DNA of 64,000 bases. Origin: Lentisphaeria bacterium (lineage in GTDB: Bacteria; Verrucomicrobiota; Lentisphaeria; Victivallales; Victivallaceae). Under the pieces are notes generated by a model. The model made no database searches. It was not told where the DNA came from and saw only the letters and a list, made by a program, of their open reading frames with translations. The DNA is taken from positions 1 to 64,000 of the forward strand of contig JAFTRX010000021.1 of NCBI GenBank assembly GCA_017462015.1, written 5' to 3'. Position 1 is the first letter of the stretch, and each line of letters starts with the position of its first letter. Shown here piece after piece: positions 1-64,000 of the stretch. The position numbers and the translations under genes are program-made.

Positions 1-170
1 CACTGCGTTCAAAGTGGTCTGTTCGCGACCGGTGGATGCATCGTGCGGCAAGGTTGCGGGTAAATCAAGGCGACAACGAAGGAGTGGACTACTGTCCATG
101 ACTGAGTGGGCGTCCGCCGATTTGCCCGTAAGATTGCCCGCTCTTCTCCGCCGCAGGTAGTTTTTTATGA
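1..170 (+). repeat. Structured dispersed repeat, copy A (cut by window edge)
   Basis: First of three related intergenic elements (others at 48200-48393 and 53975-54140). Read on the plus strand it folds into nested stems: 30-35 with 148-153 (one T-G wobble), 47-51 with 134-138, and 57-66 with 119-128 (ten pairs, one T-G wobble). Inside is a small hairpin, 86-89 with 94-97, with a TACT loop. The stem equivalent to TCGCG/CGCGA of copy C is degenerate here, with only about three pairs left. A run of six T follows the outer stem at 161-166, so a plus transcript would end like a large intrinsic terminator. It lies about 50 bp past the stop of the minus-strand serine hydrolase gene. The left end may continue beyond the window. 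Confidence 0.75.
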
Positions 171-183
171 GACAATAAAGCAT
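1..183 (-). other. Open reading frame through repeat copy A, running off the window
   Basis: On the minus strand an ATG at 183 follows an AAGGAG motif with nine bases between, and the frame stays open for 61 codons to the window edge. It reads through the structured repeat. The same frame is also open across the repeat core in the two other copies, giving related peptides around LDLPATLP, but those copies have no start codon upstream. It could be the start of a real gene continuing outside the window, or a chance frame in a structured element. Confidence 0.25.
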
Positions 184-219
184 GATATTTATCTCCTTGT
201 ACGATTTAAAAACTTCAAT

Positions 220-1272
220 TTACCATACACGCTCAGGGATACCCAGCACGCGGGATATCTTATTTCTTGTGATGTGATCCGGATGATTTTTATTAACTTT
301 ATTTTTCGTAAATCCTACGGCGATCCCACTCTCTTTATCGGCAAAAGCTTCGCTGCCGCACGCCCCGCCATGACCAAACATCCGTCCCCGGTCATTTTCC
401 GGACCGCACAATACCCAGCCCAGACCGAATTTTGCCCATTGTCCCGGCAGGATCGGGTCATCCGGAGCACGCCGGAGAATGGTGGCATTTTCCACAGTCT
501 GATTTTTGAGCAGAGTTTTGCCTTCCAAACCCTCCGGCAGTAAAGCCGCGTACAACTTGGCAAGCGAAAGTGCATTGGCACATCCATTGCTGGATGGATT
601 CAAACCGCCGAGGATGGAGATGTTATTGAATTTTGTCAGACTATCATTGGAAATTGCGGTATCGTCGATCAAAGCAAGTTCCCGGAAATATGTCTCAGGC
701 AATCCGAAATATATGCGGTCGATACCAAGAGTATCCCAGATATTTTTTTTCAATAATACGGAAAGTTTTTCTCCGGTCAATAATTCTGCAAGTCTGCCGG
801 TCAAAACCCCGAAAGTTCCGGCATGATAGTGATGTTTGCTGCCGATGCAGTCAAGTGGAGCCATCGCCGACAAAACTGAATACGCCTTTTCCCATTGGAA
901 CTGCTCTTCAAGCGGCGTACCGGCAGGAAATTGATATAAACCGCTGCGGTGGGTCAGAATATGCCAGATCCGGGTCATCTCCTTTCCATTGCATGCATAT
1001 TCCTGCCAATAAGGACCGACAAGGTCATCGTAATCATAAAACCCCTGTTCATAAAGGATATGCATCAATGCGGCAATGATTCCTTTGCCGACCGAAAAAA
1101 CCGGGAACAGCGTATTTTCATCAACTTTTATTTTTTTATCCGGAGTTGTAAATCCGGCACAGAGACTGCAAAGCTGTTTCCCATGCTGATATACGGCAAG
1201 CTGACATCCGCACTCCTCTCCGGAAGCCACGGCTTCATCAAGGACCTGTTGAAGTTTTTCAATGAGTGCCAT
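220..1272 (-). CDS. Serine hydrolase, beta-lactamase class C / esterase family
   Basis: A 350-aa protein of the PF00144 family, which covers class C beta-lactamases, D-Ala-D-Ala peptidases and EstB-type esterases. The catalytic SxxK motif is SVGK at residues 60-63 and the third motif is HGG at 301-303. The usual YxN/YSN motif is changed to Tyr149-His150-Ala151, which argues for an esterase or divergent hydrolase rather than a beta-lactamase. There is no signal peptide, so it is probably cytoplasmic. The ATG at 1272 was chosen because upstream codons fall inside the preceding GH43-like gene, which stops 16 bp earlier and is read in the same direction. The two genes probably form an operon for glycoside breakdown. 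The exact substrate cannot be told. Confidence 0.85.
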   Translation of the reverse strand: MALIEKLQQVLDEAVASGEECGCQLAVYQHGKQLCSLCAGFTTPDKKIKVDENTLFPVFSVGKGIIAALMHILYEQGFYDYDDLVGPYWQEYACNGKEMTRIWHILTHRSGLYQFPAGTPLEEQFQWEKAYSVLSAMAPLDCIGSKHHYHAGTFGVLTGRLAELLTGEKLSVLLKKNIWDTLGIDRIYFGLPETYFRELALIDDTAISNDSLTKFNNISILGGLNPSSNGCANALSLAKLYAALLPEGLEGKTLLKNQTVENATILRRAPDDPILPGQWAKFGLGWVLCGPENDRGRMFGHGGACGSEAFADKESGIAVGFTKNKVNKNHPDHITRNKISRVLGIPERVW

Positions 1273-1288
1273 GATCGTATCTTTCTGT

Positions 1289-2275
1289 TTACAGCGGGAA
1301 AACCTGATTCCAGGTGTTTTCAGCTTTCTGAAAACCGCCCGGACCGTCAGCGACTGCAGCAAATAGTGCCTTGGGGGTACCGTCAGCATCAAAAAGAAGC
1401 TGCGGCCGTTCCAGAGAACCGAGTGTGATCTCTTCTCCGGAAGCAAGTTTCACTTTGCGGGAATAAGCTTTCCCGGCATATTCCCAATGGATACCGTCAT
1501 CGGAAACAAAATGCGCTCCGCTGTGATATTCGCCGGTGATTTTGCCGTTCAAATCTTTGGCAATCATTTCAAAATGCTTTCCGTTATGCCAGACGAAGGG
1601 ATCCTCTATTTGAAAATCTGCCTCCAATACCGGCTCGTCAAAGCGGGTTGCCGGTCCTTCCGGATCATCGTAAATGGCAAGTCCGATCCTGGCACCATTG
1701 GGAGTATTGGTACGGTAATAAAGATAAATGCGTCCGTCGGGCAGTACGCATGGAGCCGGATTGGTCACCAGCGTATTGTCGAATTTATCCTTTCTTGCTT
1801 CCAGAACCGGATGCGGACAGACTTTCCACGGACCGGCAGGAGAATTACTGCGGGCAAGCCCGATACGGATCTCATCATACACCTCGAGCATCATACCGCG
1901 TTCTTTTTCAATGATATCCGGCGGAGTCGGTGTTTTAGTGTAGGTCGAACCGATGTAGTAGAGCAGATATTCTCCATTGCGCCGGACGATGGTGGGATTG
2001 TGCGCCATACGGCTGTCCCAGTGCGGGTCAGGGAAAGCCGGAAGCACATTTTCCACAAAATGGTAAGGTCCTTCCAAATTGGGAGAAAAGGCATGAACTA
2101 TCTCTGAAAAAAGCACATATCCTTCAAGCATCGGATAATCTTTACGCCACCGTGCGGCGTAAAGATGAAATCCTTTTTCCGGTTCTTCCACGGCACTGCC
2201 GCACCAGACCCATTTGTCTTTTTCATGGTAACCGCTGTTGTCGGGAATCATCAGTTTTTCCGGAAACCGATTCAT
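1289..2275 (-). CDS. GH43-like beta-propeller glycoside hydrolase
   Basis: A 328-aa protein with the repeating pattern of five-bladed beta-propeller glycosidases (GH43/GH32/GH117-like). Diagnostic pieces are DSRMAHNPTIV followed by NGEYLLYYIGS near residue 90, the segment IGLARSNSPAGPW, and EDPFVWHNGKHFEM in the third quarter. These blades normally carry the acidic catalytic residues. It has no signal peptide, so it would act on imported oligosaccharides in the cytoplasm. The ATG at 2275 is preceded by AAAGGAATG, a usable ribosome binding site. A good promoter lies at 2365-2394. It is the first gene of a probable two-gene operon with the serine hydrolase. Substrate specificity, for example arabinose, xylose or galactose, is not visible from sequence. 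Confidence 0.75.
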   Translation of the reverse strand: MNRFPEKLMIPDNSGYHEKDKWVWCGSAVEEPEKGFHLYAARWRKDYPMLEGYVLFSEIVHAFSPNLEGPYHFVENVLPAFPDPHWDSRMAHNPTIVRRNGEYLLYYIGSTYTKTPTPPDIIEKERGMMLEVYDEIRIGLARSNSPAGPWKVCPHPVLEARKDKFDNTLVTNPAPCVLPDGRIYLYYRTNTPNGARIGLAIYDDPEGPATRFDEPVLEADFQIEDPFVWHNGKHFEMIAKDLNGKITGEYHSGAHFVSDDGIHWEYAGKAYSRKVKLASGEEITLGSLERPQLLFDADGTPKALFAAVADGPGGFQKAENTWNQVFPL

Positions 2276-2364
2276 ATTGCGACATTCCTTTACGTTGTGT
2301 TAATATCCCAAATTTTGTGAAATTTTTATGTTATAACTTGCAATATCCTCTTTTACTGTATTGG

Positions 2365-2394
2365 AATATACCTCAAAAGGGGGTAATTTGTCAA
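2365..2394 (-). promoter_or_regulatory. Sigma-70-like promoter for the GH43-like operon
   Basis: On the minus strand, TTGACA (2394-2389) and TATATT (2370-2365) are separated by 18 bp. It lies about 90 bp before the GH43-like start codon. Confidence 0.55.
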
Positions 2395-2481
2395 ATAATA
2401 AAATTTACTATAAAAATGTCGATTTGCAAGCGGAAAATGGCTTTTTTTTTAGACGAATTCACAGATATCTCATAATTTTTT

Positions 2482-2537
2482 CACAGCTATCCCATAAAAT
2501 CAGCAAAATGCTTGTTTTTTAATTCTTTCAGCGGAAG
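2482..2537 (+). repeat. Short intergenic repeat, copy 1
   Basis: Aligns without gaps over 56 nt to 53832-53887. The first 23 nt differ at only two positions, the middle 24 nt are T-rich and looser, and the last nine (CAGCGGAAG against CAGCAGAAG) differ once. Both copies sit upstream of a minus-strand gene's promoter. Function unknown. Confidence 0.5.
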
Positions 2538-2597
2538 TGATGCTCAAACTCGCCGCAAAATACTTTTATCATTCTAATTTTTTTATCTTTAAATCTA

Positions 2598-2627
2598 TTG
2601 AAAAACAAAAAAATTGATGTATATTAT
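2598..2627 (+). promoter_or_regulatory. Sigma-70-like promoter for the acyl-ACP thioesterase gene
   Basis: TTGAAA at 2598-2603 is followed after 16 bp by TATATT at 2620-2625, or after 18 bp by TATTAT. The start codon is at 2659. Confidence 0.5.
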
Positions 2628-2658
2628 CTAAAGTAAGTTTTTACCTGGAGTATCTATT

Positions 2659-3378
2659 ATGTATGAGATGAAAAAAGAATTGGCATTCACTCAATGCGGA
2701 GCTGATGGCAGATTAAAGCTGCACGAAGCTGTCGCTTTGATGATGGATTGCTGCCAGTTCCAGGAGCATCAGGAAACCGGCTTGAAAAAATATTTACAGA
2801 ATAATGGAATTGCAATTTTTCTTTCGTCACTCCAGATAGATGTTCTGCGTTGGCCGCTGTTCCGGGAAAATATTTCAACTGCGGTAAAAATTTATGGCTG
2901 CAAATCGATTTACGGTTTGCGGCGCATGACAATGTGCGACGAATCAGGGAATTTGTGTCTGCTTGCCAATGCATCCGGAGCGTTTTTTGATTTGAATGCG
3001 TTGAAAGCGGTCAAAGTCGCTCCGGAGGATTTCAATGTAAAATTTGACGATGCCGAACCGATGGAGTGTCTGCCGCGAAAAATTCCCGTCCCGCAAACAT
3101 CCGGTACAGAAACGTCGCCTCTGGAAGTAAAACGCTCGCACCTGGATCCCAATGGTCACTTGAGCAGTCCTTACTATTTTTCAATAGCAGCAGATATTCT
3201 TCCTGAAGAGTTTTCGTGGAACCGGGTACGCATTGAGTATAAGCAGCAGGCAAAAGCCGGAGAAGTGATCATCCCGGTATTGCATATCATTGCCGATGAT
3301 AAAATTGTGGTAAATATGCGTTCTCTGACAGGAACATCTTACGCTGTTGCGGAATTTTCCTGTAGAGCATTCTGTTAA
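2659..3378 (+). CDS. Acyl-ACP thioesterase (FatA/FatB family)
   Basis: A 239-aa protein of the bacterial/plant acyl-ACP thioesterase family (PF01643), which releases fatty acids from acyl carrier protein through two fused hotdog domains. The N-terminal half has the family pattern of receptor-like strands (LHEAVALMMDCCQFQE). The second hotdog opens with VKRSHLDPNGHLSSPYY, matching the NxHxNN catalytic region: Asn and His are kept, while the following NN pair is SS. The ATG at 2659 follows a CTGGAG-type ribosome binding site and a plausible promoter. It stands alone between a divergent operon and a convergent one. Membrane fatty-acid supply or tuning is the likely role, but the chain-length preference cannot be seen. 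Confidence 0.85.
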   Translation: MYEMKKELAFTQCGADGRLKLHEAVALMMDCCQFQEHQETGLKKYLQNNGIAIFLSSLQIDVLRWPLFRENISTAVKIYGCKSIYGLRRMTMCDESGNLCLLANASGAFFDLNALKAVKVAPEDFNVKFDDAEPMECLPRKIPVPQTSGTETSPLEVKRSHLDPNGHLSSPYYFSIAADILPEEFSWNRVRIEYKQQAKAGEVIIPVLHIIADDKIVVNMRSLTGTSYAVAEFSCRAFC

Positions 3379-3596
3379 ATGACAGGCGGCTCCCGCGCAG
3401 CAGCATCGTGATCGTAGTTGCAATTATCGAAGAAGCTTTCTTCTATCACCATTTCCGCCACCGGCCCGGACTCATACCAGTAACTGAAGTCCCCGGAGAC
3501 AAACACTCCGGCGACGCCCCATTTGTCATGGGAGTAAGTTATGCCGCGACAACGGAGAAAACAAAATACTTCGTTTTCTAAAAAAATGGTCAGCAC
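3375..3596 (-). pseudogene. Remnant of a right-handed beta-helix glycosidase
   Basis: A 73-codon minus-strand frame without a plausible start. Its first codons lie inside the terminator of the neighbouring gene. The core reads GVAGVFVSGDFSYWYESGP followed by VAEMVIEESFFDNCNY, which resembles the C-terminal coils of parallel beta-helix enzymes such as GH110 alpha-galactosidases, where an SGDxxxWYESGP stretch is typical from memory. Nothing upstream continues this fold, so it looks like a leftover C-terminal piece of a deleted gene. Its stop codon touches the end of the convergent thioesterase gene. The family match was made by eye. Confidence 0.5.
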
Positions 3597-3615
3597 GCCG
3601 GAAAGCGTGCTGACC
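3580..3615 (-). terminator. Intrinsic terminator of the DUF4838 operon
   Basis: A perfect 11-bp stem (3588-3598 with 3605-3615), six-base loop, followed on the minus strand by A and seven T. It lies eight bases past the DUF4838 stop codon. Confidence 0.9.
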
Positions 3616-3623
3616 GCAGTATC

Positions 3624-5996
3624 TCACTCATGCGCAAAGATCAGATCTCCGAAAGCATCGGCAGAGTGAACTTTGCCGCCGCCCCACGAGAAGTGACGGC
3701 TCCGGTCGGTATTGGTTCGCTTGGTCAACACCCGATAAATCAGGGCACTCATGCGGTTGCTCTGCTCAATGACAAAACCAAGAGTCTTGAAGGGAATAAT
3801 CGCCACAGAGCGCCATTCGCCGTTCTTGAATTCAGTCTTGACATCCCACTCACCGTTCCACTTGCCATCGGTACAGAAAGCATCGTAACGGGAGGATTTG
3901 CTGTCAGCAAACGTGTTGTAGACCATAAGATTGTAACCGCCGGTACGACGGCCGAGGAAAAGTTCCACATGGTCGCCGCTGGGCCATTTATTCATGGGGA
4001 TGCCCGGCTTGGCAGTAGTTTTTCCGTTGGGGATCTTGCACTGAATGGCAATGTACATCGTCCGTCCGTCATGAACGATTTTGACCAGCGTATCTTCAGC
4101 CGCCGGTTCTTTGGTTCCCATTCTGCACATCTGGGTAAGCGGCTTTGCTTTCTTCCAGACACCGGAATTGAAATCAAATCCGGGGAAACCTTTGCCCTCG
4201 ACCTTGGGAACATTGTATTCCGGATTGGTAGCAGCGGCGGCAAGCGTCAACCATTTTTCAAAGGTTCCGGTAAGTTTGGCAAGCTGCTTTGCCGCAACCG
4301 GATTTTTCACCGTTTTGGCAGCTTCTGCGAGGGCGGCACGGCAGGGTTCAGTCAACTTTTTACCGATGACATAACGTCCCATTGAACGCCGGTAGTCGTC
4401 ATTGAATGCACTGGCAGTCGGATCGTTGAGCCAACTGTCCCGCAGATATTTGTAGAATTTCTGCACTCCGGGAGCAGCTTCACGGTAAACCCGTTTGATG
4501 TATTCACTGCGCAGCTGATCGGGGTCTTGATGCGGGTTCCAGAAGAGCTGAGTGATCGTCCAGAATTCAATACCGGTGATGTTGAAGAAGTCCACCTCTT
4601 TGAGCGGATGTTTTTTCCGCATGCCGGGACGGTCGCCCCAACTGTGTTCGGAAGTGACCTCTTTGATACCTTTCTTGGAGATAAAACGCAAATCCTGAGC
4701 GATGATATTCGCCTGCGGACGCGGGAATCCGGCTCCGGAGAAGTAGTATTCACGCCACATGACCGAGGGACTCATGGATGCATATTTAACGGTACGTTCA
4801 AGCCATTTGGCATTGCTGGCACCATGAAGAGTTTCCTTGTCATTGCGGACGTAAGGACAGAAACTGATACGGATATTATCAGCGACCGGGATTTCCGGCG
4901 GTGTGGCGGTGAAGAAGTAACCGAAGCACTTGATCCGCATGCCGGGACGTGCTTTTTCCACGGCGGCGGCAACTTTGTTGAGGAAGAGGAAGAATTGAGT
5001 GGATTTGAATGCACCGTGGCTGCGTTCCAGCACTTTGCCGTTGGCAAGCTTGATCGGCTTCATGCACAAATCACATTCGCAGTAACTCTGGGTGTCGTCG
5101 ATCATAATGTTGATGCAGTTGTAGAAATCCGGCAGCTCTTTGACGATTTTCAACGTATTGGCGATAAACGCTTCGTGCATTTTTTCATTGGCATAGCACA
5201 GCTGAACACGACCGGTGGTAACGCGCTTGCCGTCGATCTGCATATAATATTCCGGATGCTTTTCCGCAAAAACTTTTTTGGGCAGCCAGCGGGTACTCAT
5301 ATTGTGACCGCCGCCGAATTCAACGAACATTCCGTTATCGGCATAACGGCTGCGGATACCGGGTTCATCGGCACCGGGGAGATAATTGATACCGTTGCGG
5401 ACGCAGTAGATGAAAAACTCTTCGCTGTACTGGGCGATACGGGCATTGGCAAGCCAGGCACGCAGACGGAATACCGGATTGTCAACGTGGTCTTTGACAC
5501 TCAGTTTCAAATTGGGATCAAAGGTGAAATTGGCAAGCTCTTTATAAGGACGCACCCAGATAAAATCGGTGTGGTTCAAAATGAAACGGTGAACACCGTT
5601 AAGCACGCCGCGGGGAGTTTTACCGACAATGCAGAGACGATAGCCCCGGGAGAAAACAGCATAACCGTCATCTTTGATCTGCTTGACCAGCTTCAAAGCA
5701 GTACCTTTGAGTACCGGCTTGAGAGCCGGAGACTCCGGAGTTCCGAGAACGATATTGGAGGAGTTGGAATACGCCAGGTTGCGGATGGGGATACGGGCAC
5801 TGCTGATCATGCGGAAGTAATTCTGCAATTCCCGCGCCGCCTGCCACACCACGCGGTCGGCTTTGTCATCAATGACGATTGCGGTTGACGCCTCGCCATT
5901 AACGGCGACTTTTAACGTTTTTGCCGTTCCCGGCTTCGGTGCTGCACTCAGCACAACGGCTGCCAATAAAAGCAGCATTGATAAAAATTTTTTCAT
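3624..5996 (-). CDS. Secreted DUF4838 protein with C-terminal CBM9-like domain
   Basis: A 790-aa exported protein. It starts with a Sec signal peptide (MKKFLSMLLLLAAVVLSAA). An N-terminal segment follows with VVWQAARELQNYF and the LGTPESPAL type of strand seen before DUF4838 domains. The central DUF4838 domain (PF16126) covers roughly residues 200-560. The last 180 residues resemble a CBM9-like carbohydrate-binding sandwich. DUF4838 proteins are common in Lentisphaerae, Planctomycetes and Bacteroidetes polysaccharide loci; the enzymatic reaction is not established. The ATG at 5996 is preferred over 6002 because AAGGA then lies eight bases upstream. It is last in a run with the DUF362 and deacetylase genes, 55 bp after the latter, and is followed by a strong terminator. 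Confidence 0.8.
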   Translation of the reverse strand: MKKFLSMLLLLAAVVLSAAPKPGTAKTLKVAVNGEASTAIVIDDKADRVVWQAARELQNYFRMISSARIPIRNLAYSNSSNIVLGTPESPALKPVLKGTALKLVKQIKDDGYAVFSRGYRLCIVGKTPRGVLNGVHRFILNHTDFIWVRPYKELANFTFDPNLKLSVKDHVDNPVFRLRAWLANARIAQYSEEFFIYCVRNGINYLPGADEPGIRSRYADNGMFVEFGGGHNMSTRWLPKKVFAEKHPEYYMQIDGKRVTTGRVQLCYANEKMHEAFIANTLKIVKELPDFYNCINIMIDDTQSYCECDLCMKPIKLANGKVLERSHGAFKSTQFFLFLNKVAAAVEKARPGMRIKCFGYFFTATPPEIPVADNIRISFCPYVRNDKETLHGASNAKWLERTVKYASMSPSVMWREYYFSGAGFPRPQANIIAQDLRFISKKGIKEVTSEHSWGDRPGMRKKHPLKEVDFFNITGIEFWTITQLFWNPHQDPDQLRSEYIKRVYREAAPGVQKFYKYLRDSWLNDPTASAFNDDYRRSMGRYVIGKKLTEPCRAALAEAAKTVKNPVAAKQLAKLTGTFEKWLTLAAAATNPEYNVPKVEGKGFPGFDFNSGVWKKAKPLTQMCRMGTKEPAAEDTLVKIVHDGRTMYIAIQCKIPNGKTTAKPGIPMNKWPSGDHVELFLGRRTGGYNLMVYNTFADSKSSRYDAFCTDGKWNGEWDVKTEFKNGEWRSVAIIPFKTLGFVIEQSNRMSALIYRVLTKRTNTDRSRHFSWGGGKVHSADAFGDLIFAHE

Positions 5997-6051
5997 CCTC
6001 ATTTTCCTTTCTTTAAATATTGGTTGAAAAATCATTTTACTGATTTACTTA

Positions 6052-6729
6052 TCACAACTCATTCATTCCGCAAATATCCATATCCAATGCCCGCGCCAGC
6101 TTGAGCAGAACTTCCAATTGTCCGATGGAAATGTGGTGACTCGGAGCAACTTTTGCCGTAATATCGTGTGCATAAAAAACAATCGTCTCATTCCGTTCCG
6201 CCGCCCGGTAAAAGCATTGACTTAGCGAATGAAAATCGAAGTTTCCGGATGCAGACATCCCGAAAAACAACTGTTTGGGTGAAATTTCTTTTACAAACAA
6301 CCGGTCATTGCCGACCATGGCCTCTCCTTTTTCTGTGATCTGCCAGGCTCCGCCCCGGAGAAAATCAAAAAATTCAAACAGCTTACGGTCGCTCTCAGCA
6401 TCCCGCAAACTGTAAGGATAGGCAAACGCACGGATATTTATCCCCTCCCGGCGACACACATCCAGTTGCGGAATGATCTCTTCTTCGATATAAGTGTCCG
6501 GTTTTTTCGGATATTTTGCGTGATGAAAAGCATGCAATCCGACAGTGTGACCGGCATTTTGCAAACTCTGCATGGCATTGACCGCGATTGCATCCATGGT
6601 GCCGGAGACGAAAAAAGTTCCCCGCGCATCGTATTTGCGCCAAAGCGGCAAAACTTTGAGCCAATTATCAAAGTTGCGGTCATCGAAGGTCAGGCACAAC
6701 CTGCAGTGATTATGAATCGACTGTTTCAT
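6052..6729 (-). CDS. Polysaccharide deacetylase (NodB-type) family protein
   Basis: A 225-aa single-domain protein with NodB-fold motifs: LTFDD at the first strand (metal-binding Asp pair), HTVGLHAFHHAKY (HxxxH metal ligands), FAYPYS as motif 3, and FYAHD near the end. The fold removes N- or O-acetyl groups from sugars using a divalent metal. No signal peptide is seen, so it is cytoplasmic or acts on precursors. The ATG at 6729 shares one base with the stop of the preceding DUF362 gene (TGATG), implying translational coupling. A TTG three bases earlier is an alternative start. The substrate is unknown; the neighbouring secreted DUF4838 protein suggests glycan metabolism. Confidence 0.8.
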   Translation of the reverse strand: MKQSIHNHCRLCLTFDDRNFDNWLKVLPLWRKYDARGTFFVSGTMDAIAVNAMQSLQNAGHTVGLHAFHHAKYPKKPDTYIEEEIIPQLDVCRREGINIRAFAYPYSLRDAESDRKLFEFFDFLRGGAWQITEKGEAMVGNDRLFVKEISPKQLFFGMSASGNFDFHSLSQCFYRAAERNETIVFYAHDITAKVAPSHHISIGQLEVLLKLARALDMDICGMNEL

Positions 6730-7871
6730 CAACGGACTATTTTTCGTATGAATTTTTCAAAGTTATCAGCGAACCGCATAAACGCGGTCTTCCGGGAAAT
6801 TATTGCTCCGGCAGGGCAATGCTCCTGACAGCAAAAACAGCGGATACACTCATTGAGTTTAAACACCGGCTTGCCATCGACCAGCTTCAACGACTGCGGC
6901 GGACACATTTTGGCACACACTCCGCAACCGACACAGCGTTCCGCAAAAAGTTCCGGTTTGGCGACCATTTTGCGGCGCAGAAACTCCCGGAGTCGGGGGG
7001 GAAAATAGACGCCCCACTCCAATCCCAGTTGCGGCGGGTCCGGCAAAGTTATCTTCTTTACTCCCGGCACATCCCCGCACTCGTTGAAATCCTGAAATAT
7101 TCCGCGCGCCATCGCACGCTGTACAGTAAGTAAATCGTTGACACCCATCTTCGCGGCAACCGATGCATCCAATGCCACACCATCGGTGGAACAACCGATG
7201 AAGTTGAGTGCCACCGGAGTTCCGCTTCCCGGACCGTTACCTTCCATGGCGATAACGGCATCAACCAGCGAAATATGCGGCTTCACCAGCATATATATAT
7301 CCAACAACATATCGGCAAAACGGCTGAAATCACGTCCGACCGCCAGATGCCAACCGAGGCGTTCACTTCCCCGGATCAAGCCGAAAAGATTTTTCACAGC
7401 CAAAGTCAGTGTCATCATCGCGTGTGTTTTGGCTTTGGCAAAGTCAATGACCAGATCAAACTCCTTGTATTCGCACGCGATTTCCATCCGCCGGAACGCA
7501 GAATTTTCCGGCATATCCACAAACTTGTATTCCGAACAATTTTTGACCTCGACCCCGATCTCCGCAAGTTGGGAAGCAATTCCCATATTTTCGACGATAA
7601 CGGGCGCCGATTTCACCGCAGGATTTTCGATAACGGCAATCGCTGCCGCCCCCTGCTTTTTCAGTAAATGGCAAAGCGCAAGCAACAGCTGCGGATCGAC
7701 ACAAACTGGAATATCTGCGCCTTTCCACTCCAGAAAGTTCGGCTTTATCATCACCCGCTTTCCGGCAATGCCGCCAACTTCTTCTGCAACCGGAAGAAAT
7801 GCTTTCTTCAATGCCGCAGTGAGCGTCTGTTCTGCGTAATCTGAAGCTGAAGCATAGTATACGTTTGCCAT
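6729..7871 (-). CDS. DUF362 protein with C-terminal 2x[4Fe-4S] ferredoxin domain
   Basis: A 380-aa protein. Residues about 1-290 match DUF362 (PF04015), seen here as VMIKPNF, AKAKTHAMMTLTLAVKNLFG and DAVIAMEGNGPGSG. The C-terminal part has two complete cluster-binding motifs, CVGCGVCAKMCPP and CIRCFCCQEHCPAGAI. DUF362 proteins occur widely in anaerobes; their chemistry is not settled, so no reaction is assigned. The ATG at 7871 follows AAGGAAAG. It is coupled to the deacetylase by a one-base overlap, which suggests a shared task. A terminator-like hairpin at 7886-7926 separates it from ybaB, so it may have its own promoter in that 78-bp gap. Confidence 0.85.
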   Translation of the reverse strand: MANVYYASASDYAEQTLTAALKKAFLPVAEEVGGIAGKRVMIKPNFLEWKGADIPVCVDPQLLLALCHLLKKQGAAAIAVIENPAVKSAPVIVENMGIASQLAEIGVEVKNCSEYKFVDMPENSAFRRMEIACEYKEFDLVIDFAKAKTHAMMTLTLAVKNLFGLIRGSERLGWHLAVGRDFSRFADMLLDIYMLVKPHISLVDAVIAMEGNGPGSGTPVALNFIGCSTDGVALDASVAAKMGVNDLLTVQRAMARGIFQDFNECGDVPGVKKITLPDPPQLGLEWGVYFPPRLREFLRRKMVAKPELFAERCVGCGVCAKMCPPQSLKLVDGKPVFKLNECIRCFCCQEHCPAGAIISRKTAFMRFADNFEKFIRKIVR

Positions 7872-7885
7872 ATTTTTCTTTCCTT

Positions 7886-7926
7886 AAAATTGCGGGATAG
7901 AAACGTTACACATTTCCATCCCGCAA
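7886..7926 (-). terminator. Terminator-like hairpin after ybaB
   Basis: A perfect 9-bp stem, TTGCGGGAT (7890-7898) with ATCCCGCAA (7918-7926), followed on the minus strand by TTTT. Medium strength because the T run is short. Confidence 0.6.
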
Positions 7927-7949
7927 AAAATATTTACCGGTCAGCCGAC

Positions 7950-8267
7950 TCAGAAATTGGGAATATCGATTCCAAGTTCGCCGCCGATCGCCTGCATCTT
8001 GTCCTGCATGGTGGAACGGGCAGATGCAAGCGCGCTGTTGAGTGCATTTTGAAGTTCCTGAGCCAGAAATTCGGTATCGCTCTTCATTTCCGGAGCAATA
8101 ACGATCCGGCGCACGGTCATGTCTCCTCCGACAGTGACCGTGACACCGCCATTGGCAGCGGTCGATGAAAACTCCATTTTAGGAAGTTCATTTTTCATCG
8201 CCTCCGCCGCAGCTTTCAACTCCTTGGCATGGGACATCAATTTGACAATATCACCGAAACCGGCCAT
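7950..8267 (-). CDS. ybaB: YbaB/EbfC nucleoid-associated protein
   Basis: A 105-aa protein of the YbaB/EbfC family, DNA-binding dimers that coat the nucleoid. The family pattern is clear: an N-terminal helix (GDIVKLMSHAKELKAAAEAM), the central strand GGVTVTVGGDMTVRRIVI, and a long C-terminal helix ending in KMQAIGGELGI. The usual length is about 100-110 aa. The ATG at 8267 lies two bases after the secDF stop and follows GGAGCAAAGTAAG. In many bacteria ybaB sits beside dnaX and recR, so its place directly behind secDF is a local arrangement. A hairpin downstream probably ends the transcript. Confidence 0.92.
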   Translation of the reverse strand: MAGFGDIVKLMSHAKELKAAAEAMKNELPKMEFSSTAANGGVTVTVGGDMTVRRIVIAPEMKSDTEFLAQELQNALNSALASARSTMQDKMQAIGGELGIDIPNF

Positions 8268-8268
8268 C

Positions 8269-10773
8269 TTACTTTGCTCCTTTTTTCGCCTTGCGCTCAA
8301 GCATGAAGTTGACCGCAGGTCCGGCAAGGCAGATCGAGCTGTACGTTCCGAAAAGCACACCGAGCAGCATCACAACGGTAAACTCCTGCAAGTCCGGGCC
8401 GCCGGCGATCCAGAGGACAAAAACCACGAAGAAAGTCGTCAGCGTGGTGATCAAAGTACGGCTCAAAGTCTGGTTGATGGACAAGTTGACATTGTCACGG
8501 AAGCTGGAGAATTTCTCCAGAGCATTGTTTTCGCGGATACGGTCGAAGATAACCACGGTATCGTTGATACTGTAACCGATGACCGTCAAAAATGCGGCAA
8601 CGGTAGTCAGACCGATCGTCTTTCCGGAGACCAGATAGATAGCCAGCACCACCAGCACGTCATGCAGCAGTGCCAATACACTCGCCAGCGCAAAGACAAA
8701 CTCATAACGCAACACGATGTAAGCACCGATACCGATAAGCGCGAGCACGATAGCGATCAACGCGGCTTTGGTGAACTCTTTTCCGATAAGACCATCAAGA
8801 TGCTGAGCATGTGCCGATGCCGGATCTATACCAAGTTCAGGGAACTTGTCAGCAAGCAGTTTACCGACCTGTTTCTGAACGGTTTCGTTGCTGTCATCAC
8901 GGAGCATGACTTCAAGTTTTTCCCGGTCAGCATCGTCCGCCGCAGTGACATTGGATTTATAGGTCACAGAGGGTTCTTTGAATCCGGCTTCTCTCAACAC
9001 CTTTGCCATCGCGGAAGAGTTGCCGCGTTTGGCGTAGCTGTAGGTGATGGAAGTACCACCGGTGAAGTCGATACCCAGCACGTTGCGGCCGCGCGCACCC
9101 AGCATGACGATGCAGAGCAGAATAAGCGCGCCGGAAAAGGCAAGAGCGTACTTCCAGTTGCCGATGAAGTTGATGTTGGTCTTCTTCACCATCTGACGCA
9201 TGGAGAGGTTCCCGATGTTGAAGAAACGGAAGAAGTAATCGTAGACCAGACGGGTGATGAAGAGCGCCGTAAAAAGACTGCTCAAAATACCGATGGCGAG
9301 GGTAATGGCAAAACCTTTGATGGCGCCGGTACCAACGTACATCAGAATGAATGCCGTAATAAGCGTAGTGATGTTGGCATCCAGAACGGAACTCAACGCG
9401 CGGTCATAACCGGCATCCACCGCCGCCTTCGCTTTCTTACCCAGATTCAACTCTTCACGGATACGTTCAAACACCAGCACGTTGGCATCAACTGCCATAC
9501 CGATGGTCAACACGATACCGGCAATACCCGGCAACGTCAGCGTACTGTCAAACGCCGCCATCGCACCGAGAATCAGCAGAATGTTCAAGCCGAGAGCGAT
9601 GATCGCCAACATACCGCTCAAGCGGTAGTAGATGACCATGAAGATCGCAACAATGATAAGAGAGATAACACCTACCCAGACACCGTTTTTCACGCTGGCA
9701 AGACCGAGCTTCGGGTCAGTATCAAAAACGGCACCGACTTTGATGGAGAAGGGGAAGTTTCCAGCCTGCAGAGCGTTGGCGATGGTCTGGGCTTCTTCAT
9801 CGGTAAAGCTTCCGGAGATGGAGGCACTGCCTCCGGCGATAGCTTCCCGGATGTTGGGAGCGCAATAAAGTTTGCCGTCAAGAACGATCGCCAGCTGACG
9901 GCCGATATTGTTTTCAGTGACCCGCTTGAAGTCTTCAGCACCCTGCGTGTTGAAGGTAAGGGAGATGGAACGCTGTCCCATCTGATCGCGCATCGCGCGC
10001 GCACGGTCAATATTCTTTCCATCCATCACCGGACGGATGTCAACCAGATACGCCCGGACGATCGGCTTGCCGCCTTCGATCTCGGTGTACTCCATATACT
10101 CGTAATCTGCCGGAACCGACTGCGGATCAGCTTTGTAACGGGCAAGTTCATCCGGAGTGGAATCTTTGACCAGACGGAAATGGAGCTTGGCACTCATCTG
10201 GATCATATCGCGCAGTTTCGCCTTTTCGTCGTTGGTGACGATCGGCGCGCGAAGAACGATATGACGTTCGCCGGAGGGGGCAAGTTCCGCTTCAAAAATC
10301 CCCATCTGTTCCAGACGTTTGCGGAGCTGTTCGATAGCGACATCGCGGTAATGTTTGAAATCGTTTTCGATTTCCTCTTTTTTGCCTTCATCGGGCAGAA
10401 GCTCAAGGTAGAACTCCACACCGCCGTTAAGGTCCAATCCCAAACGGATGGAACTGGAAGCTTTTTTACGGATGAGGCTCATCACGTCGCGGTTGTTCTC
10501 CAGATCTTCACCTTTGACCATCGGAGCGAGGTTGACACCGCGCTCATCGGCGGCCTTGAGCAGAGCCTGGGATTCAAAAAGATCCTTGTCTTTAGCCTGA
10601 TAAGCCTTGGCAGCGGCGACCAACTCGGAAGCAGTCTTATCCGACGGATCCTTGAGCAGAGATTTGAAAGTATCATAATAATCTCTGGGGGTCAGCGGAT
10701 ACATCGCCGCACCGAAAATCACCATCACAACGATGGCGAGCAGGGTACGGAGTAAAACAGGTTTTTTGTTCAT
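8269..10773 (-). CDS. secDF: Protein translocase subunit SecDF (fused SecD-SecF)
   Basis: An 834-aa fusion of SecD and SecF, the RND-type membrane pair that uses proton motive force to pull proteins through SecYEG. The N-terminal SecD half has TM1, the periplasmic P1 region with IRLGLDLNGGVEFYLEL (SecD D1) and IPGIAGIVLTIGMAVDANVLVFERIREE (D5-type RND helix). The SecF half starts near residue 530 with FIGNWKYALAFSGAL and has GIDFTGGTSITY and VIGYSINDTVVIFDRIREN. It sits two bases after yajC, the usual partner. Fusion into one chain is known in several phyla, including PVC bacteria and Bacteroidetes. Confidence 0.96.
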   Translation of the reverse strand: MNKKPVLLRTLLAIVVMVIFGAAMYPLTPRDYYDTFKSLLKDPSDKTASELVAAAKAYQAKDKDLFESQALLKAADERGVNLAPMVKGEDLENNRDVMSLIRKKASSSIRLGLDLNGGVEFYLELLPDEGKKEEIENDFKHYRDVAIEQLRKRLEQMGIFEAELAPSGERHIVLRAPIVTNDEKAKLRDMIQMSAKLHFRLVKDSTPDELARYKADPQSVPADYEYMEYTEIEGGKPIVRAYLVDIRPVMDGKNIDRARAMRDQMGQRSISLTFNTQGAEDFKRVTENNIGRQLAIVLDGKLYCAPNIREAIAGGSASISGSFTDEEAQTIANALQAGNFPFSIKVGAVFDTDPKLGLASVKNGVWVGVISLIIVAIFMVIYYRLSGMLAIIALGLNILLILGAMAAFDSTLTLPGIAGIVLTIGMAVDANVLVFERIREELNLGKKAKAAVDAGYDRALSSVLDANITTLITAFILMYVGTGAIKGFAITLAIGILSSLFTALFITRLVYDYFFRFFNIGNLSMRQMVKKTNINFIGNWKYALAFSGALILLCIVMLGARGRNVLGIDFTGGTSITYSYAKRGNSSAMAKVLREAGFKEPSVTYKSNVTAADDADREKLEVMLRDDSNETVQKQVGKLLADKFPELGIDPASAHAQHLDGLIGKEFTKAALIAIVLALIGIGAYIVLRYEFVFALASVLALLHDVLVVLAIYLVSGKTIGLTTVAAFLTVIGYSINDTVVIFDRIRENNALEKFSSFRDNVNLSINQTLSRTLITTLTTFFVVFVLWIAGGPDLQEFTVVMLLGVLFGTYSSICLAGPAVNFMLERKAKKGAK

Positions 10774-10775
10774 AA

Positions 10776-11276
10776 TTACTTTTTATCCTGATCTTTTTCA
10801 GCTTTTTCAGCAGGCTTTTCCTCTTCGACCGGGGTCACACCGTTCTTGTTGACCAGAACCTGAACATTGTCCGCGATCTCGACAACAAAATCATTTTCTT
10901 TGACTTCAACAACTTTGCCGTAAACACCGCTGTTGAGCATGACACGGGTTCCTTTGACGGTACGGTCGAGAGCTTCCTGACGTTTCTGCTGCTGTTTTTT
11001 GTTGCCGCGGAAGATGAAGAAGTAGAAGACCACGATGATCAGAATGATCGGCAGGAAATCCATGAATCCGTTGCTTTTTTTCTTGTTCGCAGCAGCATTT
11101 TCCTGAGCTTCGGCAGGAGCTTCAGCAGGAGCAGCTTTGACATCGGCAGCACCGGGAAGAGCTTTGGCAGTGCTGACAGCGGGAGCCGCCTTGGGGGCGG
11201 CTTTGACTTCGCTTGCACCGTAGAGGGAAACGCCCATAGCGAGGGCGAGAACTGCGGCAAAAAATTTGATTTTCAT
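10776..11276 (-). CDS. yajC: Preprotein translocase subunit YajC with long N-terminal extension
   Basis: A 166-aa YajC. The core is typical: one membrane helix (FLPIILIIVVFYFFIF), then RGNKKQQQKRQEAL and an SH3-like tail with VKGTRVMLNSGVYGKVVEV. Before it comes an unusual stretch of about 70 residues: an apparent signal peptide (MKIKFFAAVLALAMGVSLYG) and an Ala/Pro/Lys-rich linker. E. coli YajC is about 110 aa and lacks this. The ATG at 11276 was chosen over an upstream TTG because AAGGA lies ten bases before it. It forms an operon with secDF and probably follows uxaE, 46 bp upstream. Confidence 0.92.
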   Translation of the reverse strand: MKIKFFAAVLALAMGVSLYGASEVKAAPKAAPAVSTAKALPGAADVKAAPAEAPAEAQENAAANKKKSNGFMDFLPIILIIVVFYFFIFRGNKKQQQKRQEALDRTVKGTRVMLNSGVYGKVVEVKENDFVVEIADNVQVLVNKNGVTPVEEEKPAEKAEKDQDKK

Positions 11277-11322
11277 ATCAGTTGTATCCTTCAAGTGTTA
11301 AAGTTGTATTGTTCAGGAAAAC

Positions 11323-12846
11323 TTACTTTGCCGGAACACCCAGCAGAGTAAGGTGCTTGTCAAAATGCTTTTCCAGAGCTGCTTCGTATTCAGCTTCAAA
11401 CTTGTGCATCGCCTTGAAGAAACGTTCACGCAGAGCGCCGCAGAGGATGGGACCGTAGGTGATGTGGAGCAGCTGACGGGCTTCGGGCATATCCATCAAA
11501 GCCGGGAGCTGGGCATCGCTCAACGTATCGACTGCCGGGATCTTGGTGATGTCAGCGGTGATGTGGTAAAGTTTGAGCATGTCGTTGAAGTTTTCAAGAG
11601 CGCACTTGTGCATGTCGCGATAGAGAGCCGGATCGTTTTCAGCGATGACGGTGACGGCGACAAGCCAGCTGGTTCCGGCGGTCTTGAGGTGGAGGTAGTG
11701 ACGGGTTTCACGACCGACAGTGGGATAGACTGCGAATTTGTCGCTGCCGCTGTGAACGGAAACTTTGTAGTTGCCGTAGTTCTGGGCAATCAGAGCGTGA
11801 ACCTTGAACTGACGGTCGAATTCATCCAAATCACCGATGTAGTCGATAGCCTTCTGGAATTCACCGATAAAGCGGGGAGCCAGAGAGCTGAATTCAACGT
11901 TGCGCAAACGGAGTTCGCGGACGATGAAGAGGTGGTGGGAAGGAAGCGTGGGGCTGGTGGTTTCGTCGATGGAAATTTCCAAATCAAACTCATCGCCGCG
12001 GGCGGCTTTCAGGTGTTCGTAAACTTTGAGCGCGAAATCCAACGCGGCAGTGTACATCACCGCGCAACGCTTGGCAGTAAGTTCATCCACGCTGACAGTG
12101 ACATCGCCGAGGACGAATGTCTTTCCGGCGTAGTCGGCGATGATGCGCTTTTGCAGATCGGCGGGCATTGCAGCAAAAGCAGCTTCGACTTCAGCTTTTT
12201 CCCAGTCACCGGCGGCGGCATTCATCACTTCGGAGAGGTCGAGGGTGATCATCGGCATACCGGCAGCCAGAGCGACGTCGATATCCGGAATGGTCTTGAG
12301 GTGGTCGCCGTCAGCGCCGTAACCGTCGCGGTAATCAGCGGCAAAAACCATGAAACAGGCATCATCCACAACCTGACGGAAGGTACGGCCGGTCATGGTA
12401 AGTTCACGCATGGACTGCTGCGCGAGAACCGGATAAGCCTGAACTTTGCGGGCAGCTTTGATATGACCGAAACTGGCAAGACCGAGACGGTCGCCGCAAC
12501 CGATGGTGGTACGTTCATTGCGGAGACTGCGGGGGGCGCACCAGGGGAAATGCTTACGCAGAGCATCGGCGTTGACTTCAGAAAGTTCGCAAACCAGAGC
12601 TTCACCGCCATCAGCGAGCTTGACCGCTTCGCCCTGGAAGTAGAGAGGCATCGCCTTGGCAGAGTCAGCGACAACGAGAAGGTAACGCTTCTCATCATCG
12701 CGGCCCATCATGACCACAGCGGCTCCGAGTTTGTGGACAGAAGCGGGATACACCTTGAATCCGGCATCTTCCATGATCATTCCTGCCTTGATCGCCGCAT
12801 CATCCCTGTTGATCAGCGCCAGCACACTTTCAGCTATCTTTTTCAT
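11323..12846 (-). CDS. uxaE: Tagaturonate epimerase (UxaE family)
   Basis: A 507-aa protein that matches the Thermotoga-type tagaturonate/fructuronate epimerase family from memory. Shared stretches include GCGDRLGLASFGHI, VLAQQSMRELTMTGRTFRQVVDDA, GYGADGDHLK, EISIDETTSPTLPSHHLF, RFIGEFQKAIDYIGDL and KVSVHSGSDKFAVYP. The enzyme interconverts D-tagaturonate and D-fructuronate, letting galacturonate enter the glucuronate route, so pectin-derived sugar use is implied. The ATG at 12846 follows AAAGGAAAG, and a TTGCAT-17-TATATT promoter lies just upstream. It is not beside other hexuronate genes here; instead secretion genes follow 46 bp downstream. Confidence 0.88.
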   Translation of the reverse strand: MKKIAESVLALINRDDAAIKAGMIMEDAGFKVYPASVHKLGAAVVMMGRDDEKRYLLVVADSAKAMPLYFQGEAVKLADGGEALVCELSEVNADALRKHFPWCAPRSLRNERTTIGCGDRLGLASFGHIKAARKVQAYPVLAQQSMRELTMTGRTFRQVVDDACFMVFAADYRDGYGADGDHLKTIPDIDVALAAGMPMITLDLSEVMNAAAGDWEKAEVEAAFAAMPADLQKRIIADYAGKTFVLGDVTVSVDELTAKRCAVMYTAALDFALKVYEHLKAARGDEFDLEISIDETTSPTLPSHHLFIVRELRLRNVEFSSLAPRFIGEFQKAIDYIGDLDEFDRQFKVHALIAQNYGNYKVSVHSGSDKFAVYPTVGRETRHYLHLKTAGTSWLVAVTVIAENDPALYRDMHKCALENFNDMLKLYHITADITKIPAVDTLSDAQLPALMDMPEARQLLHITYGPILCGALRERFFKAMHKFEAEYEAALEKHFDKHLTLLGVPAK

Positions 12847-12903
12847 AATGTCACTTTCCTTTCTAAAGATAATACAGACATTGTTACACAATACAATTAT
12901 AAT

Positions 12904-12932
12904 AATATAGTACACCAAATGAGTAAATGCAA
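12904..12932 (-). promoter_or_regulatory. Sigma-70-like promoter for uxaE
   Basis: On the minus strand, TTGCAT (12932-12927), 17 bp, TATATT (12909-12904). It is about 60 bp before the start codon and may drive uxaE-yajC-secDF-ybaB. Confidence 0.6.
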
Positions 12933-13024
12933 GAGGTAATTGCAAAAGTCGGTCAGAAAAATGTTCAGGCAGCAGAAAAATCGCGCTTTTTCATAAAATT
13001 TTACAAAAAAGCTTGAAAATCCAC

Positions 13025-13052
13025 TTGAATGTATGATTTTCCGGTGTATAAT
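13025..13052 (+). promoter_or_regulatory. Sigma-70-like promoter for lptB
   Basis: TTGAAT at 13025-13030, 16 bp, perfect TATAAT at 13047-13052. The lptB start is 65 bp further. Confidence 0.65.
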
Positions 13053-13116
13053 AATATCCGGGAACTCCGGGGAAACCGGACAATGTGTGAAAATTTCGGA
13101 AAGATTTTTTGATATA

Positions 13117-13860
13117 ATGAACGAAAACAACAACGACAATCTGCTGGTAAACGCCGAACATCTGGTCAAAACCTATCACGGCAGAACCGTGGTCAACGAT
13201 GTTTCTGTCTGCATCCGCCCCGGTGAAGTAGTGGGACTTCTGGGTCCCAACGGCGCCGGCAAAACCACCAGCTTCTACATGATAATGGGCTTGGTTCGCC
13301 CGGATTCCGGCAAGATAACCTTCCGGGGCAATGACATCACCCGAATGCCGATGTACAAAAGAGCGCGCATGGGCATGGGTTATCTGGCTCAGGAACCTTC
13401 CATCTTCCGGAAATTGACAGTGGAAGAGAACATCATGGCGATCCTGGAAACGCTCGCCCTTTCCGGCAAAGAGCGTAAAGAGCGTCTGGAACAGCTTCTG
13501 GAAGAGCTGGAACTCACCCGCTTGAGAAAGCAGAAAGCAATGACCCTCTCCGGTGGAGAACGCCGCCGTCTGGAAATCACCCGGGCGCTGGTCACCAATC
13601 CGGCATTCATCATGCTCGACGAACCCTTCGCCGGAGTCGACCCGCTGGCTGTCCACGATGTTCAGCAGATCATCCTCAAGCTGAAAGAGCGGAATCTTGG
13701 AGTACTTATCACCGATCACAGCGTCCGGGACACGCTGAAAATCGTCGACCGGGCGTATATCATGTGTATGGGAAAAACTCTGCTGGAAGGGCCGAGTGAC
13801 TTTCTGGTCAACGACCCCAAAGCGAAAGAGATTTATCTCGGACCGGAATTTACTATGTGA
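13117..13860 (+). CDS. lptB: LPS export ABC transporter ATPase LptB
   Basis: A 247-aa ABC ATPase that powers LptFG extraction of lipopolysaccharide from the inner membrane. Walker A is GPNGAGKTT at residues 43-51, the Q-loop region reads MGYLAQEPSIFRKLTVEENI (typical of LptB), the signature is LSGGERRRLEI, Walker B is FIMLDEPFAGVDP, and the H-loop is VLITDHSVRDTL. Length matches the family (about 240). The ATG at 13117 follows GGAAAGA at a rather long distance; an in-frame upstream extension has no better site and overlaps the promoter. LptFG, LptC and LptA are not in the window. A ribosome hibernation factor gene follows 81 bp downstream, as in many proteobacterial lptB loci. Confidence 0.93.
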   Translation: MNENNNDNLLVNAEHLVKTYHGRTVVNDVSVCIRPGEVVGLLGPNGAGKTTSFYMIMGLVRPDSGKITFRGNDITRMPMYKRARMGMGYLAQEPSIFRKLTVEENIMAILETLALSGKERKERLEQLLEELELTRLRKQKAMTLSGGERRRLEITRALVTNPAFIMLDEPFAGVDPLAVHDVQQIILKLKERNLGVLITDHSVRDTLKIVDRAYIMCMGKTLLEGPSDFLVNDPKAKEIYLGPEFTM

Positions 13861-13941
13861 ATTTCAGTCCGGAACATCACCGGTTTTAACAACGGAGGGG
13901 GGAATGGTTCCCCTGACTCCGACAGAGAAGGAGGTAAGCTT

Positions 13942-14283
13942 ATGCCCATCAAAATCATCGGTCGTCAACTTGAAATCACACCGGCTATCAAGACTTACAC
14001 AGAAGGTCAGCTGCAACCGTTTCTCGACATAACTTCACTCAAAGTTACCAGTATCACAGCAACGATGGAGTTTTCCAAAGGTCATTTTGATGTCACGCTG
14101 GTGTTGAATTGCAAGTCTCACACTCTGACTGCGAACACCAACGATTTTGATCTCTACAAAGCGCTGGATGCCGCAGTGGACAAACTTGGTGCCCAGTGTG
14201 CATCGCTTAAAGGAAAGATACAGGAACATCAGGCCGATCCGGTCAGCACCACGGATATGAAAGTCCAGAGTGCGGATGTGTAA
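13942..14283 (+). CDS. hpf: Ribosome hibernation promoting factor (HPF/RaiA family, short form)
   Basis: A 113-aa protein of the sigma-54 modulation/S30AE family, which binds the decoding channel of the 30S subunit in stationary phase and favours inactive ribosomes. The fold is recognisable: IKIIGRQLEITPAIKTYTEGQL, then strands VTSITATMEFSKGHFDVTLVL and the helix LYKALDAAVDKLGAQCASLKGKIQEH. It is the short form without the C-terminal dimerisation domain. The ATG at 13942 follows a very strong AAGGAGG ribosome binding site. It probably shares a transcript with lptB and ends at the terminator at 14313-14349. Confidence 0.88.
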   Translation: MPIKIIGRQLEITPAIKTYTEGQLQPFLDITSLKVTSITATMEFSKGHFDVTLVLNCKSHTLTANTNDFDLYKALDAAVDKLGAQCASLKGKIQEHQADPVSTTDMKVQSADV

Positions 14284-14312
14284 AAACTGAAATGATCTGA
14301 TTGGATCCAACA

Positions 14313-14349
14313 CAGTCCGGTTCCGTACAGGCGTGCCGGACTGATTTTT
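14313..14349 (+). terminator. Intrinsic terminator after hpf
   Basis: Stem CAGTCCGG (14313-14320) with CCGGACTG (14336-14343), 15-base loop, then ATTTTTA. Confidence 0.8.
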
Positions 14350-14374
14350 ATATCAACCACAAAGAGAACAACCT

Positions 14375-14665
14375 ATGACAATTGCAGTTTCAGGCGAATT
14401 TGGCGATCAGCTCGAACAGTTTGTCTACTACAAAGTGGAGAACAATACTATCCGGGAGCGGGAAAATATCTTCACTCCCCCCGGCGGTATCGATGCACTG
14501 CTCAAACAGTTCATCTCACTGGAAATCGATCTGCTTATCGCCGGAAATCTGCCGGAAACACTGGAAATGGCACTCAGCGATGCCGGGATCGCCGTCATCT
14601 CCAAAGTGCATGGCGTTTCCGACCAGGTGCTTAAATCATATCTTGCCGGAACATTGGAGTTTTGA
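14375..14665 (+). CDS. NifX/NifB C-terminal-like protein (dinitrogenase cofactor family)
   Basis: A 96-aa single-domain protein resembling PF02579, which binds iron-molybdenum-type cofactors or related metal clusters. The fit rests on the N-terminal strand MTIAVSGEFG, the middle LLIAGNLPETLEMALSDAGIAVISKVHG, and the ending VLKSYLAGTLEF. No nitrogenase genes are present, and such stand-alone proteins are common in anaerobes with no proven role. It starts the operon that runs through the thioesterase and copper ATPase; the next gene begins three bases after its stop. Family assignment was made by eye and is moderately sure. Confidence 0.7.
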   Translation: MTIAVSGEFGDQLEQFVYYKVENNTIRERENIFTPPGGIDALLKQFISLEIDLLIAGNLPETLEMALSDAGIAVISKVHGVSDQVLKSYLAGTLEF

Positions 14666-14668
14666 ACG

Positions 14669-15082
14669 ATGGATTGTGAAAAGCTGAAAAATTTTCTCAA
14701 CAATAATGATTTGTTTTGTAAATATTGCGGGATCAGATTGACCCGGGTCGCCCCCGGCGAAGCTGAAGCCGAACTTGAGATTACCCCCAACATGTACAAC
14801 AGCCGCAACGTCGTTCAGGGTGGTGCGATCATGACTTTGGCAGACTTTGCCTTTGCCGGAGCCGCCAACGCGATGGGACACAGCACCGTTTCCACCGGAG
14901 TTGTCACCAACTTTCTCCGTCCCGGCACCGGAAAAAAACTGATCGCCCGTGCAAAAAAAATACATCACGGCAAAAGTACCTGCCTTTATCAGGTGGAGGT
15001 CACCAACGATGAAGGGAAGCTGGTAGCTTCGGTCAACGTCACCGGTTTCACCGTCGATGAAAAGCCGGTCATCGGAGAGTAA
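14669..15082 (+). CDS. PaaI-like hotdog thioesterase
   Basis: A 137-aa single hotdog domain, probably hydrolysing acyl-CoA thioesters in the cytoplasm. Family features are the central helix with RNVVQGGAIMTLADFAFAGAAN (the catalytic Asn/Gly/Asp region of PaaI-type enzymes reads NVVQGG...AD here), and strands VVTNFLRPGTGKKLIARAKKIHHG and LYQVEVTNDEGKLVASVNVTGF. Length fits the PaaI/4HBT group. The gene lies between the NifX-like gene (three-base gap) and copA (six-base gap), so it is cotranscribed with them. The physiological acyl-CoA is unknown. Confidence 0.85.
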   Translation: MDCEKLKNFLNNNDLFCKYCGIRLTRVAPGEAEAELEITPNMYNSRNVVQGGAIMTLADFAFAGAANAMGHSTVSTGVVTNFLRPGTGKKLIARAKKIHHGKSTCLYQVEVTNDEGKLVASVNVTGFTVDEKPVIGE

Positions 15083-15088
15083 AAGAGA

Positions 15089-17266
15089 ATGGGGCAAAAA
15101 GTCAGGACATACATTGTACGCGGTATGCGTTGTGCCGGATGTTCCGGCAAGGTGGAAAAAACCATAGCCCAACTTCCCGGAGCGGAAAATGTTTCTGTAA
15201 GTTACGCCACCGGCATGCTGACATTGACCTCCACGCAAGAGCAGCTCGATGACGAAACCATTTTTGCCGCCGTGAAAAAATTGGGCTTTACCGCTGAACT
15301 TCCTCCGAAAGACCCGGCGGAAGAGGAACGCAAAGAGGCACTTCAGCTGAAAAAACAACTGCGCGATCTGACGGTCAGTATCATCTTCACAGTAATGCTG
15401 ACCATCGTTGCCTTTTCCCATATCATATCCGGCATCCGGTTGTCAGGGATCGTCCAGTTGATATTGCTGTTTCCGGTATTGTGGGCAGGGAGAAAGATTT
15501 TTATTGCCGGACTTCCGGCACTGTTCAAACTGCGCCCGGATATGGATTCACTGATTGCCTGCGGTTCGGGCGCCGGTACACTTTATTCGCTTTACCTGTT
15601 GATTTCCGGCACAGTAAATTGCCATTACCACTTTGATTCGGCGGCGATGATATTGACCTTGGTCATGCTGGGAAGAACACTGGAACACCGTGCCAGAAAC
15701 AAGGTTTCAAGTTCGATGAGAGAGCTGCTCAAACTTACCCCGGAATATGCAACGGTCATTACCAACGGCACGGAAGAAAAAGTCCCGGTACATTCACTTC
15801 AACTCAATGCGCAGATCCGCATCCGTCCCGGAGAAAAAGTTCCCGCCGATGCCGCAGTTACCAGTGGAAATTCTTTCGTCAACGAGGCGATGTTGAGCGG
15901 CGAAGAGCTTCCCGTTGCCAAAGCTCCCGGCAGTAAAATTTATGGCGGCACCATCAATGTGGACGGCGTATTGGAAGCAAAGGTCACGGCACTTGGGGAA
16001 AACAGTGAACTCGGACAAATCATCAAACTGGTCTCCGATGCACAAAACACCCGCCCGCCGGCGGCGAAAATTGCCGACAAAGTGGCAGGAGTTTTCACTT
16101 GGATAATATTCTCTCTGTCGCTTCTCACTCTGGTTTTATGGCTGGTATCCGGAGCAGCATTTGCCACGGCGTTCAACTATGCCCTCTCGGTAATGGTCGC
16201 CGCCTGCCCCTGCGCACTGGGACTTGCCACTCCCATTGCTCTGATCGCCGGTATCGGGCGCGGCGCAACGCTGGGAATACTTATCAAAAACGGTACGGCT
16301 CTGGAAAATTGTGCCAAAGCCGGAAGCGTGATCTTTGATAAAACAGGAACTCTGACCTCCGGACAGCCGGAGATAAAAAATGTGATGGTTTACCCGGAAA
16401 GCCGCATCACCGGCAAAGAACTTCTGGAAATCGCCGCCGCCGCCGAAAAAAATTCCACCCATCCGCTTGCCGCCGCACTGGAAGCGGCTGCCGGAAACGC
16501 AGATATCACCGTCACTGATTTTAAAAATGTCAGCGGCAGTGGGATCTCCTGCACCATCTTTGGCAGCAAGTGGCGTTTCGGCAGAGAGGCATTTGCATGC
16601 AACGGCAAAGAGTTGCAATATCCGATCCCGGAAGATTTTGCCGGTTCAACGTTGATTTTCTGCTCCAGAGAAGATACTCCCATCGGCATTATCAGCGCTG
16701 GAGACGCTTTGCGCACTGAAACGCCGCAGGTCATTGCCGCGTTGGAAAAGCTCAAAATGCACAGCATCATGCTCACCGGAGACAACACCTCCGCCGCCGC
16801 CCGATGTGCCGAAAGTTGCCGCATTGCGGAGTTTTACTCCGAGTGTCTCCCCGCAGAAAAAGCCGGTATCGTGCGCGAAATTTCCCAAGAGAGCCATCGC
16901 CCGGTGATCATGGTCGGTGACGGCATCAACGATGCTCCGGCTCTGACCAATGCCGATGTCGGTATCGCCATCGGTTCCGGAACCGCCGCCGCTATGGAAA
17001 GTGCCGATATCATCCTGCAGAAAAGTGATCTGCGCGGGGTTTGTAACGTGATAAAATTGAGCAGAGCCGTCTTCCGTGTCATCAAACAGAATCTTTTCTG
17101 GGCATTTTTCTACAACTTCGGTATTCTCCCCTTTGCTGCGGGGCTCGGCACATTGTGGGGTGGATTTTCGCTCAATCCCGCCATTTGCGCCGCGACCATG
17201 GCGGCAAGTTCGCTCACGGTGGTGTTGAACGCCCTGCGCTTGCTCAAATTCAAGGTGGATAAATGA
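15089..17266 (+). CDS. copA: Copper-exporting P-type ATPase
   Basis: A 725-aa P1B-1 ATPase that exports monovalent copper from the cytoplasm. An N-terminal heavy-metal domain carries GMRCAGC near residue 11. Membrane helices flank the actuator motif AMLSGEELPV. The ion-binding helix has Cys373-Pro-Cys375 (CPCALGLATP), the phosphorylation site is Asp417 in DKTGTLTSG, the nucleotide-binding histidine is in HPLAAAL, and the hinge is MVGDGINDAPAL. CPC together with one HMA domain points to Cu+ rather than Zn/Cd. Its last four bases overlap the start of the YejE-like permease gene (ATGA), so the two are translationally coupled. No copper regulator or chaperone is adjacent. Confidence 0.95.
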   Translation: MGQKVRTYIVRGMRCAGCSGKVEKTIAQLPGAENVSVSYATGMLTLTSTQEQLDDETIFAAVKKLGFTAELPPKDPAEEERKEALQLKKQLRDLTVSIIFTVMLTIVAFSHIISGIRLSGIVQLILLFPVLWAGRKIFIAGLPALFKLRPDMDSLIACGSGAGTLYSLYLLISGTVNCHYHFDSAAMILTLVMLGRTLEHRARNKVSSSMRELLKLTPEYATVITNGTEEKVPVHSLQLNAQIRIRPGEKVPADAAVTSGNSFVNEAMLSGEELPVAKAPGSKIYGGTINVDGVLEAKVTALGENSELGQIIKLVSDAQNTRPPAAKIADKVAGVFTWIIFSLSLLTLVLWLVSGAAFATAFNYALSVMVAACPCALGLATPIALIAGIGRGATLGILIKNGTALENCAKAGSVIFDKTGTLTSGQPEIKNVMVYPESRITGKELLEIAAAAEKNSTHPLAAALEAAAGNADITVTDFKNVSGSGISCTIFGSKWRFGREAFACNGKELQYPIPEDFAGSTLIFCSREDTPIGIISAGDALRTETPQVIAALEKLKMHSIMLTGDNTSAAARCAESCRIAEFYSECLPAEKAGIVREISQESHRPVIMVGDGINDAPALTNADVGIAIGSGTAAAMESADIILQKSDLRGVCNVIKLSRAVFRVIKQNLFWAFFYNFGILPFAAGLGTLWGGFSLNPAICAATMAASSLTVVLNALRLLKFKVDK

Positions 17267-18432
17267 GTACGGAGCAAAAAAATTCTCCGGCTTCAGCGGC
17301 ACTGCGCCGTTTCTGGAGTTCCACGACCGCCCGGATCGGCACGGCGGGGATAGCACTGCTGCTGATACCGGCATTGCTGGCTCCACTGCTGGTGAATCAG
17401 CGCCCGTTGATAATGGTGAAAGACGGTGTATTTTCCCTGCCGTTTCTCCGTTATATTTTTTCTCCGGAAAGCTCTGAAAAACTGGTGGAGCAGACCTTCA
17501 ATTATCTGGCACTGCTGATGATAGTTTTTCTTCTGTGCCGACTTATCCGCAATGCCAGAGTACGGCGCTGGATTTTTACGGTTCTTGCAGTAACACTGCT
17601 TCTGCCCTTTATTTTCACCAAGCCGAAACTGGAACGGATAAACTACCGGCAACTGCACAAAAATGGAGAAATCAAAGCGGTGTTCGCCCCCATCCCCTAC
17701 GGTCCGTTTGAAAGTGCAGGTTCTCCGTTTGAAGCTCCGTCAAAAAAACATATTTTCGGCTGTGATGATATTGGCAGAGACGTTGCCAGCAGGTTGATTT
17801 ACGGAGCAAGGGTATCGTTGGCAGTAGGATTATTTGCCACGTTAACCGCTCTGACCATCGGAACGGCGGCCGGACTTGCGACCGGATATTTCAAGGGAAA
17901 TTTCGATTTGCTGATGATGCGACTGGTGGAAATATTGATGTGTTTTCCGACATTTCTGTTACTGCTGATATTGATGTCGATGTTGAGCGACCGGAAATTT
18001 GAGCAATCCATTCCGCTGTTGATCGCAGTGATCGGCATCACCGGCTGGATAGGCCCGGCGCAGCTGGTACGCGGTGAAGTGCTGAAACAAAGCGCACTGC
18101 CTTACGTCAAAAGCTGTGTGGTTGCAGGGCTGCCGGCACACCGGATATTGTTCCGCCATCTGCTGCCCAATATATTGCCGCCGGTACTGATAAGTTTCAC
18201 CTTCGGCGTTGCCGGGGCGATATTGTCGGAAAGCGGATTGAGCTTCCTCGGCTTCGGGGTGCAGATGCCGACAGCAAGCTGGGGAAATCTGCTGCGGCAG
18301 GCGTTTGACAATCCGCTGGACCACTGGCATTTGACCTTGTTCCCGGGACTGGCACTCTTTATTGCTGTTATATCATTCAACTTCACCGGAGAGGGATTGC
18401 GCCGCGCCCTCGCTCCGGAAAAAGCGGAGTAA
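17263..18432 (+). CDS. YejE/DppC-like ABC transporter permease
   Basis: A 389-aa inner-membrane permease of the oligopeptide ABC family. The N-terminal part has one helix (ARIGTAGIALLLIPALLAPL), then NQRPLIMVKDGVF and a second hydrophobic segment before INYRQL, an arrangement closer to YejE than to DppC. The permease core starts at IFGCDDIGRDVASRLIYGARVSL and has the coupling EAA-like loop VKSCVVAGLPAHRILFRHLLPNI and the end SWGNLLRQAF. No YejB, ATPase or binding protein lies nearby, so partners must be elsewhere. The start overlaps copA by four bases. The hydE start follows seven bases after its stop. Confidence 0.8.
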   Translation: MSTEQKNSPASAALRRFWSSTTARIGTAGIALLLIPALLAPLLVNQRPLIMVKDGVFSLPFLRYIFSPESSEKLVEQTFNYLALLMIVFLLCRLIRNARVRRWIFTVLAVTLLLPFIFTKPKLERINYRQLHKNGEIKAVFAPIPYGPFESAGSPFEAPSKKHIFGCDDIGRDVASRLIYGARVSLAVGLFATLTALTIGTAAGLATGYFKGNFDLLMMRLVEILMCFPTFLLLLILMSMLSDRKFEQSIPLLIAVIGITGWIGPAQLVRGEVLKQSALPYVKSCVVAGLPAHRILFRHLLPNILPPVLISFTFGVAGAILSESGLSFLGFGVQMPTASWGNLLRQAFDNPLDHWHLTLFPGLALFIAVISFNFTGEGLRRALAPEKAE

Positions 18433-18439
18433 CCAAGTT

Positions 18440-19540
18440 ATGACCACTGAACAATACTGCGATATTTTAAATTTCACCGCCAGCGGCGGCAAACCGGATA
18501 TAACGCAGATCGAAGTTTTGCTTTCGCCGCCGGATGCGGAGTGCGAGCAGAAACTTTTTGATACCGCACTGAAATTGAAGCGGGAAATCTTCGGAAATCT
18601 GGTAAATTTGCGCGGATTGATTGAATTTTCCAACATCTGCAGTTGCGATTGTCTCTACTGCGGCATCCGGAAGAGCAATCCTAAAGTCAAACGTTATCAA
18701 ATGAGCGATGAAGAGATATTGCACAGCGCGAAACTGGCATCCGATTTCGGTTACGGAGCCGTGGTATTGCAAAGCGGAGAGCGCAGTGACCGCCATTTTA
18801 CCGGGAGAGTCACCCAGCTGCTCAATAAGATAGCCGAACTCCCCTCCCCGCCAGCGGTGACCTTGTCCTGCGGCGAACAGAGTCTGGAAGTGTACAAAGA
18901 GTGGGTCGCCGCCGGAGCCAAACGGTATCTGCTGCGGATAGAAAGCGCAACGGAAGAAATTTTCCGCAGGATCCATCCGGAATCTACTACCTTTGCCAAC
19001 CGCAAAGCCGCATTGCTGCGCATCCGGGAAGCCGGATTCCAGACCGGAACCGGAGTGATGATCGGACTGCCCGGGCAAACTCTGCACCATCTGGCGCGTG
19101 ATATTGAATTTTTCCGCGACATGGATATCGACATGATCGGAATGGGTCCGTTCCTCCCCCAAAGCGATACACCGATGGGAGATGCTCCGGACGATGAGCA
19201 GACCGTTGCGCGCCGTTTTTCCTGGTCGTTGCGGATGATCGCCGTCACCCGGCTGGTGCTGAAAGATGTCAACATCGCCTCCACCACCGCATTGCAGACC
19301 ATCGACCCGGAAAACGGCAGGGAACGGGGTTTGCTCGCCGGAGCCAATGTGATAATGCCCAACGTGGGTGACATCAGCTACCGCCGGGATTACCAGCTTT
19401 ACAACGGGAAACCGGCACTGGACGAAAACGGCAGAGAGATACGGGAAAAATTATTGGAATCCCTGCGGAAAATCGGCGAAGTGCCGCGTTGGGATGCCTC
19501 CGGAGACCCTCCGCATTTTGCCAGACGGACAAATTCGTGA
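18440..19540 (+). CDS. hydE: [FeFe] hydrogenase H-cluster radical SAM maturase HydE
   Basis: A 366-aa radical SAM enzyme. The cluster motif CX3CX2C is Cys67, Cys71, Cys74 within NICSCDCLYCGIRKSN. Family-typical stretches follow: LQSGERSD, LSCGEQSLEVYKEWVAAGAKRYLLRIE, TGTGVMIGLPGQTLHHLARDI and MIGMGPFLPQSDTPM. HydE works with HydF and HydG to build the diiron site of [FeFe] hydrogenase. None of those, nor a hydrogenase, is in the window. A BioB or PylB identity is less likely because the HydE-specific segments match better. The ATG at 18440 directly follows the permease gene, and the glycosyltransferase gene starts one base after its stop. Confidence 0.85.
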   Translation: MTTEQYCDILNFTASGGKPDITQIEVLLSPPDAECEQKLFDTALKLKREIFGNLVNLRGLIEFSNICSCDCLYCGIRKSNPKVKRYQMSDEEILHSAKLASDFGYGAVVLQSGERSDRHFTGRVTQLLNKIAELPSPPAVTLSCGEQSLEVYKEWVAAGAKRYLLRIESATEEIFRRIHPESTTFANRKAALLRIREAGFQTGTGVMIGLPGQTLHHLARDIEFFRDMDIDMIGMGPFLPQSDTPMGDAPDDEQTVARRFSWSLRMIAVTRLVLKDVNIASTTALQTIDPENGRERGLLAGANVIMPNVGDISYRRDYQLYNGKPALDENGREIREKLLESLRKIGEVPRWDASGDPPHFARRTNS

Positions 19541-19541
19541 G

Positions 19542-20660
19542 ATGAAAAGTTTTGATGTCGGAAAATATTTGCGGAAAAATCCGCCTCCGGAGTGCAGTTT
19601 CCAAAGGAAATGTTCCGTGGCAGTGGTCATCCCCGCTTACGATGAAAACGACTCCATCGACAGCACCGTAGATTCAGTCATCTCTGCCGCAAAATACGCA
19701 GAAATTGAAGTTGCAATCATTGTGGTGATAAATTATCCCGCAGGAGCTCAAAAGGCTGAATCAGAAAAGCTGTATCACGATTTTCAAAACGGCAAATTCC
19801 CTTCCTGTGTTCAGGCGATATATCTTCCGGAGCTTACCGGCGGAGTCGGTGCGGCGCGAAAAGCCGGAATGGACGGTTTTATCAGTACAGTTCCTCCGGA
19901 GGATATGGAGAAGTCAGCAATATACTCTCTGGATGCCGATACGGTGGTCGCCCGGGATTATTTCTTATCAACTTTGCCGGAAATACTCAAAGGGGGTGCG
20001 GTATCACTGCCGTTCACCCATCAAAAAAGCAGTGACTGCACCATACAACAGGCGATAGAAAAATATGAAGCGTACTTGCACCGTTATGCTGACAAGTTGG
20101 AATATGCCGCATCGCCCTATGCATTTTTCACCATCGGTTCCGCCTTTGCTGTAAGGTGCGACAGTTACCTCCGGGCAGGCGGAATGAAAATCCGGAGTGC
20201 GGGCGAAGATTTCTACTTTCTTCAGGCGGTCGCCAAAAGTTCGTCCGTCCGGCAGCTGGAAGGGAAACCTCTGGTGTTCCCCTCTCCCCGCATATCCCGC
20301 AGAGTACCATTTGGAACCGGTCCGGCAGTGGCATCACTGGTCGAGGGGAAAGCGCTGAATGAGATCCCGGATGCGGCGTTTGAAGAATTGAAAGTTTTTC
20401 TGGCTGAATTCGCCCCGGATGAAGCGTTGAAAAATGTGCCGGAAACTATCGGAAAATTGAGTGCCGTCTCCCGGGAATTTATCGTTGCCGAAAAGTTTCC
20501 GGCAGCTTGGGAACGCATTGCAGGAAACCTCCCGGACACCCCCGAAAAACGGCAAAAAGCCTTCCATGAATGGTTCGATGCTCTTAAAACATTGAAATTT
20601 TTGCATTTTTTCTCTGATTTTAGCAAGTTTACAGTTGACAATAAGCACTTCAAAGGCTAA
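19542..20660 (+). CDS. Family 2-like glycosyltransferase
   Basis: A 372-aa soluble GT-A type protein. The Rossmann-like start VAVVIPAYDENDSIDSTVDSVISAA is a classic GT2 opening; GGVGAARKAGMDGF and the metal-binding site AIYSLDADTVVARDYF (DxD) follow, then GSAFAVRCDSYLRAGGM and GEDFYFLQAVA, the catalytic ED region. No membrane helix is evident. The ATG at 19542 sits one base after the hydE stop and gives the natural GT2 start; upstream codons overlap hydE. The acceptor and donor are unknown. Its position at the end of a redox/metal operon gives no hint of function. Confidence 0.75.
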   Translation: MKSFDVGKYLRKNPPPECSFQRKCSVAVVIPAYDENDSIDSTVDSVISAAKYAEIEVAIIVVINYPAGAQKAESEKLYHDFQNGKFPSCVQAIYLPELTGGVGAARKAGMDGFISTVPPEDMEKSAIYSLDADTVVARDYFLSTLPEILKGGAVSLPFTHQKSSDCTIQQAIEKYEAYLHRYADKLEYAASPYAFFTIGSAFAVRCDSYLRAGGMKIRSAGEDFYFLQAVAKSSSVRQLEGKPLVFPSPRISRRVPFGTGPAVASLVEGKALNEIPDAAFEELKVFLAEFAPDEALKNVPETIGKLSAVSREFIVAEKFPAAWERIAGNLPDTPEKRQKAFHEWFDALKTLKFLHFFSDFSKFTVDNKHFKG

Positions 20661-20710
20661 ATTATCAGTGTGCAGTTTGTGGAAAGTATGTAAGTGTTCC
20701 ATGCAAAAAG

Positions 20711-20735
20711 CCGGTAAGACAGAAATTGTCACCGG
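20711..20735 (+). other. Hairpin upstream of the EIIA-Ntr gene
   Basis: CCGGT (20711-20715) pairs with ACCGG (20731-20735) and GACA (20718-20721) with TGTC (20727-20730), with a two-base AA bulge. It is followed by A-rich sequence, so it is not a plus-strand terminator; it could be a leader structure. Confidence 0.35.
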
Positions 20736-20793
20736 AAAAAATAAAAATTTTAAGACTTGAAACAATTATGTTCAGGGAAAGAGGTTGAAGGCT

Positions 20794-21261
20794 ATGAAAA
20801 ACGATTTTTCCAAGTACGTAGACAAAGATTCAGTGATGACTCTCGTCGGAAAAACCAAACTGGAAGTGATGGATCAGTTGATCTCCCGTGCGGCGGATCT
20901 GACCAAGTTGAACCGTGATCTCATCTTTCGTCTGGTTTGGAAACGTGAACAGATGATGACCACCGGTGTGGGCGGCATGCTCGCATTGCCCCACATCCGG
21001 GTGACTGATATTCTCCGTCCGTACGTCATCGTCGGCGTCTGCGAAAACCCCATCGAAGATTATCAGGGACAGGACGACCAGCCGGTGCGGGTCATCATCT
21101 TCACCGTTGCTCCGGATGAAGATCAGGAAGCGTACCTCCAGCTTCTCAGCAGCATCTCCCGCCGTCTGCGCAACCCGAAACTTATCGAACAGATGCTCGG
21201 AACCGTCGGCAATACCGTTGAACTGCTTGCCGTCGTCCAGCAGGAGAATGATCCCCAATGA
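20794..21261 (+). CDS. PTS EIIA-Ntr-like (PtsN family) protein
   Basis: A 155-aa protein of the fructose/nitrogen-PTS EIIA family (PF00359). The phosphorylatable histidine is His67 in GGMLALPHIRV, equivalent to the GIAIPHxR motif. The C-terminal helix pair (AYLQLLSSISRRLRNPKLIEQML) is typical. Such proteins are phosphorylated by NPr and regulate metabolism or transport rather than carry sugars. The ATG at 20794 was preferred over a TTG nine bases upstream. The next gene overlaps its stop by four bases (ATGA), indicating coupled translation with the zinc-ribbon protein. No EI, HPr or sigma-54 gene is close by. Confidence 0.8.
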   Translation: MKNDFSKYVDKDSVMTLVGKTKLEVMDQLISRAADLTKLNRDLIFRLVWKREQMMTTGVGGMLALPHIRVTDILRPYVIVGVCENPIEDYQGQDDQPVRVIIFTVAPDEDQEAYLQLLSSISRRLRNPKLIEQMLGTVGNTVELLAVVQQENDPQ

Positions 21262-21647
21262 AAAGCGAGAACAGCATTGGGAACGGCGTCCAACTGGATT
21301 TCTGTTGCCTGAGTGAAAATTGCAGCGGCGTGATCAAGTTCGGTCTTGCCGATATCATTGAGCCGGATTTTCAGGCGGTCTGCCCCCAGTGCCACCGCGC
21401 ATACGAGTTTGATGAAGAGTTGCGCGGCAAGCTGAAACGGATGCTCGACCTCATCGTTGCCATCCGCAACAGTGAAGATATTCTGGGAGACAGCGTGGTG
21501 GCAGTCAACGTTGCCGGAGGTGAAGTCCGGATACCGTATGCACTGCTGCTGACCCGGTTGAACACCCTGATAAGTCTGGATCTCGGCGGAAAGAAAACCG
21601 ACTTCCATTTGTGGGTGGAACCGTCATCTCCCAGTACATTCCGTTAA
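21258..21647 (+). CDS. Uncharacterised small protein with zinc-ribbon-like cysteines
   Basis: A 129-aa protein that I do not recognise. Residues 16-45 have paired cysteines (FCCLSENC, then VCPQCH) that could bind one zinc. The rest is a helix with KLKRMLDLIVAIRNSEDILG and strands ending in DFHLWVEPSS. No signal peptide or membrane segment is present. It is translationally coupled to the EIIA-Ntr-like gene by an ATGA overlap and lies upstream of secA across a hairpin-containing gap. A regulatory or RNA-related adaptor is possible but not supported by a known family. Confidence 0.7.
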   Translation: MKSENSIGNGVQLDFCCLSENCSGVIKFGLADIIEPDFQAVCPQCHRAYEFDEELRGKLKRMLDLIVAIRNSEDILGDSVVAVNVAGGEVRIPYALLLTRLNTLISLDLGGKKTDFHLWVEPSSPSTFR

Positions 21648-21702
21648 ACGGAAAAAAGTTTTGTACAAAAGCGTCTTTACAGACAAAAAAATGATATTTT
21701 TC

Positions 21703-21726
21703 GCGCCGGGCAATGCTTCCCGGCGC
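21703..21726 (+). other. Strong hairpin between the zinc-ribbon gene and the secA leader
   Basis: Perfect 8-bp GC-rich stem GCGCCGGG (21703-21710) with CCCGGCGC (21719-21726), loop CAATGCTT. The bases after it (ACTGTATTATTT) are T-rich but not a clean run. It may act as a partial terminator or as an attenuator for secA. Confidence 0.5.
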
Positions 21727-21757
21727 ACTGTATTATTTAAAGGAAAGGATTTTTTTA

Positions 21758-21913
21758 ATGACTGAAGCTGAAATTGCGAAGATTTTCACCGCATCCGGCA
21801 TCTCGCTTTGCGGCACTTTCCACCGCTGTATCCTTTCCTCCGATCTCAAAATCCGCGATCAAAGAATCGATTACGTTTTCAACTCTTTTATCAACATTCA
21901 CATGGGAAGATAG
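21758..21913 (+). CDS. 51-aa small ORF immediately upstream of secA
   Basis: ATG at 21758 follows AAAGGAAAGGA, a good ribosome binding site, and the frame ends two bases before the secA start codon. The peptide (MTEAEIAKIFTASGISLCG...) has no signal peptide or membrane segment and matches no family I know. Its position recalls secM, the leader that regulates E. coli secA by translational arrest, but it lacks the export signal and any recognisable arrest motif. It could also be a decayed gene start whose ribosome binding site now feeds secA. Confidence 0.5.
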   Translation: MTEAEIAKIFTASGISLCGTFHRCILSSDLKIRDQRIDYVFNSFINIHMGR

Positions 21914-21915
21914 CA

Positions 21916-24903
21916 ATGTTCAATGCCATTCTAAAAGCAATCTTCGGTACAAAATCCCAGCGGGACGTGAAAAAAATGCTTCCGCTGGTTCGTCGTATCA
22001 ACGAAATTGAAGTTCAGCTCCAGCAGCTCTCCGATGAAGAACTTCAGGCAAAAACCCCCGAATTCAAAGCCCGGCTCGCCGCCGGAGAAACTTTGGATGA
22101 TTTGATGTGTGAAGCATTTGCCGTAGTCAAGAACGCCTGCCGCCGTATGTGCGGACGGGAGTTTGAAGTGTGCGGACAAATGATGAAATGGGACATGGTT
22201 CCCTTCGATGTGCAGATCATGGGCGGTATCGCACTGCATAAAGGTGCTATCGCTGAAATGGCGACCGGCGAAGGTAAAACTCTGGTCGCAACAATGCCGC
22301 TCTACCTTAACGCCCTCTCCGGGCGCAACTGTCAGCTGGTCACAGTGAACGATTATCTCGCCCGCCGCGACTCCAGCTGGATGGGGGTCATCTTCACCTT
22401 TCTCGGTCTGACCGTCGGCTGTCTGCAGAATATGCAAATGCCCGATGAACGCCGCGAACAGTACAACTGCGACATCACCTACGGCACCAACAGCGAATTC
22501 GGTTTCGACTACCTGCGCGACATGGGTATGGCAAGTGATGCCGACCAGCTTGTACAGCGCGACCATTATTTTGCGATCATCGACGAAATCGACAGTATTC
22601 TCATCGACGAAGCGCGTACACCGTTGATCATCTCCGGTCCGGTTCCGGCGGCAAAAGATCAGTTCAGCGAACTCAAACCGCTGGTGGCTGATCTGTACAA
22701 CCGTCAGAATCTGCTCTGTTCCCGTCTGGTGCGCGAAGCGCGTGCCGTTCTGGACAAAGAAGATATTTCCGATGATGATTTCAGCGACGCCATTCTCAAA
22801 CTGCTTCAGGTGAAATTCGGTATGCCGACCCACCGGCAGCTCCTGCATACCTTTGAAAACGGCGAAATACTGCGCGAAGTGGAGCGGCTCGATGCCAAAG
22901 TCCACAGTGACAACAACCGCGGTATGCTTCAGGAAGTGCAGAGCGTTCTCTACTTCACCATTGACGAGAAAACCCACGAAGCCGATTTGACCGAACTTGG
23001 CAGAAACACGATCAGCCCGGACGATCCTGATGGCTTTGTCGTTCCCGATCTTCTGGGTGAACTGCACAAGATCGAAGTTGACGAAAATCTTTCCGCCGCA
23101 GAAAAAATCACCGCAAAAGAGGCGTTTCAGGAACATTTTGCCGACAAGAGTGAACGTCTTCACGACCTGTCACAGCTGTTGAAAGCATACTGCCTCTTTG
23201 AAAAGGATGTCAACTACGTAGTTATGGACCGCAAGGTCATGATCGTCGACGAACACACCGGCCGTCTCATGCCCGGACGCCGCTTCTCCGATGGACTCCA
23301 TCAGGCTCTCGAAGCCAAGGAAGATGTCCCCATCGAAGCGGAAACCCAGACCATGGCGACCATCACCATCCAGAACTACTTCCGCATGTACGACAAACTT
23401 GCCGGTATGACCGGTACAGCAGAAACGGAAGCGGCGGAATTCCATCAGATATACAAACTTGATGTGGTGGTCATCCCGACCAACCGTCCCTGCATCCGCA
23501 AGGATGACAGTGACTCCATCTTTAAAACCAAGCGGGAAAAATTCAACGCCATCCTCGATGACATCACTGAACGTTATCAGGCGGGACAGCCGGTGCTGCT
23601 CGGTACGATCTCGGTCGATGATTCAGAAAAACTTTCCCGCATGCTCAAAATGCGCAACATTCCGCACAACGTTCTGAACGCCAAAAACCACCAGCACGAA
23701 GCGGAAATCGTTGCCAATGCCGGTAAAATCCGGGCGGTCACCGTCGCCACCAACATGGCAGGACGCGGAACCGACATCAAGCTCGGTCCCGGCGTTGCGG
23801 AACTCGGCGGCTTGCACGTCATCGGCAGTTCGCGTCACGATTCACGCCGTATCGACCGCCAGCTGCGCGGACGGTGTTCCCGTCAGGGCGACCCCGGCAG
23901 TTCCAAATTCTACGTTTCGCTGGAGGACGATCTCATGCGCCTCTTCGGCGGCGACAGGATCGTCAAGATTTTCGACCGCTTCGGCTTGAAAGAGGGTGAT
24001 GAACTTCAGCATCCGTGGCTCGACCGTTCCATTGAAACGGCGCAGAAGCGCGTGGAACAGCAGCACTTCTCCATCCGTAAACGGACACTGGACTTTGACG
24101 ATGTGATGAACAAACAGCGGGAAATCGTTTATGCTCTGCGCAAAGATGCTCTGCTCTCAGATACGCCGCAGGAAGTACTCTTTGCCATCATCGATCAGGT
24201 TGTGGAGACCATCGTCGACGATGTCAGCAATCAAAGCACTGCCAAGCGCGATGAAAGCAACTTCAACATCGATGCTCTGGCAGCGGCACTGAACACCGTC
24301 TTCCCTCTGGATTTCAAAGCTGAAAACTTTACCGCCGGTATCAAATCCGGACGTTTGGAAAATGCCCGCGATCTGGAATTGCAGATCATCGGCATCATTG
24401 AAGAAACTTATCAGCAGCGCAACGCCGATATGCCGGCGGAACAGCTGGCATATCTCCAGCGCCACACCATTCTGGAAGCGCTCGACCGTTTGTGGCAGGA
24501 GCATCTCTACGCGATGGATCATCTGCGTTCCAGCATGTCACTGCGGGTATACGCACAAAAAGATCCGCTGGTCGAATACAAAAATGAGGCCTTCGGTATC
24601 TTCAAGAATATGATGGATCAGGTCTATATGGATGTGGCGAAGAACCTCTTCCGTATCACCATCACCCGCATCGAATCATGGGAGGAGTTGTTGAATTCCA
24701 TGCCGCAGGAGATGGTGCATCAGACACTGGAACAATTTGGCGGCAGCTTCCCCGGTGCCGACGGCATGATGTTGCCGGAAGAAGAGGAAGCTCAACCGGA
24801 AGTGCATTTCACCTTCCACCGGGAAGCCCCGAAGGTCGGCAGAAATGATCTCTGTCCCTGCGGCAGCGGCAAAAAATACAAAAAATGCTGCGGCAAAGAG
24901 TAA
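21916..24903 (+). CDS. secA: Preprotein translocase ATPase SecA
   Basis: A 995-aa SecA, the motor that drives proteins through SecYEG. Walker A is ATGEGKTL with Lys121; later landmarks are NDYLARRDSSWM, DEIDSILIDEARTPLIISGP, DEHTGRLMPGRRFSDGLHQALEAKE, MAGMTGTAETE-type motif (KLAGMTGTAETEA) and TNMAGRGTDIKLGPGV. The C-terminus has the zinc-binding SEC-C motif CPCGSGKKYKKCC. It is longer than E. coli SecA (901 aa), mainly through an insert around residues 250-420. The ATG at 21916 lies two bases after the 51-codon ORF and has no strong ribosome binding site of its own, so coupling is likely. Confidence 0.97.
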   Translation: MFNAILKAIFGTKSQRDVKKMLPLVRRINEIEVQLQQLSDEELQAKTPEFKARLAAGETLDDLMCEAFAVVKNACRRMCGREFEVCGQMMKWDMVPFDVQIMGGIALHKGAIAEMATGEGKTLVATMPLYLNALSGRNCQLVTVNDYLARRDSSWMGVIFTFLGLTVGCLQNMQMPDERREQYNCDITYGTNSEFGFDYLRDMGMASDADQLVQRDHYFAIIDEIDSILIDEARTPLIISGPVPAAKDQFSELKPLVADLYNRQNLLCSRLVREARAVLDKEDISDDDFSDAILKLLQVKFGMPTHRQLLHTFENGEILREVERLDAKVHSDNNRGMLQEVQSVLYFTIDEKTHEADLTELGRNTISPDDPDGFVVPDLLGELHKIEVDENLSAAEKITAKEAFQEHFADKSERLHDLSQLLKAYCLFEKDVNYVVMDRKVMIVDEHTGRLMPGRRFSDGLHQALEAKEDVPIEAETQTMATITIQNYFRMYDKLAGMTGTAETEAAEFHQIYKLDVVVIPTNRPCIRKDDSDSIFKTKREKFNAILDDITERYQAGQPVLLGTISVDDSEKLSRMLKMRNIPHNVLNAKNHQHEAEIVANAGKIRAVTVATNMAGRGTDIKLGPGVAELGGLHVIGSSRHDSRRIDRQLRGRCSRQGDPGSSKFYVSLEDDLMRLFGGDRIVKIFDRFGLKEGDELQHPWLDRSIETAQKRVEQQHFSIRKRTLDFDDVMNKQREIVYALRKDALLSDTPQEVLFAIIDQVVETIVDDVSNQSTAKRDESNFNIDALAAALNTVFPLDFKAENFTAGIKSGRLENARDLELQIIGIIEETYQQRNADMPAEQLAYLQRHTILEALDRLWQEHLYAMDHLRSSMSLRVYAQKDPLVEYKNEAFGIFKNMMDQVYMDVAKNLFRITITRIESWEELLNSMPQEMVHQTLEQFGGSFPGADGMMLPEEEEAQPEVHFTFHREAPKVGRNDLCPCGSGKKYKKCCGKE

Positions 24904-24939
24904 AAATACAAATAATCTTACTTATACGGAGTAAAAAAT

Positions 24940-27588
24940 ATGGCTAAACAGCAACCGTTGCCGCGCGCATACGAAGCGGCAGATGTCGAAAAGAAGTGGT
25001 TCCCGGAATGGGAAAAATCCAACTGTTTCCACGGAGATCCGAAGTCCGCAAAACCCGGATACTCCATCGTTATCCCGCCCCCCAACGTTACCGGTATCCT
25101 GACGCTCGGTCATGTGTTGAACAACACACTGCAGGATATCCTCTGCCGCCGCGCCAGAATGAAAGGTTTTGAAGTGTGCTGGTTCCCCGGCACTGACCAC
25201 GCCGGTATCGCTACCGAAGCCCGTGTGGTGAAATTTCTCAAAGAAACGGAAAATGTCACCCGTGACGAACTCGGACGCGAAGAGTTCATCAACCGCGTGT
25301 GGAAGTGGAAGCACGAATTCGGCGGAAAAATCATCCGTCAGCTCCGGACTCTGGGCTGTTCCTGCGACTGGGAACGGGAACGCTTCACCATGGACGAAGG
25401 TCTGTCCAAGGCAGTGCTGAAAGTTTTCGTCCAGCTCTACAACAAGGGTTATATTTACCGCGGTCAGCGGATGATCAACTGGTGTCCTGCCGCCAAGAGT
25501 GCGCTCTCGGATGAAGAGGTCATCTACAAAGATGTTGCCGGAAAGTTTTACTACTTCCGCTATCCGCTTGCTGACGGTTCCGGTCATCTGACCGTTGCCA
25601 CCACTCGCCCGGAAACCATGTTCGGTGACACTGCGGTCGCCGTCCATCCGGAAGATCCGCGCTTCAAACATCTTATCGGCAAAATGGTCAAACTCCCCCT
25701 CACCGACCGCGAGATCCCCATTGTCGGTGACCAGCACGCCGATCCGACCAAAGGTACCGGCTGTGTGAAAATCACTCCGGGACATGACCCCAACGACTTT
25801 GAAGTCGGCAAACGCTGCAACCTCGAAGTCATCAACATGATGAACCCCGATGCCACGCTGAACAGCAACTGTCCGGCGGAATTTGTCGGCATGGATCGTT
25901 TCGCCGCCCGTGATCTCTGTGTCAAGCGCATGGAAGAAGCCGGACTTCTGGAAAAAATTGAAGAGATCACCCACGCCGTCGGTTTCTCCGAACGCGGAGA
26001 TGTCCCCATCGAGACTCTCGTCAGCTCCCAGTGGTTCTGCAAAATGGGCGAACTTGCCAAGCCTGCCATCGAAGCAGTGCGCAACGGCGACATCAAATTT
26101 TATCCGGAACGGTGGAGCAAAACCTATTTTCACTGGATGGAAAACATTCAGGATTGGTGCATCTCCCGTCAGCTCTGGTGGGGACACCGTATTCCGGCAT
26201 GGTACAACGAAAAAGGCGAAGTCTACGTCGGTGAAACTGCTCCGGAAGGCGACAACTGGACTCAGGAAAACGACGTGCTTGATACCTGGTTCAGCAGCTG
26301 GTTGTGGCCGTTTTCCATCATGGGCTGGCCCGACGGCGGCAAAGAGGAGATGGAAAAATTCTACACCACCAACGATTTGGTCACAGGTCCCGATATCATC
26401 TTCTTCTGGGTGGCGCGTATGATTATGGCCGGATGTGAATTCACCGGCAAGATCCCCTTCCACAACGTCTACTTCACCAGTATCATCCGCGATGAACTCG
26501 GCCGTAAACTCTCCAAGAGTCTGGGCAACTCGCCCGACCCGCTGGATGTTATTGCCGAATACGGTGCCGATGCCCTGCGCTTCTCCATTGCGTACATCGC
26601 GCCCATCGGTATGGATATCAAATACAGCAACGAAAAGTGCGAGATCGGCCGCAACTTCGCCAACAAATTGTGGAACGCGTGCCGTTTCCGCCAGATGCAG
26701 AGCGATGTGAGCGACTATGCGCGCACTTTGATTTCCGCAGAACTTTCCAGCGATGAAAAGTGGATGCTTGCCAAGCTTGATGCGGCGGAAAAACTGGTGG
26801 AAAGCGAACTGGAAGCCTTCCGTTTCCACGCCGCCGCCCACGCGCTTTACGATCTGGTGTGGAGCGATTTCTGCGACTGGTTCGTCGAAGCGGAGAAAGT
26901 TCCGCTCCGCGCCGGCGGTGCCGAAAAAGAACGTGCATGCGCGGTGCTGGATTTCGTTCTCTTCCGCATCCTGAAGCTGCTCCATCCCTTCATGCCGTTC
27001 ATCACCGAAGAGTTGGCACACCGTATGGGCTTCGTCGAAGATGGACAATTCCTCGACTTTGAAGAGTTCCCCATGGGAATCGCCGGTTTGCCCTCTGAAG
27101 ATGGCATCATCGCCAAAGTCGATGCCAAGTTTGAAGCGGTCAAAGCCGGACGTTTCCTCCGTTCCAGCTACAACATTGCCGATGGTAAAAAGCTCAAATT
27201 CCACATCAAGCTCAACGACAGTGCCGCGATGGAATTTTTCACTGCGGAAAAGAGTTCACTGATGAGTCTGCTCAATGCTGAAGATATTGAGTTCTCTTTC
27301 GATGCCTTTGATGTCAAAGCCAACGGTGCCGCTGCCAGCCAGACGGTTGCCGCCGGTGTGGTGAGCTTGCCGCTTGCCGACTTGATCGACCTCGATGCCG
27401 AAGTCAAGCGGTTGGAAAAACAGCTTGCCGAACTGAAAAAGTGGATCGCAGGCAACGAAGCGCGCCTTGCCAACGAAAAGTTCGTTGCCAGCGCGCCGGA
27501 GAAAGTTGTCGCTGACACCAGAAGCAAACTGGAAGAACTCAAAGCCAAAGCTGCCCATACTGAAGAACAGCTTGCGGCATTGAAGTAA
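24940..27588 (+). CDS. valS: Valyl-tRNA synthetase
   Basis: An 882-aa class I aminoacyl-tRNA synthetase charging tRNA-Val. The HIGH-type motif is LTLGHV with His58 after PPPNVTG; the KMSKS-type motif is KLSKS at 523-527. The editing domain is seen in TTRPETMFGDTAVAVHPED. The valine-specific segment NDLVTGPDIIFFWVARMIM is present. The C-terminus has the valS coiled-coil arm with repeated Leu/Lys/Glu (LDAEVKRLEKQLAELKKWI). Length is normal. ATG at 24940 follows a CGGAG site, 36 bp after secA, so it is probably cotranscribed. Confidence 0.97.
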   Translation: MAKQQPLPRAYEAADVEKKWFPEWEKSNCFHGDPKSAKPGYSIVIPPPNVTGILTLGHVLNNTLQDILCRRARMKGFEVCWFPGTDHAGIATEARVVKFLKETENVTRDELGREEFINRVWKWKHEFGGKIIRQLRTLGCSCDWERERFTMDEGLSKAVLKVFVQLYNKGYIYRGQRMINWCPAAKSALSDEEVIYKDVAGKFYYFRYPLADGSGHLTVATTRPETMFGDTAVAVHPEDPRFKHLIGKMVKLPLTDREIPIVGDQHADPTKGTGCVKITPGHDPNDFEVGKRCNLEVINMMNPDATLNSNCPAEFVGMDRFAARDLCVKRMEEAGLLEKIEEITHAVGFSERGDVPIETLVSSQWFCKMGELAKPAIEAVRNGDIKFYPERWSKTYFHWMENIQDWCISRQLWWGHRIPAWYNEKGEVYVGETAPEGDNWTQENDVLDTWFSSWLWPFSIMGWPDGGKEEMEKFYTTNDLVTGPDIIFFWVARMIMAGCEFTGKIPFHNVYFTSIIRDELGRKLSKSLGNSPDPLDVIAEYGADALRFSIAYIAPIGMDIKYSNEKCEIGRNFANKLWNACRFRQMQSDVSDYARTLISAELSSDEKWMLAKLDAAEKLVESELEAFRFHAAAHALYDLVWSDFCDWFVEAEKVPLRAGGAEKERACAVLDFVLFRILKLLHPFMPFITEELAHRMGFVEDGQFLDFEEFPMGIAGLPSEDGIIAKVDAKFEAVKAGRFLRSSYNIADGKKLKFHIKLNDSAAMEFFTAEKSSLMSLLNAEDIEFSFDAFDVKANGAAASQTVAAGVVSLPLADLIDLDAEVKRLEKQLAELKKWIAGNEARLANEKFVASAPEKVVADTRSKLEELKAKAAHTEEQLAALK

Positions 27589-27606
27589 ACAATTTTTCAA
27601 TAACAC

Positions 27607-27642
27607 GGATACCGGTATATTTCCACCGGTATCCGCGATTTT
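27607..27642 (+). terminator. Terminator-like hairpin after valS
   Basis: Perfect 10-bp stem, GGATACCGGT (27607-27616) with ACCGGTATCC (27625-27634), followed by GCGATTTTAT. The T run is short and displaced, so strength is uncertain. Confidence 0.6.
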
Positions 27643-27660
27643 ATAAAAGGGGATGTGCCA

Positions 27661-29484
27661 ATGAAATACGCGGAACTTCGCAACAGGTTATCTTCCGGAG
27701 TCACTGTTTTTGACGGTGGTTTCGGAACCGAACTTTACCGCCGCAACTTCTTTGTCAACACCTCGTATGACAATCTGGTGCTGACGGAACCGGCAATCGT
27801 AACTGCTATCCACCAGTCGTACATCGATGCCGGAGCTGAGGTATTGACCACCAACACTTACAGCGCCAATCATATTGCGCTCAACCGTTTCGGTCTGGGA
27901 GAGAAGGTACGGGAGATAAACTTCGCCGCTGTTGCCCTCGCCAGGAAGGCTGCCGCCGGAAAACCGGAGGTGCTGATTGCCGGTTCCATCGGACCGGTAT
28001 CAGGAGAAAATTCCCAAGGAGATCGCCTTGCCGCCATTACGGAACAGGCGGGCTTCCTCCGGGATGGCGGAGCGGATTTCATCATTTTTGAATCGATTTC
28101 CAATCTTAACGACTTGAAAGAGATCGTTGAAGCGGCAAAGACATGTGCTTATCCGTGGATGCCGAGCTTTGTACTTGACGGCGAGGGAAAACTTGCCGAC
28201 GGCAGTGATATCAACGCGATAATGGCAGTACTGGACGGTGTCGATGCGGAAGCATTCGGCATCAACTGCGGCTGCGGTCCGGAAACGACCTTTGAAGCTG
28301 TAAAGCGGGTTGCGCCATGCGTAAAATTGCCGCTGGTAGTACAGCCGGGAGCAGGCGTTCCAAAAAATGTTGACAACCGCTTTATGCTGATGACCACCCC
28401 GGAATATTTCACCACCTACGCGCTGCGTTACGTCAATCTCGGTGCGCGCGGCATCGGCGGTTGTTGCGGTATTTCGCCGGAACACATCTCCGATCTGGTG
28501 CGCTCACTCAAGCCGATGACCAAGATGGAACACTCAGCATCTCTTGCCATTGAAGTCAAAGAAACTGAATTGCTGGAGCCGCTTCCCACTGAGGAAAAGA
28601 GTTCCTTCGGCAAAAAACTCGTTTCCGGCAAGTGGCTGAAACTGGTCGAACTTACCCCGCCGCGCGGCTTTGACCTCACCGACACCGTGAACAAGGCAAA
28701 GTTGTGCAAAGATGCCGGGTTCGATGCGATCAATCTGCCCGATGGTCCCCGCGCCAGCTGCCGGATTTCTCAGGTTATAACCGCTGCGGAGATCCAGGAG
28801 CGTGCCGGAATCGAGACCATCATCCACTGTTGCGGCCGTGACCGCAACCTGATAAGTTTGCAATCGATGATTCTCGGATGCATGGCGAAAAATCTCAACA
28901 ACATCCTCTTCATCACCGGCGACCCGCCGAAACTGGGTAATTATCCCTTCAGTTCCGGCGTGTTTGATGTCGATTCCATCGGACTGGTCAAGCTCCAGAG
29001 CCGCCTCAACCGCGGCGTGGATGTCGGCGGTCAGAAACTGGGAGATAATATCAAAACCGCCATCGTCTCCGGAGTGGGTGCTGATCCCAACGCCGTTGAT
29101 TTGGAACGGGAATACCGCCGCCTCGCGGAAAAAATCGAAGCCGGTGCGGAGTTTATCATCACCCAGCCGGTCTTTGCGCCGGAGGCGTTGTTGAGCTTTC
29201 TCAAGCGCATAGAACACTTCCATGTTCCGGTCATCGCCGGAGTGTGGCCTTTTGCCAGCTACCGCAACGCGGAGTTTATGAAAACCGAGGTTCCCGGTGT
29301 CGTCGTTCCGGATTGGATCATGGAACAGATGCGCAACGCCGGAAGCAAAGAGGCACAGCGGGCGGAAGGTATCAAGATCGCGCGTAAAATACTCAGCGAA
29401 ATACATGATGCGGTACGCGGTGTCGCCACCAGCGCGCCGTTTGGAAATGTCAGAACAGCCATCGAAGTTTGCGACGGCTTTTAA
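27661..29484 (+). CDS. Bifunctional homocysteine S-methyltransferase / methylenetetrahydrofolate reductase
   Basis: A 607-aa two-domain protein like B. subtilis YitJ. Residues about 1-290 form the homocysteine methyltransferase barrel: DGGFGTELYRR, the zinc-ligand segments FGINCGCGPE and GGCCGISPEHI. Residues about 310-607 form the MTHFR barrel: LVELTPPRGFD, ETIIHCCGRDRNLISLQS, LFITGDPPKLGNYP and AEFIITQPVF. Together these produce 5-methyl-tetrahydrofolate and methylate homocysteine to methionine. ATG at 27661 follows AGGGGA at seven bases; a GTG six bases upstream is a weaker alternative. truB begins 26 bp after its stop. Confidence 0.92.
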   Translation: MKYAELRNRLSSGVTVFDGGFGTELYRRNFFVNTSYDNLVLTEPAIVTAIHQSYIDAGAEVLTTNTYSANHIALNRFGLGEKVREINFAAVALARKAAAGKPEVLIAGSIGPVSGENSQGDRLAAITEQAGFLRDGGADFIIFESISNLNDLKEIVEAAKTCAYPWMPSFVLDGEGKLADGSDINAIMAVLDGVDAEAFGINCGCGPETTFEAVKRVAPCVKLPLVVQPGAGVPKNVDNRFMLMTTPEYFTTYALRYVNLGARGIGGCCGISPEHISDLVRSLKPMTKMEHSASLAIEVKETELLEPLPTEEKSSFGKKLVSGKWLKLVELTPPRGFDLTDTVNKAKLCKDAGFDAINLPDGPRASCRISQVITAAEIQERAGIETIIHCCGRDRNLISLQSMILGCMAKNLNNILFITGDPPKLGNYPFSSGVFDVDSIGLVKLQSRLNRGVDVGGQKLGDNIKTAIVSGVGADPNAVDLEREYRRLAEKIEAGAEFIITQPVFAPEALLSFLKRIEHFHVPVIAGVWPFASYRNAEFMKTEVPGVVVPDWIMEQMRNAGSKEAQRAEGIKIARKILSEIHDAVRGVATSAPFGNVRTAIEVCDGF

Positions 29485-29510
29485 CCTTATCAATATGGAG
29501 AACTCCGGTT

Positions 29511-30257
29511 TTGCGTTACAATCCTAAAAAACACCGTTTGCCGATTTGTCCGGCAGAAGGAATATTGACCATAGATAAACCGTTGGGCTGGACCAGCTTT
29601 GACGTGGTGAACTTTGTCCGCGCCCGTTTCAACGTTCCGAAAGTCGGACATTGCGGCACGCTGGACCCGGCGGCAACCGGGCTGCTGGTGCTGGTGTTGG
29701 GAAAATTCACCGCCGTAAGTCAGAAACTCAGCGCCGATGACAAGGTTTATACCGGCTCACTGAAGCTGGGCGTGGAGACCGATTCCGGTGATATGGACGG
29801 CGAAATCATCCGGGAAGCGGAGGTCAACGTGAGCGAAGAGGAATTCAAAGAAGCCTTTGCCGCCTTCCGCGGCAAACAGATGCAGCTTCCGCCGATGGTG
29901 TCAGCAGTGAAGGTCGGCGGCAAAAAGCTTTATGAACTTGCCAGAAAAGGCGTGGAAATTGAACGGGAACCCCGGGAAATCGAAATCAAAAAACTGGAGA
30001 TCACCCGCCTTGATCTGCCGGAATGTGATTTTATCATGGAGTGTTCCAAAGGCACATACGTCCGCAGTTTCTGCTCTGATTTGGGCGCAAAACTGGGTTG
30101 CGGCGGCGTGTTGACCGCGTTGCGGCGGCTGCGCAGCGGAAAGTTTTCCCTTGACGATGCCGTGACTGTGGATCATCTCAAGACGCTGGAAGCGCCGGAA
30201 TTCACCTCTTTTATGGCACAGCGGCTGGTCAAACTTCTTCAGGAGAACAATATATGA
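29511..30257 (+). CDS. truB: tRNA pseudouridine-55 synthase TruB (TTG start)
   Basis: A 248-aa pseudouridine synthase that modifies U55 in the T-loop of tRNAs. The TruB pattern is clear: ILTIDKPLGWTSFDVVN, the catalytic-Asp motif KVGHCGTLDPAATGLLVL, YTGSLKLGVETDSGDMDGE, QLPPMVSAVKVGGKKLYELARKGVE and CSKGTYVRSFCSDLG. No ATG fits in front of the domain. A TTG at 29511, ten bases after GGAG, gives the best start. It overlaps the next gene by four bases (ATGA), so that unknown protein is translationally coupled. Confidence 0.93.
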   Translation: MRYNPKKHRLPICPAEGILTIDKPLGWTSFDVVNFVRARFNVPKVGHCGTLDPAATGLLVLVLGKFTAVSQKLSADDKVYTGSLKLGVETDSGDMDGEIIREAEVNVSEEEFKEAFAAFRGKQMQLPPMVSAVKVGGKKLYELARKGVEIEREPREIEIKKLEITRLDLPECDFIMECSKGTYVRSFCSDLGAKLGCGGVLTALRRLRSGKFSLDDAVTVDHLKTLEAPEFTSFMAQRLVKLLQENNI

Positions 30258-31696
30258 GCAGCGCCGCAGATTTTACCCCGGCAGAACTTGATGCCGCCAT
30301 CGCCGCGGCCGGAGAACGTTTCACTCTGGCATCGGTTACCAAAGAGCTGGGCGCGCCGCGTTCCGATGTCTTGCGGCGCCGGTTGGAGCGGATCATTGAC
30401 AGCGACAACAGCTTTTTCCACAATGAAAAGTGGCAATGCGTCAAGCGGAAAAAATTCTTTACCGGCAGAGAGTTTATCATCACTCCGGATGAGTGGGAGA
30501 TCGAACAGGGCGTACTCTTCCCCGGCCACCGGTTTATCCCGTTTGTGCCGGAAGATGTCTTTCCTTCCGAAGCAGAACTTGTGTTCGACGGCAATCCGGT
30601 TGCCAAACGTCAGCTTACCTTGCCGCTGGGACAGGTGTTCCATTACCACTTGCTTCTGGGGTCAGAGCAGATATTTGATTTTCTCATTGCGGAAAACCCG
30701 GCCAATGCCCATCTTGCCAACCATGCAAACGGCAATGAACCGGTAACGCTGGATGTTTTCGATCTGGCGCAGTTTTATCAGGAGAGCAAATTCTCCTGCG
30801 GTGATGCGTTGTTGTGCAAAGTCGAAGATTACGCCGCTGGCAAAATCACTTTTTCCGCACTTTCCGCCGGGGAACGTTCCGCCAACGCCCGCAAAAGCCG
30901 CACCGCCGCACTGGATGCCGCCATCAAACAGGTGTGGGAAAAATTCCGGGATTACCCGGATATTCCGGAACAGCTGGCATGGGCGGAGTATTACTCCGGC
31001 GAAAACAGCAGCTCCACCGGTGCCTCCATCGACGAATTCATCACCGCATCCACCATGGTCGAATTGCGTGCCGATGGTGACCATGCCGTGTTGAGTATAC
31101 GCGAAGAAGCGGAACACTCCGCCAATGATATGGTACTGCCGCCGGGACTGAGCATCTCCGGCAGTGCATTGGACGATCCGTTGAAACTGCTTTCCGGCAG
31201 CGGCGTTCCCCTCTCGGAAGCGGAACTTGATGCCTTTATGCTCGATGCCATATACAAACGTGAAACTGATATCGACGGTGTTTATTCCCGTATTTTCGGC
31301 CACCACGAACTCGACCTCGATGACGAAGCGCAGCAGGCGGTGCTGTTAAATTATCTGGAAGAGCGTTTTGAAGAGCTGCTGGAAAATTACAACCGGGTCG
31401 ATGATGAACCGAAAGCAGAGTTGCGCAGTGACATCACCGATGCCATCGAAGCGCGTTTGGAATACCTTTCCTACCTCGGCACCCTCGACCGCGATGTGAA
31501 TGAAAACGAAACTGCGGCAATGAAGAAGTTGGCAGAGATTGCCGCCAAACTCAGCGAAGCACTGAAGTTGTTGAACAATCCCTCGTTCACCCCCGATGAC
31601 CACGAACTTGAACACTTGAGCGAAATGGTCGATGCCCGTTTGGATGAACAGGAGGAAATTCTGGAAAAATCCCCCCGTGAAAACGGTGATGATTAA
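30254..31696 (+). CDS. Uncharacterised acidic protein coupled to truB
   Basis: A 480-aa soluble, strongly acidic protein that I do not recognise. The first 60 residues (FTPAELDAAIAAAGERFTLASVTKELGAP) have the look of a winged-helix or other DNA/RNA-binding start, followed by a beta-rich region with FFTGREFIITPDEWEIEQGVLFPGHRF. The C-terminal third is helical and full of Glu/Asp (LNYLEERFEELLENYNR, AMKKLAEIAAKLSEALKLL). There is no signal peptide or transmembrane helix. The ATG overlaps the truB stop by four bases. iorA follows 41 bp downstream. Its place between a tRNA-modification gene and an oxidoreductase does not fix its role. Confidence 0.8.
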   Translation: MSSAADFTPAELDAAIAAAGERFTLASVTKELGAPRSDVLRRRLERIIDSDNSFFHNEKWQCVKRKKFFTGREFIITPDEWEIEQGVLFPGHRFIPFVPEDVFPSEAELVFDGNPVAKRQLTLPLGQVFHYHLLLGSEQIFDFLIAENPANAHLANHANGNEPVTLDVFDLAQFYQESKFSCGDALLCKVEDYAAGKITFSALSAGERSANARKSRTAALDAAIKQVWEKFRDYPDIPEQLAWAEYYSGENSSSTGASIDEFITASTMVELRADGDHAVLSIREEAEHSANDMVLPPGLSISGSALDDPLKLLSGSGVPLSEAELDAFMLDAIYKRETDIDGVYSRIFGHHELDLDDEAQQAVLLNYLEERFEELLENYNRVDDEPKAELRSDITDAIEARLEYLSYLGTLDRDVNENETAAMKKLAEIAAKLSEALKLLNNPSFTPDDHELEHLSEMVDARLDEQEEILEKSPRENGDD

Positions 31697-31737
31697 GTTT
31701 TTTTAATTAATTTCATATAATTCAGGAGAAAAACGTT

Positions 31738-33312
31738 ATGAAATTTTTTGCCAGCGGAAATGAAGCCGTCGCAATGGCGGCGTTCGACTGCGGCGTCAAT
31801 CTCGGATGCGGATACCCCGGTACGCCTTCATCGGAAATCCTCGATGAACTGAGCAAACTCGGCGGTGCTGCAGAGTGGGCGCCCAATGAAAAATGTGCCA
31901 TGGAAGTTGCCATCGGTTGTGCTTATGCCGGCGGTCGCGCCCTGGTCACAATGAAACATGTCGGTCTCAACGTTGCAGCCGACCCGTTCTTCACCATCGC
32001 CTACTCCGGTACTCCCGGCGGTCTGGTGGTCATCAGTGCCGATGACCCCGGTATGGCGAGCAGCCAGAATGAACAGGACAACCGCCGCTACGCGATCGCC
32101 GCCGGTGTTCCCATGTTTGAACCGGCTGACTCCCAGGAGTGCTACGACTTTATGTGCGCGGCGTTTGAACTTGCAGACAAGTTCCGTTCACCGGTGTTGT
32201 TCCGCATGACCACCCGCGTCTGCCACTCCAAATGCGTTCTGGAACGGCGCAAAGCCACCCCGGATGCCAAAAAGAGCGGTTCATTTACCAAAGATCCGAA
32301 ATCCAACGTCATGGTTCCGGCATTTGCCAAACTGGCGCACCGCCGCATGCGTGCCGACCTCAAGACGATGGCGCAGATCAACGAAGAAGGTAAATACACC
32401 CGCATTATTGAAAACTCTTCCGAGTTCGGTATCATCACCAGCGGTATCGCCTTCCAGCATGTTCTGGATGCCGCGCCGGAAGCATCGGTCCTCAAACTCG
32501 GCATGACCTACCCTCTGCCGCTGGATACCATCAGCAAATTTGCCTCCAAGGTCAAACGCTGTCTCATCATCGACGAAGGTGATCCGGTACTCTTTGAACA
32601 GCTCAAAGCCGCCGGTATCGAAGTCGAAAACAAAGCTGAAGAGTTCCGTTTCGGCGAATTGAATGTCGCCAGAGTCCGCAAACTCATCGCCGGGGACGAT
32701 ACCCCCGATGCTCCGGGCAAACCGGGCAAGCCGCCGCAGTTGTGTGTCGGTTGCCCGCATCGCAAGACCTTTGAAGTGATCCGCGATCTCGGCTGTATTG
32801 TTTCCGGTGATATCGGCTGTTACACTCTCGGTGTCATGCCGCCGTTCAACGCCATTGATACCTGCGTCTGCATGGGCGCCAGCGTCACTGTGGGCTTGGG
32901 TATGCGCCACATGCTTCCGGAAGATGAAGCGCGCAAAGTGGTCAGTGTTATCGGCGACAGCACCTTTTTGCATACCGGTATCAACGGCATTGTGGAAATG
33001 GTTTACAACCGTCCCAAAACCGGACACGTTGTCATCATCCTCGACAACCGCATCACCGGTATGACCGGATGTCAGGAAAACCCCGCCACCGGATATCACC
33101 TCGATCTGACCCCCGCGTATGCCGTCAACTTTGAAAACATCGTCAAGGGTATCGGCGTCGATAACTGCGACGTCATCGACACCACCGCAGAACCGGAAAA
33201 GTTTGCCGAACTGCTCAAAACCCGGCTGCAGTCCAACGATTGCAGTGTTATCATCGCCCGCCGTCCCTGTATTCTGGCACTGGCAAAACGCAGTAAAATG
33301 GAGAAAAAATAA
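31738..33312 (+). CDS. iorA: Indolepyruvate ferredoxin oxidoreductase alpha subunit lacking the ferredoxin domain
   Basis: A 524-aa IorA, which with IorB converts aryl-pyruvates plus CoA to aryl-acyl-CoA using TPP and reduces ferredoxin. The pyrimidine-binding part has GYPGTPSSEIL, GLNVAADPFFTIAYSG and DDPGMASSQNEQDNRRYA. The TPP part has CVGCPHRKTFEVI, GDIGCYTLGVMPPFNAIDTCVCMGAS and ILDNRITGMTGCQENPATG. Usual IorA proteins have about 600 aa and end with two [4Fe-4S] motifs. This one stops right after ARRPC and lacks them, with iorB starting two bases later, so no remnant is left. Electron exit must use another protein. AGGAGA precedes the ATG. Confidence 0.9.
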   Translation: MKFFASGNEAVAMAAFDCGVNLGCGYPGTPSSEILDELSKLGGAAEWAPNEKCAMEVAIGCAYAGGRALVTMKHVGLNVAADPFFTIAYSGTPGGLVVISADDPGMASSQNEQDNRRYAIAAGVPMFEPADSQECYDFMCAAFELADKFRSPVLFRMTTRVCHSKCVLERRKATPDAKKSGSFTKDPKSNVMVPAFAKLAHRRMRADLKTMAQINEEGKYTRIIENSSEFGIITSGIAFQHVLDAAPEASVLKLGMTYPLPLDTISKFASKVKRCLIIDEGDPVLFEQLKAAGIEVENKAEEFRFGELNVARVRKLIAGDDTPDAPGKPGKPPQLCVGCPHRKTFEVIRDLGCIVSGDIGCYTLGVMPPFNAIDTCVCMGASVTVGLGMRHMLPEDEARKVVSVIGDSTFLHTGINGIVEMVYNRPKTGHVVIILDNRITGMTGCQENPATGYHLDLTPAYAVNFENIVKGIGVDNCDVIDTTAEPEKFAELLKTRLQSNDCSVIIARRPCILALAKRSKMEKK

Positions 33313-33314
33313 TT

Positions 33315-33788
33315 ATGCAGATAACCAATATCGTTGTTTCCGGTTTGGGCGGACAAGGCGTATTGAAGATCACGGACATTCTTGCGGAAGTGATTTTCAA
33401 TCAGAATTTTGATGTTAAAAAAAGCGAAGTCCACGGCATGAGCCAGCGCGGCGGTTCGGTTTCCAGCGAAGTACGCTTCGGTGAAAAAATCTACAGCCCG
33501 ATGGTTCCTGCCGGTGAAGCGGATATTCTTGCCGTTCTGGATGTCACGCAGACTGAAGTTGCGCTTCCGGTGCTGAAAGCCGGCGGTATCCTTATCACCC
33601 CGGACGATGTTCCGCTTGACCAGCTCAAGAACCCCAAAGCGCTCAACACCATGATCCTCGGTGCCATTTCCGCCAACCTCCCCCAACTTCCGGAAGAGGC
33701 GTTTGTCACCGCGATCGAAAATGCATTCCCGGAAAAACTCCGCGCATTGAACGTGGAAATGTTCAAAATCGGACGCAATGCCCGGTAA
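33315..33788 (+). CDS. iorB: Indolepyruvate ferredoxin oxidoreductase beta subunit
   Basis: A 157-aa IorB (gamma-type domain of the 2-oxoacid oxidoreductase family). Typical pieces are ITNIVVSGLGGQGVLKITDILAE near the N-terminus, KKSEVHGMSQRGGSVSSEVRFG, and ILAVLDVTQTEVALPVLKAGG. It is shorter than the roughly 190-200 aa of archaeal IorB. The start lies two bases after the iorA stop, so both are translated together. The following membrane-protein gene begins inside its last four codons (11-bp overlap). Confidence 0.9.
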   Translation: MQITNIVVSGLGGQGVLKITDILAEVIFNQNFDVKKSEVHGMSQRGGSVSSEVRFGEKIYSPMVPAGEADILAVLDVTQTEVALPVLKAGGILITPDDVPLDQLKNPKALNTMILGAISANLPQLPEEAFVTAIENAFPEKLRALNVEMFKIGRNAR

Positions 33789-35481
33789 ACGGACATATCA
33801 TCTCAACGGAAAATGGTGCCGCATAATACCGGCGGCGCTATTTTTCGTTGTTTCTTTTTTACTGCTGAAATCGCTGCTGCCGCCGCTGCCGTTATTTATC
33901 ACGGACAACGGCAACAAATATATGATAATGCGCAACTTTGCCGAAAACGGTACTGTCGCATTCTCCCAACTGCCGCCGGAACTGTTCCCCAAAGGCGGAT
34001 TCCACTTTCAATATATTCCCGACCGGGGGATATACTCCTTTCATTCCTGGGTACTGCCGGTAGTTGCCGCGCCATTCTATCTCCTGTCCGGCGAAAACGG
34101 TGCATTGCTGCCGGTACTGTGTTCTGCACTCGGCATCATCATGCTGCTGTGTGCATCCCGGCGTGACCGTTTTTCCCTGTATGCGCTGCTGCTGACGACA
34201 CCATTTTGGCTCTATTCGCTGATGCTGTGGGAGATGGTACCGGGGATGCTGGCGGCATTGGCAGGATTTATCATGCTCAAACGCCGCAATATGCTGGCAG
34301 CAGGGATCATCTTCGGTCTCGGAATATGGATGCGTGAAGAATTATACATCCTCGGATTCATCACCGGAATTATACTGCTCTGCCGCCGTCAATGGCGCAA
34401 TGCACTGCACCTTGCCGCCGGTGCAATAGCGGCAGTATTGCCGCTCTGGCTGATAAATTTTCTCATTTACGGTCATATTCTCGGGCTGCACGGTGCGACC
34501 TATGCCGTGAACAACCGTGAAGGCACCTTCTCGCTGTTGGCGGAACTGCAGGGGGTGGTTTTCAACTATTACCAGCACCTGCTCCGGTTTGAAACCATTT
34601 CCCCGCCGTATGCAGCGCTTGCGTTATCTGTCTGCGGTACAGCGGCACTGCTTGTACCGGGATTTTTTCGCGATACCAAAGTAAAACTTGCCGGTTTGAC
34701 GGCATTCACTGTGATCGATCTGATATTTATCCTGCATCTGTTTCGTTCCCGCGATATGGTTATGATGGATTCCCCGCTTTTCCGATGCGGAGTTACGATG
34801 AGTCTGTTTTTCACACTGCCGTTGGCGGCGGGATATTTCATCAATCTGCGCACACTGCTCACCGACCGCAACCGCAATATGCGTTTTATGGCGCAAGCGG
34901 TACTCATTTATATCGTTTTTGTGCCGGTGATGCTGACCCGTTTTGATATCGGATTGACTTTCGGTGCGCGCCATTATATGTGCATCATGCCGATGCTGAT
35001 GATATTGAGTTTTCGCGGTTTTGCGGGGATGCAATGTCCTGTCAGGATAAAACAATTTTTCCTGCTCGTTCTGTGTGCCGGCGGTATCGTGCTGCAATTC
35101 TGGGGATTCAAAACTTTGTATATCAGCAGCCGCCACAGTGCGGCGCTGGAAACGCGGCTTGCCGCCTGTCCGGAAAAAACGGTCATCAGTGATGTATTCT
35201 TTCTCCCGGAACAAGCTCCGCGGATATTCTTTGACAAACAATTTCTGGAAGTCGCATCACCCCAACAGCTTACTGCTGCCATTGCATATTTGCAGAAACA
35301 TCAAACAAGTGAATTTATCCTTATCCTCGGCAGAAATCAATTCCGGAAGATGGATAACGCGGTGCTGAAGCGCTTGCTGGATGCGTACCCCGTCTGCGCG
35401 CCGCCGCAGGAAATTTATGCCGCACCGGGGATGCCATTATTTATTGTACACTGCCGAGCGCCGCAACCAGCGGCGCAATAA
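33778..35481 (+). CDS. Polytopic membrane glycosyltransferase-like protein
   Basis: A 567-aa protein with about ten or more hydrophobic helices, an N-terminal loop containing ITDNGNKYMIMRNFAENG, and a soluble C-terminal tail of about 120 residues. The layout fits a GT-C (PMT/ArnT-like) enzyme that moves sugars from lipid carriers, with the acidic first loop as the catalytic site. No closer family can be named. It starts within the end of iorB (11-bp overlap). Its 3' end runs 41 bp into the convergent murC gene, so the two coding tails overlap on opposite strands. Confidence 0.65.
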   Translation: MPGKRTYHLNGKWCRIIPAALFFVVSFLLLKSLLPPLPLFITDNGNKYMIMRNFAENGTVAFSQLPPELFPKGGFHFQYIPDRGIYSFHSWVLPVVAAPFYLLSGENGALLPVLCSALGIIMLLCASRRDRFSLYALLLTTPFWLYSLMLWEMVPGMLAALAGFIMLKRRNMLAAGIIFGLGIWMREELYILGFITGIILLCRRQWRNALHLAAGAIAAVLPLWLINFLIYGHILGLHGATYAVNNREGTFSLLAELQGVVFNYYQHLLRFETISPPYAALALSVCGTAALLVPGFFRDTKVKLAGLTAFTVIDLIFILHLFRSRDMVMMDSPLFRCGVTMSLFFTLPLAAGYFINLRTLLTDRNRNMRFMAQAVLIYIVFVPVMLTRFDIGLTFGARHYMCIMPMLMILSFRGFAGMQCPVRIKQFFLLVLCAGGIVLQFWGFKTLYISSRHSAALETRLAACPEKTVISDVFFLPEQAPRIFFDKQFLEVASPQQLTAAIAYLQKHQTSEFILILGRNQFRKMDNAVLKRLLDAYPVCAPPQEIYAAPGMPLFIVHCRAPQPAAQ

Positions 35482-36697
35482 GCTGTTCTACATCACCGGC
35501 ACCGAGAATGGCGACCACATTGCCAGTTCCGGATATCCCGGATGCAACTCCGGAAGCAATATCGTCCCAGTCGCCATCCATAAACACACCGCCGCATGCC
35601 GCGGCAAGTTCACTGCTGCCAAGTTTTCCGCTTTCGCACCACGCCGCAAACACCGGCACGATGAATGTACGGTCCGCCGCTTTCAACACAGCGGCAAACT
35701 CATCAAAATACCGTTCCAGCCGGGCATAACGGTGCGGTTGAAAAACAACTGTCAATTTTGCTTCAGGATACTTTAAGCGCAACAGTTCCAGACTCCGCGC
35801 CACTTCAGTCGGATGGTGCGCGTAATCCTCAATGACCGTACACGCAGGCGTGCTGTAATGCAGTGTCATCCGGCGTTTCACCTGCGGATATTCCGCCGCT
35901 GCAGAGACGGCATCAGCTTCATCACATCCGGAAAGAACTGCGGCACGACAGGCAAGAAAGCTGTTCGCCGCCTGAAAACCGTACAATCCGGCAAAACTTT
36001 CCGGCATCTTCTCCAAACGTACCGCGTTGGGATGATCCGCAAACAACCGGTCGCACTTGGGAGACGCATAATAGAGCAAAATTTCCGACTTCCGGGCAAA
36101 GGTACGAAAATTTTCATCCAGCACCTCCACACCGCCCAAGCTCCACGCGTGGTCATCTTCCACATTGGGAACCACACCGATAAAATTGGTCAGCGCCGTA
36201 TGCGTTCCATCGGATTCATCCGCCTCCGTAACAAAGATATCATCGCCGCAACCGTTGTCACATGACGGCATACCGGCAATTTGCGCGCCGATCATAAATC
36301 CCGGATTCTTGCCGCATTTACGCAAAATCGCCGCGATCAGCGCAGAAATCGAACTCTTGCCATGGGTTCCGGAAACAGCGATCACCCGACGGTAATTTTT
36401 GGCAAATTCAGCAAGAAATTCCCCCCGCCGGAAACACGGCAGCTGCCGTTGCCGTGCCAACGCCAATTCGGGATTATCAGCAGTTGCCGCCGATGTATAC
36501 ACGACCGTATCCACATCCGGACGGAGATTTGCCTCCCGGTGGCCGGTAAAAATTTCCGCTCCGGCGGCTGCCAACTGCTGACATTTGCTGTTGAATTCAA
36601 TATCGGAACCGGATACGGCAACTTTTCGCGCCAGCAGCAGCTGTGCCAATGGGGCCATCCCGGCACCGCCGATACCCACAAAATGAACCTTCTTCAT
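35441..36697 (-). CDS. murC: UDP-N-acetylmuramate--L-alanine ligase MurC
   Basis: A 418-aa Mur ligase adding L-Ala to UDP-MurNAc in peptidoglycan synthesis. The N-terminal Rossmann motif is VHFVGIGGAGMAPLA; ATP binding is SGTHGKSS (residues 109-116, usually GTHGKTT); EADESDG is the metal/substrate site; the C-terminal domain has EDYAHHPTEV and FQPHRYARLERYF, hallmark MurC pieces; GAGDVEQLIAPL closes the protein. It is slightly shorter than most MurCs (450-490). The ATG at 36697 lies three bases after the stop of the MsbA-like gene, making it the last gene of the degT-msbA-murC run. Confidence 0.9.
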   Translation of the reverse strand: MKKVHFVGIGGAGMAPLAQLLLARKVAVSGSDIEFNSKCQQLAAAGAEIFTGHREANLRPDVDTVVYTSAATADNPELALARQRQLPCFRRGEFLAEFAKNYRRVIAVSGTHGKSSISALIAAILRKCGKNPGFMIGAQIAGMPSCDNGCGDDIFVTEADESDGTHTALTNFIGVVPNVEDDHAWSLGGVEVLDENFRTFARKSEILLYYASPKCDRLFADHPNAVRLEKMPESFAGLYGFQAANSFLACRAAVLSGCDEADAVSAAAEYPQVKRRMTLHYSTPACTVIEDYAHHPTEVARSLELLRLKYPEAKLTVVFQPHRYARLERYFDEFAAVLKAADRTFIVPVFAAWCESGKLGSSELAAACGGVFMDGDWDDIASGVASGISGTGNVVAILGAGDVEQLIAPLVAALGSVQ

Positions 36698-36700
36698 CGC

Positions 36701-38746
36701 TCAATGCTCAAACTGTGTGTCGTGAAGTTTCCGGTAAACACCATTCTTTGCCAACAGCTCATCGTGCGTGCCACATTCGACGATCTTTCCCCGGCTCATC
36801 ACGATGATCTTGTCAGCATGCTGGATCGTCGTCAACCGGTGTGCGATGGCAAACACCGTGCGGTTGTTCATAACGCGGTTCAACGCATCCTGCACCAGAC
36901 GTTCAGTAACGTTGTCCAGCGCGCTGGTGGCTTCGTCCAGAATCAATATCGGCGGGTTCTTCAATATCGCCCGCGCGATGGCAATACGCTGTTTTTCTCC
37001 GCCGGAAAGCTTGAAGCCGTTCTCGCCGACCACCGTATCATAGCCTTCAGCATGAACACCGCCGGAGATAAAGTCGTGCGCATTGGCGAGCTTCGCCGCC
37101 GCAATAACATCATCGCGGCTTGCTTCCGGCGTACCATAGGCAATATTGTCTGCGATCGTATCGTTGAACATCATCGGATTCTGATTCACCACACCGATCA
37201 GGCGCCGCAGCGATGCAATGGTGTAATCCCGGATGTCTTTGCCATCTATCAACACCTGTCCATCGCTGACATCATAAAAACGCGCGATCAAATTGGCAAG
37301 GGTACTTTTTCCGGAACCGGTTTCACCGACCACCGCAACCATACTTCCCTTGGGAATGGAAAAGCTCACATTGTCAATCACAGTATGGTCATCATAGCTG
37401 AAGGTCACGTTACGCACTTCGATACCGGAGGAAAACTCTTTCAACTGCACGGCATCCGCCTTTTCCGGCAGTTCCATATCGGTATCAAGCAGATCGAAAA
37501 TACGATCCGCCGCCGCCATCGACTGCTGGACGATGGCAATAACCTTGGACAACTCTTTCAGCGGCTGATATGCCATCAGCGCCGGTGCAAACAACGCCGT
37601 CAACTGCGTGACCGACACACCGGAACGGTAGCTGTAAAAGAGAAATCCCATCGCCGCAATGCCAATCAATATCTCGACCATGGGAGAAACCAGCACATGC
37701 AGACGCATCGCCCGTACCGTCTGCCGGAAATACTTCCGGTTGACAAAACGGAAACGGTCAAGTTCAATTTCTTCGGTATTGTACGCCTTCACCACCCGGA
37801 TACAGGAAAATGCTTCATGCATCCGCGTCATAACATCGGCAATACGCGCATAACTCTTGCGGTAATACTTGCGGATGACTCGCCCCAGCAACTGCATCGG
37901 CACCAACAGCAACGGCGGTCCGACCAGCAGCATGACGATAAGTGAATAGTTGTTGTACTCCCGGCAGGCGACGATGATCGCCGCCACGCAGCCGATGATC
38001 TGCAGCGGCGCATTGGTCAAGTCTTCAACACTGTGCGTAATGGAATATTCCAGCGCCGCCGTATCGTTGACCGCACGGCTGATAAGCTGTCCGACATCGT
38101 TCTTGCCGAAATATTTGAGCGACTGCCGCATCAAGCGGGAAAATATCTGCGCCCGCAAATCGGCAACCACCCGGCTGCCGACCCAGCGCGTACAGTACGC
38201 ATTGATATACCGTGCAAGGTTTTTGAACACCCACGCCAGAATGAACATCGCCACATACAGCCCGAAGAGCTGCCATGCGACCTTTCCTTCCGGACTCACC
38301 GCCTCGAAAGAAAACTCTTTCGGCCAGGTAACATGGATAGTGGTTCCATCAATGGAGAACGGCAGATGCAGATTTTTCCCGATTTTGCTTGCGGTATTCA
38401 GCATCTTAGCCAACTGCGGATCTTTGGATGCCGCAGTATCCGGAGTCATCGCCTTCTGTACGGCGGCAATTTTCTCTGCTTCTCCGGCAGCTGAACTCTT
38501 TTCCATCGCCTCGACTATCCGCCGGGCGGTATCGTCATTCTGCGCCGTTTCCTTCACTTTGATATCGACCACCCCGATCATCTGCGGGATGGTCAACAGT
38601 GACACAAATACGGAACCGCCGACCAGCATACCGGCAATGATACCGACCGCCAATCGTTTCCAATACGGGCGCACATAACCGAGAAGCCGCCAGTAACCGT
38701 GGCGGGTTCTCGTTTCAAGATTACATGTTTCGTCCTGATGCCACAT
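36701..38746 (-). CDS. MsbA-like ABC exporter (membrane and ATPase domains fused)
   Basis: A 681-aa half-transporter with six predicted helices and a C-terminal ATPase. Walker A is GETGSGKST with Lys480; signature LSGGEKQRIAIARAIL; Walker B ILILDEATSALD; H-loop FAIAHRLTTIQ. It is a type IV exporter of the lipid A flippase or multidrug kind; neighbours murC and a sugar aminotransferase favour LPS-core flipping. A distinctive feature is a loop of about 100 residues between the first two helices (residues about 62-160), with VVDIKVKETAQNDD and KEFSFEAVSPEGK, which would face the periplasm. The gene starts one base after the DegT-like gene. Confidence 0.85.
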   Translation of the reverse strand: MWHQDETCNLETRTRHGYWRLLGYVRPYWKRLAVGIIAGMLVGGSVFVSLLTIPQMIGVVDIKVKETAQNDDTARRIVEAMEKSSAAGEAEKIAAVQKAMTPDTAASKDPQLAKMLNTASKIGKNLHLPFSIDGTTIHVTWPKEFSFEAVSPEGKVAWQLFGLYVAMFILAWVFKNLARYINAYCTRWVGSRVVADLRAQIFSRLMRQSLKYFGKNDVGQLISRAVNDTAALEYSITHSVEDLTNAPLQIIGCVAAIIVACREYNNYSLIVMLLVGPPLLLVPMQLLGRVIRKYYRKSYARIADVMTRMHEAFSCIRVVKAYNTEEIELDRFRFVNRKYFRQTVRAMRLHVLVSPMVEILIGIAAMGFLFYSYRSGVSVTQLTALFAPALMAYQPLKELSKVIAIVQQSMAAADRIFDLLDTDMELPEKADAVQLKEFSSGIEVRNVTFSYDDHTVIDNVSFSIPKGSMVAVVGETGSGKSTLANLIARFYDVSDGQVLIDGKDIRDYTIASLRRLIGVVNQNPMMFNDTIADNIAYGTPEASRDDVIAAAKLANAHDFISGGVHAEGYDTVVGENGFKLSGGEKQRIAIARAILKNPPILILDEATSALDNVTERLVQDALNRVMNNRTVFAIAHRLTTIQHADKIIVMSRGKIVECGTHDELLAKNGVYRKLHDTQFEH

Positions 38747-38747
38747 T

Positions 38748-39872
38748 TTACTTGGCAGCGAACGCCTTGATGGTATCTACGACCAGCGCCAGCTGGTCGG
38801 CAGAGAGTTCACCGAAGATCGGCAGTGCCAGCACTTCGGAAGTAGCTTTTTCACATTCCGGATAATCGCCGACTTTGCCGCCCAGCTCCTTGAAGCACTC
38901 CTGCAAGTGCAGTGAAAGCGGATAATAGACCGCGCAACCGATACCGTTGTCCAACAAATACTGGCGCAACGCATCACGCTTGCCGCCGGCAACCCGGATG
39001 CAGAACTGATTGTAAATGTGACGAACCGGATATGCCGCTTCCTGCGGCAAAGTGATCAAATCACTGATATTGGCAGCGGCGAACAGTTCACGGTAGATCG
39101 CCGCATTGCGCTGACGGGCAGCGCTCCAATCATCCAGACTGCGCAGTTTGATGGACAGAATCGCCGCCTGCAACGCATCCAGACGGAAGTTTCCGCCGAC
39201 ATATTCGTGGATGTAGGTTTTGCTCTGACCGTGGTTGCGGTAAATCTTGAGCAGTGCTTCGCGTTCCGGAGTGTCGCAACTGACCGCACCGCCGTCGCCG
39301 AAACAACCGAGGTTCTTGCTGGGGAAGAAGCTGAATGCACCGTATTCAGCGAAAGTACCGACCCGCTTGCCCTTGTATTCAGCACCGATCGCCTGACAGG
39401 CATCTTCGATGATGAAGAGATTGTTTTCTTTGGCGATCTTCACGATGGGGTCCATATCCGCCGCCTGACCGAACAAATGCACCGGAATGATACCGCGGGT
39501 ACGCGGAGTGATCTTTTCCGCGATTTTGGCAGGATCGATATTGAACGTCACCGGGTCGATGTCAGCAAAGACCGGAGTCGCACCGGCACGAACGATCGCA
39601 CCGACCGTGGCAAAGAAAGTAAAGGGAGAGGTGATGATCTCGTCACCCGGTTTGATCTTTTCTGCCATCAACGCAATCAGCAACGCATCAGAACCACTGG
39701 TAACACCGACCGCACCACCGCTTTGACAATATGCGGCAAGTTCTTTCTCAAATGCTTCAACTTTGGGGCCGAGGATGAAATACTGGCTGTCGCAAATTTC
39801 CGAAACAACAGAGAGGATTTCAGCTTTCAGGGGCGCGTACTGCGCTTTGAGGTCGAGCAAAGGTACCTGCAT
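38748..39872 (-). CDS. DegT/DnrJ/EryC1 sugar aminotransferase (GnnB/WbpE-like)
   Basis: A 374-aa PLP enzyme that aminates a keto-sugar nucleotide. The Schiff-base lysine is Lys186 in SFFPSKNLGCFGDGGA; other family landmarks are VTSGSDALLIALMA, SPFTFFATVGAIVRAGATPVFADIDP, IPVHLFGQAADMD and EDACQAIGAEYKG. This set fits 3-amino-sugar enzymes such as GnnB or WbpE. The GnnA-like dehydrogenase at 44899-45894 would be its natural partner, giving UDP-GlcNAc3N for lipid A. ATG at 39872 follows TGGAGA. A promoter lies upstream whose -10 region shares 14 bases with that of the gnnA-like gene. Confidence 0.85.
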   Translation of the reverse strand: MQVPLLDLKAQYAPLKAEILSVVSEICDSQYFILGPKVEAFEKELAAYCQSGGAVGVTSGSDALLIALMAEKIKPGDEIITSPFTFFATVGAIVRAGATPVFADIDPVTFNIDPAKIAEKITPRTRGIIPVHLFGQAADMDPIVKIAKENNLFIIEDACQAIGAEYKGKRVGTFAEYGAFSFFPSKNLGCFGDGGAVSCDTPEREALLKIYRNHGQSKTYIHEYVGGNFRLDALQAAILSIKLRSLDDWSAARQRNAAIYRELFAAANISDLITLPQEAAYPVRHIYNQFCIRVAGGKRDALRQYLLDNGIGCAVYYPLSLHLQECFKELGGKVGDYPECEKATSEVLALPIFGELSADQLALVVDTIKAFAAK

Positions 39873-39958
39873 TTTTATAATCTCCAAAAATATTGAGTTT
39901 TAATAATTTCAGTCCGTGTCAACATCCGTTTCACACTGGATATGACATTAACTTACTT

Positions 39959-39987
39959 AATATACCATCGGTACAACTGTTTTACAA
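39959..39987 (-). promoter_or_regulatory. Sigma-70-like promoter for the degT-msbA-murC genes
   Basis: On the minus strand, TTGTAA (39987-39982), 17 bp, TATATT (39964-39959). The 14-mer GTATATTAAGTAAG around the -10 occurs identically before the gnnA-like gene at 45961-45974. Confidence 0.55.
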
Positions 39988-40012
39988 CTGTTCCCAACGA
40001 TTTATTCCAAAT

Positions 40013-40720
40013 TTAACGTCCCCGCCGGGTTCCGGGCAATGATTCATTTATCCGCAATTCCACTTTCGGCTGAAGTTTGACTATCTCATTTTCATCGAAC
40101 GGAACCTGATCCCGGCTGCCATTGCCTTTCAGATACGAGACCAAAAGAATCACACCGAACACAACCAGCGCAATCACCACAATAGCAATCACGGAAAATA
40201 TGGCTATTTCAAACTTACGGATGATCCGGCTGTTTTCACCGGACTCATCGGCGAAACAGGTTCCGGTATAACTTTCCGGCTTCTCACACTGAATGTCGCT
40301 CCACGGTGCAACCACCTGCTCTTCTTCGTCTTCAGACAGGTTGTAAAGTTCGCTCAAACGCCGCAAATATGCCAGCGTGTACACCGATTGCGGCAGTTCT
40401 TCAAATTTTCCACCTTCAAGCGCATGGATATAGATTGCCCGGATTTTGGTGATTTCTTCCACATCCGCAGGAGTCAACCCCATCCGGCTCCGCGCCTCTT
40501 CCAGAATACGGGCGGATTCCAACTTATCCAGCTCCGCATCATCCAATGCCCGCCGGGAACGCCGTTTTCCATTTGCCGGGCGCGTCTCCACGACCGGAGC
40601 ATCCTCTTCATCTTCCGGAATATCGTCAGTACCAACATCTTCCTGTTCACGGGAAACGAACAGGTCATCTGTATCATCGATCCGTTTGCCGGATTTTATC
40701 CGGTTACCCAAATCAAGCAT
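40013..40720 (-). CDS. RodZ-like protein with helix-turn-helix and one membrane helix
   Basis: A 235-aa protein with an acidic N-terminal tail, a cytoplasmic HTH_25-like domain at about 72-128 (ILEEARSRMGLTPADVEEITKIR...YLRRLSELYNL), and one membrane helix at 171-197, followed by a short periplasmic tail. This order is that of RodZ, which links MreB filaments to the membrane for cell shape. The acidic leader and the very short periplasmic part are unusual, and no MreB gene is near, so RodZ function is inferred. ATG at 40720 follows AAAGGAG and lies five bases after ftsK. Confidence 0.75.
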   Translation of the reverse strand: MLDLGNRIKSGKRIDDTDDLFVSREQEDVGTDDIPEDEEDAPVVETRPANGKRRSRRALDDAELDKLESARILEEARSRMGLTPADVEEITKIRAIYIHALEGGKFEELPQSVYTLAYLRRLSELYNLSEDEEEQVVAPWSDIQCEKPESYTGTCFADESGENSRIIRKFEIAIFSVIAIVVIALVVFGVILLVSYLKGNGSRDQVPFDENEIVKLQPKVELRINESLPGTRRGR

Positions 40721-40725
40721 CTTAA

Positions 40726-43383
40726 CTATTCTCCTTTGTCAAATCCATCAAAAACCAGAATATCCCGCTTGTTGCCGCTTCCGGACGGAGGTCCGACGAT
40801 ACCGCGCTCCTCCATCTGATCAACAATCTCTGCGGCGCGGTTGTAACCGATCTTCAAGCGGCGCTGCAAATAACTGGTACTCGCCTTGCGATCCAGAATA
40901 ACCACTTCCAACGCCCGCCGGAAGGTGTCGTCATCATCCGGCTGCATGTACTTCTTTATTATGGGAGCAATATCAGCACGGTCATCGTTGTCGATAGCTT
41001 CGTAATCTTCGTCGATCTCTTCACCGGCGGCATCGTCCGGTTCAGTCAGAACGTTGTCATTGAAACGCTGCGGCGCCTGTTCAGAGATAAATTGTACAAC
41101 TTTCTTGATATCATCATCTTTTACCCATGCGCCCTGCACGCGCTCGATCTCCATGCTGGAACTGGTCATCACCAGCATGTCGCCCATGCCGAGCAGTTTT
41201 TCCGCGCCGGGCGTATCCAGCACCACGCGGCTGTCCACCAGACTGCGCACCTGGAAGCAGAGACGCGTGGGCAAATTGGCTTTGATGACACCGGTGATGA
41301 TGTTGGTCGACGGCCGCTGAGTTGCCACGATGATATGGATACCGGCAGCACGCCCTTTCTGCGCGATACGGGTGATATTGGTCTCCACATCCTTTTTCGC
41401 TTCGGTCATCATCAAATCAGCAAGCTCATCCAGAATGATGACCAGCAACGGCATCTTATCCGGGATCGGGTGTCCGTCTTTATCGAATTCCGGTTCGGCA
41501 GAAAGCGGGCGATTGTTGAACTCCGACAATTTCTTCACCCCAACCTGCGCCAACACATGATAACGGCGATCCATCTCATTTGCCGCCCAGCGCAGAGCGA
41601 TGGGAACTTTGGACGAATCGTTGATGATCGGCGTAAGCAGATGCGGCAATTTCTTGTAGGCATCAAATTCCACGATCTTCGGGTCGACCATTATCAAGCG
41701 CAGCTCATCCGGACGGAACCGGAACAGCATACTCATGATAAGCGAATTGGAACACACACTCTTACCGGTACCGGTAGCACCGGCGACCAGCATGTGCGGA
41801 GCTTTGGCAAGGTCAAGGATAACCGGCTTGCCGGAGACGTTTTTACCCAGCGCGAGGGGAATTTCAGCTTTGCCGTTCTTCCACTCTTCGCTCTCCATGA
41901 CCGAGCGCATGAAAACCGCTTCCGGGCGGGTGTTGGAAACTTCGATACCGACTACGGAACGTCCGGGGATCGGCGCCAGCACACGGATACTGGTGGCGGC
42001 AAGCGCCATCCGGATATTATCCTGAATTTGTTCAACTTTCTTGACGTTGATTCCCGGCTCAAGGGTGATTTCGTAACGGGTGACGCGGGGACCGGAAACA
42101 AAACCGGTAACCCGTCCGGCGATGCCGAAATCATCGAGGGTCTGCTGTATCTTATTGGAAGCAAGCTCAATGGCATCACTGCTCTCGCCCATGATATTGG
42201 TTCCCTGCGCGAGCATAGTGATGGGAGGCAGAACAAAATCACCAACCTCGCCACGCAATTTTTCGCCCTGCTGAACCACTTTGGTGCTGACTTCCGGGGT
42301 ATCCTGAATTGCCGCGGCGGCAGAAGGAGCTGACACCGGAACCGTCACGTTTCCGGACACCCGGGAAGCGGCAGCAAAAGCTGCTTCCACATCATCGCCG
42401 TCCTCCACGTCATCTTCATCGTCAAAGAGTTCAACCGTATGCTTTCCCGCAGAAGCCGCCGCCAGCTCATCTTCTTTTTCCGTCTCGCTTTCTTCTTCAT
42501 CCAGCCGGAAAATATCTCTCAACCGGGAGAGATGCTTACCTTTGCCCGGCTCAACATCCCCGGCACCTTCGGCAACGGCACTCAGACGGCTCCGTCTGAC
42601 AGGAGCAGGAGGCTCTTCTTCCCCGTCTGCATCATCGTCATAATCCTCGTCCTCATACTCATCCTGCACTACGCGGCTGCGGCGTCTCCACCGGGAAAAG
42701 AAGCCGGAATCCTCTTCCTCATCTTCCTCTTCATCGTCATCATACTCATCATCGGCATTTCTGCCGCCCAGCATCCACTGGCGCACCACGCCGTACCAAT
42801 CGGAAATATAGACGACCGTGATACCTGCGACCACCAATATCCACCCGCACACCATAGTTCCGATAGCGCCGATGGTTCCGGTCAAAATACCGGCAGACAC
42901 TCCTTCAGACGGCGGCGCCGCCAGAAACTGTCCAATTACGCCACCGGGGATGGAAAGTTCCGGGACATCCATCCGTCCCAGATTCAGATTTGCCGCCACC
43001 GGCGTAAAAATAACCGGTTCCAGACCGAAAAGGAGCAGTATTCCGCCCCAGATCAGCAGCGTTCCGTAGATAAATTTCACGGTTCTGCCGGGAGATGCCA
43101 TAAACAACCTTATCGAACGGAGCAACAGCATAAATGCAATGATGTAACTGCTCAATCCGAAGTTCACCAGCATATACCAGCTGAATTTGGCGCCGACCGG
43201 TCCGATCCAGTTCTCCGGCAGGGCGTTGGTTCCCCCGTAGATACTGTTGGCATCCTCCGGAGAATAGGTCAACAGTGCCAGCAATACAAAAACGGCAAGC
43301 AAAAGCAGCACAATATAGCGGAGTTTGAACTCAGCTGTATTGTTTTTTTCAAAATCGTCTTCTCTTCTTGCTCTTATGCTCAC
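40726..43383 (-). CDS. ftsK: DNA translocase FtsK/SpoIIIE (GTG start)
   Basis: An 885-aa septal DNA pump. Four N-terminal membrane helices (for example YIVLLLLAVFVLLALLTY) are followed by a highly acidic linker of about 200 residues. The motor domain has VTRYEITLEPGINVKKVEQI, the Walker A motif GATGTGKS with Lys541, Walker B LLVIILDELADLMM, and ATQRPSTNIITG. The C-terminal gamma winged helix (SYLQRRLKIGYNRAAEIVDQMEERGIVG) reads chromosome-orienting sequences. The only start in front of the helices is a GTG at 43383, after AGAAGGCG. It follows gmhB by 86 bp and precedes the rodZ-like gene by five. Confidence 0.95.
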   Translation of the reverse strand: MSIRARREDDFEKNNTAEFKLRYIVLLLLAVFVLLALLTYSPEDANSIYGGTNALPENWIGPVGAKFSWYMLVNFGLSSYIIAFMLLLRSIRLFMASPGRTVKFIYGTLLIWGGILLLFGLEPVIFTPVAANLNLGRMDVPELSIPGGVIGQFLAAPPSEGVSAGILTGTIGAIGTMVCGWILVVAGITVVYISDWYGVVRQWMLGGRNADDEYDDDEEEDEEEDSGFFSRWRRRSRVVQDEYEDEDYDDDADGEEEPPAPVRRSRLSAVAEGAGDVEPGKGKHLSRLRDIFRLDEEESETEKEDELAAASAGKHTVELFDDEDDVEDGDDVEAAFAAASRVSGNVTVPVSAPSAAAAIQDTPEVSTKVVQQGEKLRGEVGDFVLPPITMLAQGTNIMGESSDAIELASNKIQQTLDDFGIAGRVTGFVSGPRVTRYEITLEPGINVKKVEQIQDNIRMALAATSIRVLAPIPGRSVVGIEVSNTRPEAVFMRSVMESEEWKNGKAEIPLALGKNVSGKPVILDLAKAPHMLVAGATGTGKSVCSNSLIMSMLFRFRPDELRLIMVDPKIVEFDAYKKLPHLLTPIINDSSKVPIALRWAANEMDRRYHVLAQVGVKKLSEFNNRPLSAEPEFDKDGHPIPDKMPLLVIILDELADLMMTEAKKDVETNITRIAQKGRAAGIHIIVATQRPSTNIITGVIKANLPTRLCFQVRSLVDSRVVLDTPGAEKLLGMGDMLVMTSSSMEIERVQGAWVKDDDIKKVVQFISEQAPQRFNDNVLTEPDDAAGEEIDEDYEAIDNDDRADIAPIIKKYMQPDDDDTFRRALEVVILDRKASTSYLQRRLKIGYNRAAEIVDQMEERGIVGPPSGSGNKRDILVFDGFDKGE

Positions 43384-43469
43384 CGGATTTTCGCCTTCTG
43401 GTTCAGATTTCTTTCAACTTTTCAACAGGGTAATATAATGCATGAAAGTTGCGATTGCAAGCGGGTATT

Positions 43470-44021
43470 TCATATTTTCCCGATGGTTTTATCGACAGCT
43501 TCCCATAAATCGTCCACGACCGGGAAATTTTCCTGTTCCGCTGTTGCCGCGTGATTTTCCCCATACCCGCATTTTACCAGAAAACTGCACTTGCAACCGG
43601 CATTGCGTCCGGCATAAAGGTCTGACATCCGGTCTCCGACCATCACAGATGCACTGATGTCGATATCCAGTGCCGATGCGGCTTGGAGCAACATTCCTGG
43701 ATGCGGTTTGCGGCATGAGCAATCGCCGGTGAATTTTTCATGGTGCGGGCAATAGTAAAACGCATCCACAGTACAATCACTTCCGCAGGACAACAGCAAT
43801 TTCTGGATCCGGGCATGCACGCTCATCATCTCTTTTTCAGTGTACATTCCCCGGGCGATACCCGCCTGATTGGTTACAACGACCGCCAGATACCCCGCCT
43901 GATGGATCGCCCGGATCGCCTCAGCGCACCGGGGAATGATCTCCGTCTTATCCGGTTCGCACAAATAAGATACTTCCACATTCAGCGTTCCATCACGGTC
44001 GATAAAAAATGCTTTGTTCAA
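43470..44021 (-). CDS. gmhB: D-glycero-D-manno-heptose 1,7-bisphosphate phosphatase GmhB (TTG start)
   Basis: A 183-aa HAD phosphatase in the ADP-heptose route for LPS core. The catalytic motif is FIDRDGTLN with Asp8 and Asp10; VVVTNQAGIARGMYTEKE is motif 2; the zinc-binding loop is CPHH then CSCRKPHPGM; MVGDRMSDLYAGRNAG is motif 4. The frame extends upstream, but the true start is a TTG at 44021: AGGAGG lies eight bases before it, the length then matches the family, and it overlaps the ispE stop by four bases (TTGA). Confidence 0.93.
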   Translation of the reverse strand: MNKAFFIDRDGTLNVEVSYLCEPDKTEIIPRCAEAIRAIHQAGYLAVVVTNQAGIARGMYTEKEMMSVHARIQKLLLSCGSDCTVDAFYYCPHHEKFTGDCSCRKPHPGMLLQAASALDIDISASVMVGDRMSDLYAGRNAGCKCSFLVKCGYGENHAATAEQENFPVVDDLWEAVDKTIGKI

Positions 44022-44902
44022 AACTCTTTTCCTCCTGTAAAAATCCGGGTACAGGGCGTTCCCAGCGCGCTGTTCCGCAACGCAACTGCCGCTTTTTCCG
44101 CGCTTTCCGTATCGGGGAAGAGAGCAAAAAGCGATGAGCCGCTTCCGGAAACTTGCGCACACCACGCCCCGTTATCCAGCAGTGATTTCCGGATGATCTC
44201 AATCAACGGAAACTTTTCCCGGACCGCAAAAGCGAGGTCGTTGCGTACCAGATATTCCCAGTCTGCACATTCCGGATGGGCAAAAGCCTCCCGGTAATCC
44301 TCCGCACTCACGCCGTCATCAGGAAAAATATTCTCCTTTGCCAACGCTTGATACGCCCAGCGGGCACTGATGGGAAATCCGGGGAACACGATCAATATTT
44401 CCGGCATATTTTCCGGCAGAGCAAACTCTTCCAGCTTCTCGCCTATGCCCAGCGCCCGCATCGGACGGTTCCACAAGAAAAATGGCACGTCAGCGCCCAG
44501 TTTGACGGCGATTTTGTCCAACTCCGGAGCGCTGACAGCTTTATAACGGGAATCAAGCAGCTTTAACACAGCTGCGGCATCGGCACTTCCCCCGCCCAAA
44601 CCGGCGGCGACCGGAACCCTTTTATCCAATTCGATGTGCCAATGCGGTTCAATTCCGGCGGAAGCGGCGTAACTCAGCGCCGCTTTGACCGCCAGATTAT
44701 TTTCCGCAGGAACATCCGGGAACGCCGGAGAAAAAAAGGATACTCCGGAGCGCCCCTGTTCCTTGATAACAATATTGTCCGCCGGAAACGGCAACGGCAC
44801 GAAGATGGTATCCAGTTCGTGATAACCGTCGGAGCGTTTCCGGGTAACTTTCAACCGCAAATTGATTTTGCAGCAGCTGGAGATTGCAGAAGAAAAGCTC
44901 AT
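44018..44902 (-). CDS. ispE: 4-diphosphocytidyl-2-C-methyl-D-erythritol kinase IspE
   Basis: A 294-aa GHMP kinase of the MEP isoprenoid pathway. Lys12 (CCKINLRLKVT) and Asp138 (KLGADVPFFL) are the expected catalytic pair; RSDGYHELDTIFVPL is family-specific; the ATP loop is VPVAAGLGGGSADAAAV at 97-112; the C-terminal AQVSGSGSSLFALF closes the site. Start and stop overlap both neighbours by four bases (gnnA-like upstream, gmhB downstream), so the three are a tightly coupled operon. Isoprenoid precursor supply links to the undecaprenyl carrier used by the surrounding envelope genes. Confidence 0.95.
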   Translation of the reverse strand: MSFSSAISSCCKINLRLKVTRKRSDGYHELDTIFVPLPFPADNIVIKEQGRSGVSFFSPAFPDVPAENNLAVKAALSYAASAGIEPHWHIELDKRVPVAAGLGGGSADAAAVLKLLDSRYKAVSAPELDKIAVKLGADVPFFLWNRPMRALGIGEKLEEFALPENMPEILIVFPGFPISARWAYQALAKENIFPDDGVSAEDYREAFAHPECADWEYLVRNDLAFAVREKFPLIEIIRKSLLDNGAWCAQVSGSGSSLFALFPDTESAEKAAVALRNSALGTPCTRIFTGGKEF

Positions 44903-45894
44903 TTATCTGCGGCAATTCCGTACTGTTTGCGGTAACGGAGCGCCTCGGCTTCGATATCCAACGCAAGTTTCAACGCCTTCTCTCCGGCACAACCGGAAAC
45001 TTTGGCAGCACAGACTTTGCCGGAAACCGCACTCTCTCTGACCGCTTTGACGAAGTTATCCAGCTCGTCAGCAAGAGCATTTTTCTCCTTGAGAGTGACC
45101 GCTTCCGTGACCACTTCCCCATCTTTGCAAACGGCAACGGTTCCGGTGAATTTGCCGTAATCCATGGTGATACAGCGCTCGTCCTGGAAAATTTTAAGCA
45201 CACGTTCCGGATTGGAACTCACCCGGCTGGCGGTCAGAGTTGCGCAGCTGCCGTTGACAAATTTGATTCTGGCGGTCACATAGTCATCAGAACCGGACAG
45301 AATCGGAGCGCCGATGACGTCGATCTTTTCAACTTCAGAGTCGATAAGGTGAAGAACCAGATCGATATCATGGATCATCAAATCCAGAGTGACACTGACT
45401 TCCGTTCCCCGGCGGTGCATACCCGGGCGCGGCGGCGGATAAGCGGCCATCCGGCGAGCTTCGATGTAGCGGACATTGCCTTTGAGAGTGTCGATAAAAT
45501 CAGTTGCCGGGCTGAAGCGTTCCGTATGACCGACCGCGAGGACTACACCGTTTTTCGCAGCGCACTCATTCATGGCGGCAGCCTCTTCTGCGGAAGCGGC
45601 GATCGGTTTTTCCACCAGCACGTGTTTACCCATTTCCATCAGCGGAATGGCAACCTTGCTGTGCAGTGTTGCCGGAACTGCAACGCTGAGCGCATCGCAC
45701 TTTTCAGCAAGCACTTTCCAGTCATCAAAGACCGGAAGGTTGAATTCTGCGCCGACCCTGGCGGCTGATTCAGGTGAAACGTCAAAGATTCCCACCACTT
45801 CAGCGTTGGGATTCTGGGCGTAAAGCCGTGCATGATGCCGGCCGAGCGCGCCGGTGCCGATAACACCGACTTTGATTTTGGACATATCCGTCAT
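44899..45894 (-). CDS. Gfo/Idh/MocA oxidoreductase, GnnA-like
   Basis: A 331-aa NAD-dependent sugar oxidoreductase. The nucleotide fold starts KVGVIGTGALGRHHARLYAQ, the EKP motif is HVLVEKPIAAS, and the substrate domain contains GTEVSVTLDLMIHDIDLVLHLI and TASRVSSNPERVLKIFQ. The MIHDIDLVLxL stretch is common in Gfo/Idh genes beside lipid A genes, including GnnA, which oxidises UDP-GlcNAc at C3. With the DegT-like aminotransferase at 38748 it could make UDP-GlcNAc3N. That pairing is inference; other sugar substrates are possible. ATG at 45894 follows AAGGGG at seven bases; it is the first gene of the gnnA-like/ispE/gmhB set. Confidence 0.8.
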   Translation of the reverse strand: MTDMSKIKVGVIGTGALGRHHARLYAQNPNAEVVGIFDVSPESAARVGAEFNLPVFDDWKVLAEKCDALSVAVPATLHSKVAIPLMEMGKHVLVEKPIAASAEEAAAMNECAAKNGVVLAVGHTERFSPATDFIDTLKGNVRYIEARRMAAYPPPRPGMHRRGTEVSVTLDLMIHDIDLVLHLIDSEVEKIDVIGAPILSGSDDYVTARIKFVNGSCATLTASRVSSNPERVLKIFQDERCITMDYGKFTGTVAVCKDGEVVTEAVTLKEKNALADELDNFVKAVRESAVSGKVCAAKVSGCAGEKALKLALDIEAEALRYRKQYGIAADK

Positions 45895-45960
45895 GGTAAA
45901 CCCCTTTCTGGTTGCAAAATTAAAGTCATGCCCGTAAAAACATTTTCAAACATTCTGTAT

Positions 45961-45974
45961 CTTACTTAATATAC
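45961..45974 (-). promoter_or_regulatory. -10 region of the gnnA-like gene, shared with the degT-like gene
   Basis: On the minus strand this reads GTATATTAAGTAAG, identical over 14 bases to 39952-39965. A clear -35 is not visible 16-18 bp upstream (the best is CTGTTT), so it may rely on an activator. Confidence 0.4.
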
Positions 45975-46022
45975 ACCTTTTTTCCAAGAAAAACAGTTAA
46001 AATATAAATTTTTTCTGGCGAT

Positions 46023-46052
46023 TTGCCAAAAATGGGTCTATATTTATATGAT
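46023..46052 (+). promoter_or_regulatory. Possible promoter for pyrH
   Basis: TTGCCA at 46023-46028 and TATGAT at 46047-46052 with 18 bp between. The start codon is 35 bp further. Confidence 0.35.
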
Positions 46053-46086
46053 GACATAAAAATCTTATACAGAAAGGCGACTTGTT

Positions 46087-46809
46087 ATGGGCAAATCTAT
46101 CTACTCCCGAATTTTGTTGAAACTCAGCGGCGAAACTCTCAAAGGTCAGCTCGACCACTGTTATGACCCGGAAAGCTGTCAGAAAGTTGCCGCCCGCATC
46201 AAAACCATCATCGACCGCGGCGTTCAGGTTGCCATCGTTGTCGGTGCCGGAAACATCTGGCGCGGCGGAAAGGCCGGAAGCATGATGAACCGGGTCGATG
46301 CCGACAAAATGGGCATGCTCGCCACCGCCATGAATGCGCTTATGCTGAAAAACGTTTTCAACGCTTTGGGAGTTGAAGTTCTGCTCCAGTGCGCCATCCC
46401 GATGAACGGCTTCCTGCCGGTCTACGAAAAAGATAACGCCGTTGCCGCATTGGAACAGGGAAAACTGGTCGTGTTCGCAGGCGGAACCGGCAACCCCTTC
46501 TTCACCACCGACACCGCCAGCACTCTCCGCGCTCTGGAAGTGAATTGCGATGCCGTTCTCAAAGCCACTCAGGTCGATGGAGTCTACTCTGCCGATCCCA
46601 AGAAATACCCCGATGCCGTCCGCTACAATGAACTTGATTACAGCGAAGCTTTGGAGAAACAGCTCAAAGTAATGGACAGTGCCGCCTTTTCTCTGTGCCG
46701 GGAACACAACCTTCCCATCGTGGTCTTTGACTTCTACAATGCCGACATTGACAAAGTTCTTTCCGGAGACACCTCCGCAGGAACTATCGTTAAAAATCTG
46801 TCCAACTGA
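46087..46809 (+). CDS. pyrH: Uridylate kinase PyrH
   Basis: A 240-aa amino-acid-kinase-fold enzyme phosphorylating UMP to UDP. Markers: ILLKLSGETLKG at the N-terminus, VAIVVGAGNIWRGG, MLATAMNALMLKNVF, VVFAGGTGNPFFTTDTASTLRA and KATQVDGVYSADPKKYPDAVRYNEL, all standard for bacterial PyrH. Length is normal. In many bacteria pyrH sits with frr and tsf; here it stands with a binding lipoprotein gene 22 bp downstream and a divergent operon upstream. AGAAAGGCG precedes the ATG. Confidence 0.96.
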   Translation: MGKSIYSRILLKLSGETLKGQLDHCYDPESCQKVAARIKTIIDRGVQVAIVVGAGNIWRGGKAGSMMNRVDADKMGMLATAMNALMLKNVFNALGVEVLLQCAIPMNGFLPVYEKDNAVAALEQGKLVVFAGGTGNPFFTTDTASTLRALEVNCDAVLKATQVDGVYSADPKKYPDAVRYNELDYSEALEKQLKVMDSAAFSLCREHNLPIVVFDFYNADIDKVLSGDTSAGTIVKNLSN

Positions 46810-46831
46810 CCCATATTCAGGAGGAGCTGCC

Positions 46832-48052
46832 ATGAAACTCTTCAAACGCCTTCCGTTACTGATCACGGCTGTAATTTCAGTGCTGACAGCCGGGTGCATC
46901 CCGTCCGAACTTTATCTGAAAGTGGATATGTCTGAACCGGGAACCGATTTGAAGATCGCCGCCGTACTGCCGCTTTCCGGCAGAAACAAGGTCGCGGCAG
47001 AACAAATGGCAGAAGGAATGAAAATGGCAGAATATGAGCTTAACGCCAATTCTGTCACCGGCAGAGGACAGCTTCAACTCAAGTTTTTCGACTCCAAAGG
47101 TTCTGCCGATGGAGCAATGGAAGCGGTGGAAGCTGCCGCAAAATGGGGCGCTGCCGGAATCATTGCCGGATACAGCACCGAAGAAGTTTCCGACATACTT
47201 CCGCACGCCGTCCGTCACCAAATGCCGGTGGTCATTCCGCTGGCAACCAGCAATGAACACACGGATCTAAGTCCTTTTGTCTTCCGGAACAGCTACACTG
47301 ACCGCCAGCAGTCGGAGGTTCTGGCGAACTATCTTCTGCATTGGCGGCAGGCAAAAACCCTCGGAATATTCCTCGATGAAAGCAAGGATGTGGTCTATCA
47401 GAACAACATAGCCCGCGACACTGCTCAAGCGTTCCAGGATATCGGAGGAAAAGTCACCGCAACACTGCTCACCAAACAGATTCCGGAAGAAAAAGATATT
47501 GTTGCCTTGCTGAAAACCGATCCGGAAGCGATATTGGTCACTTTCGGCGGCAAAGAAGCGGGTATTCTGATACGCAAACTGCGGGAAGCCGGTTTCACCG
47601 GCATTATCTGCGGTCCGGACAGCTGGGATACCGATGAACTGGTGATGCCGCTGCAGAATATGAAAGTTGGCGAGTGTCTGTACACCGCTTTTTTCAATGC
47701 GGAAAATGAGTCGCAGGAATTCAAAAAATTTAAGAAAGAGTTCCGTAAACGCTTCTACTATTATCCGGGAGCGCGGGAAACTCAGAGTTACGATGCTGTG
47801 AAATTCATGGCCGTCGGCTTTTACCGGGCGGAAACTCTGCTGGATTTTGACCGGAACTGGCGTTCCATCCAGCAGCATCAGGGAGCCGCCGCGCGTTACA
47901 CGATGTTACCCAAAGGGGATATCGACCGGACGATCTACATCAACACTATCGGTGTCAGAAGAAACGGCAAAGGTCTGGAAGCCTTCTCCCGGTTCTCCCG
48001 CCAGATACAGTATTCCCGGATAAAGATGTACAACCCGGATTACTACAAGTAA
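46832..48052 (+). CDS. Branched-chain amino-acid-type substrate-binding lipoprotein
   Basis: A 406-aa periplasmic binding protein of the LivK/Peripla_BP_6 class. A lipobox (LTAGC, Cys22) anchors it to a membrane. The mature part has KIAAVLPLSGRNKVAAEQMAEGMKMAEYELN, GIIAGYSTEEVSDILPHAVRHQMPVVIPLATSN, LVTFGGKEAGILIRKLREAGFTGIICG and YPGARETQSYDAVKFMA, as in type I binding folds. Such proteins feed amino acids or amides to ABC transporters, but no permease is near and some relatives work as sensors or envelope factors (LpoA-like). ATG at 46832 follows CAGGAGGAG. Confidence 0.8.
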   Translation: MKLFKRLPLLITAVISVLTAGCIPSELYLKVDMSEPGTDLKIAAVLPLSGRNKVAAEQMAEGMKMAEYELNANSVTGRGQLQLKFFDSKGSADGAMEAVEAAAKWGAAGIIAGYSTEEVSDILPHAVRHQMPVVIPLATSNEHTDLSPFVFRNSYTDRQQSEVLANYLLHWRQAKTLGIFLDESKDVVYQNNIARDTAQAFQDIGGKVTATLLTKQIPEEKDIVALLKTDPEAILVTFGGKEAGILIRKLREAGFTGIICGPDSWDTDELVMPLQNMKVGECLYTAFFNAENESQEFKKFKKEFRKRFYYYPGARETQSYDAVKFMAVGFYRAETLLDFDRNWRSIQQHQGAAARYTMLPKGDIDRTIYINTIGVRRNGKGLEAFSRFSRQIQYSRIKMYNPDYYK

Positions 48053-48105
48053 AAGACAACGCCGCTCCGCAAAGCGGCGCAATGATCGTGCGATGACAAC
48101 AGAAA

Positions 48106-48147
48106 AGCGGCAGGATTCGTGAACTGAAGTTCACATCACCTGCCGCT
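48106..48147 (+). other. Long perfect two-part hairpin after the binding-lipoprotein gene
   Basis: Outer stem AGCGGCAGG (48106-48114) with CCTGCCGCT (48139-48147), a 4x4 internal loop, inner stem GTGAACT (48119-48125) with AGTTCAC (48128-48134). All 16 pairs are perfect. It is not followed by T, so it may protect the mRNA end or act as a binding site. Confidence 0.6.
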
Positions 48148-48159
48148 GATTCAGTTGGT

Positions 48160-48177
48160 GCGCTCTCGCGCGTTTTT
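48160..48177 (+). terminator. Weak terminator after the binding-lipoprotein gene
   Basis: GCGC (48160-48163), loop TCTC, GCGC (48168-48171), then G and five T. The short stem makes it weak alone. Confidence 0.45.
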
Positions 48178-48199
48178 AACAGAGAGTGTGATTTGTCAA

Positions 48200-48393
48200 G
48201 AATAAAAACAGTCGTTTGCAATCGGCGGATGGATCGTGCGGCAAGGTTGCTGGCAAATCAAGGCGAAGCTGAAGGACCCGTCTCCGCTGAAGCTCCGCCG
48301 TGGCAAGGTGTGAAGATGCTTGTCGCGGCGTAATGTAATGAAGCCGGAAGTCCGCAGATTTGCCGGTAAGAAGCGCCCACGAGGCGCCGCCGT
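48200..48393 (+). repeat. Structured dispersed repeat, copy B
   Basis: Second copy of the element at 1-170. Stems: 48223-48228 with 48387-48392; TCGTG 48234-48238 with CACGA 48378-48382; GGC 48240-48242 with GCC 48375-48377; and ten pairs 48250-48259 with 48357-48366. Compared with copy C, the second stem has changed TCGCG/CGCGA to TCGTG/CACGA, keeping pairing. The loop region is 97 nt instead of 52, a 45-nt gain. It ends about eight bases beyond the stop of the minus-strand S66 peptidase gene. Confidence 0.75.
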
Positions 48394-48399
48394 ACCCGC

Positions 48400-49413
48400 T
48401 TACGGGAAGACGATCACACCATTTTTGATCGTTGCGGTGCGGGCAAAGTCGATCGCCATGTGCTGAGAGTGGTGACCGAAGGGATAACCTTTGTACACCG
48501 GAATCTTGAGTTTTGCAGAAAACTCTTTGAGAATCTTATCAATGACAACCTTGTCGCCACTGCGGAGGAAGTGTCCGAAAACGACACCGGCAGCTCCATC
48601 AAAAAATTTGTTTTTCAGCAGGAAATCCAAGTCGCTCTGAATTCTTTCCGGAGAGCTCTTCACACATTCGATAAAGAGGATTTTGCCTTTGGTTTCAAGA
48701 CCGTAATTGGCTTTGGTGACCCGAACCAGACGGGAAAGGAGACCGGCGATAACTTTACCGGAACAATCTCCGGGGACAAGGGCAGTCAATTTAAGAGGCT
48801 TGGTCGGCTGACCGTGATACATCTTCTTCATCTCCGGAATGATAGCCGGAGCCAGACCGGGCAGAGAGGTGATGTTCGCTCCGGCGATGGGGCGGCCGTA
48901 ACCTTTGGCACTCAAAGCGGAGAGCAGCATGGTGACATCGCTGTATCCCTGAACATACAACTCCGGACGGCGGGGAAGTTTCGCCCAGTTGACATTGGCA
49001 ACCAGATCCTCTGTACCGATACCGCCACGGGCGCAGATGATCATATCAATTTCCGGATCGTTCCACGCCGCTTCAAAATCCTTGACCCGGACAGCAACAG
49101 GGGATGAGAGATAACGGTTCTTTTCCACACCGGCGGGTTTGACAAAGACATTGGGAAAAACCTTGACTTTGTACCCGGCTTTGCGCAAAAGACGGATACC
49201 GGAATTGGCAGTTTTGGGATTGGGGTAAGAGCCGGGAGTTATCACGGCGATGGTTTTGACTTTAGCAGGAAAAACGCCGGTATAGTTGCGTTTGCCGCCT
49301 TTGGTGGAGAGTATTTCCGGGTCGGCATTGGCGGAAGCTGCTGGAGCAGCAGCACAAGTGAACGCAAGAGAAAATACGAACAAGAGGGAAAGAAGGGAAA
49401 AAATCTGTTTCAT
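48400..49413 (-). CDS. Exported S66-family peptidase (LD-carboxypeptidase-like)
   Basis: A 337-aa protein with a Sec signal peptide (MKQIFSLLSLLFVFSLAF) and a peptidase S66 fold. The nucleophile is Ser158 in QGYSDVT, with Glu249 in LFIECVKSSPERI and His314 in GYPFGHHSQH completing the triad. ICARGGIGTEDL matches the arginine-glycine motif before the active site. S66 enzymes trim tetrapeptides in peptidoglycan recycling (LdcA) or act on microcin C (MccF); LdcA is usually cytoplasmic, so export here suggests a periplasmic cell-wall role. The gene ends next to repeat copy B and follows the prepilin-like gene by 65 bp. Confidence 0.85.
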   Translation of the reverse strand: MKQIFSLLSLLFVFSLAFTCAAAPAASANADPEILSTKGGKRNYTGVFPAKVKTIAVITPGSYPNPKTANSGIRLLRKAGYKVKVFPNVFVKPAGVEKNRYLSSPVAVRVKDFEAAWNDPEIDMIICARGGIGTEDLVANVNWAKLPRRPELYVQGYSDVTMLLSALSAKGYGRPIAGANITSLPGLAPAIIPEMKKMYHGQPTKPLKLTALVPGDCSGKVIAGLLSRLVRVTKANYGLETKGKILFIECVKSSPERIQSDLDFLLKNKFFDGAAGVVFGHFLRSGDKVVIDKILKEFSAKLKIPVYKGYPFGHHSQHMAIDFARTATIKNGVIVFP

Positions 49414-49478
49414 AATTGCTGATCCTTATATGATAAAAATTGGTAATGTCACAAATTTTGTGAAACTAATGTTTCAAA

Positions 49479-50492
49479 TCACAAGAGAGGATTGGTTATA
49501 TTCACCAGCTTACTGCCGTCAGTATCCAACCAAACCGAAAGAAGATGGTTGCTGCTGCTCTTGTAACCGACGACAACGTTTCTGGTTTCGGCATGACCGT
49601 CGAGCAGAAGCATATTGGCACCGCCGGGGTGCGCGGAATATTTGCCGATAGAGATATTCTTGGAGTAGCGTGCAAGAGGGTTGTCGAAGGTAACGTCTTC
49701 AATTCCGGGCAAGTCGGGATCACACATCGTCCATTTATCTACCCAGAGGATGGTATCTTTAACGTGCCTGTTCGGCTGTGAAACCTTCTTGTAGTAGGTC
49801 GGATCATTAGTCTTTATCCGGGGATTAGACTGAACCGCACTGGCAAAGCCGACATAATAGTTGTAGCCATAACTTTGCCGCAAGGGATATTTGTTGTAAT
49901 GCCCGGTGGTTCTGGTATTGGATGGACAGTTAAAAATACCCACACTGCGGCTATTGTTGCGCGCGGTGGCGCCGATAATGGCTTTACCAATGTTTGTGGA
50001 CTTGACCCAACCGCGCACGATCAGCATATCATCCCACATACCAACGCCCAAACTGCACGCGGGGAGAAGCATTTCCCCATAGGCATCGGAGTAGTTGACA
50101 CCGATAGTACCGAGCTGTTTAAGATTGTTGAGACACCCGGAACTCTGCCCCCGACGGCGGGCCTGTTGCAAAGCAGGAAGAAGGATCGCCGCCAGAATAG
50201 CGATAATGGCGATCACAACGAGAAGTTCGATCAAAGTGAAATGGCTCGCGGGGAAAGGGGAAAAACTTCTTTTCACGGGAAAAGAGCCGAACGTCGGCAC
50301 CGGGTTTTCCCTCTCCCCGCACCCCTCTCCTCTTTTCAAGAAAAGCGGGGTAGTTTTGCTCCAGTTTGTCGCAAAAAACGACAAAGTTTTCTGCAGAAAA
50401 AACAGAGAAACACATATTTGGCAAGTTTTACTCACGAGAAGTTCGATCAACGTGAAAGGCGGAGTGTTTCCACGCATAAGTTTGTTCTTCAT
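49479..50492 (-). CDS. Prepilin-like protein with a duplicated N-terminal motif
   Basis: A 337-aa protein of the Lentisphaerae/Planctomycetes type II pseudopilin-like group. The functional-looking membrane signal is [28 protein letters not shown] at residues 85-112, followed by NLKQLG and the C-terminal [16 protein letters not shown] motif. Uniquely, FTLIELLV also occurs at residues 13-20 but is followed by SKTCQICV instead of a hydrophobic helix. The 72 residues between the copies are Lys/Arg/Phe-rich. At DNA level this is a 216-bp in-frame duplication flanked by 24-bp repeats. ATG at 50492 follows AGGAGA; a TTGCAA-17-TATAGT promoter is upstream. Surface or secretion pseudopilin role inferred. 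Confidence 0.85.
50218..50241. repeat. 24-bp direct repeat inside the prepilin-like gene, copy 1
   Basis: Begins ACGAGAAGTTCGATCAA and matches 50434-50457 at 23 of 24 positions. Each copy encodes FTLIELLV. The copies lie 216 bp apart. Confidence 0.9.
50434..50457. repeat. 24-bp direct repeat inside the prepilin-like gene, copy 2
   Basis: Partner of 50218-50241. The DNA between contains hairpins: TTTGTCG/CGACAAA at 50365-50385 and the palindrome TTTTCTGCAGAAAA at 50387-50400. Confidence 0.9.
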
Positions 50493-50558
50493 TTCAAATA
50501 TTCTCCTGTTTGAAGATAAATTTATTTAAGTGTGAACAAAATAAAGATTCAAGGACAT

Positions 50559-50587
50559 ACTATACACCAGAATATCTTTTTTTGCAA
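50559..50587 (-). promoter_or_regulatory. Sigma-70-like promoter for the prepilin-like gene
   Basis: On the minus strand, TTGCAA (50587-50582), 17 bp, TATAGT (50564-50559). The start codon lies about 65 bp downstream. Confidence 0.65.
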
Positions 50588-50633
50588 GCAGTTGAAAATA
50601 TTTTTCCGGAACAGAAGGATATTTCAGGGAATG

Positions 50634-50669
50634 AAAAAGGACTGCTGCCGGAGCAACAGTCCAATTTTT
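50634..50669. terminator. Bidirectional terminator-like hairpin after the 58-aa lipoprotein gene
   Basis: Ten-position stem with one mismatch (50639-50648 with 50653-50662), loop CGGA. T run of five on the minus strand side, and AATTTTT on the plus side. Confidence 0.75.
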
Positions 50670-50684
50670 CAAGCAAACAGAAAG

Positions 50685-50861
50685 TTACTTGATTTTGACA
50701 ACAAAACCATCACCCTGGACAGCACTGTCGAGAGAAAGACCGAAGAAGGTGTTGTAGTAGATTCTGCCCTTATTTTCGCCGACGGGGGTACGGAGAGAAC
50801 CGCATCCGGAGAGAGCGCAAGCGACAGCACCGAGAGCAACGACCATGAGAAGTTTTTTCAT
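50685..50861 (-). CDS. Small lipoprotein, 58 aa
   Basis: A short exported protein. The signal peptide MKKLLMVVALGAVACALSGC ends in a canonical lipobox (LSGC, Cys20). The mature part is only 39 residues (GSLRTPVGENKGRIYYNTFF...). I know no family for it, though such tiny lipoproteins with a phage/entericidin-like look exist in many Gram-negatives. ATG at 50861 follows GAGG at eight bases. A promoter (50933-50960) and a terminator (50634-50669) frame it, so it is a complete single-gene unit, which strengthens the call. Confidence 0.8.
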   Translation of the reverse strand: MKKLLMVVALGAVACALSGCGSLRTPVGENKGRIYYNTFFGLSLDSAVQGDGFVVKIK

Positions 50862-50932
50862 AATAATACCTCGTTATGTTTTTTTGAGATTCTTTTTCGG
50901 AATTCCTCCGTGGAATCCCTGTTACACTCTAC

Positions 50933-50960
50933 AAGATAGCACCGAAAACAGAAAAAGCAA
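50933..50960 (-). promoter_or_regulatory. Sigma-70-like promoter for the 58-aa lipoprotein gene
   Basis: On the minus strand, TTGCTT (50960-50955), 16 bp, TATCTT (50938-50933). Confidence 0.45.
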
Positions 50961-51042
50961 GAACATTTTTGAAAAAAAGTTAAAATTTTTTTAATTCCGT
51001 CAGTCTGGCGCACTGCCGAAGCTCCTTGGGAGCAGGTGTTTT

Positions 51043-51082
51043 GTACGGATGGGTACGGATATGTACAGATATGTACGGAGGT
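51043..51082 (+). repeat. Four tandem 10-bp units
   Basis: Units read GTACGGATGG, GTACGGATAT, GTACAGATAT, GTACGGAGGT. Each starts with the palindrome GTAC, so sites recur on the same helix face. Confidence 0.75.
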
Positions 51083-51115
51083 GGAGTCTATGGAGTAAAA
51101 CTCCACCTACACCCC

Positions 51116-51138
51116 AAAAATATAAGCCGCGAAGCGGC
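51116..51138 (-). terminator. Terminator of the ferredoxin-glycosyltransferase-miaA operon
   Basis: On the minus strand GCCGC, loop TTC, GCGGC (51138-51126), then TTATATTTTT. A second hairpin, GTCGCC/GGCGAC with a four-base loop (51158-51173), lies just before it. Confidence 0.65.
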
Positions 51139-51233
51139 GCCCATCACCACTACCCTGGTCGCCGCAAGGCGACACAAACTCCAGTTGCTCCGCGCGCACC
51201 AACCTGTCCGCAGCAGTCGCCGCCCCCCGCCCC

Positions 51234-52097
51234 TCAAACAAGCTCATCTGCTAAAGGTTGTTGGTGGCGGAACCATGTCCGCTGACGGCGGGCGTATTGC
51301 CAGGTGGCAGTAACGATGCGTTCCAAAAGTTCAGAGCGATCCATTTTACCTGCCAGATATTCTGCAATGATCCGATACCCCAAAGCCTGATGCGCGGTCG
51401 GAGTTTCAAACAAACCGTCGGCGATGGCTGATTCAGCTTCTTCGATCCAGCCGACATTGAGCATGATTTCAGCGCGGTGACGGATGCGCGCTTTCAGCAC
51501 ATCGGGTTCGCGCTCGATCAGACGGACATGACACGGGAAACGGCGCTGCAAAGTACCGGTTTGCAAGTCAAGAATGGATTTTCCGGAAAGCATCCGGACT
51601 TCCAGAGCGCGGATAAGTTTTCTCCGGCACTGCTGCCACTTTTTCAATGCCGCCGGGTCAAGGCGGCGCATTTCAGCAAAAAGAGCCGCTTCCGCCGCAT
51701 CGGAATCGTATTTGGCATCCAGTTCCGCACGGAGCGCAGGATCAGCCGGAAGATCATCCATGCCGCAGACAAAACTTTTGACATAAAGCCCGGTGCCGCC
51801 GCAGAGGATGGGTACTTTTCCGCGGGAACGCACATCGGCGACACATTTTTCGGCAAGGACGCAGTAATCGGTCACGGTCATGCGTTGATGAAGTTCCAGC
51901 ATACCGACGAGGTGGTGCGGCACCCGGGCACGTTCTTCCGGTGTCGGCTGTGCGGTTCCGATGGGCAGCGCACGGTAGAACTGCATGGAATCGCAGGAGA
52001 TTATTTCGCCGCCAATGCGTTCCGCTTCAAGCAAAGCCGCAGAACTTTTTCCGGATGCGGTACAGCCGATATATACGATCAAAGGGGAATCATTCAT
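51234..52097 (-). CDS. miaA: tRNA dimethylallyltransferase MiaA
   Basis: A 287-aa P-loop enzyme that adds dimethylallyl to A37 of tRNAs reading U-starting codons. Walker A is GCTASGKS at residues 11-18; IISCDSMQFYRALPIGTAQPTPEE matches the DSxQxYxxMxIGTAKP region; VPILCGGTGLYVKSF and PTAHQALGYRIIAEYL are family-specific; the end YARRQRTWFRHQ is the tRNA-binding tail. The first eight bases overlap the end of the upstream glycosyltransferase gene. It is the last gene of the operon. Confidence 0.95.
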   Translation of the reverse strand: MNDSPLIVYIGCTASGKSSAALLEAERIGGEIISCDSMQFYRALPIGTAQPTPEERARVPHHLVGMLELHQRMTVTDYCVLAEKCVADVRSRGKVPILCGGTGLYVKSFVCGMDDLPADPALRAELDAKYDSDAAEAALFAEMRRLDPAALKKWQQCRRKLIRALEVRMLSGKSILDLQTGTLQRRFPCHVRLIEREPDVLKARIRHRAEIMLNVGWIEEAESAIADGLFETPTAHQALGYRIIAEYLAGKMDRSELLERIVTATWQYARRQRTWFRHQQPLADELV

Positions 52098-53544
52098 TGT
52101 CCACCACCCAAAATGTGTGATTATCCGAGGTAAAAACAGAGGTATAGCGACACTGAAAACGCGTTTCCAATGCGCGCTTGTCTTCGTTGAAATGCGTTAT
52201 CGCCACTGCCGGAACGCCGGAATATTTTCCCGCAGGACCATCGAAGATGATGCGCGTGTTGACTCCGTTTTCCATAAAAGCATACATCAAAGCCCACGGA
52301 TCACTTTCAAAGGTAACGTAGACCACAGCGGCATCCGGAAAATATTCTTTAAACTTCTGCGCCGTAAAGCGCGGAGAAAAACTGCGTTTGGCAAAGTGGC
52401 AGTCGATAAAATCATCCTGCCCCGACGGAAATGGATGTAAAGCCCCTGCCCGCTGCCGGAAAGGTTCGCGGTGGCAAAGTCCGCTCCACAACACGGCACA
52501 ACCACACATCACCTGCAGTGCAGAAAATGCGTACCGCGCGCCGCGTTTGTGCCGCAATATCGCCAGAAAATCCCGCACACCATTTGCCAACAAAAGAGCA
52601 AATACCGGGAACAGCGGAAAAAACACCCGGGGAAAGGGAGCTGCTTTAAAAAGATATGCCGCCGGTACCGGCAACAGCCAGATGGCAAGATGAAACAACG
52701 CCGGGGTCAGGCGGTGCGCCCGGAGATGTCCCATTGCCGCCGGAATGAGCGCCGGCAAGAAGGTGAACACCACCCCCATCGCCAACGCAAGAAGCATGGA
52801 CGTTCCGCTTTGCCACCCTTCTCCCAATGCCGCGCAACGGAGCAAATTATCTTTTATCGGCAAATAAAATATCATAAACGCAACCAGCGGCGCCACTCCG
52901 GCAAGGTAAATTCTCCTTTGCCGGAACATATTCCACCGGCAATACCCCATGCCGAACAGCATCGCACCAGCCAAACCGGCAAGCGTTCCCGGCATAGTGC
53001 CAACTCCCAGAAGTGAAAAGATAAACCATCCGGCAAGGTGACGCCATTTTCCAATTTCCAGATAGCGCGTCACCATCCACACGCCACCGGCGACCGCCGC
53101 CGCCGACAGCATATATCCTCTCAACGCTGTCGCATAGAGTGCAAACGGGAACGACATTGCCAGCACCGCCAGCACATAAAATGATGCCATATTACTGCTT
53201 TTGCGCCGCAACTGCCACAAAAATGCCAGCGTACAGAATCCGCACAACAGCGGAAACAGCCGCAGAAAATCAAAGGAAAAAACTTTTATCCACCAATGAA
53301 GAAAAATGGTGTGAAGGATTTGATTATTGGGAATGACGTAGGAGTGATATATTTTTGCCGGACTCTCCAGCAAGGCAAAATTCAGCACCGTCAACGCTTC
53401 ATCGAACCACAGCGGACGGAGCAACAGCTGTTTTGCCCGGAGGCACAGCAGAACAAACAGAAACAACCAGGCAAATTTTTCTGCTTTGCCGGAAATAATA
53501 AAGGACCGGAAAGAAACTTTTCTTTCCAGTCCTTTGCGCATCAT
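52090..53544 (-). CDS. Polytopic membrane glycosyltransferase (GT-C, GT39/83-like)
   Basis: A 484-aa protein with about ten hydrophobic helices. The first loop carries RPLWFDEALTVLNFALLE, matching the catalytic acidic pair of PMT/ArnT-type enzymes that use polyprenyl-phosphate sugars. A soluble C-terminal tail of about 90 residues is probably periplasmic. Two ATGs (53544 and 53541) are possible, neither with a good ribosome binding site; the ferredoxin gene stops 15 bp upstream, so translation may depend on it. Pairing with a ferredoxin and miaA gives no clear pathway. Substrate unknown. Confidence 0.75.
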   Translation of the reverse strand: MMRKGLERKVSFRSFIISGKAEKFAWLFLFVLLCLRAKQLLLRPLWFDEALTVLNFALLESPAKIYHSYVIPNNQILHTIFLHWWIKVFSFDFLRLFPLLCGFCTLAFLWQLRRKSSNMASFYVLAVLAMSFPFALYATALRGYMLSAAAVAGGVWMVTRYLEIGKWRHLAGWFIFSLLGVGTMPGTLAGLAGAMLFGMGYCRWNMFRQRRIYLAGVAPLVAFMIFYLPIKDNLLRCAALGEGWQSGTSMLLALAMGVVFTFLPALIPAAMGHLRAHRLTPALFHLAIWLLPVPAAYLFKAAPFPRVFFPLFPVFALLLANGVRDFLAILRHKRGARYAFSALQVMCGCAVLWSGLCHREPFRQRAGALHPFPSGQDDFIDCHFAKRSFSPRFTAQKFKEYFPDAAVVYVTFESDPWALMYAFMENGVNTRIIFDGPAGKYSGVPAVAITHFNEDKRALETRFQCRYTSVFTSDNHTFWVVDNE

Positions 53545-53559
53545 AGCAACTGTAAAAAA

Positions 53560-53730
53560 TTACAGGCTGATGGCTTCGCAGGGGCAGCTGCCAACGCAGG
53601 CACCACATTCGATGCAGGCACCTTCGTCAACAACGGCTTTGTCATCAGCGATGGTGATGGCGCTGACGGGGCAGCTGTCCACGCAAGCACCGCAACCGGC
53701 GCAAGTATCTTTGTCAATTTTAGCGGCCAT
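53560..53730 (-). CDS. 2[4Fe-4S] clostridial-type ferredoxin, 56 aa
   Basis: A complete 56-aa ferredoxin with two cluster motifs: Cys10-Cys13-Cys16-Cys20 followed by Pro, and Cys39-Cys42-Cys45-Cys49 followed by Pro. A ninth cysteine (Cys51) is extra. It carries low-potential electrons for enzymes such as indolepyruvate oxidoreductase or hydrogenase. ATG at 53730 follows AAGGAGA. It has its own promoter at 53773-53801 overlapped by a palindromic operator-like site. It is first in the operon with a membrane glycosyltransferase and miaA. It may supply the electron acceptor missing from the short IorA; that link is inference. Confidence 0.95.
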   Translation of the reverse strand: MAAKIDKDTCAGCGACVDSCPVSAITIADDKAVVDEGACIECGACVGSCPCEAISL

Positions 53731-53772
53731 TTTCAAATCTCCTTAAATTTGGTTAAAACCGGAACTTTTATT

Positions 53773-53801
53773 AATATAGCGCCTGATATCTCAAATATCA
53801 A
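53773..53801 (-). promoter_or_regulatory. Sigma-70-like promoter for the ferredoxin operon
   Basis: On the minus strand, TTGATA (53801-53796), 17 bp, TATATT (53778-53773). The ferredoxin start is about 43 bp downstream of the -10. Confidence 0.7.
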
Positions 53802-53805
53802 GCGC
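53779..53805. promoter_or_regulatory. Palindromic operator-like site over the ferredoxin promoter
   Basis: GCGCCTGATAT (53779-53789) and ATATCAAGCGC (53795-53805) form an inverted repeat matching at 10 of 11 positions with a 5-bp centre. It covers the spacer and -35, as a repressor site would. Confidence 0.55.
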
Positions 53806-53831
53806 CATACACCGTTTTCATTGGAATTTTG

Positions 53832-53887
53832 CACAGCTATTCCACAAAATCAGCTGAGCGTTTATTTTCTCTGTTTTTCAGCAGAAG
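53832..53887 (+). repeat. Short intergenic repeat, copy 2
   Basis: Partner of 2482-2537, aligned without gaps over 56 nt. It lies about 30 bp upstream of the ferredoxin -35 box. Confidence 0.5.
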
Positions 53888-53924
53888 AAAATTGCATTTT
53901 GAAAAAGCGATTTTGTCAGATTTT

Positions 53925-53942
53925 GTTTTGCTTAAGCAAAAC
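53925..53942. other. 18-bp perfect palindrome
   Basis: GTTTTGCTTAAGCAAAAC. It could be a binding site or a small bidirectional terminator for the PpiC-type gene read through from 54157. Confidence 0.5.
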
Positions 53943-53974
53943 GCGCGTGCGCTCTGCGCCGCGCCACCAGCGGG

Positions 53975-54140
53975 ACTGCTTCAAAAATAGTTTGTTGCAG
54001 TCGGCGGATGGATCGCGCGGCAAGGTTGGGGGTAAATCAAGGTGAAGCTGAGGGAGTGTACGACTGTACTCGACCGAAGCTGAATCCGCAGATTTGCTCC
54101 CAAGATTGCCCGCGAGGCGCCGCCGCAGGTCGTTTCTTGT
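53975..54140 (+). repeat. Structured dispersed repeat, copy C (best-folded copy)
   Basis: Most regular of the three copies. Stems on the plus strand: CGGCGG 54002-54007 with CCGCCG 54120-54125; TCGCG 54013-54017 with CGCGA 54111-54115; GGCAA 54019-54023 with TTGCC 54106-54110; eleven pairs 54028-54038 with 54091-54101 (two wobbles). An inner hairpin GTAC 54058-54061 with GTAC 54066-54069 has a GACT loop. A single C (54018) is bulged as in the other copies. T-rich sequence follows. It ends about 20 bp past the stop of the minus-strand PpiC-type gene. Confidence 0.8.
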
Positions 54141-54156
54141 GAAACAGCTGATATTG

Positions 54157-55305
54157 TTACATCATCGGCATGGGCGGCATTGCCGGAGCTTTGACGAAGT
54201 ACTGGACTTTGGCATCTTTTTCCAGCTTGGTGATGAACGCCATCAGCGCTGCCTGCTGTTTCTGCTTTTCCAGTTCCGCGATCAATTCACCTTTGATCTG
54301 ATCGAAGGGCATGACACTGCCTTTCTGCAACGCATCGCGGCGGATGATGTGATAACCGTACTGGGTTTCAACAACGCCGGAGATCTGACCGTCCTTCAGA
54401 GTAAGGACCGCCTTTTCAAATTCGGGAACCATCTGTCCTTTCTGGAAGTTGCCGAGAGAACCGCCATTGCGGCCGGAGGGGCATTTGCTTTCAGCTTTGG
54501 CTTTGGCTTCAAAGAGAGCGGGGTTGGCTTTCAGCTCCACAAGGATGGCTTCAGCCTTGGCTTTGGCGGCCTGTTTGACCTTGGCATCGGCTTTGGGGTC
54601 GACCATGATAAGGATGTGGCTGGCACGCAGAGAATCAGCCGCGTCAGCAGGGATGGCGAACATCTGCGGATTGCTGTCGTAGAACTTTTTCGCATCAGCT
54701 TCGGTAACGGTGACGTTTTTGAACACATCGCGTTTCAGGAATGCCTGAAGAGCGATCTGCTTCTGAACATCCGGATTGGCAGAGTATTCGTCGATATACT
54801 GCGCGAGAGTTTTTTTCTGCATGGCAAGCTGCTGGGTAAGGAACTGCACCTGCTCTTTGGGAAGCTTCTTCACATCATCTTCCAGACACTTTTTGGCAAA
54901 CGCCTGAGAGGGAGTGATACCGGCTTTCGCCATCGCCGCAAACATCAATTTGTCACGCAGGATCAGCTTGATGACCTCGCCGCCCATGCTCTGAAGCTGC
55001 TGATTGACCTGGGGCGGAATTTTGCCATCGGGGAACTGCTTGGTAAATTCAGCGATAAATTCCTTTTTGGTGTAGGCTTTGCCGTTGAATTCAGCAATTT
55101 TTTCCGGCCATTTTGCCCAGAACGGCTGTTCTGCGGCAGGTTTGGCGGCGGGCGCAGCTTTCTTGGCAGCGGGCGCAGCTTTCTTGTCAGCAGGCGCAGC
55201 TTTGGCTGCCGGTTTCTCCGCCGCCTGAGCAGAGAATGCGGAAAGGAGCATGACACCGGTCACTCCGGCTGCCACGATGCCGGTCAAAAATTTACCTTGT
55301 TTCAT
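54157..55305 (-). CDS. Exported PpiC/SurA-type peptidyl-prolyl isomerase
   Basis: A 382-aa envelope foldase. After a signal peptide (MKQGKFLTGIVAAGVTGVMLLSAFSAQA) comes an Ala/Lys/Pro repeat linker of about 35 residues, then a helical SurA-like N-domain (IAEFNGKAYTKKEFIAEF...GEVIKLILRDKLMF), and the parvulin domain from about residue 235: SLRASHILIMVD, FEAKAKAESKCPSGRNGGSLGNFQKGQMVPEFEKAV and VVETQYGYHIIRRD. It helps fold outer-membrane or secreted proteins. ATG at 55305 follows AGGAGG at nine bases; upstream codons lack a site. Repeat copy C lies just past its 3' end. Confidence 0.92.
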   Translation of the reverse strand: MKQGKFLTGIVAAGVTGVMLLSAFSAQAAEKPAAKAAPADKKAAPAAKKAAPAAKPAAEQPFWAKWPEKIAEFNGKAYTKKEFIAEFTKQFPDGKIPPQVNQQLQSMGGEVIKLILRDKLMFAAMAKAGITPSQAFAKKCLEDDVKKLPKEQVQFLTQQLAMQKKTLAQYIDEYSANPDVQKQIALQAFLKRDVFKNVTVTEADAKKFYDSNPQMFAIPADAADSLRASHILIMVDPKADAKVKQAAKAKAEAILVELKANPALFEAKAKAESKCPSGRNGGSLGNFQKGQMVPEFEKAVLTLKDGQISGVVETQYGYHIIRRDALQKGSVMPFDQIKGELIAELEKQKQQAALMAFITKLEKDAKVQYFVKAPAMPPMPMM

Positions 55306-55479
55306 CTGAGAAATCCTCCTGTTTGTGCTGCGCAACCATTGACCATTTCTTTTTCGCGTTGCGCAACGTTTTCTTTCAGCCGCAAATCCACTTGCGGCAA
55401 CTTACACTAACACTAATAATACTTCCTGAGAAAATTTCAATACTGCGATCTTTACCAACGGTAAAAATTTCATTGTTCC

Positions 55480-55881
55480 TCAACGGAAATCCCGCAGTAC
55501 CTCCAAAATTTTATGCTTCTCCGGATTCTTATCCAAACCAACTACAAAAAACGAACCGTACACCTCATACACCGGATAGGGTATACCGTTGAAATAGATT
55601 TTTTTCGCCTTTCTGATCTTCTCCAAACGATCTTTTGTCACCTTTGCCGAGCGGTCGAACTTATAAATTCCGATACCGGAACCGGCGACCCGCGCTTCCA
55701 ATGCCTCCGTCGCACCGAGCGGTCTGGGGTCCAAACGGTTGACCCGCTCAATTTTCAACCCCTCTTTGCGCATGGCACGGACAAAATCCTCCGGCTGCAA
55801 ATAGTTATTATCGTGAAAACACGCGGAAAACAACAGCACCACCGCGACTGCGGCAAAACCTGGCAACCATCTGCTTTTCAT
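55480..55881 (-). CDS. Small putative lipoprotein
   Basis: A 133-aa exported protein with a lipobox-like LFSAC (Cys21) after MKSRWLPGFAAVAVVLL. The mature part begins FHDNNYLQPEDFVRAMRKEGLKIERV and ends in a compact alpha/beta piece with IYKFDRSAKVTKDRLEKIRKAKKIYFNGIPYPVYEVYGSFFVVG. I do not recognise a family. It lies 57 bp after lolD and 174 bp before the PpiC-type gene, in the same direction, so a lipoprotein-trafficking context is plausible. The lipobox is slightly off consensus (Phe at -3). Confidence 0.75.
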   Translation of the reverse strand: MKSRWLPGFAAVAVVLLFSACFHDNNYLQPEDFVRAMRKEGLKIERVNRLDPRPLGATEALEARVAGSGIGIYKFDRSAKVTKDRLEKIRKAKKIYFNGIPYPVYEVYGSFFVVGLDKNPEKHKILEVLRDFR

Positions 55882-55938
55882 CGTTTTTACTCCAGTTGTA
55901 ACAATTTCAAATTGACATTTCAGAAATATAGCACATTA

Positions 55939-56634
55939 TTACCGTTTGTCAAATTTACGGAATACCCCGTCATGCAGTTCCACCGCCGCAGTCGCTCTTG
56001 CGGCAATGTCGTGATTGTGGGTTATCATCAATATGGACAACTCCGGATGATCGCTCTGCATATCGTCAAAGAGCTTCAAAATCTCTTCCCCGGTATGCGG
56101 ATCAAGATTACCGGTCGGCTCATCCGCCAGCAGCAGCGGCGGCGTATTGACCAGCGCCCGGGCTATGGCAGTTCTCTGCTGCTCACCGCCGGAAAGCTCA
56201 TTCGGCCGGTGCTTCATACGGTCACGCAAATTCATCCGTTCCAGAAGTTCCTCCGCTTTTTTCCGCGCTGCAAGCGTTCCCATTCCGGCAATCCTTCCGG
56301 CAAGGGCAACGTTCTCTGCAACCGTCAACTCCGGCAACAAATGATAGGATTGAAAAATAAATCCAAGTTTGGCACTGCGGAATGCCGCACTCTGCGCCCG
56401 GTTCAATCCGGAAACATCCGTTCCATCGATCAATATTCTGCCGCCGTCCTGCCGTTCCAAAAGCCCGACCAGATTAAGCAGCGTGGTCTTGCCACTGCCG
56501 GATGCTCCGTAAATGCAGACCCATTCGCCCCGCTTCAAGGTGAAATCGACTCCTTTAAGCACCGGAAGCTGATTATTGCCGACCTGATAACTCTTTTTCA
56601 CCTGCTCCAAACGCAGTATCATTTCATCACTCAT
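55939..56634 (-). CDS. lolD: Lipoprotein-releasing system ATPase LolD
   Basis: A 231-aa ABC ATPase of the MacB/LolD group. Walker A GASGSGKT at 43-50; Q-loop [20 protein letters not shown], typical for LolD; signature [16 protein letters not shown]; Walker [15 protein letters not shown]-loop [14 protein letters not shown]. With LolC/E it lifts lipoproteins from the inner membrane. Its start overlaps the lolC/E gene by eight bases. Together they make a one-permease Lol system. Confidence 0.93.
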
Positions 56635-57910
56635 AACGCAATGCCTCCGCCGGATCCAGCCGCGCTGCCCGCCACGCCGGAAGCAGTGCGCCCAATGTAC
56701 ACAATATTATACTGGCGCCAACGATCAGCGCCACATCCTGCGGTACGATATGCGCAGGCAGTTCATTGAAAAAGTAGAATTTTTTCGGAAAAAGTTCCAT
56801 CCCGCTCACCTGCGAGACAAAACGTAAAATGTTGTTGCGGAAACGGATGACCAGCACCCCCAATACCGTCCCGGCAAAACTTCCGACAACGCCTACCAGC
56901 AACCCCTGAAAAATAAATATCCGCATCACTGCGCCGTTGGAACATCCGAGCGCTTTAAGCACACCGATCTCCCGCGTCTTCTGGTAAACCGAGGTTATCA
57001 GCGTATTGGTGATACTGAACGCCGCCACCAGCACGATGAATATCAGCAAGAAGAACATCATCATCTTTTCCACATTCAGCACGTCCAGAAAATTCCGGTT
57101 TGCCTCCTCCCAGGAGATGACAGCGTAACTTCCCAATTCCGCCCGGATTTTTTCCAGAAACGGTTCCTGCGCAAAGGGGTCACGCCACCAGCCGAGTACC
57201 GCCGTCGCCGCGCCCCACGGCAAATCAAACAGCTCCGTGGCATCATCCGGGTCGGCAAAGAAAACTATCCGGTCAAAGTCGGATTTACCGGCAGAATATA
57301 TTCCGGATACAGTGAATTCGGTCGGCAGATAGATCGAACTGTCCTGATTGAGTTCGACCTTGCCGTTGGCGTTGAATTTTACCAGATTGGTCAACCGCTG
57401 TGCGGAGTGGACTAAAAAGGTGTCTCCCACACCGATGTTCCACCGCTCTGCCATATCGGTGCTGATGACGGCGTAACTTTTACGCCCATCACGTCCCAGC
57501 TTGAATGTTCCGGCTTTGATATAACTGCGGGTATCGATGTGCTTTTCCAAATCACTCTGCGGCGCGGCAAAAATCACCGCCTGCGTGTCCAAACGCCGCT
57601 TCTCATATCCGTACTGAACCAGAACCGCCCCCTGTATCACAGGAGATGCATCTCCGCCATTCTTCTTCACCGCATTCACCGCCTGTTCCGGGAACGGTAT
57701 CCACCCTCCCGGACCGCGGATCTGGAAGTGCGCCTGGGTTTCGATCATCTTCTCCTTCATCGTGTCGGTAAAACCGGTCATGACCGCCATCACCACGATC
57801 AGCACCATCACCCCCAGCATCACACCGAGAATACTCATCAGCGCGATGATGGAGACCATATTGCGGCGGGGACGGAGATATTTTCCTGCCAGAAAGAGTT
57901 CAGTGCGCAT
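56627..57910 (-). CDS. Lipoprotein-releasing system permease LolC/LolE
   Basis: A 427-aa membrane protein with one N-terminal helix (SIIALMSILGVMLGVMVLIVVMAVMTGF), a periplasmic domain of about 200 residues, and three C-terminal FtsX-type helices (MMFFLLIFIVLVAAFSITNTLITSVYQKTREIGVLKALGCS...). This is the LolC/LolE layout, and the N-terminal LFLAGKYLRPRR is typical. Only one permease gene is present, so it probably works as a homodimer (LolF-like). It starts nine bases after the ArnT-like gene and overlaps lolD. Confidence 0.9.
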   Translation of the reverse strand: MRTELFLAGKYLRPRRNMVSIIALMSILGVMLGVMVLIVVMAVMTGFTDTMKEKMIETQAHFQIRGPGGWIPFPEQAVNAVKKNGGDASPVIQGAVLVQYGYEKRRLDTQAVIFAAPQSDLEKHIDTRSYIKAGTFKLGRDGRKSYAVISTDMAERWNIGVGDTFLVHSAQRLTNLVKFNANGKVELNQDSSIYLPTEFTVSGIYSAGKSDFDRIVFFADPDDATELFDLPWGAATAVLGWWRDPFAQEPFLEKIRAELGSYAVISWEEANRNFLDVLNVEKMMMFFLLIFIVLVAAFSITNTLITSVYQKTREIGVLKALGCSNGAVMRIFIFQGLLVGVVGSFAGTVLGVLVIRFRNNILRFVSQVSGMELFPKKFYFFNELPAHIVPQDVALIVGASIILCTLGALLPAWRAARLDPAEALRYE

Positions 57911-57919
57911 GACGGGTTC

Positions 57920-59533
57920 TCACTTTCCGGGTTTCGTTTGCAGATCCAGCATCAACATCCGCAACGGGTCAACATTGACCGGCGCCTCGCGCAACTCAAA
58001 CGCAGGCACATTGACAAACTCACACAGACAATCGATTCCATCTTCGATGATAACGATTTTACCGGCAGGACGTTTGACTTTTCCGGCTCTGTACTCCGCC
58101 AGCGTGGCAACGGAACTGTTTTCAAACTCCCACGCGGCAGCATTTGCCAACTCCGGAGTCTCCGCCAGAAGCAGACTCTTTTCCGGATAACGCATCAACT
58201 GTTCGTCAATCTGTTTCAACGCCGCCTGCGGCATGGCATAGTTCACCCGGAAAAACCACGGAATAAACAACAGCACCAGTCCGATTCCGAAGAAGAACAA
58301 ATACAATCTTCCCCGCCAGTTTCCGGTAACACTGTAAATCATCACCGCTCCGGCAAAAATCAGCACGATCCCCATTACCGGATAGAAGAGCATCGTCACC
58401 AGCAGTACATCACTCAGCACTTCCGGCTTCATCCAGATCCGCAATGCGGCACATCCGATTCCGGCAAGAGTGAGAAACGCTCCCCACAAGGTCATCATCC
58501 AGTTGTAGGAACGGTGATGACCGCCACTGTTGAAGTACACCCGCACCCCGGCGGCAATCAGCAGCGCAAGCGGCGCAAATCCGGGCAATATTCCCTTGAC
58601 ATCCCAACTGCGCGTGAAACTGAACAACGCCAGCGGCAACAGCAAAAAGCAGAACGCAAAACGGAACAACGGCTGTTTCAAAAAGCCTTTCCACGCATCT
58701 TTCCCCACCACTCCGGCGGCAGGGATCAGCAACGCCGCCGGAAACGCTCCGACGACCGCGGCAAAAATCTGCCAGTACCAGGGCGATTGCTCCCTTCCGC
58801 AAAACTCTGCCAACGTCATCTCGTTGATGAAAAATCTCCAATATCCCGGCTCTGCCCGGTTGATGGCAATCACCCACGGGAATGCAACCAGTGCCGCAAT
58901 TACAAGCGTTCCGGCAAACGCCAGCGGCATCTGACGGAGTTTCCTGTCCCAAACCATGTAGGATATTCCGGACAGCAGCGGGATGACCACTCCTTTGAAT
59001 CCGCCGACCAGAAACGCCAAGCCCATAAATGCTCCGCTCAATATCAGATTCAACACCTTGCGGCGGTTGATCTTCTCTTCCTGCATAGTAATGAACAGCG
59101 TTCCGCAACTGCCGATGGTCAGCATGGCAAAAAGCGATGCGGGATCAGCCATCGTTCCGGAAAGATATACTGCGGCAAATGACAGGTAGATCACCGCCGA
59201 CAATGCGGCAAGTTTTTCATCGCGCAACGTCTGCTTTATCAATATCCAGATAAAGAGCGCCGCCAACCCGGCAGACAACGCGCCGGGGAAGCGGACTGCA
59301 AAACCGTTTTTCCCGAAAAGCTGTATCGACTTCGCCGCCGGATAAAATGCCGGTGACGGAATTTCCAGCTTCACGTTTCCTCTCAGTCGCGGCGTCACAT
59401 AATCCCCGGAACACACCATCTCCCGGGCGCTCTCAGCAAAGCTGTACTCCCGGAATACCTCCAGCGGACGACTGCCCAGCGGCAGAATATATACCACAAT
59501 GAAAAACAGAAATACCCAACCGAAATATTTCAT
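57920..59533 (-). CDS. ArnT-like membrane glycosyltransferase (GT83 family)
   Basis: A 537-aa polytopic protein. After the first helix it has REYSFAESAREMVCSGDYVTPRLRGNVKLE, close to the YExRYAEIAREMLxSGDWxxPxLNGxxYFEKPP region of ArnT, and FGKNGFAVRFPGALSAGLAAL as in that family. ArnT moves aminoarabinose from undecaprenyl phosphate to lipid A; related enzymes use other sugars. A periplasmic tail of about 120 residues follows the last helix. Start overlaps the upstream glycosyltransferase stop by four bases. The site of action is the outer face of the inner membrane. Confidence 0.8.
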   Translation of the reverse strand: MKYFGWVFLFFIVVYILPLGSRPLEVFREYSFAESAREMVCSGDYVTPRLRGNVKLEIPSPAFYPAAKSIQLFGKNGFAVRFPGALSAGLAALFIWILIKQTLRDEKLAALSAVIYLSFAAVYLSGTMADPASLFAMLTIGSCGTLFITMQEEKINRRKVLNLILSGAFMGLAFLVGGFKGVVIPLLSGISYMVWDRKLRQMPLAFAGTLVIAALVAFPWVIAINRAEPGYWRFFINEMTLAEFCGREQSPWYWQIFAAVVGAFPAALLIPAAGVVGKDAWKGFLKQPLFRFAFCFLLLPLALFSFTRSWDVKGILPGFAPLALLIAAGVRVYFNSGGHHRSYNWMMTLWGAFLTLAGIGCAALRIWMKPEVLSDVLLVTMLFYPVMGIVLIFAGAVMIYSVTGNWRGRLYLFFFGIGLVLLFIPWFFRVNYAMPQAALKQIDEQLMRYPEKSLLLAETPELANAAAWEFENSSVATLAEYRAGKVKRPAGKIVIIEDGIDCLCEFVNVPAFELREAPVNVDPLRMLMLDLQTKPGK

Positions 59534-60717
59534 TTTTTAACTCCATTTTTGTAATAGTAAAACAAACGATAACTGCCAACGACATATTGTTTTCCGGCAA
59601 AGCGCGGAGCTTCCAGCTCCTGCTTCCGGTTCGTACAGACCACCGCGACATTGTGTGATTTCAAATTCTCTGCGACCGCACTCTTCAACTGCTCAGAAGT
59701 CATGTCGTTCTTACCATCAGCAACCACATGCACGTTCTGTTTGAAGTACTTCCGGAAAAATGATGCATGTCCGGCATCGACAAAACACACCGTATCTGTC
59801 CGGGAAATTTCACCGGACAACTTTTCAAAAGTTTTCCCGATGTAGATCTGCCGCTGGATACTCCACGGCAGTGTCATCGGCAGAACAAAGAAGAAAAATC
59901 CCAGCGCACCGGCGGACAACAACAGCTTTTTACCGCATTTATTCGCACTCTTCGCCAGATAAAACCACACTATCGGCACCAGAATCATCACCATCGGGCG
60001 CAAAATCCGTTCTCCGGAGTTATAAAGCGCCAGCCGTGGCGGAAAATCAACCTTGAAGTGCCGCAGCAGTGCCGGAAGCAGCACCACGATCCCCAACGCC
60101 GTTGCAATACCGATACAGCAATATATTATCCGGTTGAGAAATCTCCGTGTCCGTTCTTTATCCAGCGCTTCCATACGGTTCAAAAGCGCGGCACAAATCA
60201 GCACCAGAACCGGCGGTATCAGCAAATAAAAATCATCCCCCCGGCAAAATCCGCTCTGCGCGTATGCCGCCGCAACGATCACCCCGGGCAACGCAGTAAA
60301 CACCGCCACCGCCCGTTTGGACAGCTTCGCCGTTGCCGAAGCTTTTATCATCCCCCGCAATGCTATCAAGATTCCAGCGATCATAAATGGAGCTCCGGAA
60401 GCGGAAGTTCCATCGTAAAACACCATCGGAAAAAGCAGATAATACGCCGCCGTCATCCCGGGGCGTTTGAATTTGAATACCTGCGCAAGGTGCATGATCA
60501 TCGCGCCGCAAACCCAAGTTGCCGCAACTGCCGGAAGCCTCAGCAGAAAACGGTTATCCGGGTATGCCGGAAGCAATCTCTGCAATTCAACGATGAAGTC
60601 ATACTCCTCCGGAGCCGCCAGCGGCCGCAACGCCGCCTGCACCAGATAAATACCCCCCAACACCGCCGCACCGATAATGGTATCACTGTGGCGCTTGTAA
60701 TATTTTTTCCAATTCAT
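59530..60717 (-). CDS. Second membrane glycosyltransferase-like protein
   Basis: A 395-aa polytopic protein, with N-terminal helix IIGAAVLGGIYLVQAAL and then PEEYDFIVELQRLLPAYPDNRFLLRLPAVAATWVCGAMIMHL, a layout similar to the ArnT-like neighbour but shorter (about eight helices, acidic PEEYD in the first loop). A soluble C-terminal tail of 90 residues follows. It overlaps the next gene by four bases, so both are made together. It may be a diverged paralogue or a partner subunit. Family assignment is weak. Confidence 0.6.
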   Translation of the reverse strand: MNWKKYYKRHSDTIIGAAVLGGIYLVQAALRPLAAPEEYDFIVELQRLLPAYPDNRFLLRLPAVAATWVCGAMIMHLAQVFKFKRPGMTAAYYLLFPMVFYDGTSASGAPFMIAGILIALRGMIKASATAKLSKRAVAVFTALPGVIVAAAYAQSGFCRGDDFYLLIPPVLVLICAALLNRMEALDKERTRRFLNRIIYCCIGIATALGIVVLLPALLRHFKVDFPPRLALYNSGERILRPMVMILVPIVWFYLAKSANKCGKKLLLSAGALGFFFFVLPMTLPWSIQRQIYIGKTFEKLSGEISRTDTVCFVDAGHASFFRKYFKQNVHVVADGKNDMTSEQLKSAVAENLKSHNVAVVCTNRKQELEAPRFAGKQYVVGSYRLFYYYKNGVKK

Positions 60718-60808
60718 ATTTCAGCAAAAATCTCGTTATTTGACACTACATCATATATAAAATATCACAATCGGATGCGGAAATCAAGGGATTATTAAAA
60801 AACAACAC

Positions 60809-60837
60809 TTGAAAAAAAGCTGTTTTTGCGGTATATT
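60809..60837 (+). promoter_or_regulatory. Sigma-70-like promoter for ddh
   Basis: TTGAAA (60809-60814), 17 bp, TATATT (60832-60837). Start codon 40 bp downstream. Confidence 0.7.
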
Positions 60838-60877
60838 TCTTGTCAACTGAATATTTTTTAATTCTGGAGAACTTGTT

Positions 60878-61876
60878 ATGTCTACCATCCGTGTAGTTGT
60901 TGCCGGTTACGGCAATGTCGGGCGGGGCGTCCTCGCATCACTTGAAAATAATCCGGACATGGTCCTTGCCGGTATCGTCAGCCGTTCCCCGGAACGGGTC
61001 AAAAAGGAGATCAGCAACGTCCCCGTCCTTTTGATGAATGATATTGAACAGTGGGTCAGCGAACTGCGTCCGGATGTCGCCATCCTCTGCGGCGGCTCAA
61101 AAAACGACCTTCCGGAGCAGACCGCCAATATCTGCCGTTTCGTCAATACCGTCGACAGCTTCGACAACCACAGCTGCATCCCGCAGTATTTTGAAAAAGT
61201 GAACACCGCCGCCACCGCTTCCGGCAAAGTCTCCGTCATCTCCACCGGCTGGGACCCCGGCGTGTTTTCCATGGAACGTGTTCTTGCCAACAGTTTTCTC
61301 CCCGGTTCACGCGCCTACGGCTTCTACGGACTCGGCGAAAACGGCGGCTTGAGCATGGGACACTCCGACGCTCTGCGTACCATCGCCGGTGTCCTCGATG
61401 CCAGACAGTACACCCACGCCATCCACGCTTCCATCGACAAAGTCCGCAATGGCGAAAACCCCGCTTTCACCCCCGGTGATATGCATGAACGGGTCTGCTT
61501 CGTCGTTGCCGCCCCCGATGCCGACAAGGAAAAAATCACCGCAGAAATCGTCAATATGCCCGGTTATTTCGCCCCCTACAAAACCACGGTAAACTTCGTT
61601 TCTGCAGAAGAACTTAAAGAAAAATACAGCGGCTTCCCCCATGACGGACTTGTGGTCGCCTCCGGCATTACCGGCAAAGGCAATCCCGCCGGTATCGAAT
61701 ATCGCTGCCAGTGGGGCAGCAATCCGGAAGCCACGGCGAACATCCTCGTCGCTCACGCCCGTGCCGCTGTCCGCCTCGCCAACGAAGGACGCAAAGGCGC
61801 GTTCACTATTCTGGATATTCCGCCTGCCTACTTCTCAACCTTGAGCAAAGAAGAGCTGCTGAAACACTGGATGTGA
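60878..61876 (+). CDS. ddh: meso-Diaminopimelate D-dehydrogenase
   Basis: A 332-aa NADPH-dependent enzyme making meso-DAP in one step from tetrahydrodipicolinate, for lysine and peptidoglycan. The Rossmann start is VVVAGYGNVGRGVLASLE; CGGSKNDLPEQTANICRFVNTVDSFDNHSCIPQYF and STGWDPGVFSMERVLANSFLPGSRAYGFYGLGENGGLSMGHSDALRTI are diagnostic of DAPDH; GNPAGIEYRCQWGSNPEATANIL ends the substrate domain. The enzyme occurs in relatively few bacteria. CTGGAG precedes the ATG, and a good promoter is upstream. The esterase gene follows 31 bp downstream. Confidence 0.93.
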   Translation: MSTIRVVVAGYGNVGRGVLASLENNPDMVLAGIVSRSPERVKKEISNVPVLLMNDIEQWVSELRPDVAILCGGSKNDLPEQTANICRFVNTVDSFDNHSCIPQYFEKVNTAATASGKVSVISTGWDPGVFSMERVLANSFLPGSRAYGFYGLGENGGLSMGHSDALRTIAGVLDARQYTHAIHASIDKVRNGENPAFTPGDMHERVCFVVAAPDADKEKITAEIVNMPGYFAPYKTTVNFVSAEELKEKYSGFPHDGLVVASGITGKGNPAGIEYRCQWGSNPEATANILVAHARAAVRLANEGRKGAFTILDIPPAYFSTLSKEELLKHWM

Positions 61877-61907
61877 TCTGATATAATCTGATAAAAAGGG
61901 GTTTACC

Positions 61908-63863
61908 ATGCATAACCATCGTTCTATTTTAGGCAATTACGTTCAAGATTTCACCGTCTCGCAGATCCGCGCTCTCAACAAAGAGCGCGATGCCCGTCTC
62001 GCCGCGCTCAAAACCAAAGCTGATGCCGAAGCTTATGTCAAAAGTGTCCGTGAAAAAATCGCCGCATGTTTCCCCATGCCCGATGACCACTCTGTACCGC
62101 AGTGTGAAATCGTCAAAACGGCGGAATATGACAAATTTAAAATTGAAAACATCATCTACTTAAGCCGAAACAACTTTCCGGTCACCGCCAATTTGTATGT
62201 TCCCAAAGCTCCCGGAAAACACCCCGGAGCGATCATACTTTGCGGTCACGCCGGAGAAGGCAAGAGCTGTTCCGCTTACCGCAGCGGTGCCGCCAACCTC
62301 GCTGAAAAAGGTTTTGTCGTACTGCTAATTGATCCCATTGCCCAGGGTGAACGCTGGCAGTTTATGAATGTTCCCCACGCCTCCGCTTTCCACGGCAAAT
62401 GTACCAGAGAACACAACATGCTGGGCAAACAGCTCCGGCTCTGCGGAGAATTTTTCGGAGCGTGGCGGGCATACGATGCCATCCGCGGTCTGGATTACCT
62501 TCTTTCCCGCCCGGAAGTAGACCCGGCGCGCATCGGTATCACCGGTAACTCCGGCGGCGGTACCATGAGTTCCTTCGTGCAGGCGCTCGATGCCCGTTTC
62601 ACCATGGCTGCCCCCAGCTGTTACATCACCAGCTGGAAACGCAACTTTGAGAACGAACTTCCCGCTGACGTTGAACAAATTCCTCCCGGTATCCTCGCCG
62701 CCGGTTGCGAAATGGGTGACCTCATCCTCTGTTACGCCCCCCGCCCGATACTGCTGCTGGGACAGAAGAACGACTTCTTCGATCCCCGTGGCCTCAACGA
62801 AACTTACGAACAGGTCAAAAAAGTTTATGCTCTCCTCGGTGCGGAAGATAACGTGCAGTGTTTTATTGGACCAACTAACCACGGTTACTCTATCGAAAAC
62901 CGCGAGGCGATGTACGGATTTTTCACCCGGCACGCCGGTTTGCCCATTGACGGCAAGGAAAATTTCGACAGCAATATCATTACGGCGGCATCACTCAACT
63001 GTACTGAATCCGGTCAGTTGATGACTTCACGTCCGGAATTTGCTCAGGTTCACGACCTTACGGTCAAACTCAGCGCCGACCTTGCCGCCGCCCGTCCGGT
63101 GTACGACGTGTCCGGGCTGAAAGCCAAACTCCGGGAACTGCTGCAGCTTCCGGAAAAGATCGAAGTCCCCTATGCCCGTACACTGCGACCGTTCTGTATC
63201 CCCGGTGTTCCGGACACCCGGCGTTACTTCAACCGCTTTGCGCTGGAACGGGACAATGCGCCGTTGACCATGCTCAAACTCAATTCAGAGCCGCCGTATT
63301 TCCACTTCCCCGCGCTGGATACGCTCACTATTTATGTGCCGCATCTTGATTCCGGAAGCGAACTTATCAAACTTGACCGCGCCGATGATGACATTTACGC
63401 CGGTCTCGATGTCTCCAACATCGGCGAAACGCTGTCACTGGCTACCGATCATTCAGAGGAAGGGCGCAAATTTTCTGCACCGTACAGTCAGGATTATCAC
63501 TACGATTCCGTGCAGTTGATGTACGGTACATCAATGATTGCCCGCCGGGTGGAGGATATCCTCTCTGCGATCGCTTTCGTCAAGGCGCAGGGTGTAAAGC
63601 ACGTCAAACTCACCGCGCGCGGTCAGGGTGCTGTCCCGGCGGCAATGGCGGCACTGCTTTCTGATGACGTGGAAGCAGTCACGCTGTACGATACTCTGGA
63701 ATCTTACCAGAGCGTGATAAACAAACGTGTCTCCGACTGGCCGCAGTCATGCATGATCCCCGGTGTTCTCAAATACATGGATCTCCCGGATATCTACGCG
63801 GCTCTCAAGGCGGAAAAACCTGCCGTCATCACTTTTGTCAATGAACCCGTTCCGGAGTTTTAA
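61908..63863 (+). CDS. Two-domain alpha/beta hydrolase, acetyl-xylan-esterase-like
   Basis: A 651-aa protein with no signal peptide. The first domain (about 60-345) is a full alpha/beta hydrolase: LYVPKAPGKHPGAIILCGHAGEG, nucleophile Ser215 in GITGNSGGG, GQKNDFFDPRG for the acid, and His325 in NHGYS. The C-terminal domain (about 400-650) repeats the fold in outline, but its elbow reads TARGQGAVPAAMAAL, with Gln where the nucleophile should be, so it looks inactive. This resembles carbohydrate-esterase-like proteins of PVC bacteria. It follows ddh closely and ends at a strong terminator. The substrate is unknown. Confidence 0.75.
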   Translation: MHNHRSILGNYVQDFTVSQIRALNKERDARLAALKTKADAEAYVKSVREKIAACFPMPDDHSVPQCEIVKTAEYDKFKIENIIYLSRNNFPVTANLYVPKAPGKHPGAIILCGHAGEGKSCSAYRSGAANLAEKGFVVLLIDPIAQGERWQFMNVPHASAFHGKCTREHNMLGKQLRLCGEFFGAWRAYDAIRGLDYLLSRPEVDPARIGITGNSGGGTMSSFVQALDARFTMAAPSCYITSWKRNFENELPADVEQIPPGILAAGCEMGDLILCYAPRPILLLGQKNDFFDPRGLNETYEQVKKVYALLGAEDNVQCFIGPTNHGYSIENREAMYGFFTRHAGLPIDGKENFDSNIITAASLNCTESGQLMTSRPEFAQVHDLTVKLSADLAAARPVYDVSGLKAKLRELLQLPEKIEVPYARTLRPFCIPGVPDTRRYFNRFALERDNAPLTMLKLNSEPPYFHFPALDTLTIYVPHLDSGSELIKLDRADDDIYAGLDVSNIGETLSLATDHSEEGRKFSAPYSQDYHYDSVQLMYGTSMIARRVEDILSAIAFVKAQGVKHVKLTARGQGAVPAAMAALLSDDVEAVTLYDTLESYQSVINKRVSDWPQSCMIPGVLKYMDLPDIYAALKAEKPAVITFVNEPVPEF

Positions 63864-63914
63864 CAACGGTTGACAACAGGAGATGAGTTCTCCCATCCCC
63901 TGACATTTTTCAAC

Positions 63915-63952
63915 GTGCGGAATGAGGATTTTCTTCTTATTCCGCACTTTTT
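63915..63952 (+). terminator. Intrinsic terminator after the esterase gene
   Basis: Perfect 9-bp stem GTGCGGAAT (63915-63923) with ATTCCGCAC (63939-63947), then five T. No gene is visible in the last 48 bases: a short ATG frame stops after 12 codons. Confidence 0.9.
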
Positions 63953-64000
63953 GTGTCAAAATGAAAAAATTTTTGAAATTTTTTCTAAACGACTATTGAT

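Follow-up and report, generated by a model that had tools for sequence, protein, structure and literature searches.

The 64-kb window (the whole stretch of DNA analysed here) contains three copies of a structured repeat, which we designate A, B and C. All three lie on the plus strand, at positions 28-154, 48221-48393 and 54000-54126, respectively, and are matched at E≤0.001 by R1, a covariance model built from 35 diverged copies. The fold they have in common is a plus-strand rod of about 125 nt. In copy C the rod (54000-54126; R1 score 137.5 bits) has a predicted plus-strand RNA fold of -69.9 kcal/mol (z -6.4) that no shuffled sequence equals. Its apical hairpin, GGAG...CGACC at 54053-54075, is conserved in sequence in the alignments, and the folds and motif strings place a conserved GG/GA internal loop with its 5' side at 54024-54025 and its 3' side at 54104-54105. 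Read by eye against the type I ends described below, the whole of copy C is a MITE-like, type I-like unit on the plus strand at 53832-54152, with inverted repeats at about 53832-53853 (left) and about 54137-54152 (right); no clear target duplication flanking it was seen by eye, and it is not among the 32 units in which both ends were recognised by script. The left part of copy A lies beyond the contig start. Its rod (28-154; 117 bits) folds at -62.6 kcal/mol (z -5.6), again equalled by no shuffle, and is followed at 165-180 on the plus strand by a right inverted repeat, TTATGAGACAATAAAG, which was read by eye against other right ends and whose end is not sharp. Copy B (48221-48393; 66.8 bits) has an enlarged apical domain and a fold of -76.4 kcal/mol (z -3.1), with one of 200 shuffles as good. 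Beside it, at 48180-48220 of the plus strand, is the remnant of a type II left part, read by eye against the promoter register; a minus-strand -35 box, TTGACA, is retained there at 48194-48199, and no -10 box was seen by eye at the expected spacing. On the minus strand copy C folds at -49.1 kcal/mol (z -3.2), and copy A at -41.3 kcal/mol (z -0.65), which is chance level (50 of 200 shuffles as good); the value for copy B, -59.5 kcal/mol, refers to a slightly longer stretch and is without a shuffle control.

The original prediction quoted covariations between the three copies, which are indeed present in the sequence, and drew a single nested hairpin for all of them. The common rod holds; in copy A pairing is interrupted at the base of stem 2 (its 3' side is CGCTCTTC in A, CGCGAGG in C and CACGAGG in B), and the apex of copy B is enlarged. 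The expectation that no known RNA family would match was borne out: Rfam 15 gave no match at gathering score in the window and three sub-threshold matches only around copy C, so that a known RNA family was rejected as an explanation. Extra hairpin modules nested within the rod were observed in several places, i.e. at L273:3944-4241, L274:3389-3718, L242 and L243 and in the window at 48221-48393, and give the impression of small palindromes that have inserted into larger ones. On the same contig (C87, L129:2130-2669) the window is followed by three further rods within 700 bases of its right edge and by another one near the contig end.

The rod fold is kept by compensatory change. In an alignment of 35 copies (A3), from which the consensus structure was itself derived, double changes occur at 20 of the 36 pairs and 96.5% of the cells are paired, as compared to 85.7% in shuffled and 34-40% in slid controls. 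A second alignment (A5) consists of rows of relatives fitted to the model (97 rows, 87 of them distinct, two of the 97 coming from the source genome, i.e. the genome that contains the window). Here 33 of the 36 pairs have changed on both sides, and 94.4% of the cells are paired versus 78.6% after shuffling and 33-45% after sliding. The fold also carries the mark of one strand. The claim that the wobbles, read on the plus strand, are of the G-U and not of the A-C kind is upheld on larger sets: among 67 distinct rows from the top 76 of A5 we counted 160 G-U, 11 A-C and 62 G-A plus-strand cells. GG/GA and tandem GA internal loops are conserved in the plus-strand fold; the GG/GA loop motif strings are found in 100 of 103 copies of the source genome and in 56 of 65 copies of relatives, and the apical GGAG/CGAC motif strings in 84 of 103 and 53 of 65, respectively. 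The plus strand is indicated as the folded one by the purine mismatches as well as by the G-U wobbles, and the predicted one-strand signature recurs in relatives, the plus strand being more stable in 23 of the 23 copies folded both ways. The further step of the original prediction, that selection acts on a plus-strand RNA, is another matter: the plus-strand signature stands, but RNA is not implied by it, because a folded single strand of DNA would leave the same trace.

The element was originally described as having three copies. The source genome contains at least 138 matches to R1 at E≤0.01, a lower bound as 150 of 1396 candidates were scored, and some of these matches are partial, interrupted or at contig ends. 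A DNA search with copy C gave at least 46 matches in the same genome (40 of 230 candidates scored). DNA matches were found in 18 of the 34 genomes of the genus (source genome included) and in none of 26 other genomes; one of the 18 (G013) has a single weak DNA match (E 1.1e-4) and no R1 match. When 288 genomes of the phylum were searched with R1 at E≤1e-4, with stricter filters and 12 candidates scored per genome, at least 13 genomes were matched. Eleven of these, counting the source genome, belong to the genus, and the remaining two come from two further genera of the family; in the latter two the apex is retained and the lower rod is different. The element is known so far from one bacterial family only. 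The covariance-model search that had been proposed as a check thus gave matches in the source genome, in its genus and in two more genera of the family; it found many copies whose pairs covary, and neither a lack of further copies nor independent variation of paired positions. A pattern search of named genomes returned 38 stretches, and the sole plausible one by title is a Lentisphaeria MAG from sheep colon, the 37 others having been set aside on their titles; R1 gave no match on the MAG fragment, which ends about 10 nt past the pattern match, and an assignment of the element to Lentisphaerae is plausible, though weakly supported here. Seven pattern matches occurred in viral contigs, none of them confirmed by R1. 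Close-set rods resembling tandem arrays were seen at L230, L231, L238, L243 and L133 (in G015, G030, G021 and the source genome).

What had been described as a small intergenic RNA element turned out to form the inner part of a transposon-like repeat that is present in many copies and has inverted repeats and target duplications. Alignments of the flanks show that the ends fall into two classes, type I (CACAGnTrTCCCATAA...TTATGGGACAGCTGTG) and type II (GTTAATGTCCCRAATTTTGTGAAA...TTTCACAAAAAATGAGACAATACC); an autonomous parent would be expected to have ends resembling GGTAATGTCC. Among the 138 copies of the source genome at least one end was recognised in 84, both ends in 32 and neither in 54; units with both ends are 229-328 bp long. 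Target duplications of 8-10 bp with at most one mismatch flank 18 of the 32 two-ended units, whereas 200 shuffles of the flank partners gave 3.2 on average and 8 at most. In a related genome (G008), 20 stretches examined contained 22 end pairs of 142-330 bp, i.e. inverted-repeat pairs (at most three mismatches at either end) beside which duplications could be seen by eye, and some of the units read there carry extra hairpins nested in the rod. The family thus has the features by which MITEs are recognised, namely terminal inverted repeats, target-site duplications and a short length without a transposase gene, and on the strength of the recognised ends, the target duplications and the end pairs we regard it as MITE-like. 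Good ends are also seen in four G008 units with a length of about 230 bp (L270:145-374, L272:4673-4902, L273:2020-2249 and L285:1969-2199), and the first two of these, as read, have a common truncated rod. The shortened form of about 230 bp may therefore also have spread, and since the two truncated-rod units have good ends, the full rod seems not to be needed for moving. Within the retrieved stretches that the comparison of orthologous insertions covered, units with different ends are found behind one and the same gene in G018 (L235:2252-2508) and in the source genome (contig C129, near 62485-62638), which suggests independent insertions.

Many type II units have a strong, sigma-70-like minus-strand promoter of the type TTGACA-17-TATATT that points out of the left end. 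With a threshold of at least 10 of 12 matching positions, the outward promoter is present in 19 of 127 copies of the source genome (in 16 cases at a distance of 20-22 nt from the rod) and in 22 of 70 copies of relatives (21-25 nt from the rod), as compared to a mean of 2.4 and a maximum of 5 of 127 in mononucleotide shuffles; in one copy it was also found by a standard scan (11/12). A plus-strand promoter reading into the rod was seen in one of 127 copies of the source genome and in none of 70 copies of relatives, and no intrinsic terminator was found in the one copy scanned. According to a home-made gene caller applied to the retrieved sequence, any overlap with a predicted gene is limited to 30 nt in 133 of the 138 copies. 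The first gene that follows the rod in its own sense is on the same strand in 59 cases and on the opposite strand in 61, so the copies have no orientation bias towards the following gene, which again speaks against a small intergenic RNA element; the gene behind the rod is on the same strand in 62 and on the opposite strand in 42 cases. In about 20 cases a start in the same sense follows the copy at a distance of 22-62 nt. There is no replication-strand bias, the GC skew in the sense of the rod being positive in 65 of 133 copies.

Contig ends in the source genome cut through rods at one spot. Ten matches to the end of an insertion sequence were found in this genome, corresponding to eight loci, a second tandem end at one of them and one match of 15 bases. 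At seven of the eight loci (L171-L178) the IS end is located in the apex motif after ...CTC, at the equivalent of 54071/54072 on the plus strand of copy C as judged from the IS junctions; at L178, one of these loci, the lower arm cannot be recognised as that of the rod. At the eighth locus the IS end lies in a leader hairpin before a rod. The IS copies of the source genome are cut by contig ends, and a complete copy was found within a rod of G018 (L307:852-2380), with ATGAGAGAC and GTCTCTCAT near its ends and a transposase in which both IS110 domains score over cut-off (PF02371, E 6e-18; PF01548, E 3e-15). This one complete copy read thus has the IS110-type domains and subterminal inverted repeats of the IS1111 group. 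Twenty IS loci were fetched from relatives; two, both from G018, are in rods and the rest are elsewhere. At five of the latter (L310, L312, L316, L322 and L326), in other genomes of the genus, a related IS left end is located just downstream of a gene that resembles, by eye, a tRNA gene.

A parent element was also sought. Three wide end pairs were found in the retrieved sequence, one enclosing the IS110 element and two enclosing ORFs of 401 and 324 amino acids. IS1 and IS1595 were considered because of a presumed similarity of their end sequences; their transposase families were found in none of the 34 genomes of the genus, whose assemblies are incomplete. The IS256 family occurs in 6 of these 34 incomplete assemblies and was not found in the source genome. 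Neither the IS1, IS1595 and IS256 families, absent or unlinked to the rod in these assemblies, nor the wide end pairs could be shown to fit as the parent. A REP element with a Y1 (RAYT-type) transposase is not supported, as PF01797 is not linked to the rod: it was not found in the source genome and occurs in 6 of the 18 rod-bearing genomes and in 5 of the 16 others.

The number of copies allows one to ask where selection acts. In close subfamilies of the source genome, strictly private changes at Watson-Crick pairs comprise 2 G-U, 2 A-C and 6 other changes in 6266 cells, with 3 further private pair changes in which the partner is changed as well, and 8 changes in 5329 cells are at unpaired sites; in relatives, 2690 cells at pairs contain 3 private changes, none of them G-U or A-C, and 2186 unpaired cells contain 4. 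No strand bias is seen in the private mutations of the source genome, a test that has 4 informative G-U or A-C changes, i.e. small numbers. If all singletons are considered, there are 25 in 6266 cells at Watson-Crick pairs (9 G-U, 7 A-C, 9 other), 17 more in which the partner is also different, and 56 in 5329 cells at unpaired sites, so that singletons of all kinds are scarcer at Watson-Crick pairs than at unpaired sites. Shared variants consist of 6 G-U, 0 A-C and 5 other changes and 13 compensatory cases. On the trees, changes from Watson-Crick pairs to G-U versus A-C number 8 versus 2 (source genome) and 12 versus 3 (relatives) on internal branches, and 18 versus 7 and 9 versus 8, respectively, at the tips. 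The fold is probably kept while the elements spread, with single copies mostly drifting; some selection may also act in place on single copies, because singletons are rarer at pairs and G-U changes are in excess at the tips in the source genome.

We conclude that the element is a MITE-like family whose core is structured in a strand-specific manner. How the core works is a more difficult question. Our preferred reading, to which we would give an even chance, is that the units are MITE-like non-autonomous transposons, that the plus-strand fold most likely acts as RNA, and that an intact fold is what distinguishes the units that spread. The order within a unit would be left inverted repeat, outward leftward promoter (in many type II units), short leader, rod of about 125 nt, and right inverted repeat. 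A putative transposase supplied in trans would insert the units with the target duplications of about 8-10 bp that are seen. The fold would then act at the RNA level in transcripts that read into the unit from the left, and we speculate that a co-transcriptional hairpin protects or processes the transcript and so lowers the cost of an insertion. Intact-fold units would be the ones that spread, with single copies mostly drifting afterwards, and the IS1111/IS110-type element would use the apex as its landing site. Several observations run counter to this reading. Promoters reading into the rod in the plus sense are nearly absent (1/127 and 0/70), and the scarcity of singletons at pairs and the G-U excess at the tips in the source genome would fit some selection in place. 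The truncated-rod units of G008 are a further difficulty, as are the 54 of 138 copies with neither end and the transposase families tried, which are absent or unlinked. RNA is nevertheless the level of action that we favour. It is possible, if rather doubtful, that the rod is the mobile element's own functional RNA, which might for example aid or control transposition of the element or shield host transcripts.

A rod that works as folded, single-stranded plus-strand DNA in transposition or replication, and not as RNA, seems unlikely to us. It would account for a one-strand fold without a promoter reading into it and for the transposon-like end, at least one, beside 84 of the 138 copies, and G-A and G-T pairs form in DNA too. 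On the other hand, the rod bears no relation to GC skew (65/133) and none to the Y1 family PF01797, with the distribution given above, and the inverted repeats and duplications suggest a double-strand transposase. We think it improbable that the rod is a host RNA, cis-regulatory or stand-alone and non-coding, with each copy useful in place. The strong covariation, the roughly 20 copies 22-62 nt before a same-sense start, the rarity of singletons at pairs and the tip excess of 18 to 7 in the source genome all agree with such a role, but the sense orientation of a cis-regulatory element is not seen (59 same versus 61 opposite), the private changes at pairs (10 in 6266 cells, 3 more having a changed partner, as compared to 8 in 5329 cells at unpaired positions) do not favour it, and neither do the transposon-like ends and duplications. 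Finally, the pairing could be a mutational by-product of template switching in DNA quasi-palindromes, without selection on the fold. The element is a long quasi-palindrome, and correction by template switching can mimic compensatory change. However, this process should erase mismatches, while the GG/GA strings persist (100/103 and 56/65), as do the GGAG..CGAC strings (84/103 and 53/65), and it predicts no excess of G-U over A-C, where 160 to 11 were observed; we therefore consider it very improbable.

It is instructive to compare the general features of the family to those of known repeats. The rod is unlike REP elements in that it has no link to a Y1 transposase and sits inside a transposon-like unit; REP elements are also much smaller. 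Both REP and attC are known targets of IS1111 elements, and the likeness is that a folded repeat serves as landing site for an element of this type (PMC11187229). The ERIC/IRU repeats of enterobacteria are similar in being intergenic repeats of about 127 bp with many copies, a long stem-loop and MITE-like ends (PMC2229807, PMC2267715), and a shared structure of ERIC has been predicted with RNAz (PMC2267715). ERIC differs in its host lineage, and the terms "compensatory" and "covaria" are absent from PMC2229807 and PMC2267715; we set the two apart by description. The Correia/NEMIS elements of Neisseria resemble the present family as MITEs with more than 120 copies, inverted repeats and sigma-70-like promoters, and their stem-loop transcripts are cut by RNase III (PMC10969869, PMC2229807). 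In contrast, and again by description, the structured part of the present family is an internal rod with a one-strand signature beside an outward promoter. MITEs with stem-loops, promoters and RNase processing are thus already known (PMC2229807, PMC10969869). What sets the present family apart from known MITEs is the strength of the compensatory change and the one-strand character; this is weak evidence of novelty, judged from the wording of these papers, "compensatory" being absent from PMC10969869 as well. Literature searches on MITE or REP repeats of the Lentisphaerae/Victivallis type found no published account of the present family.

As a rule the sequence between the ends of a MITE is seen as a passenger. 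In the present family one strand of it remains folded in different species, and 33 of the 36 pairs have changed on both sides. The family offers a natural example of an IS1111-type element landing in a folded repeat, and, with more than 100 copies per genome, it makes it possible to test directly whether selection for structure operates at the host sites or through the spread of the element. Should the fold work at the RNA level, selected RNA devices would be among the things that bacterial MITEs can carry, and if the rod should prove to be the element's own functional RNA, it would be a MITE non-coding RNA under strong structural selection throughout the genus.
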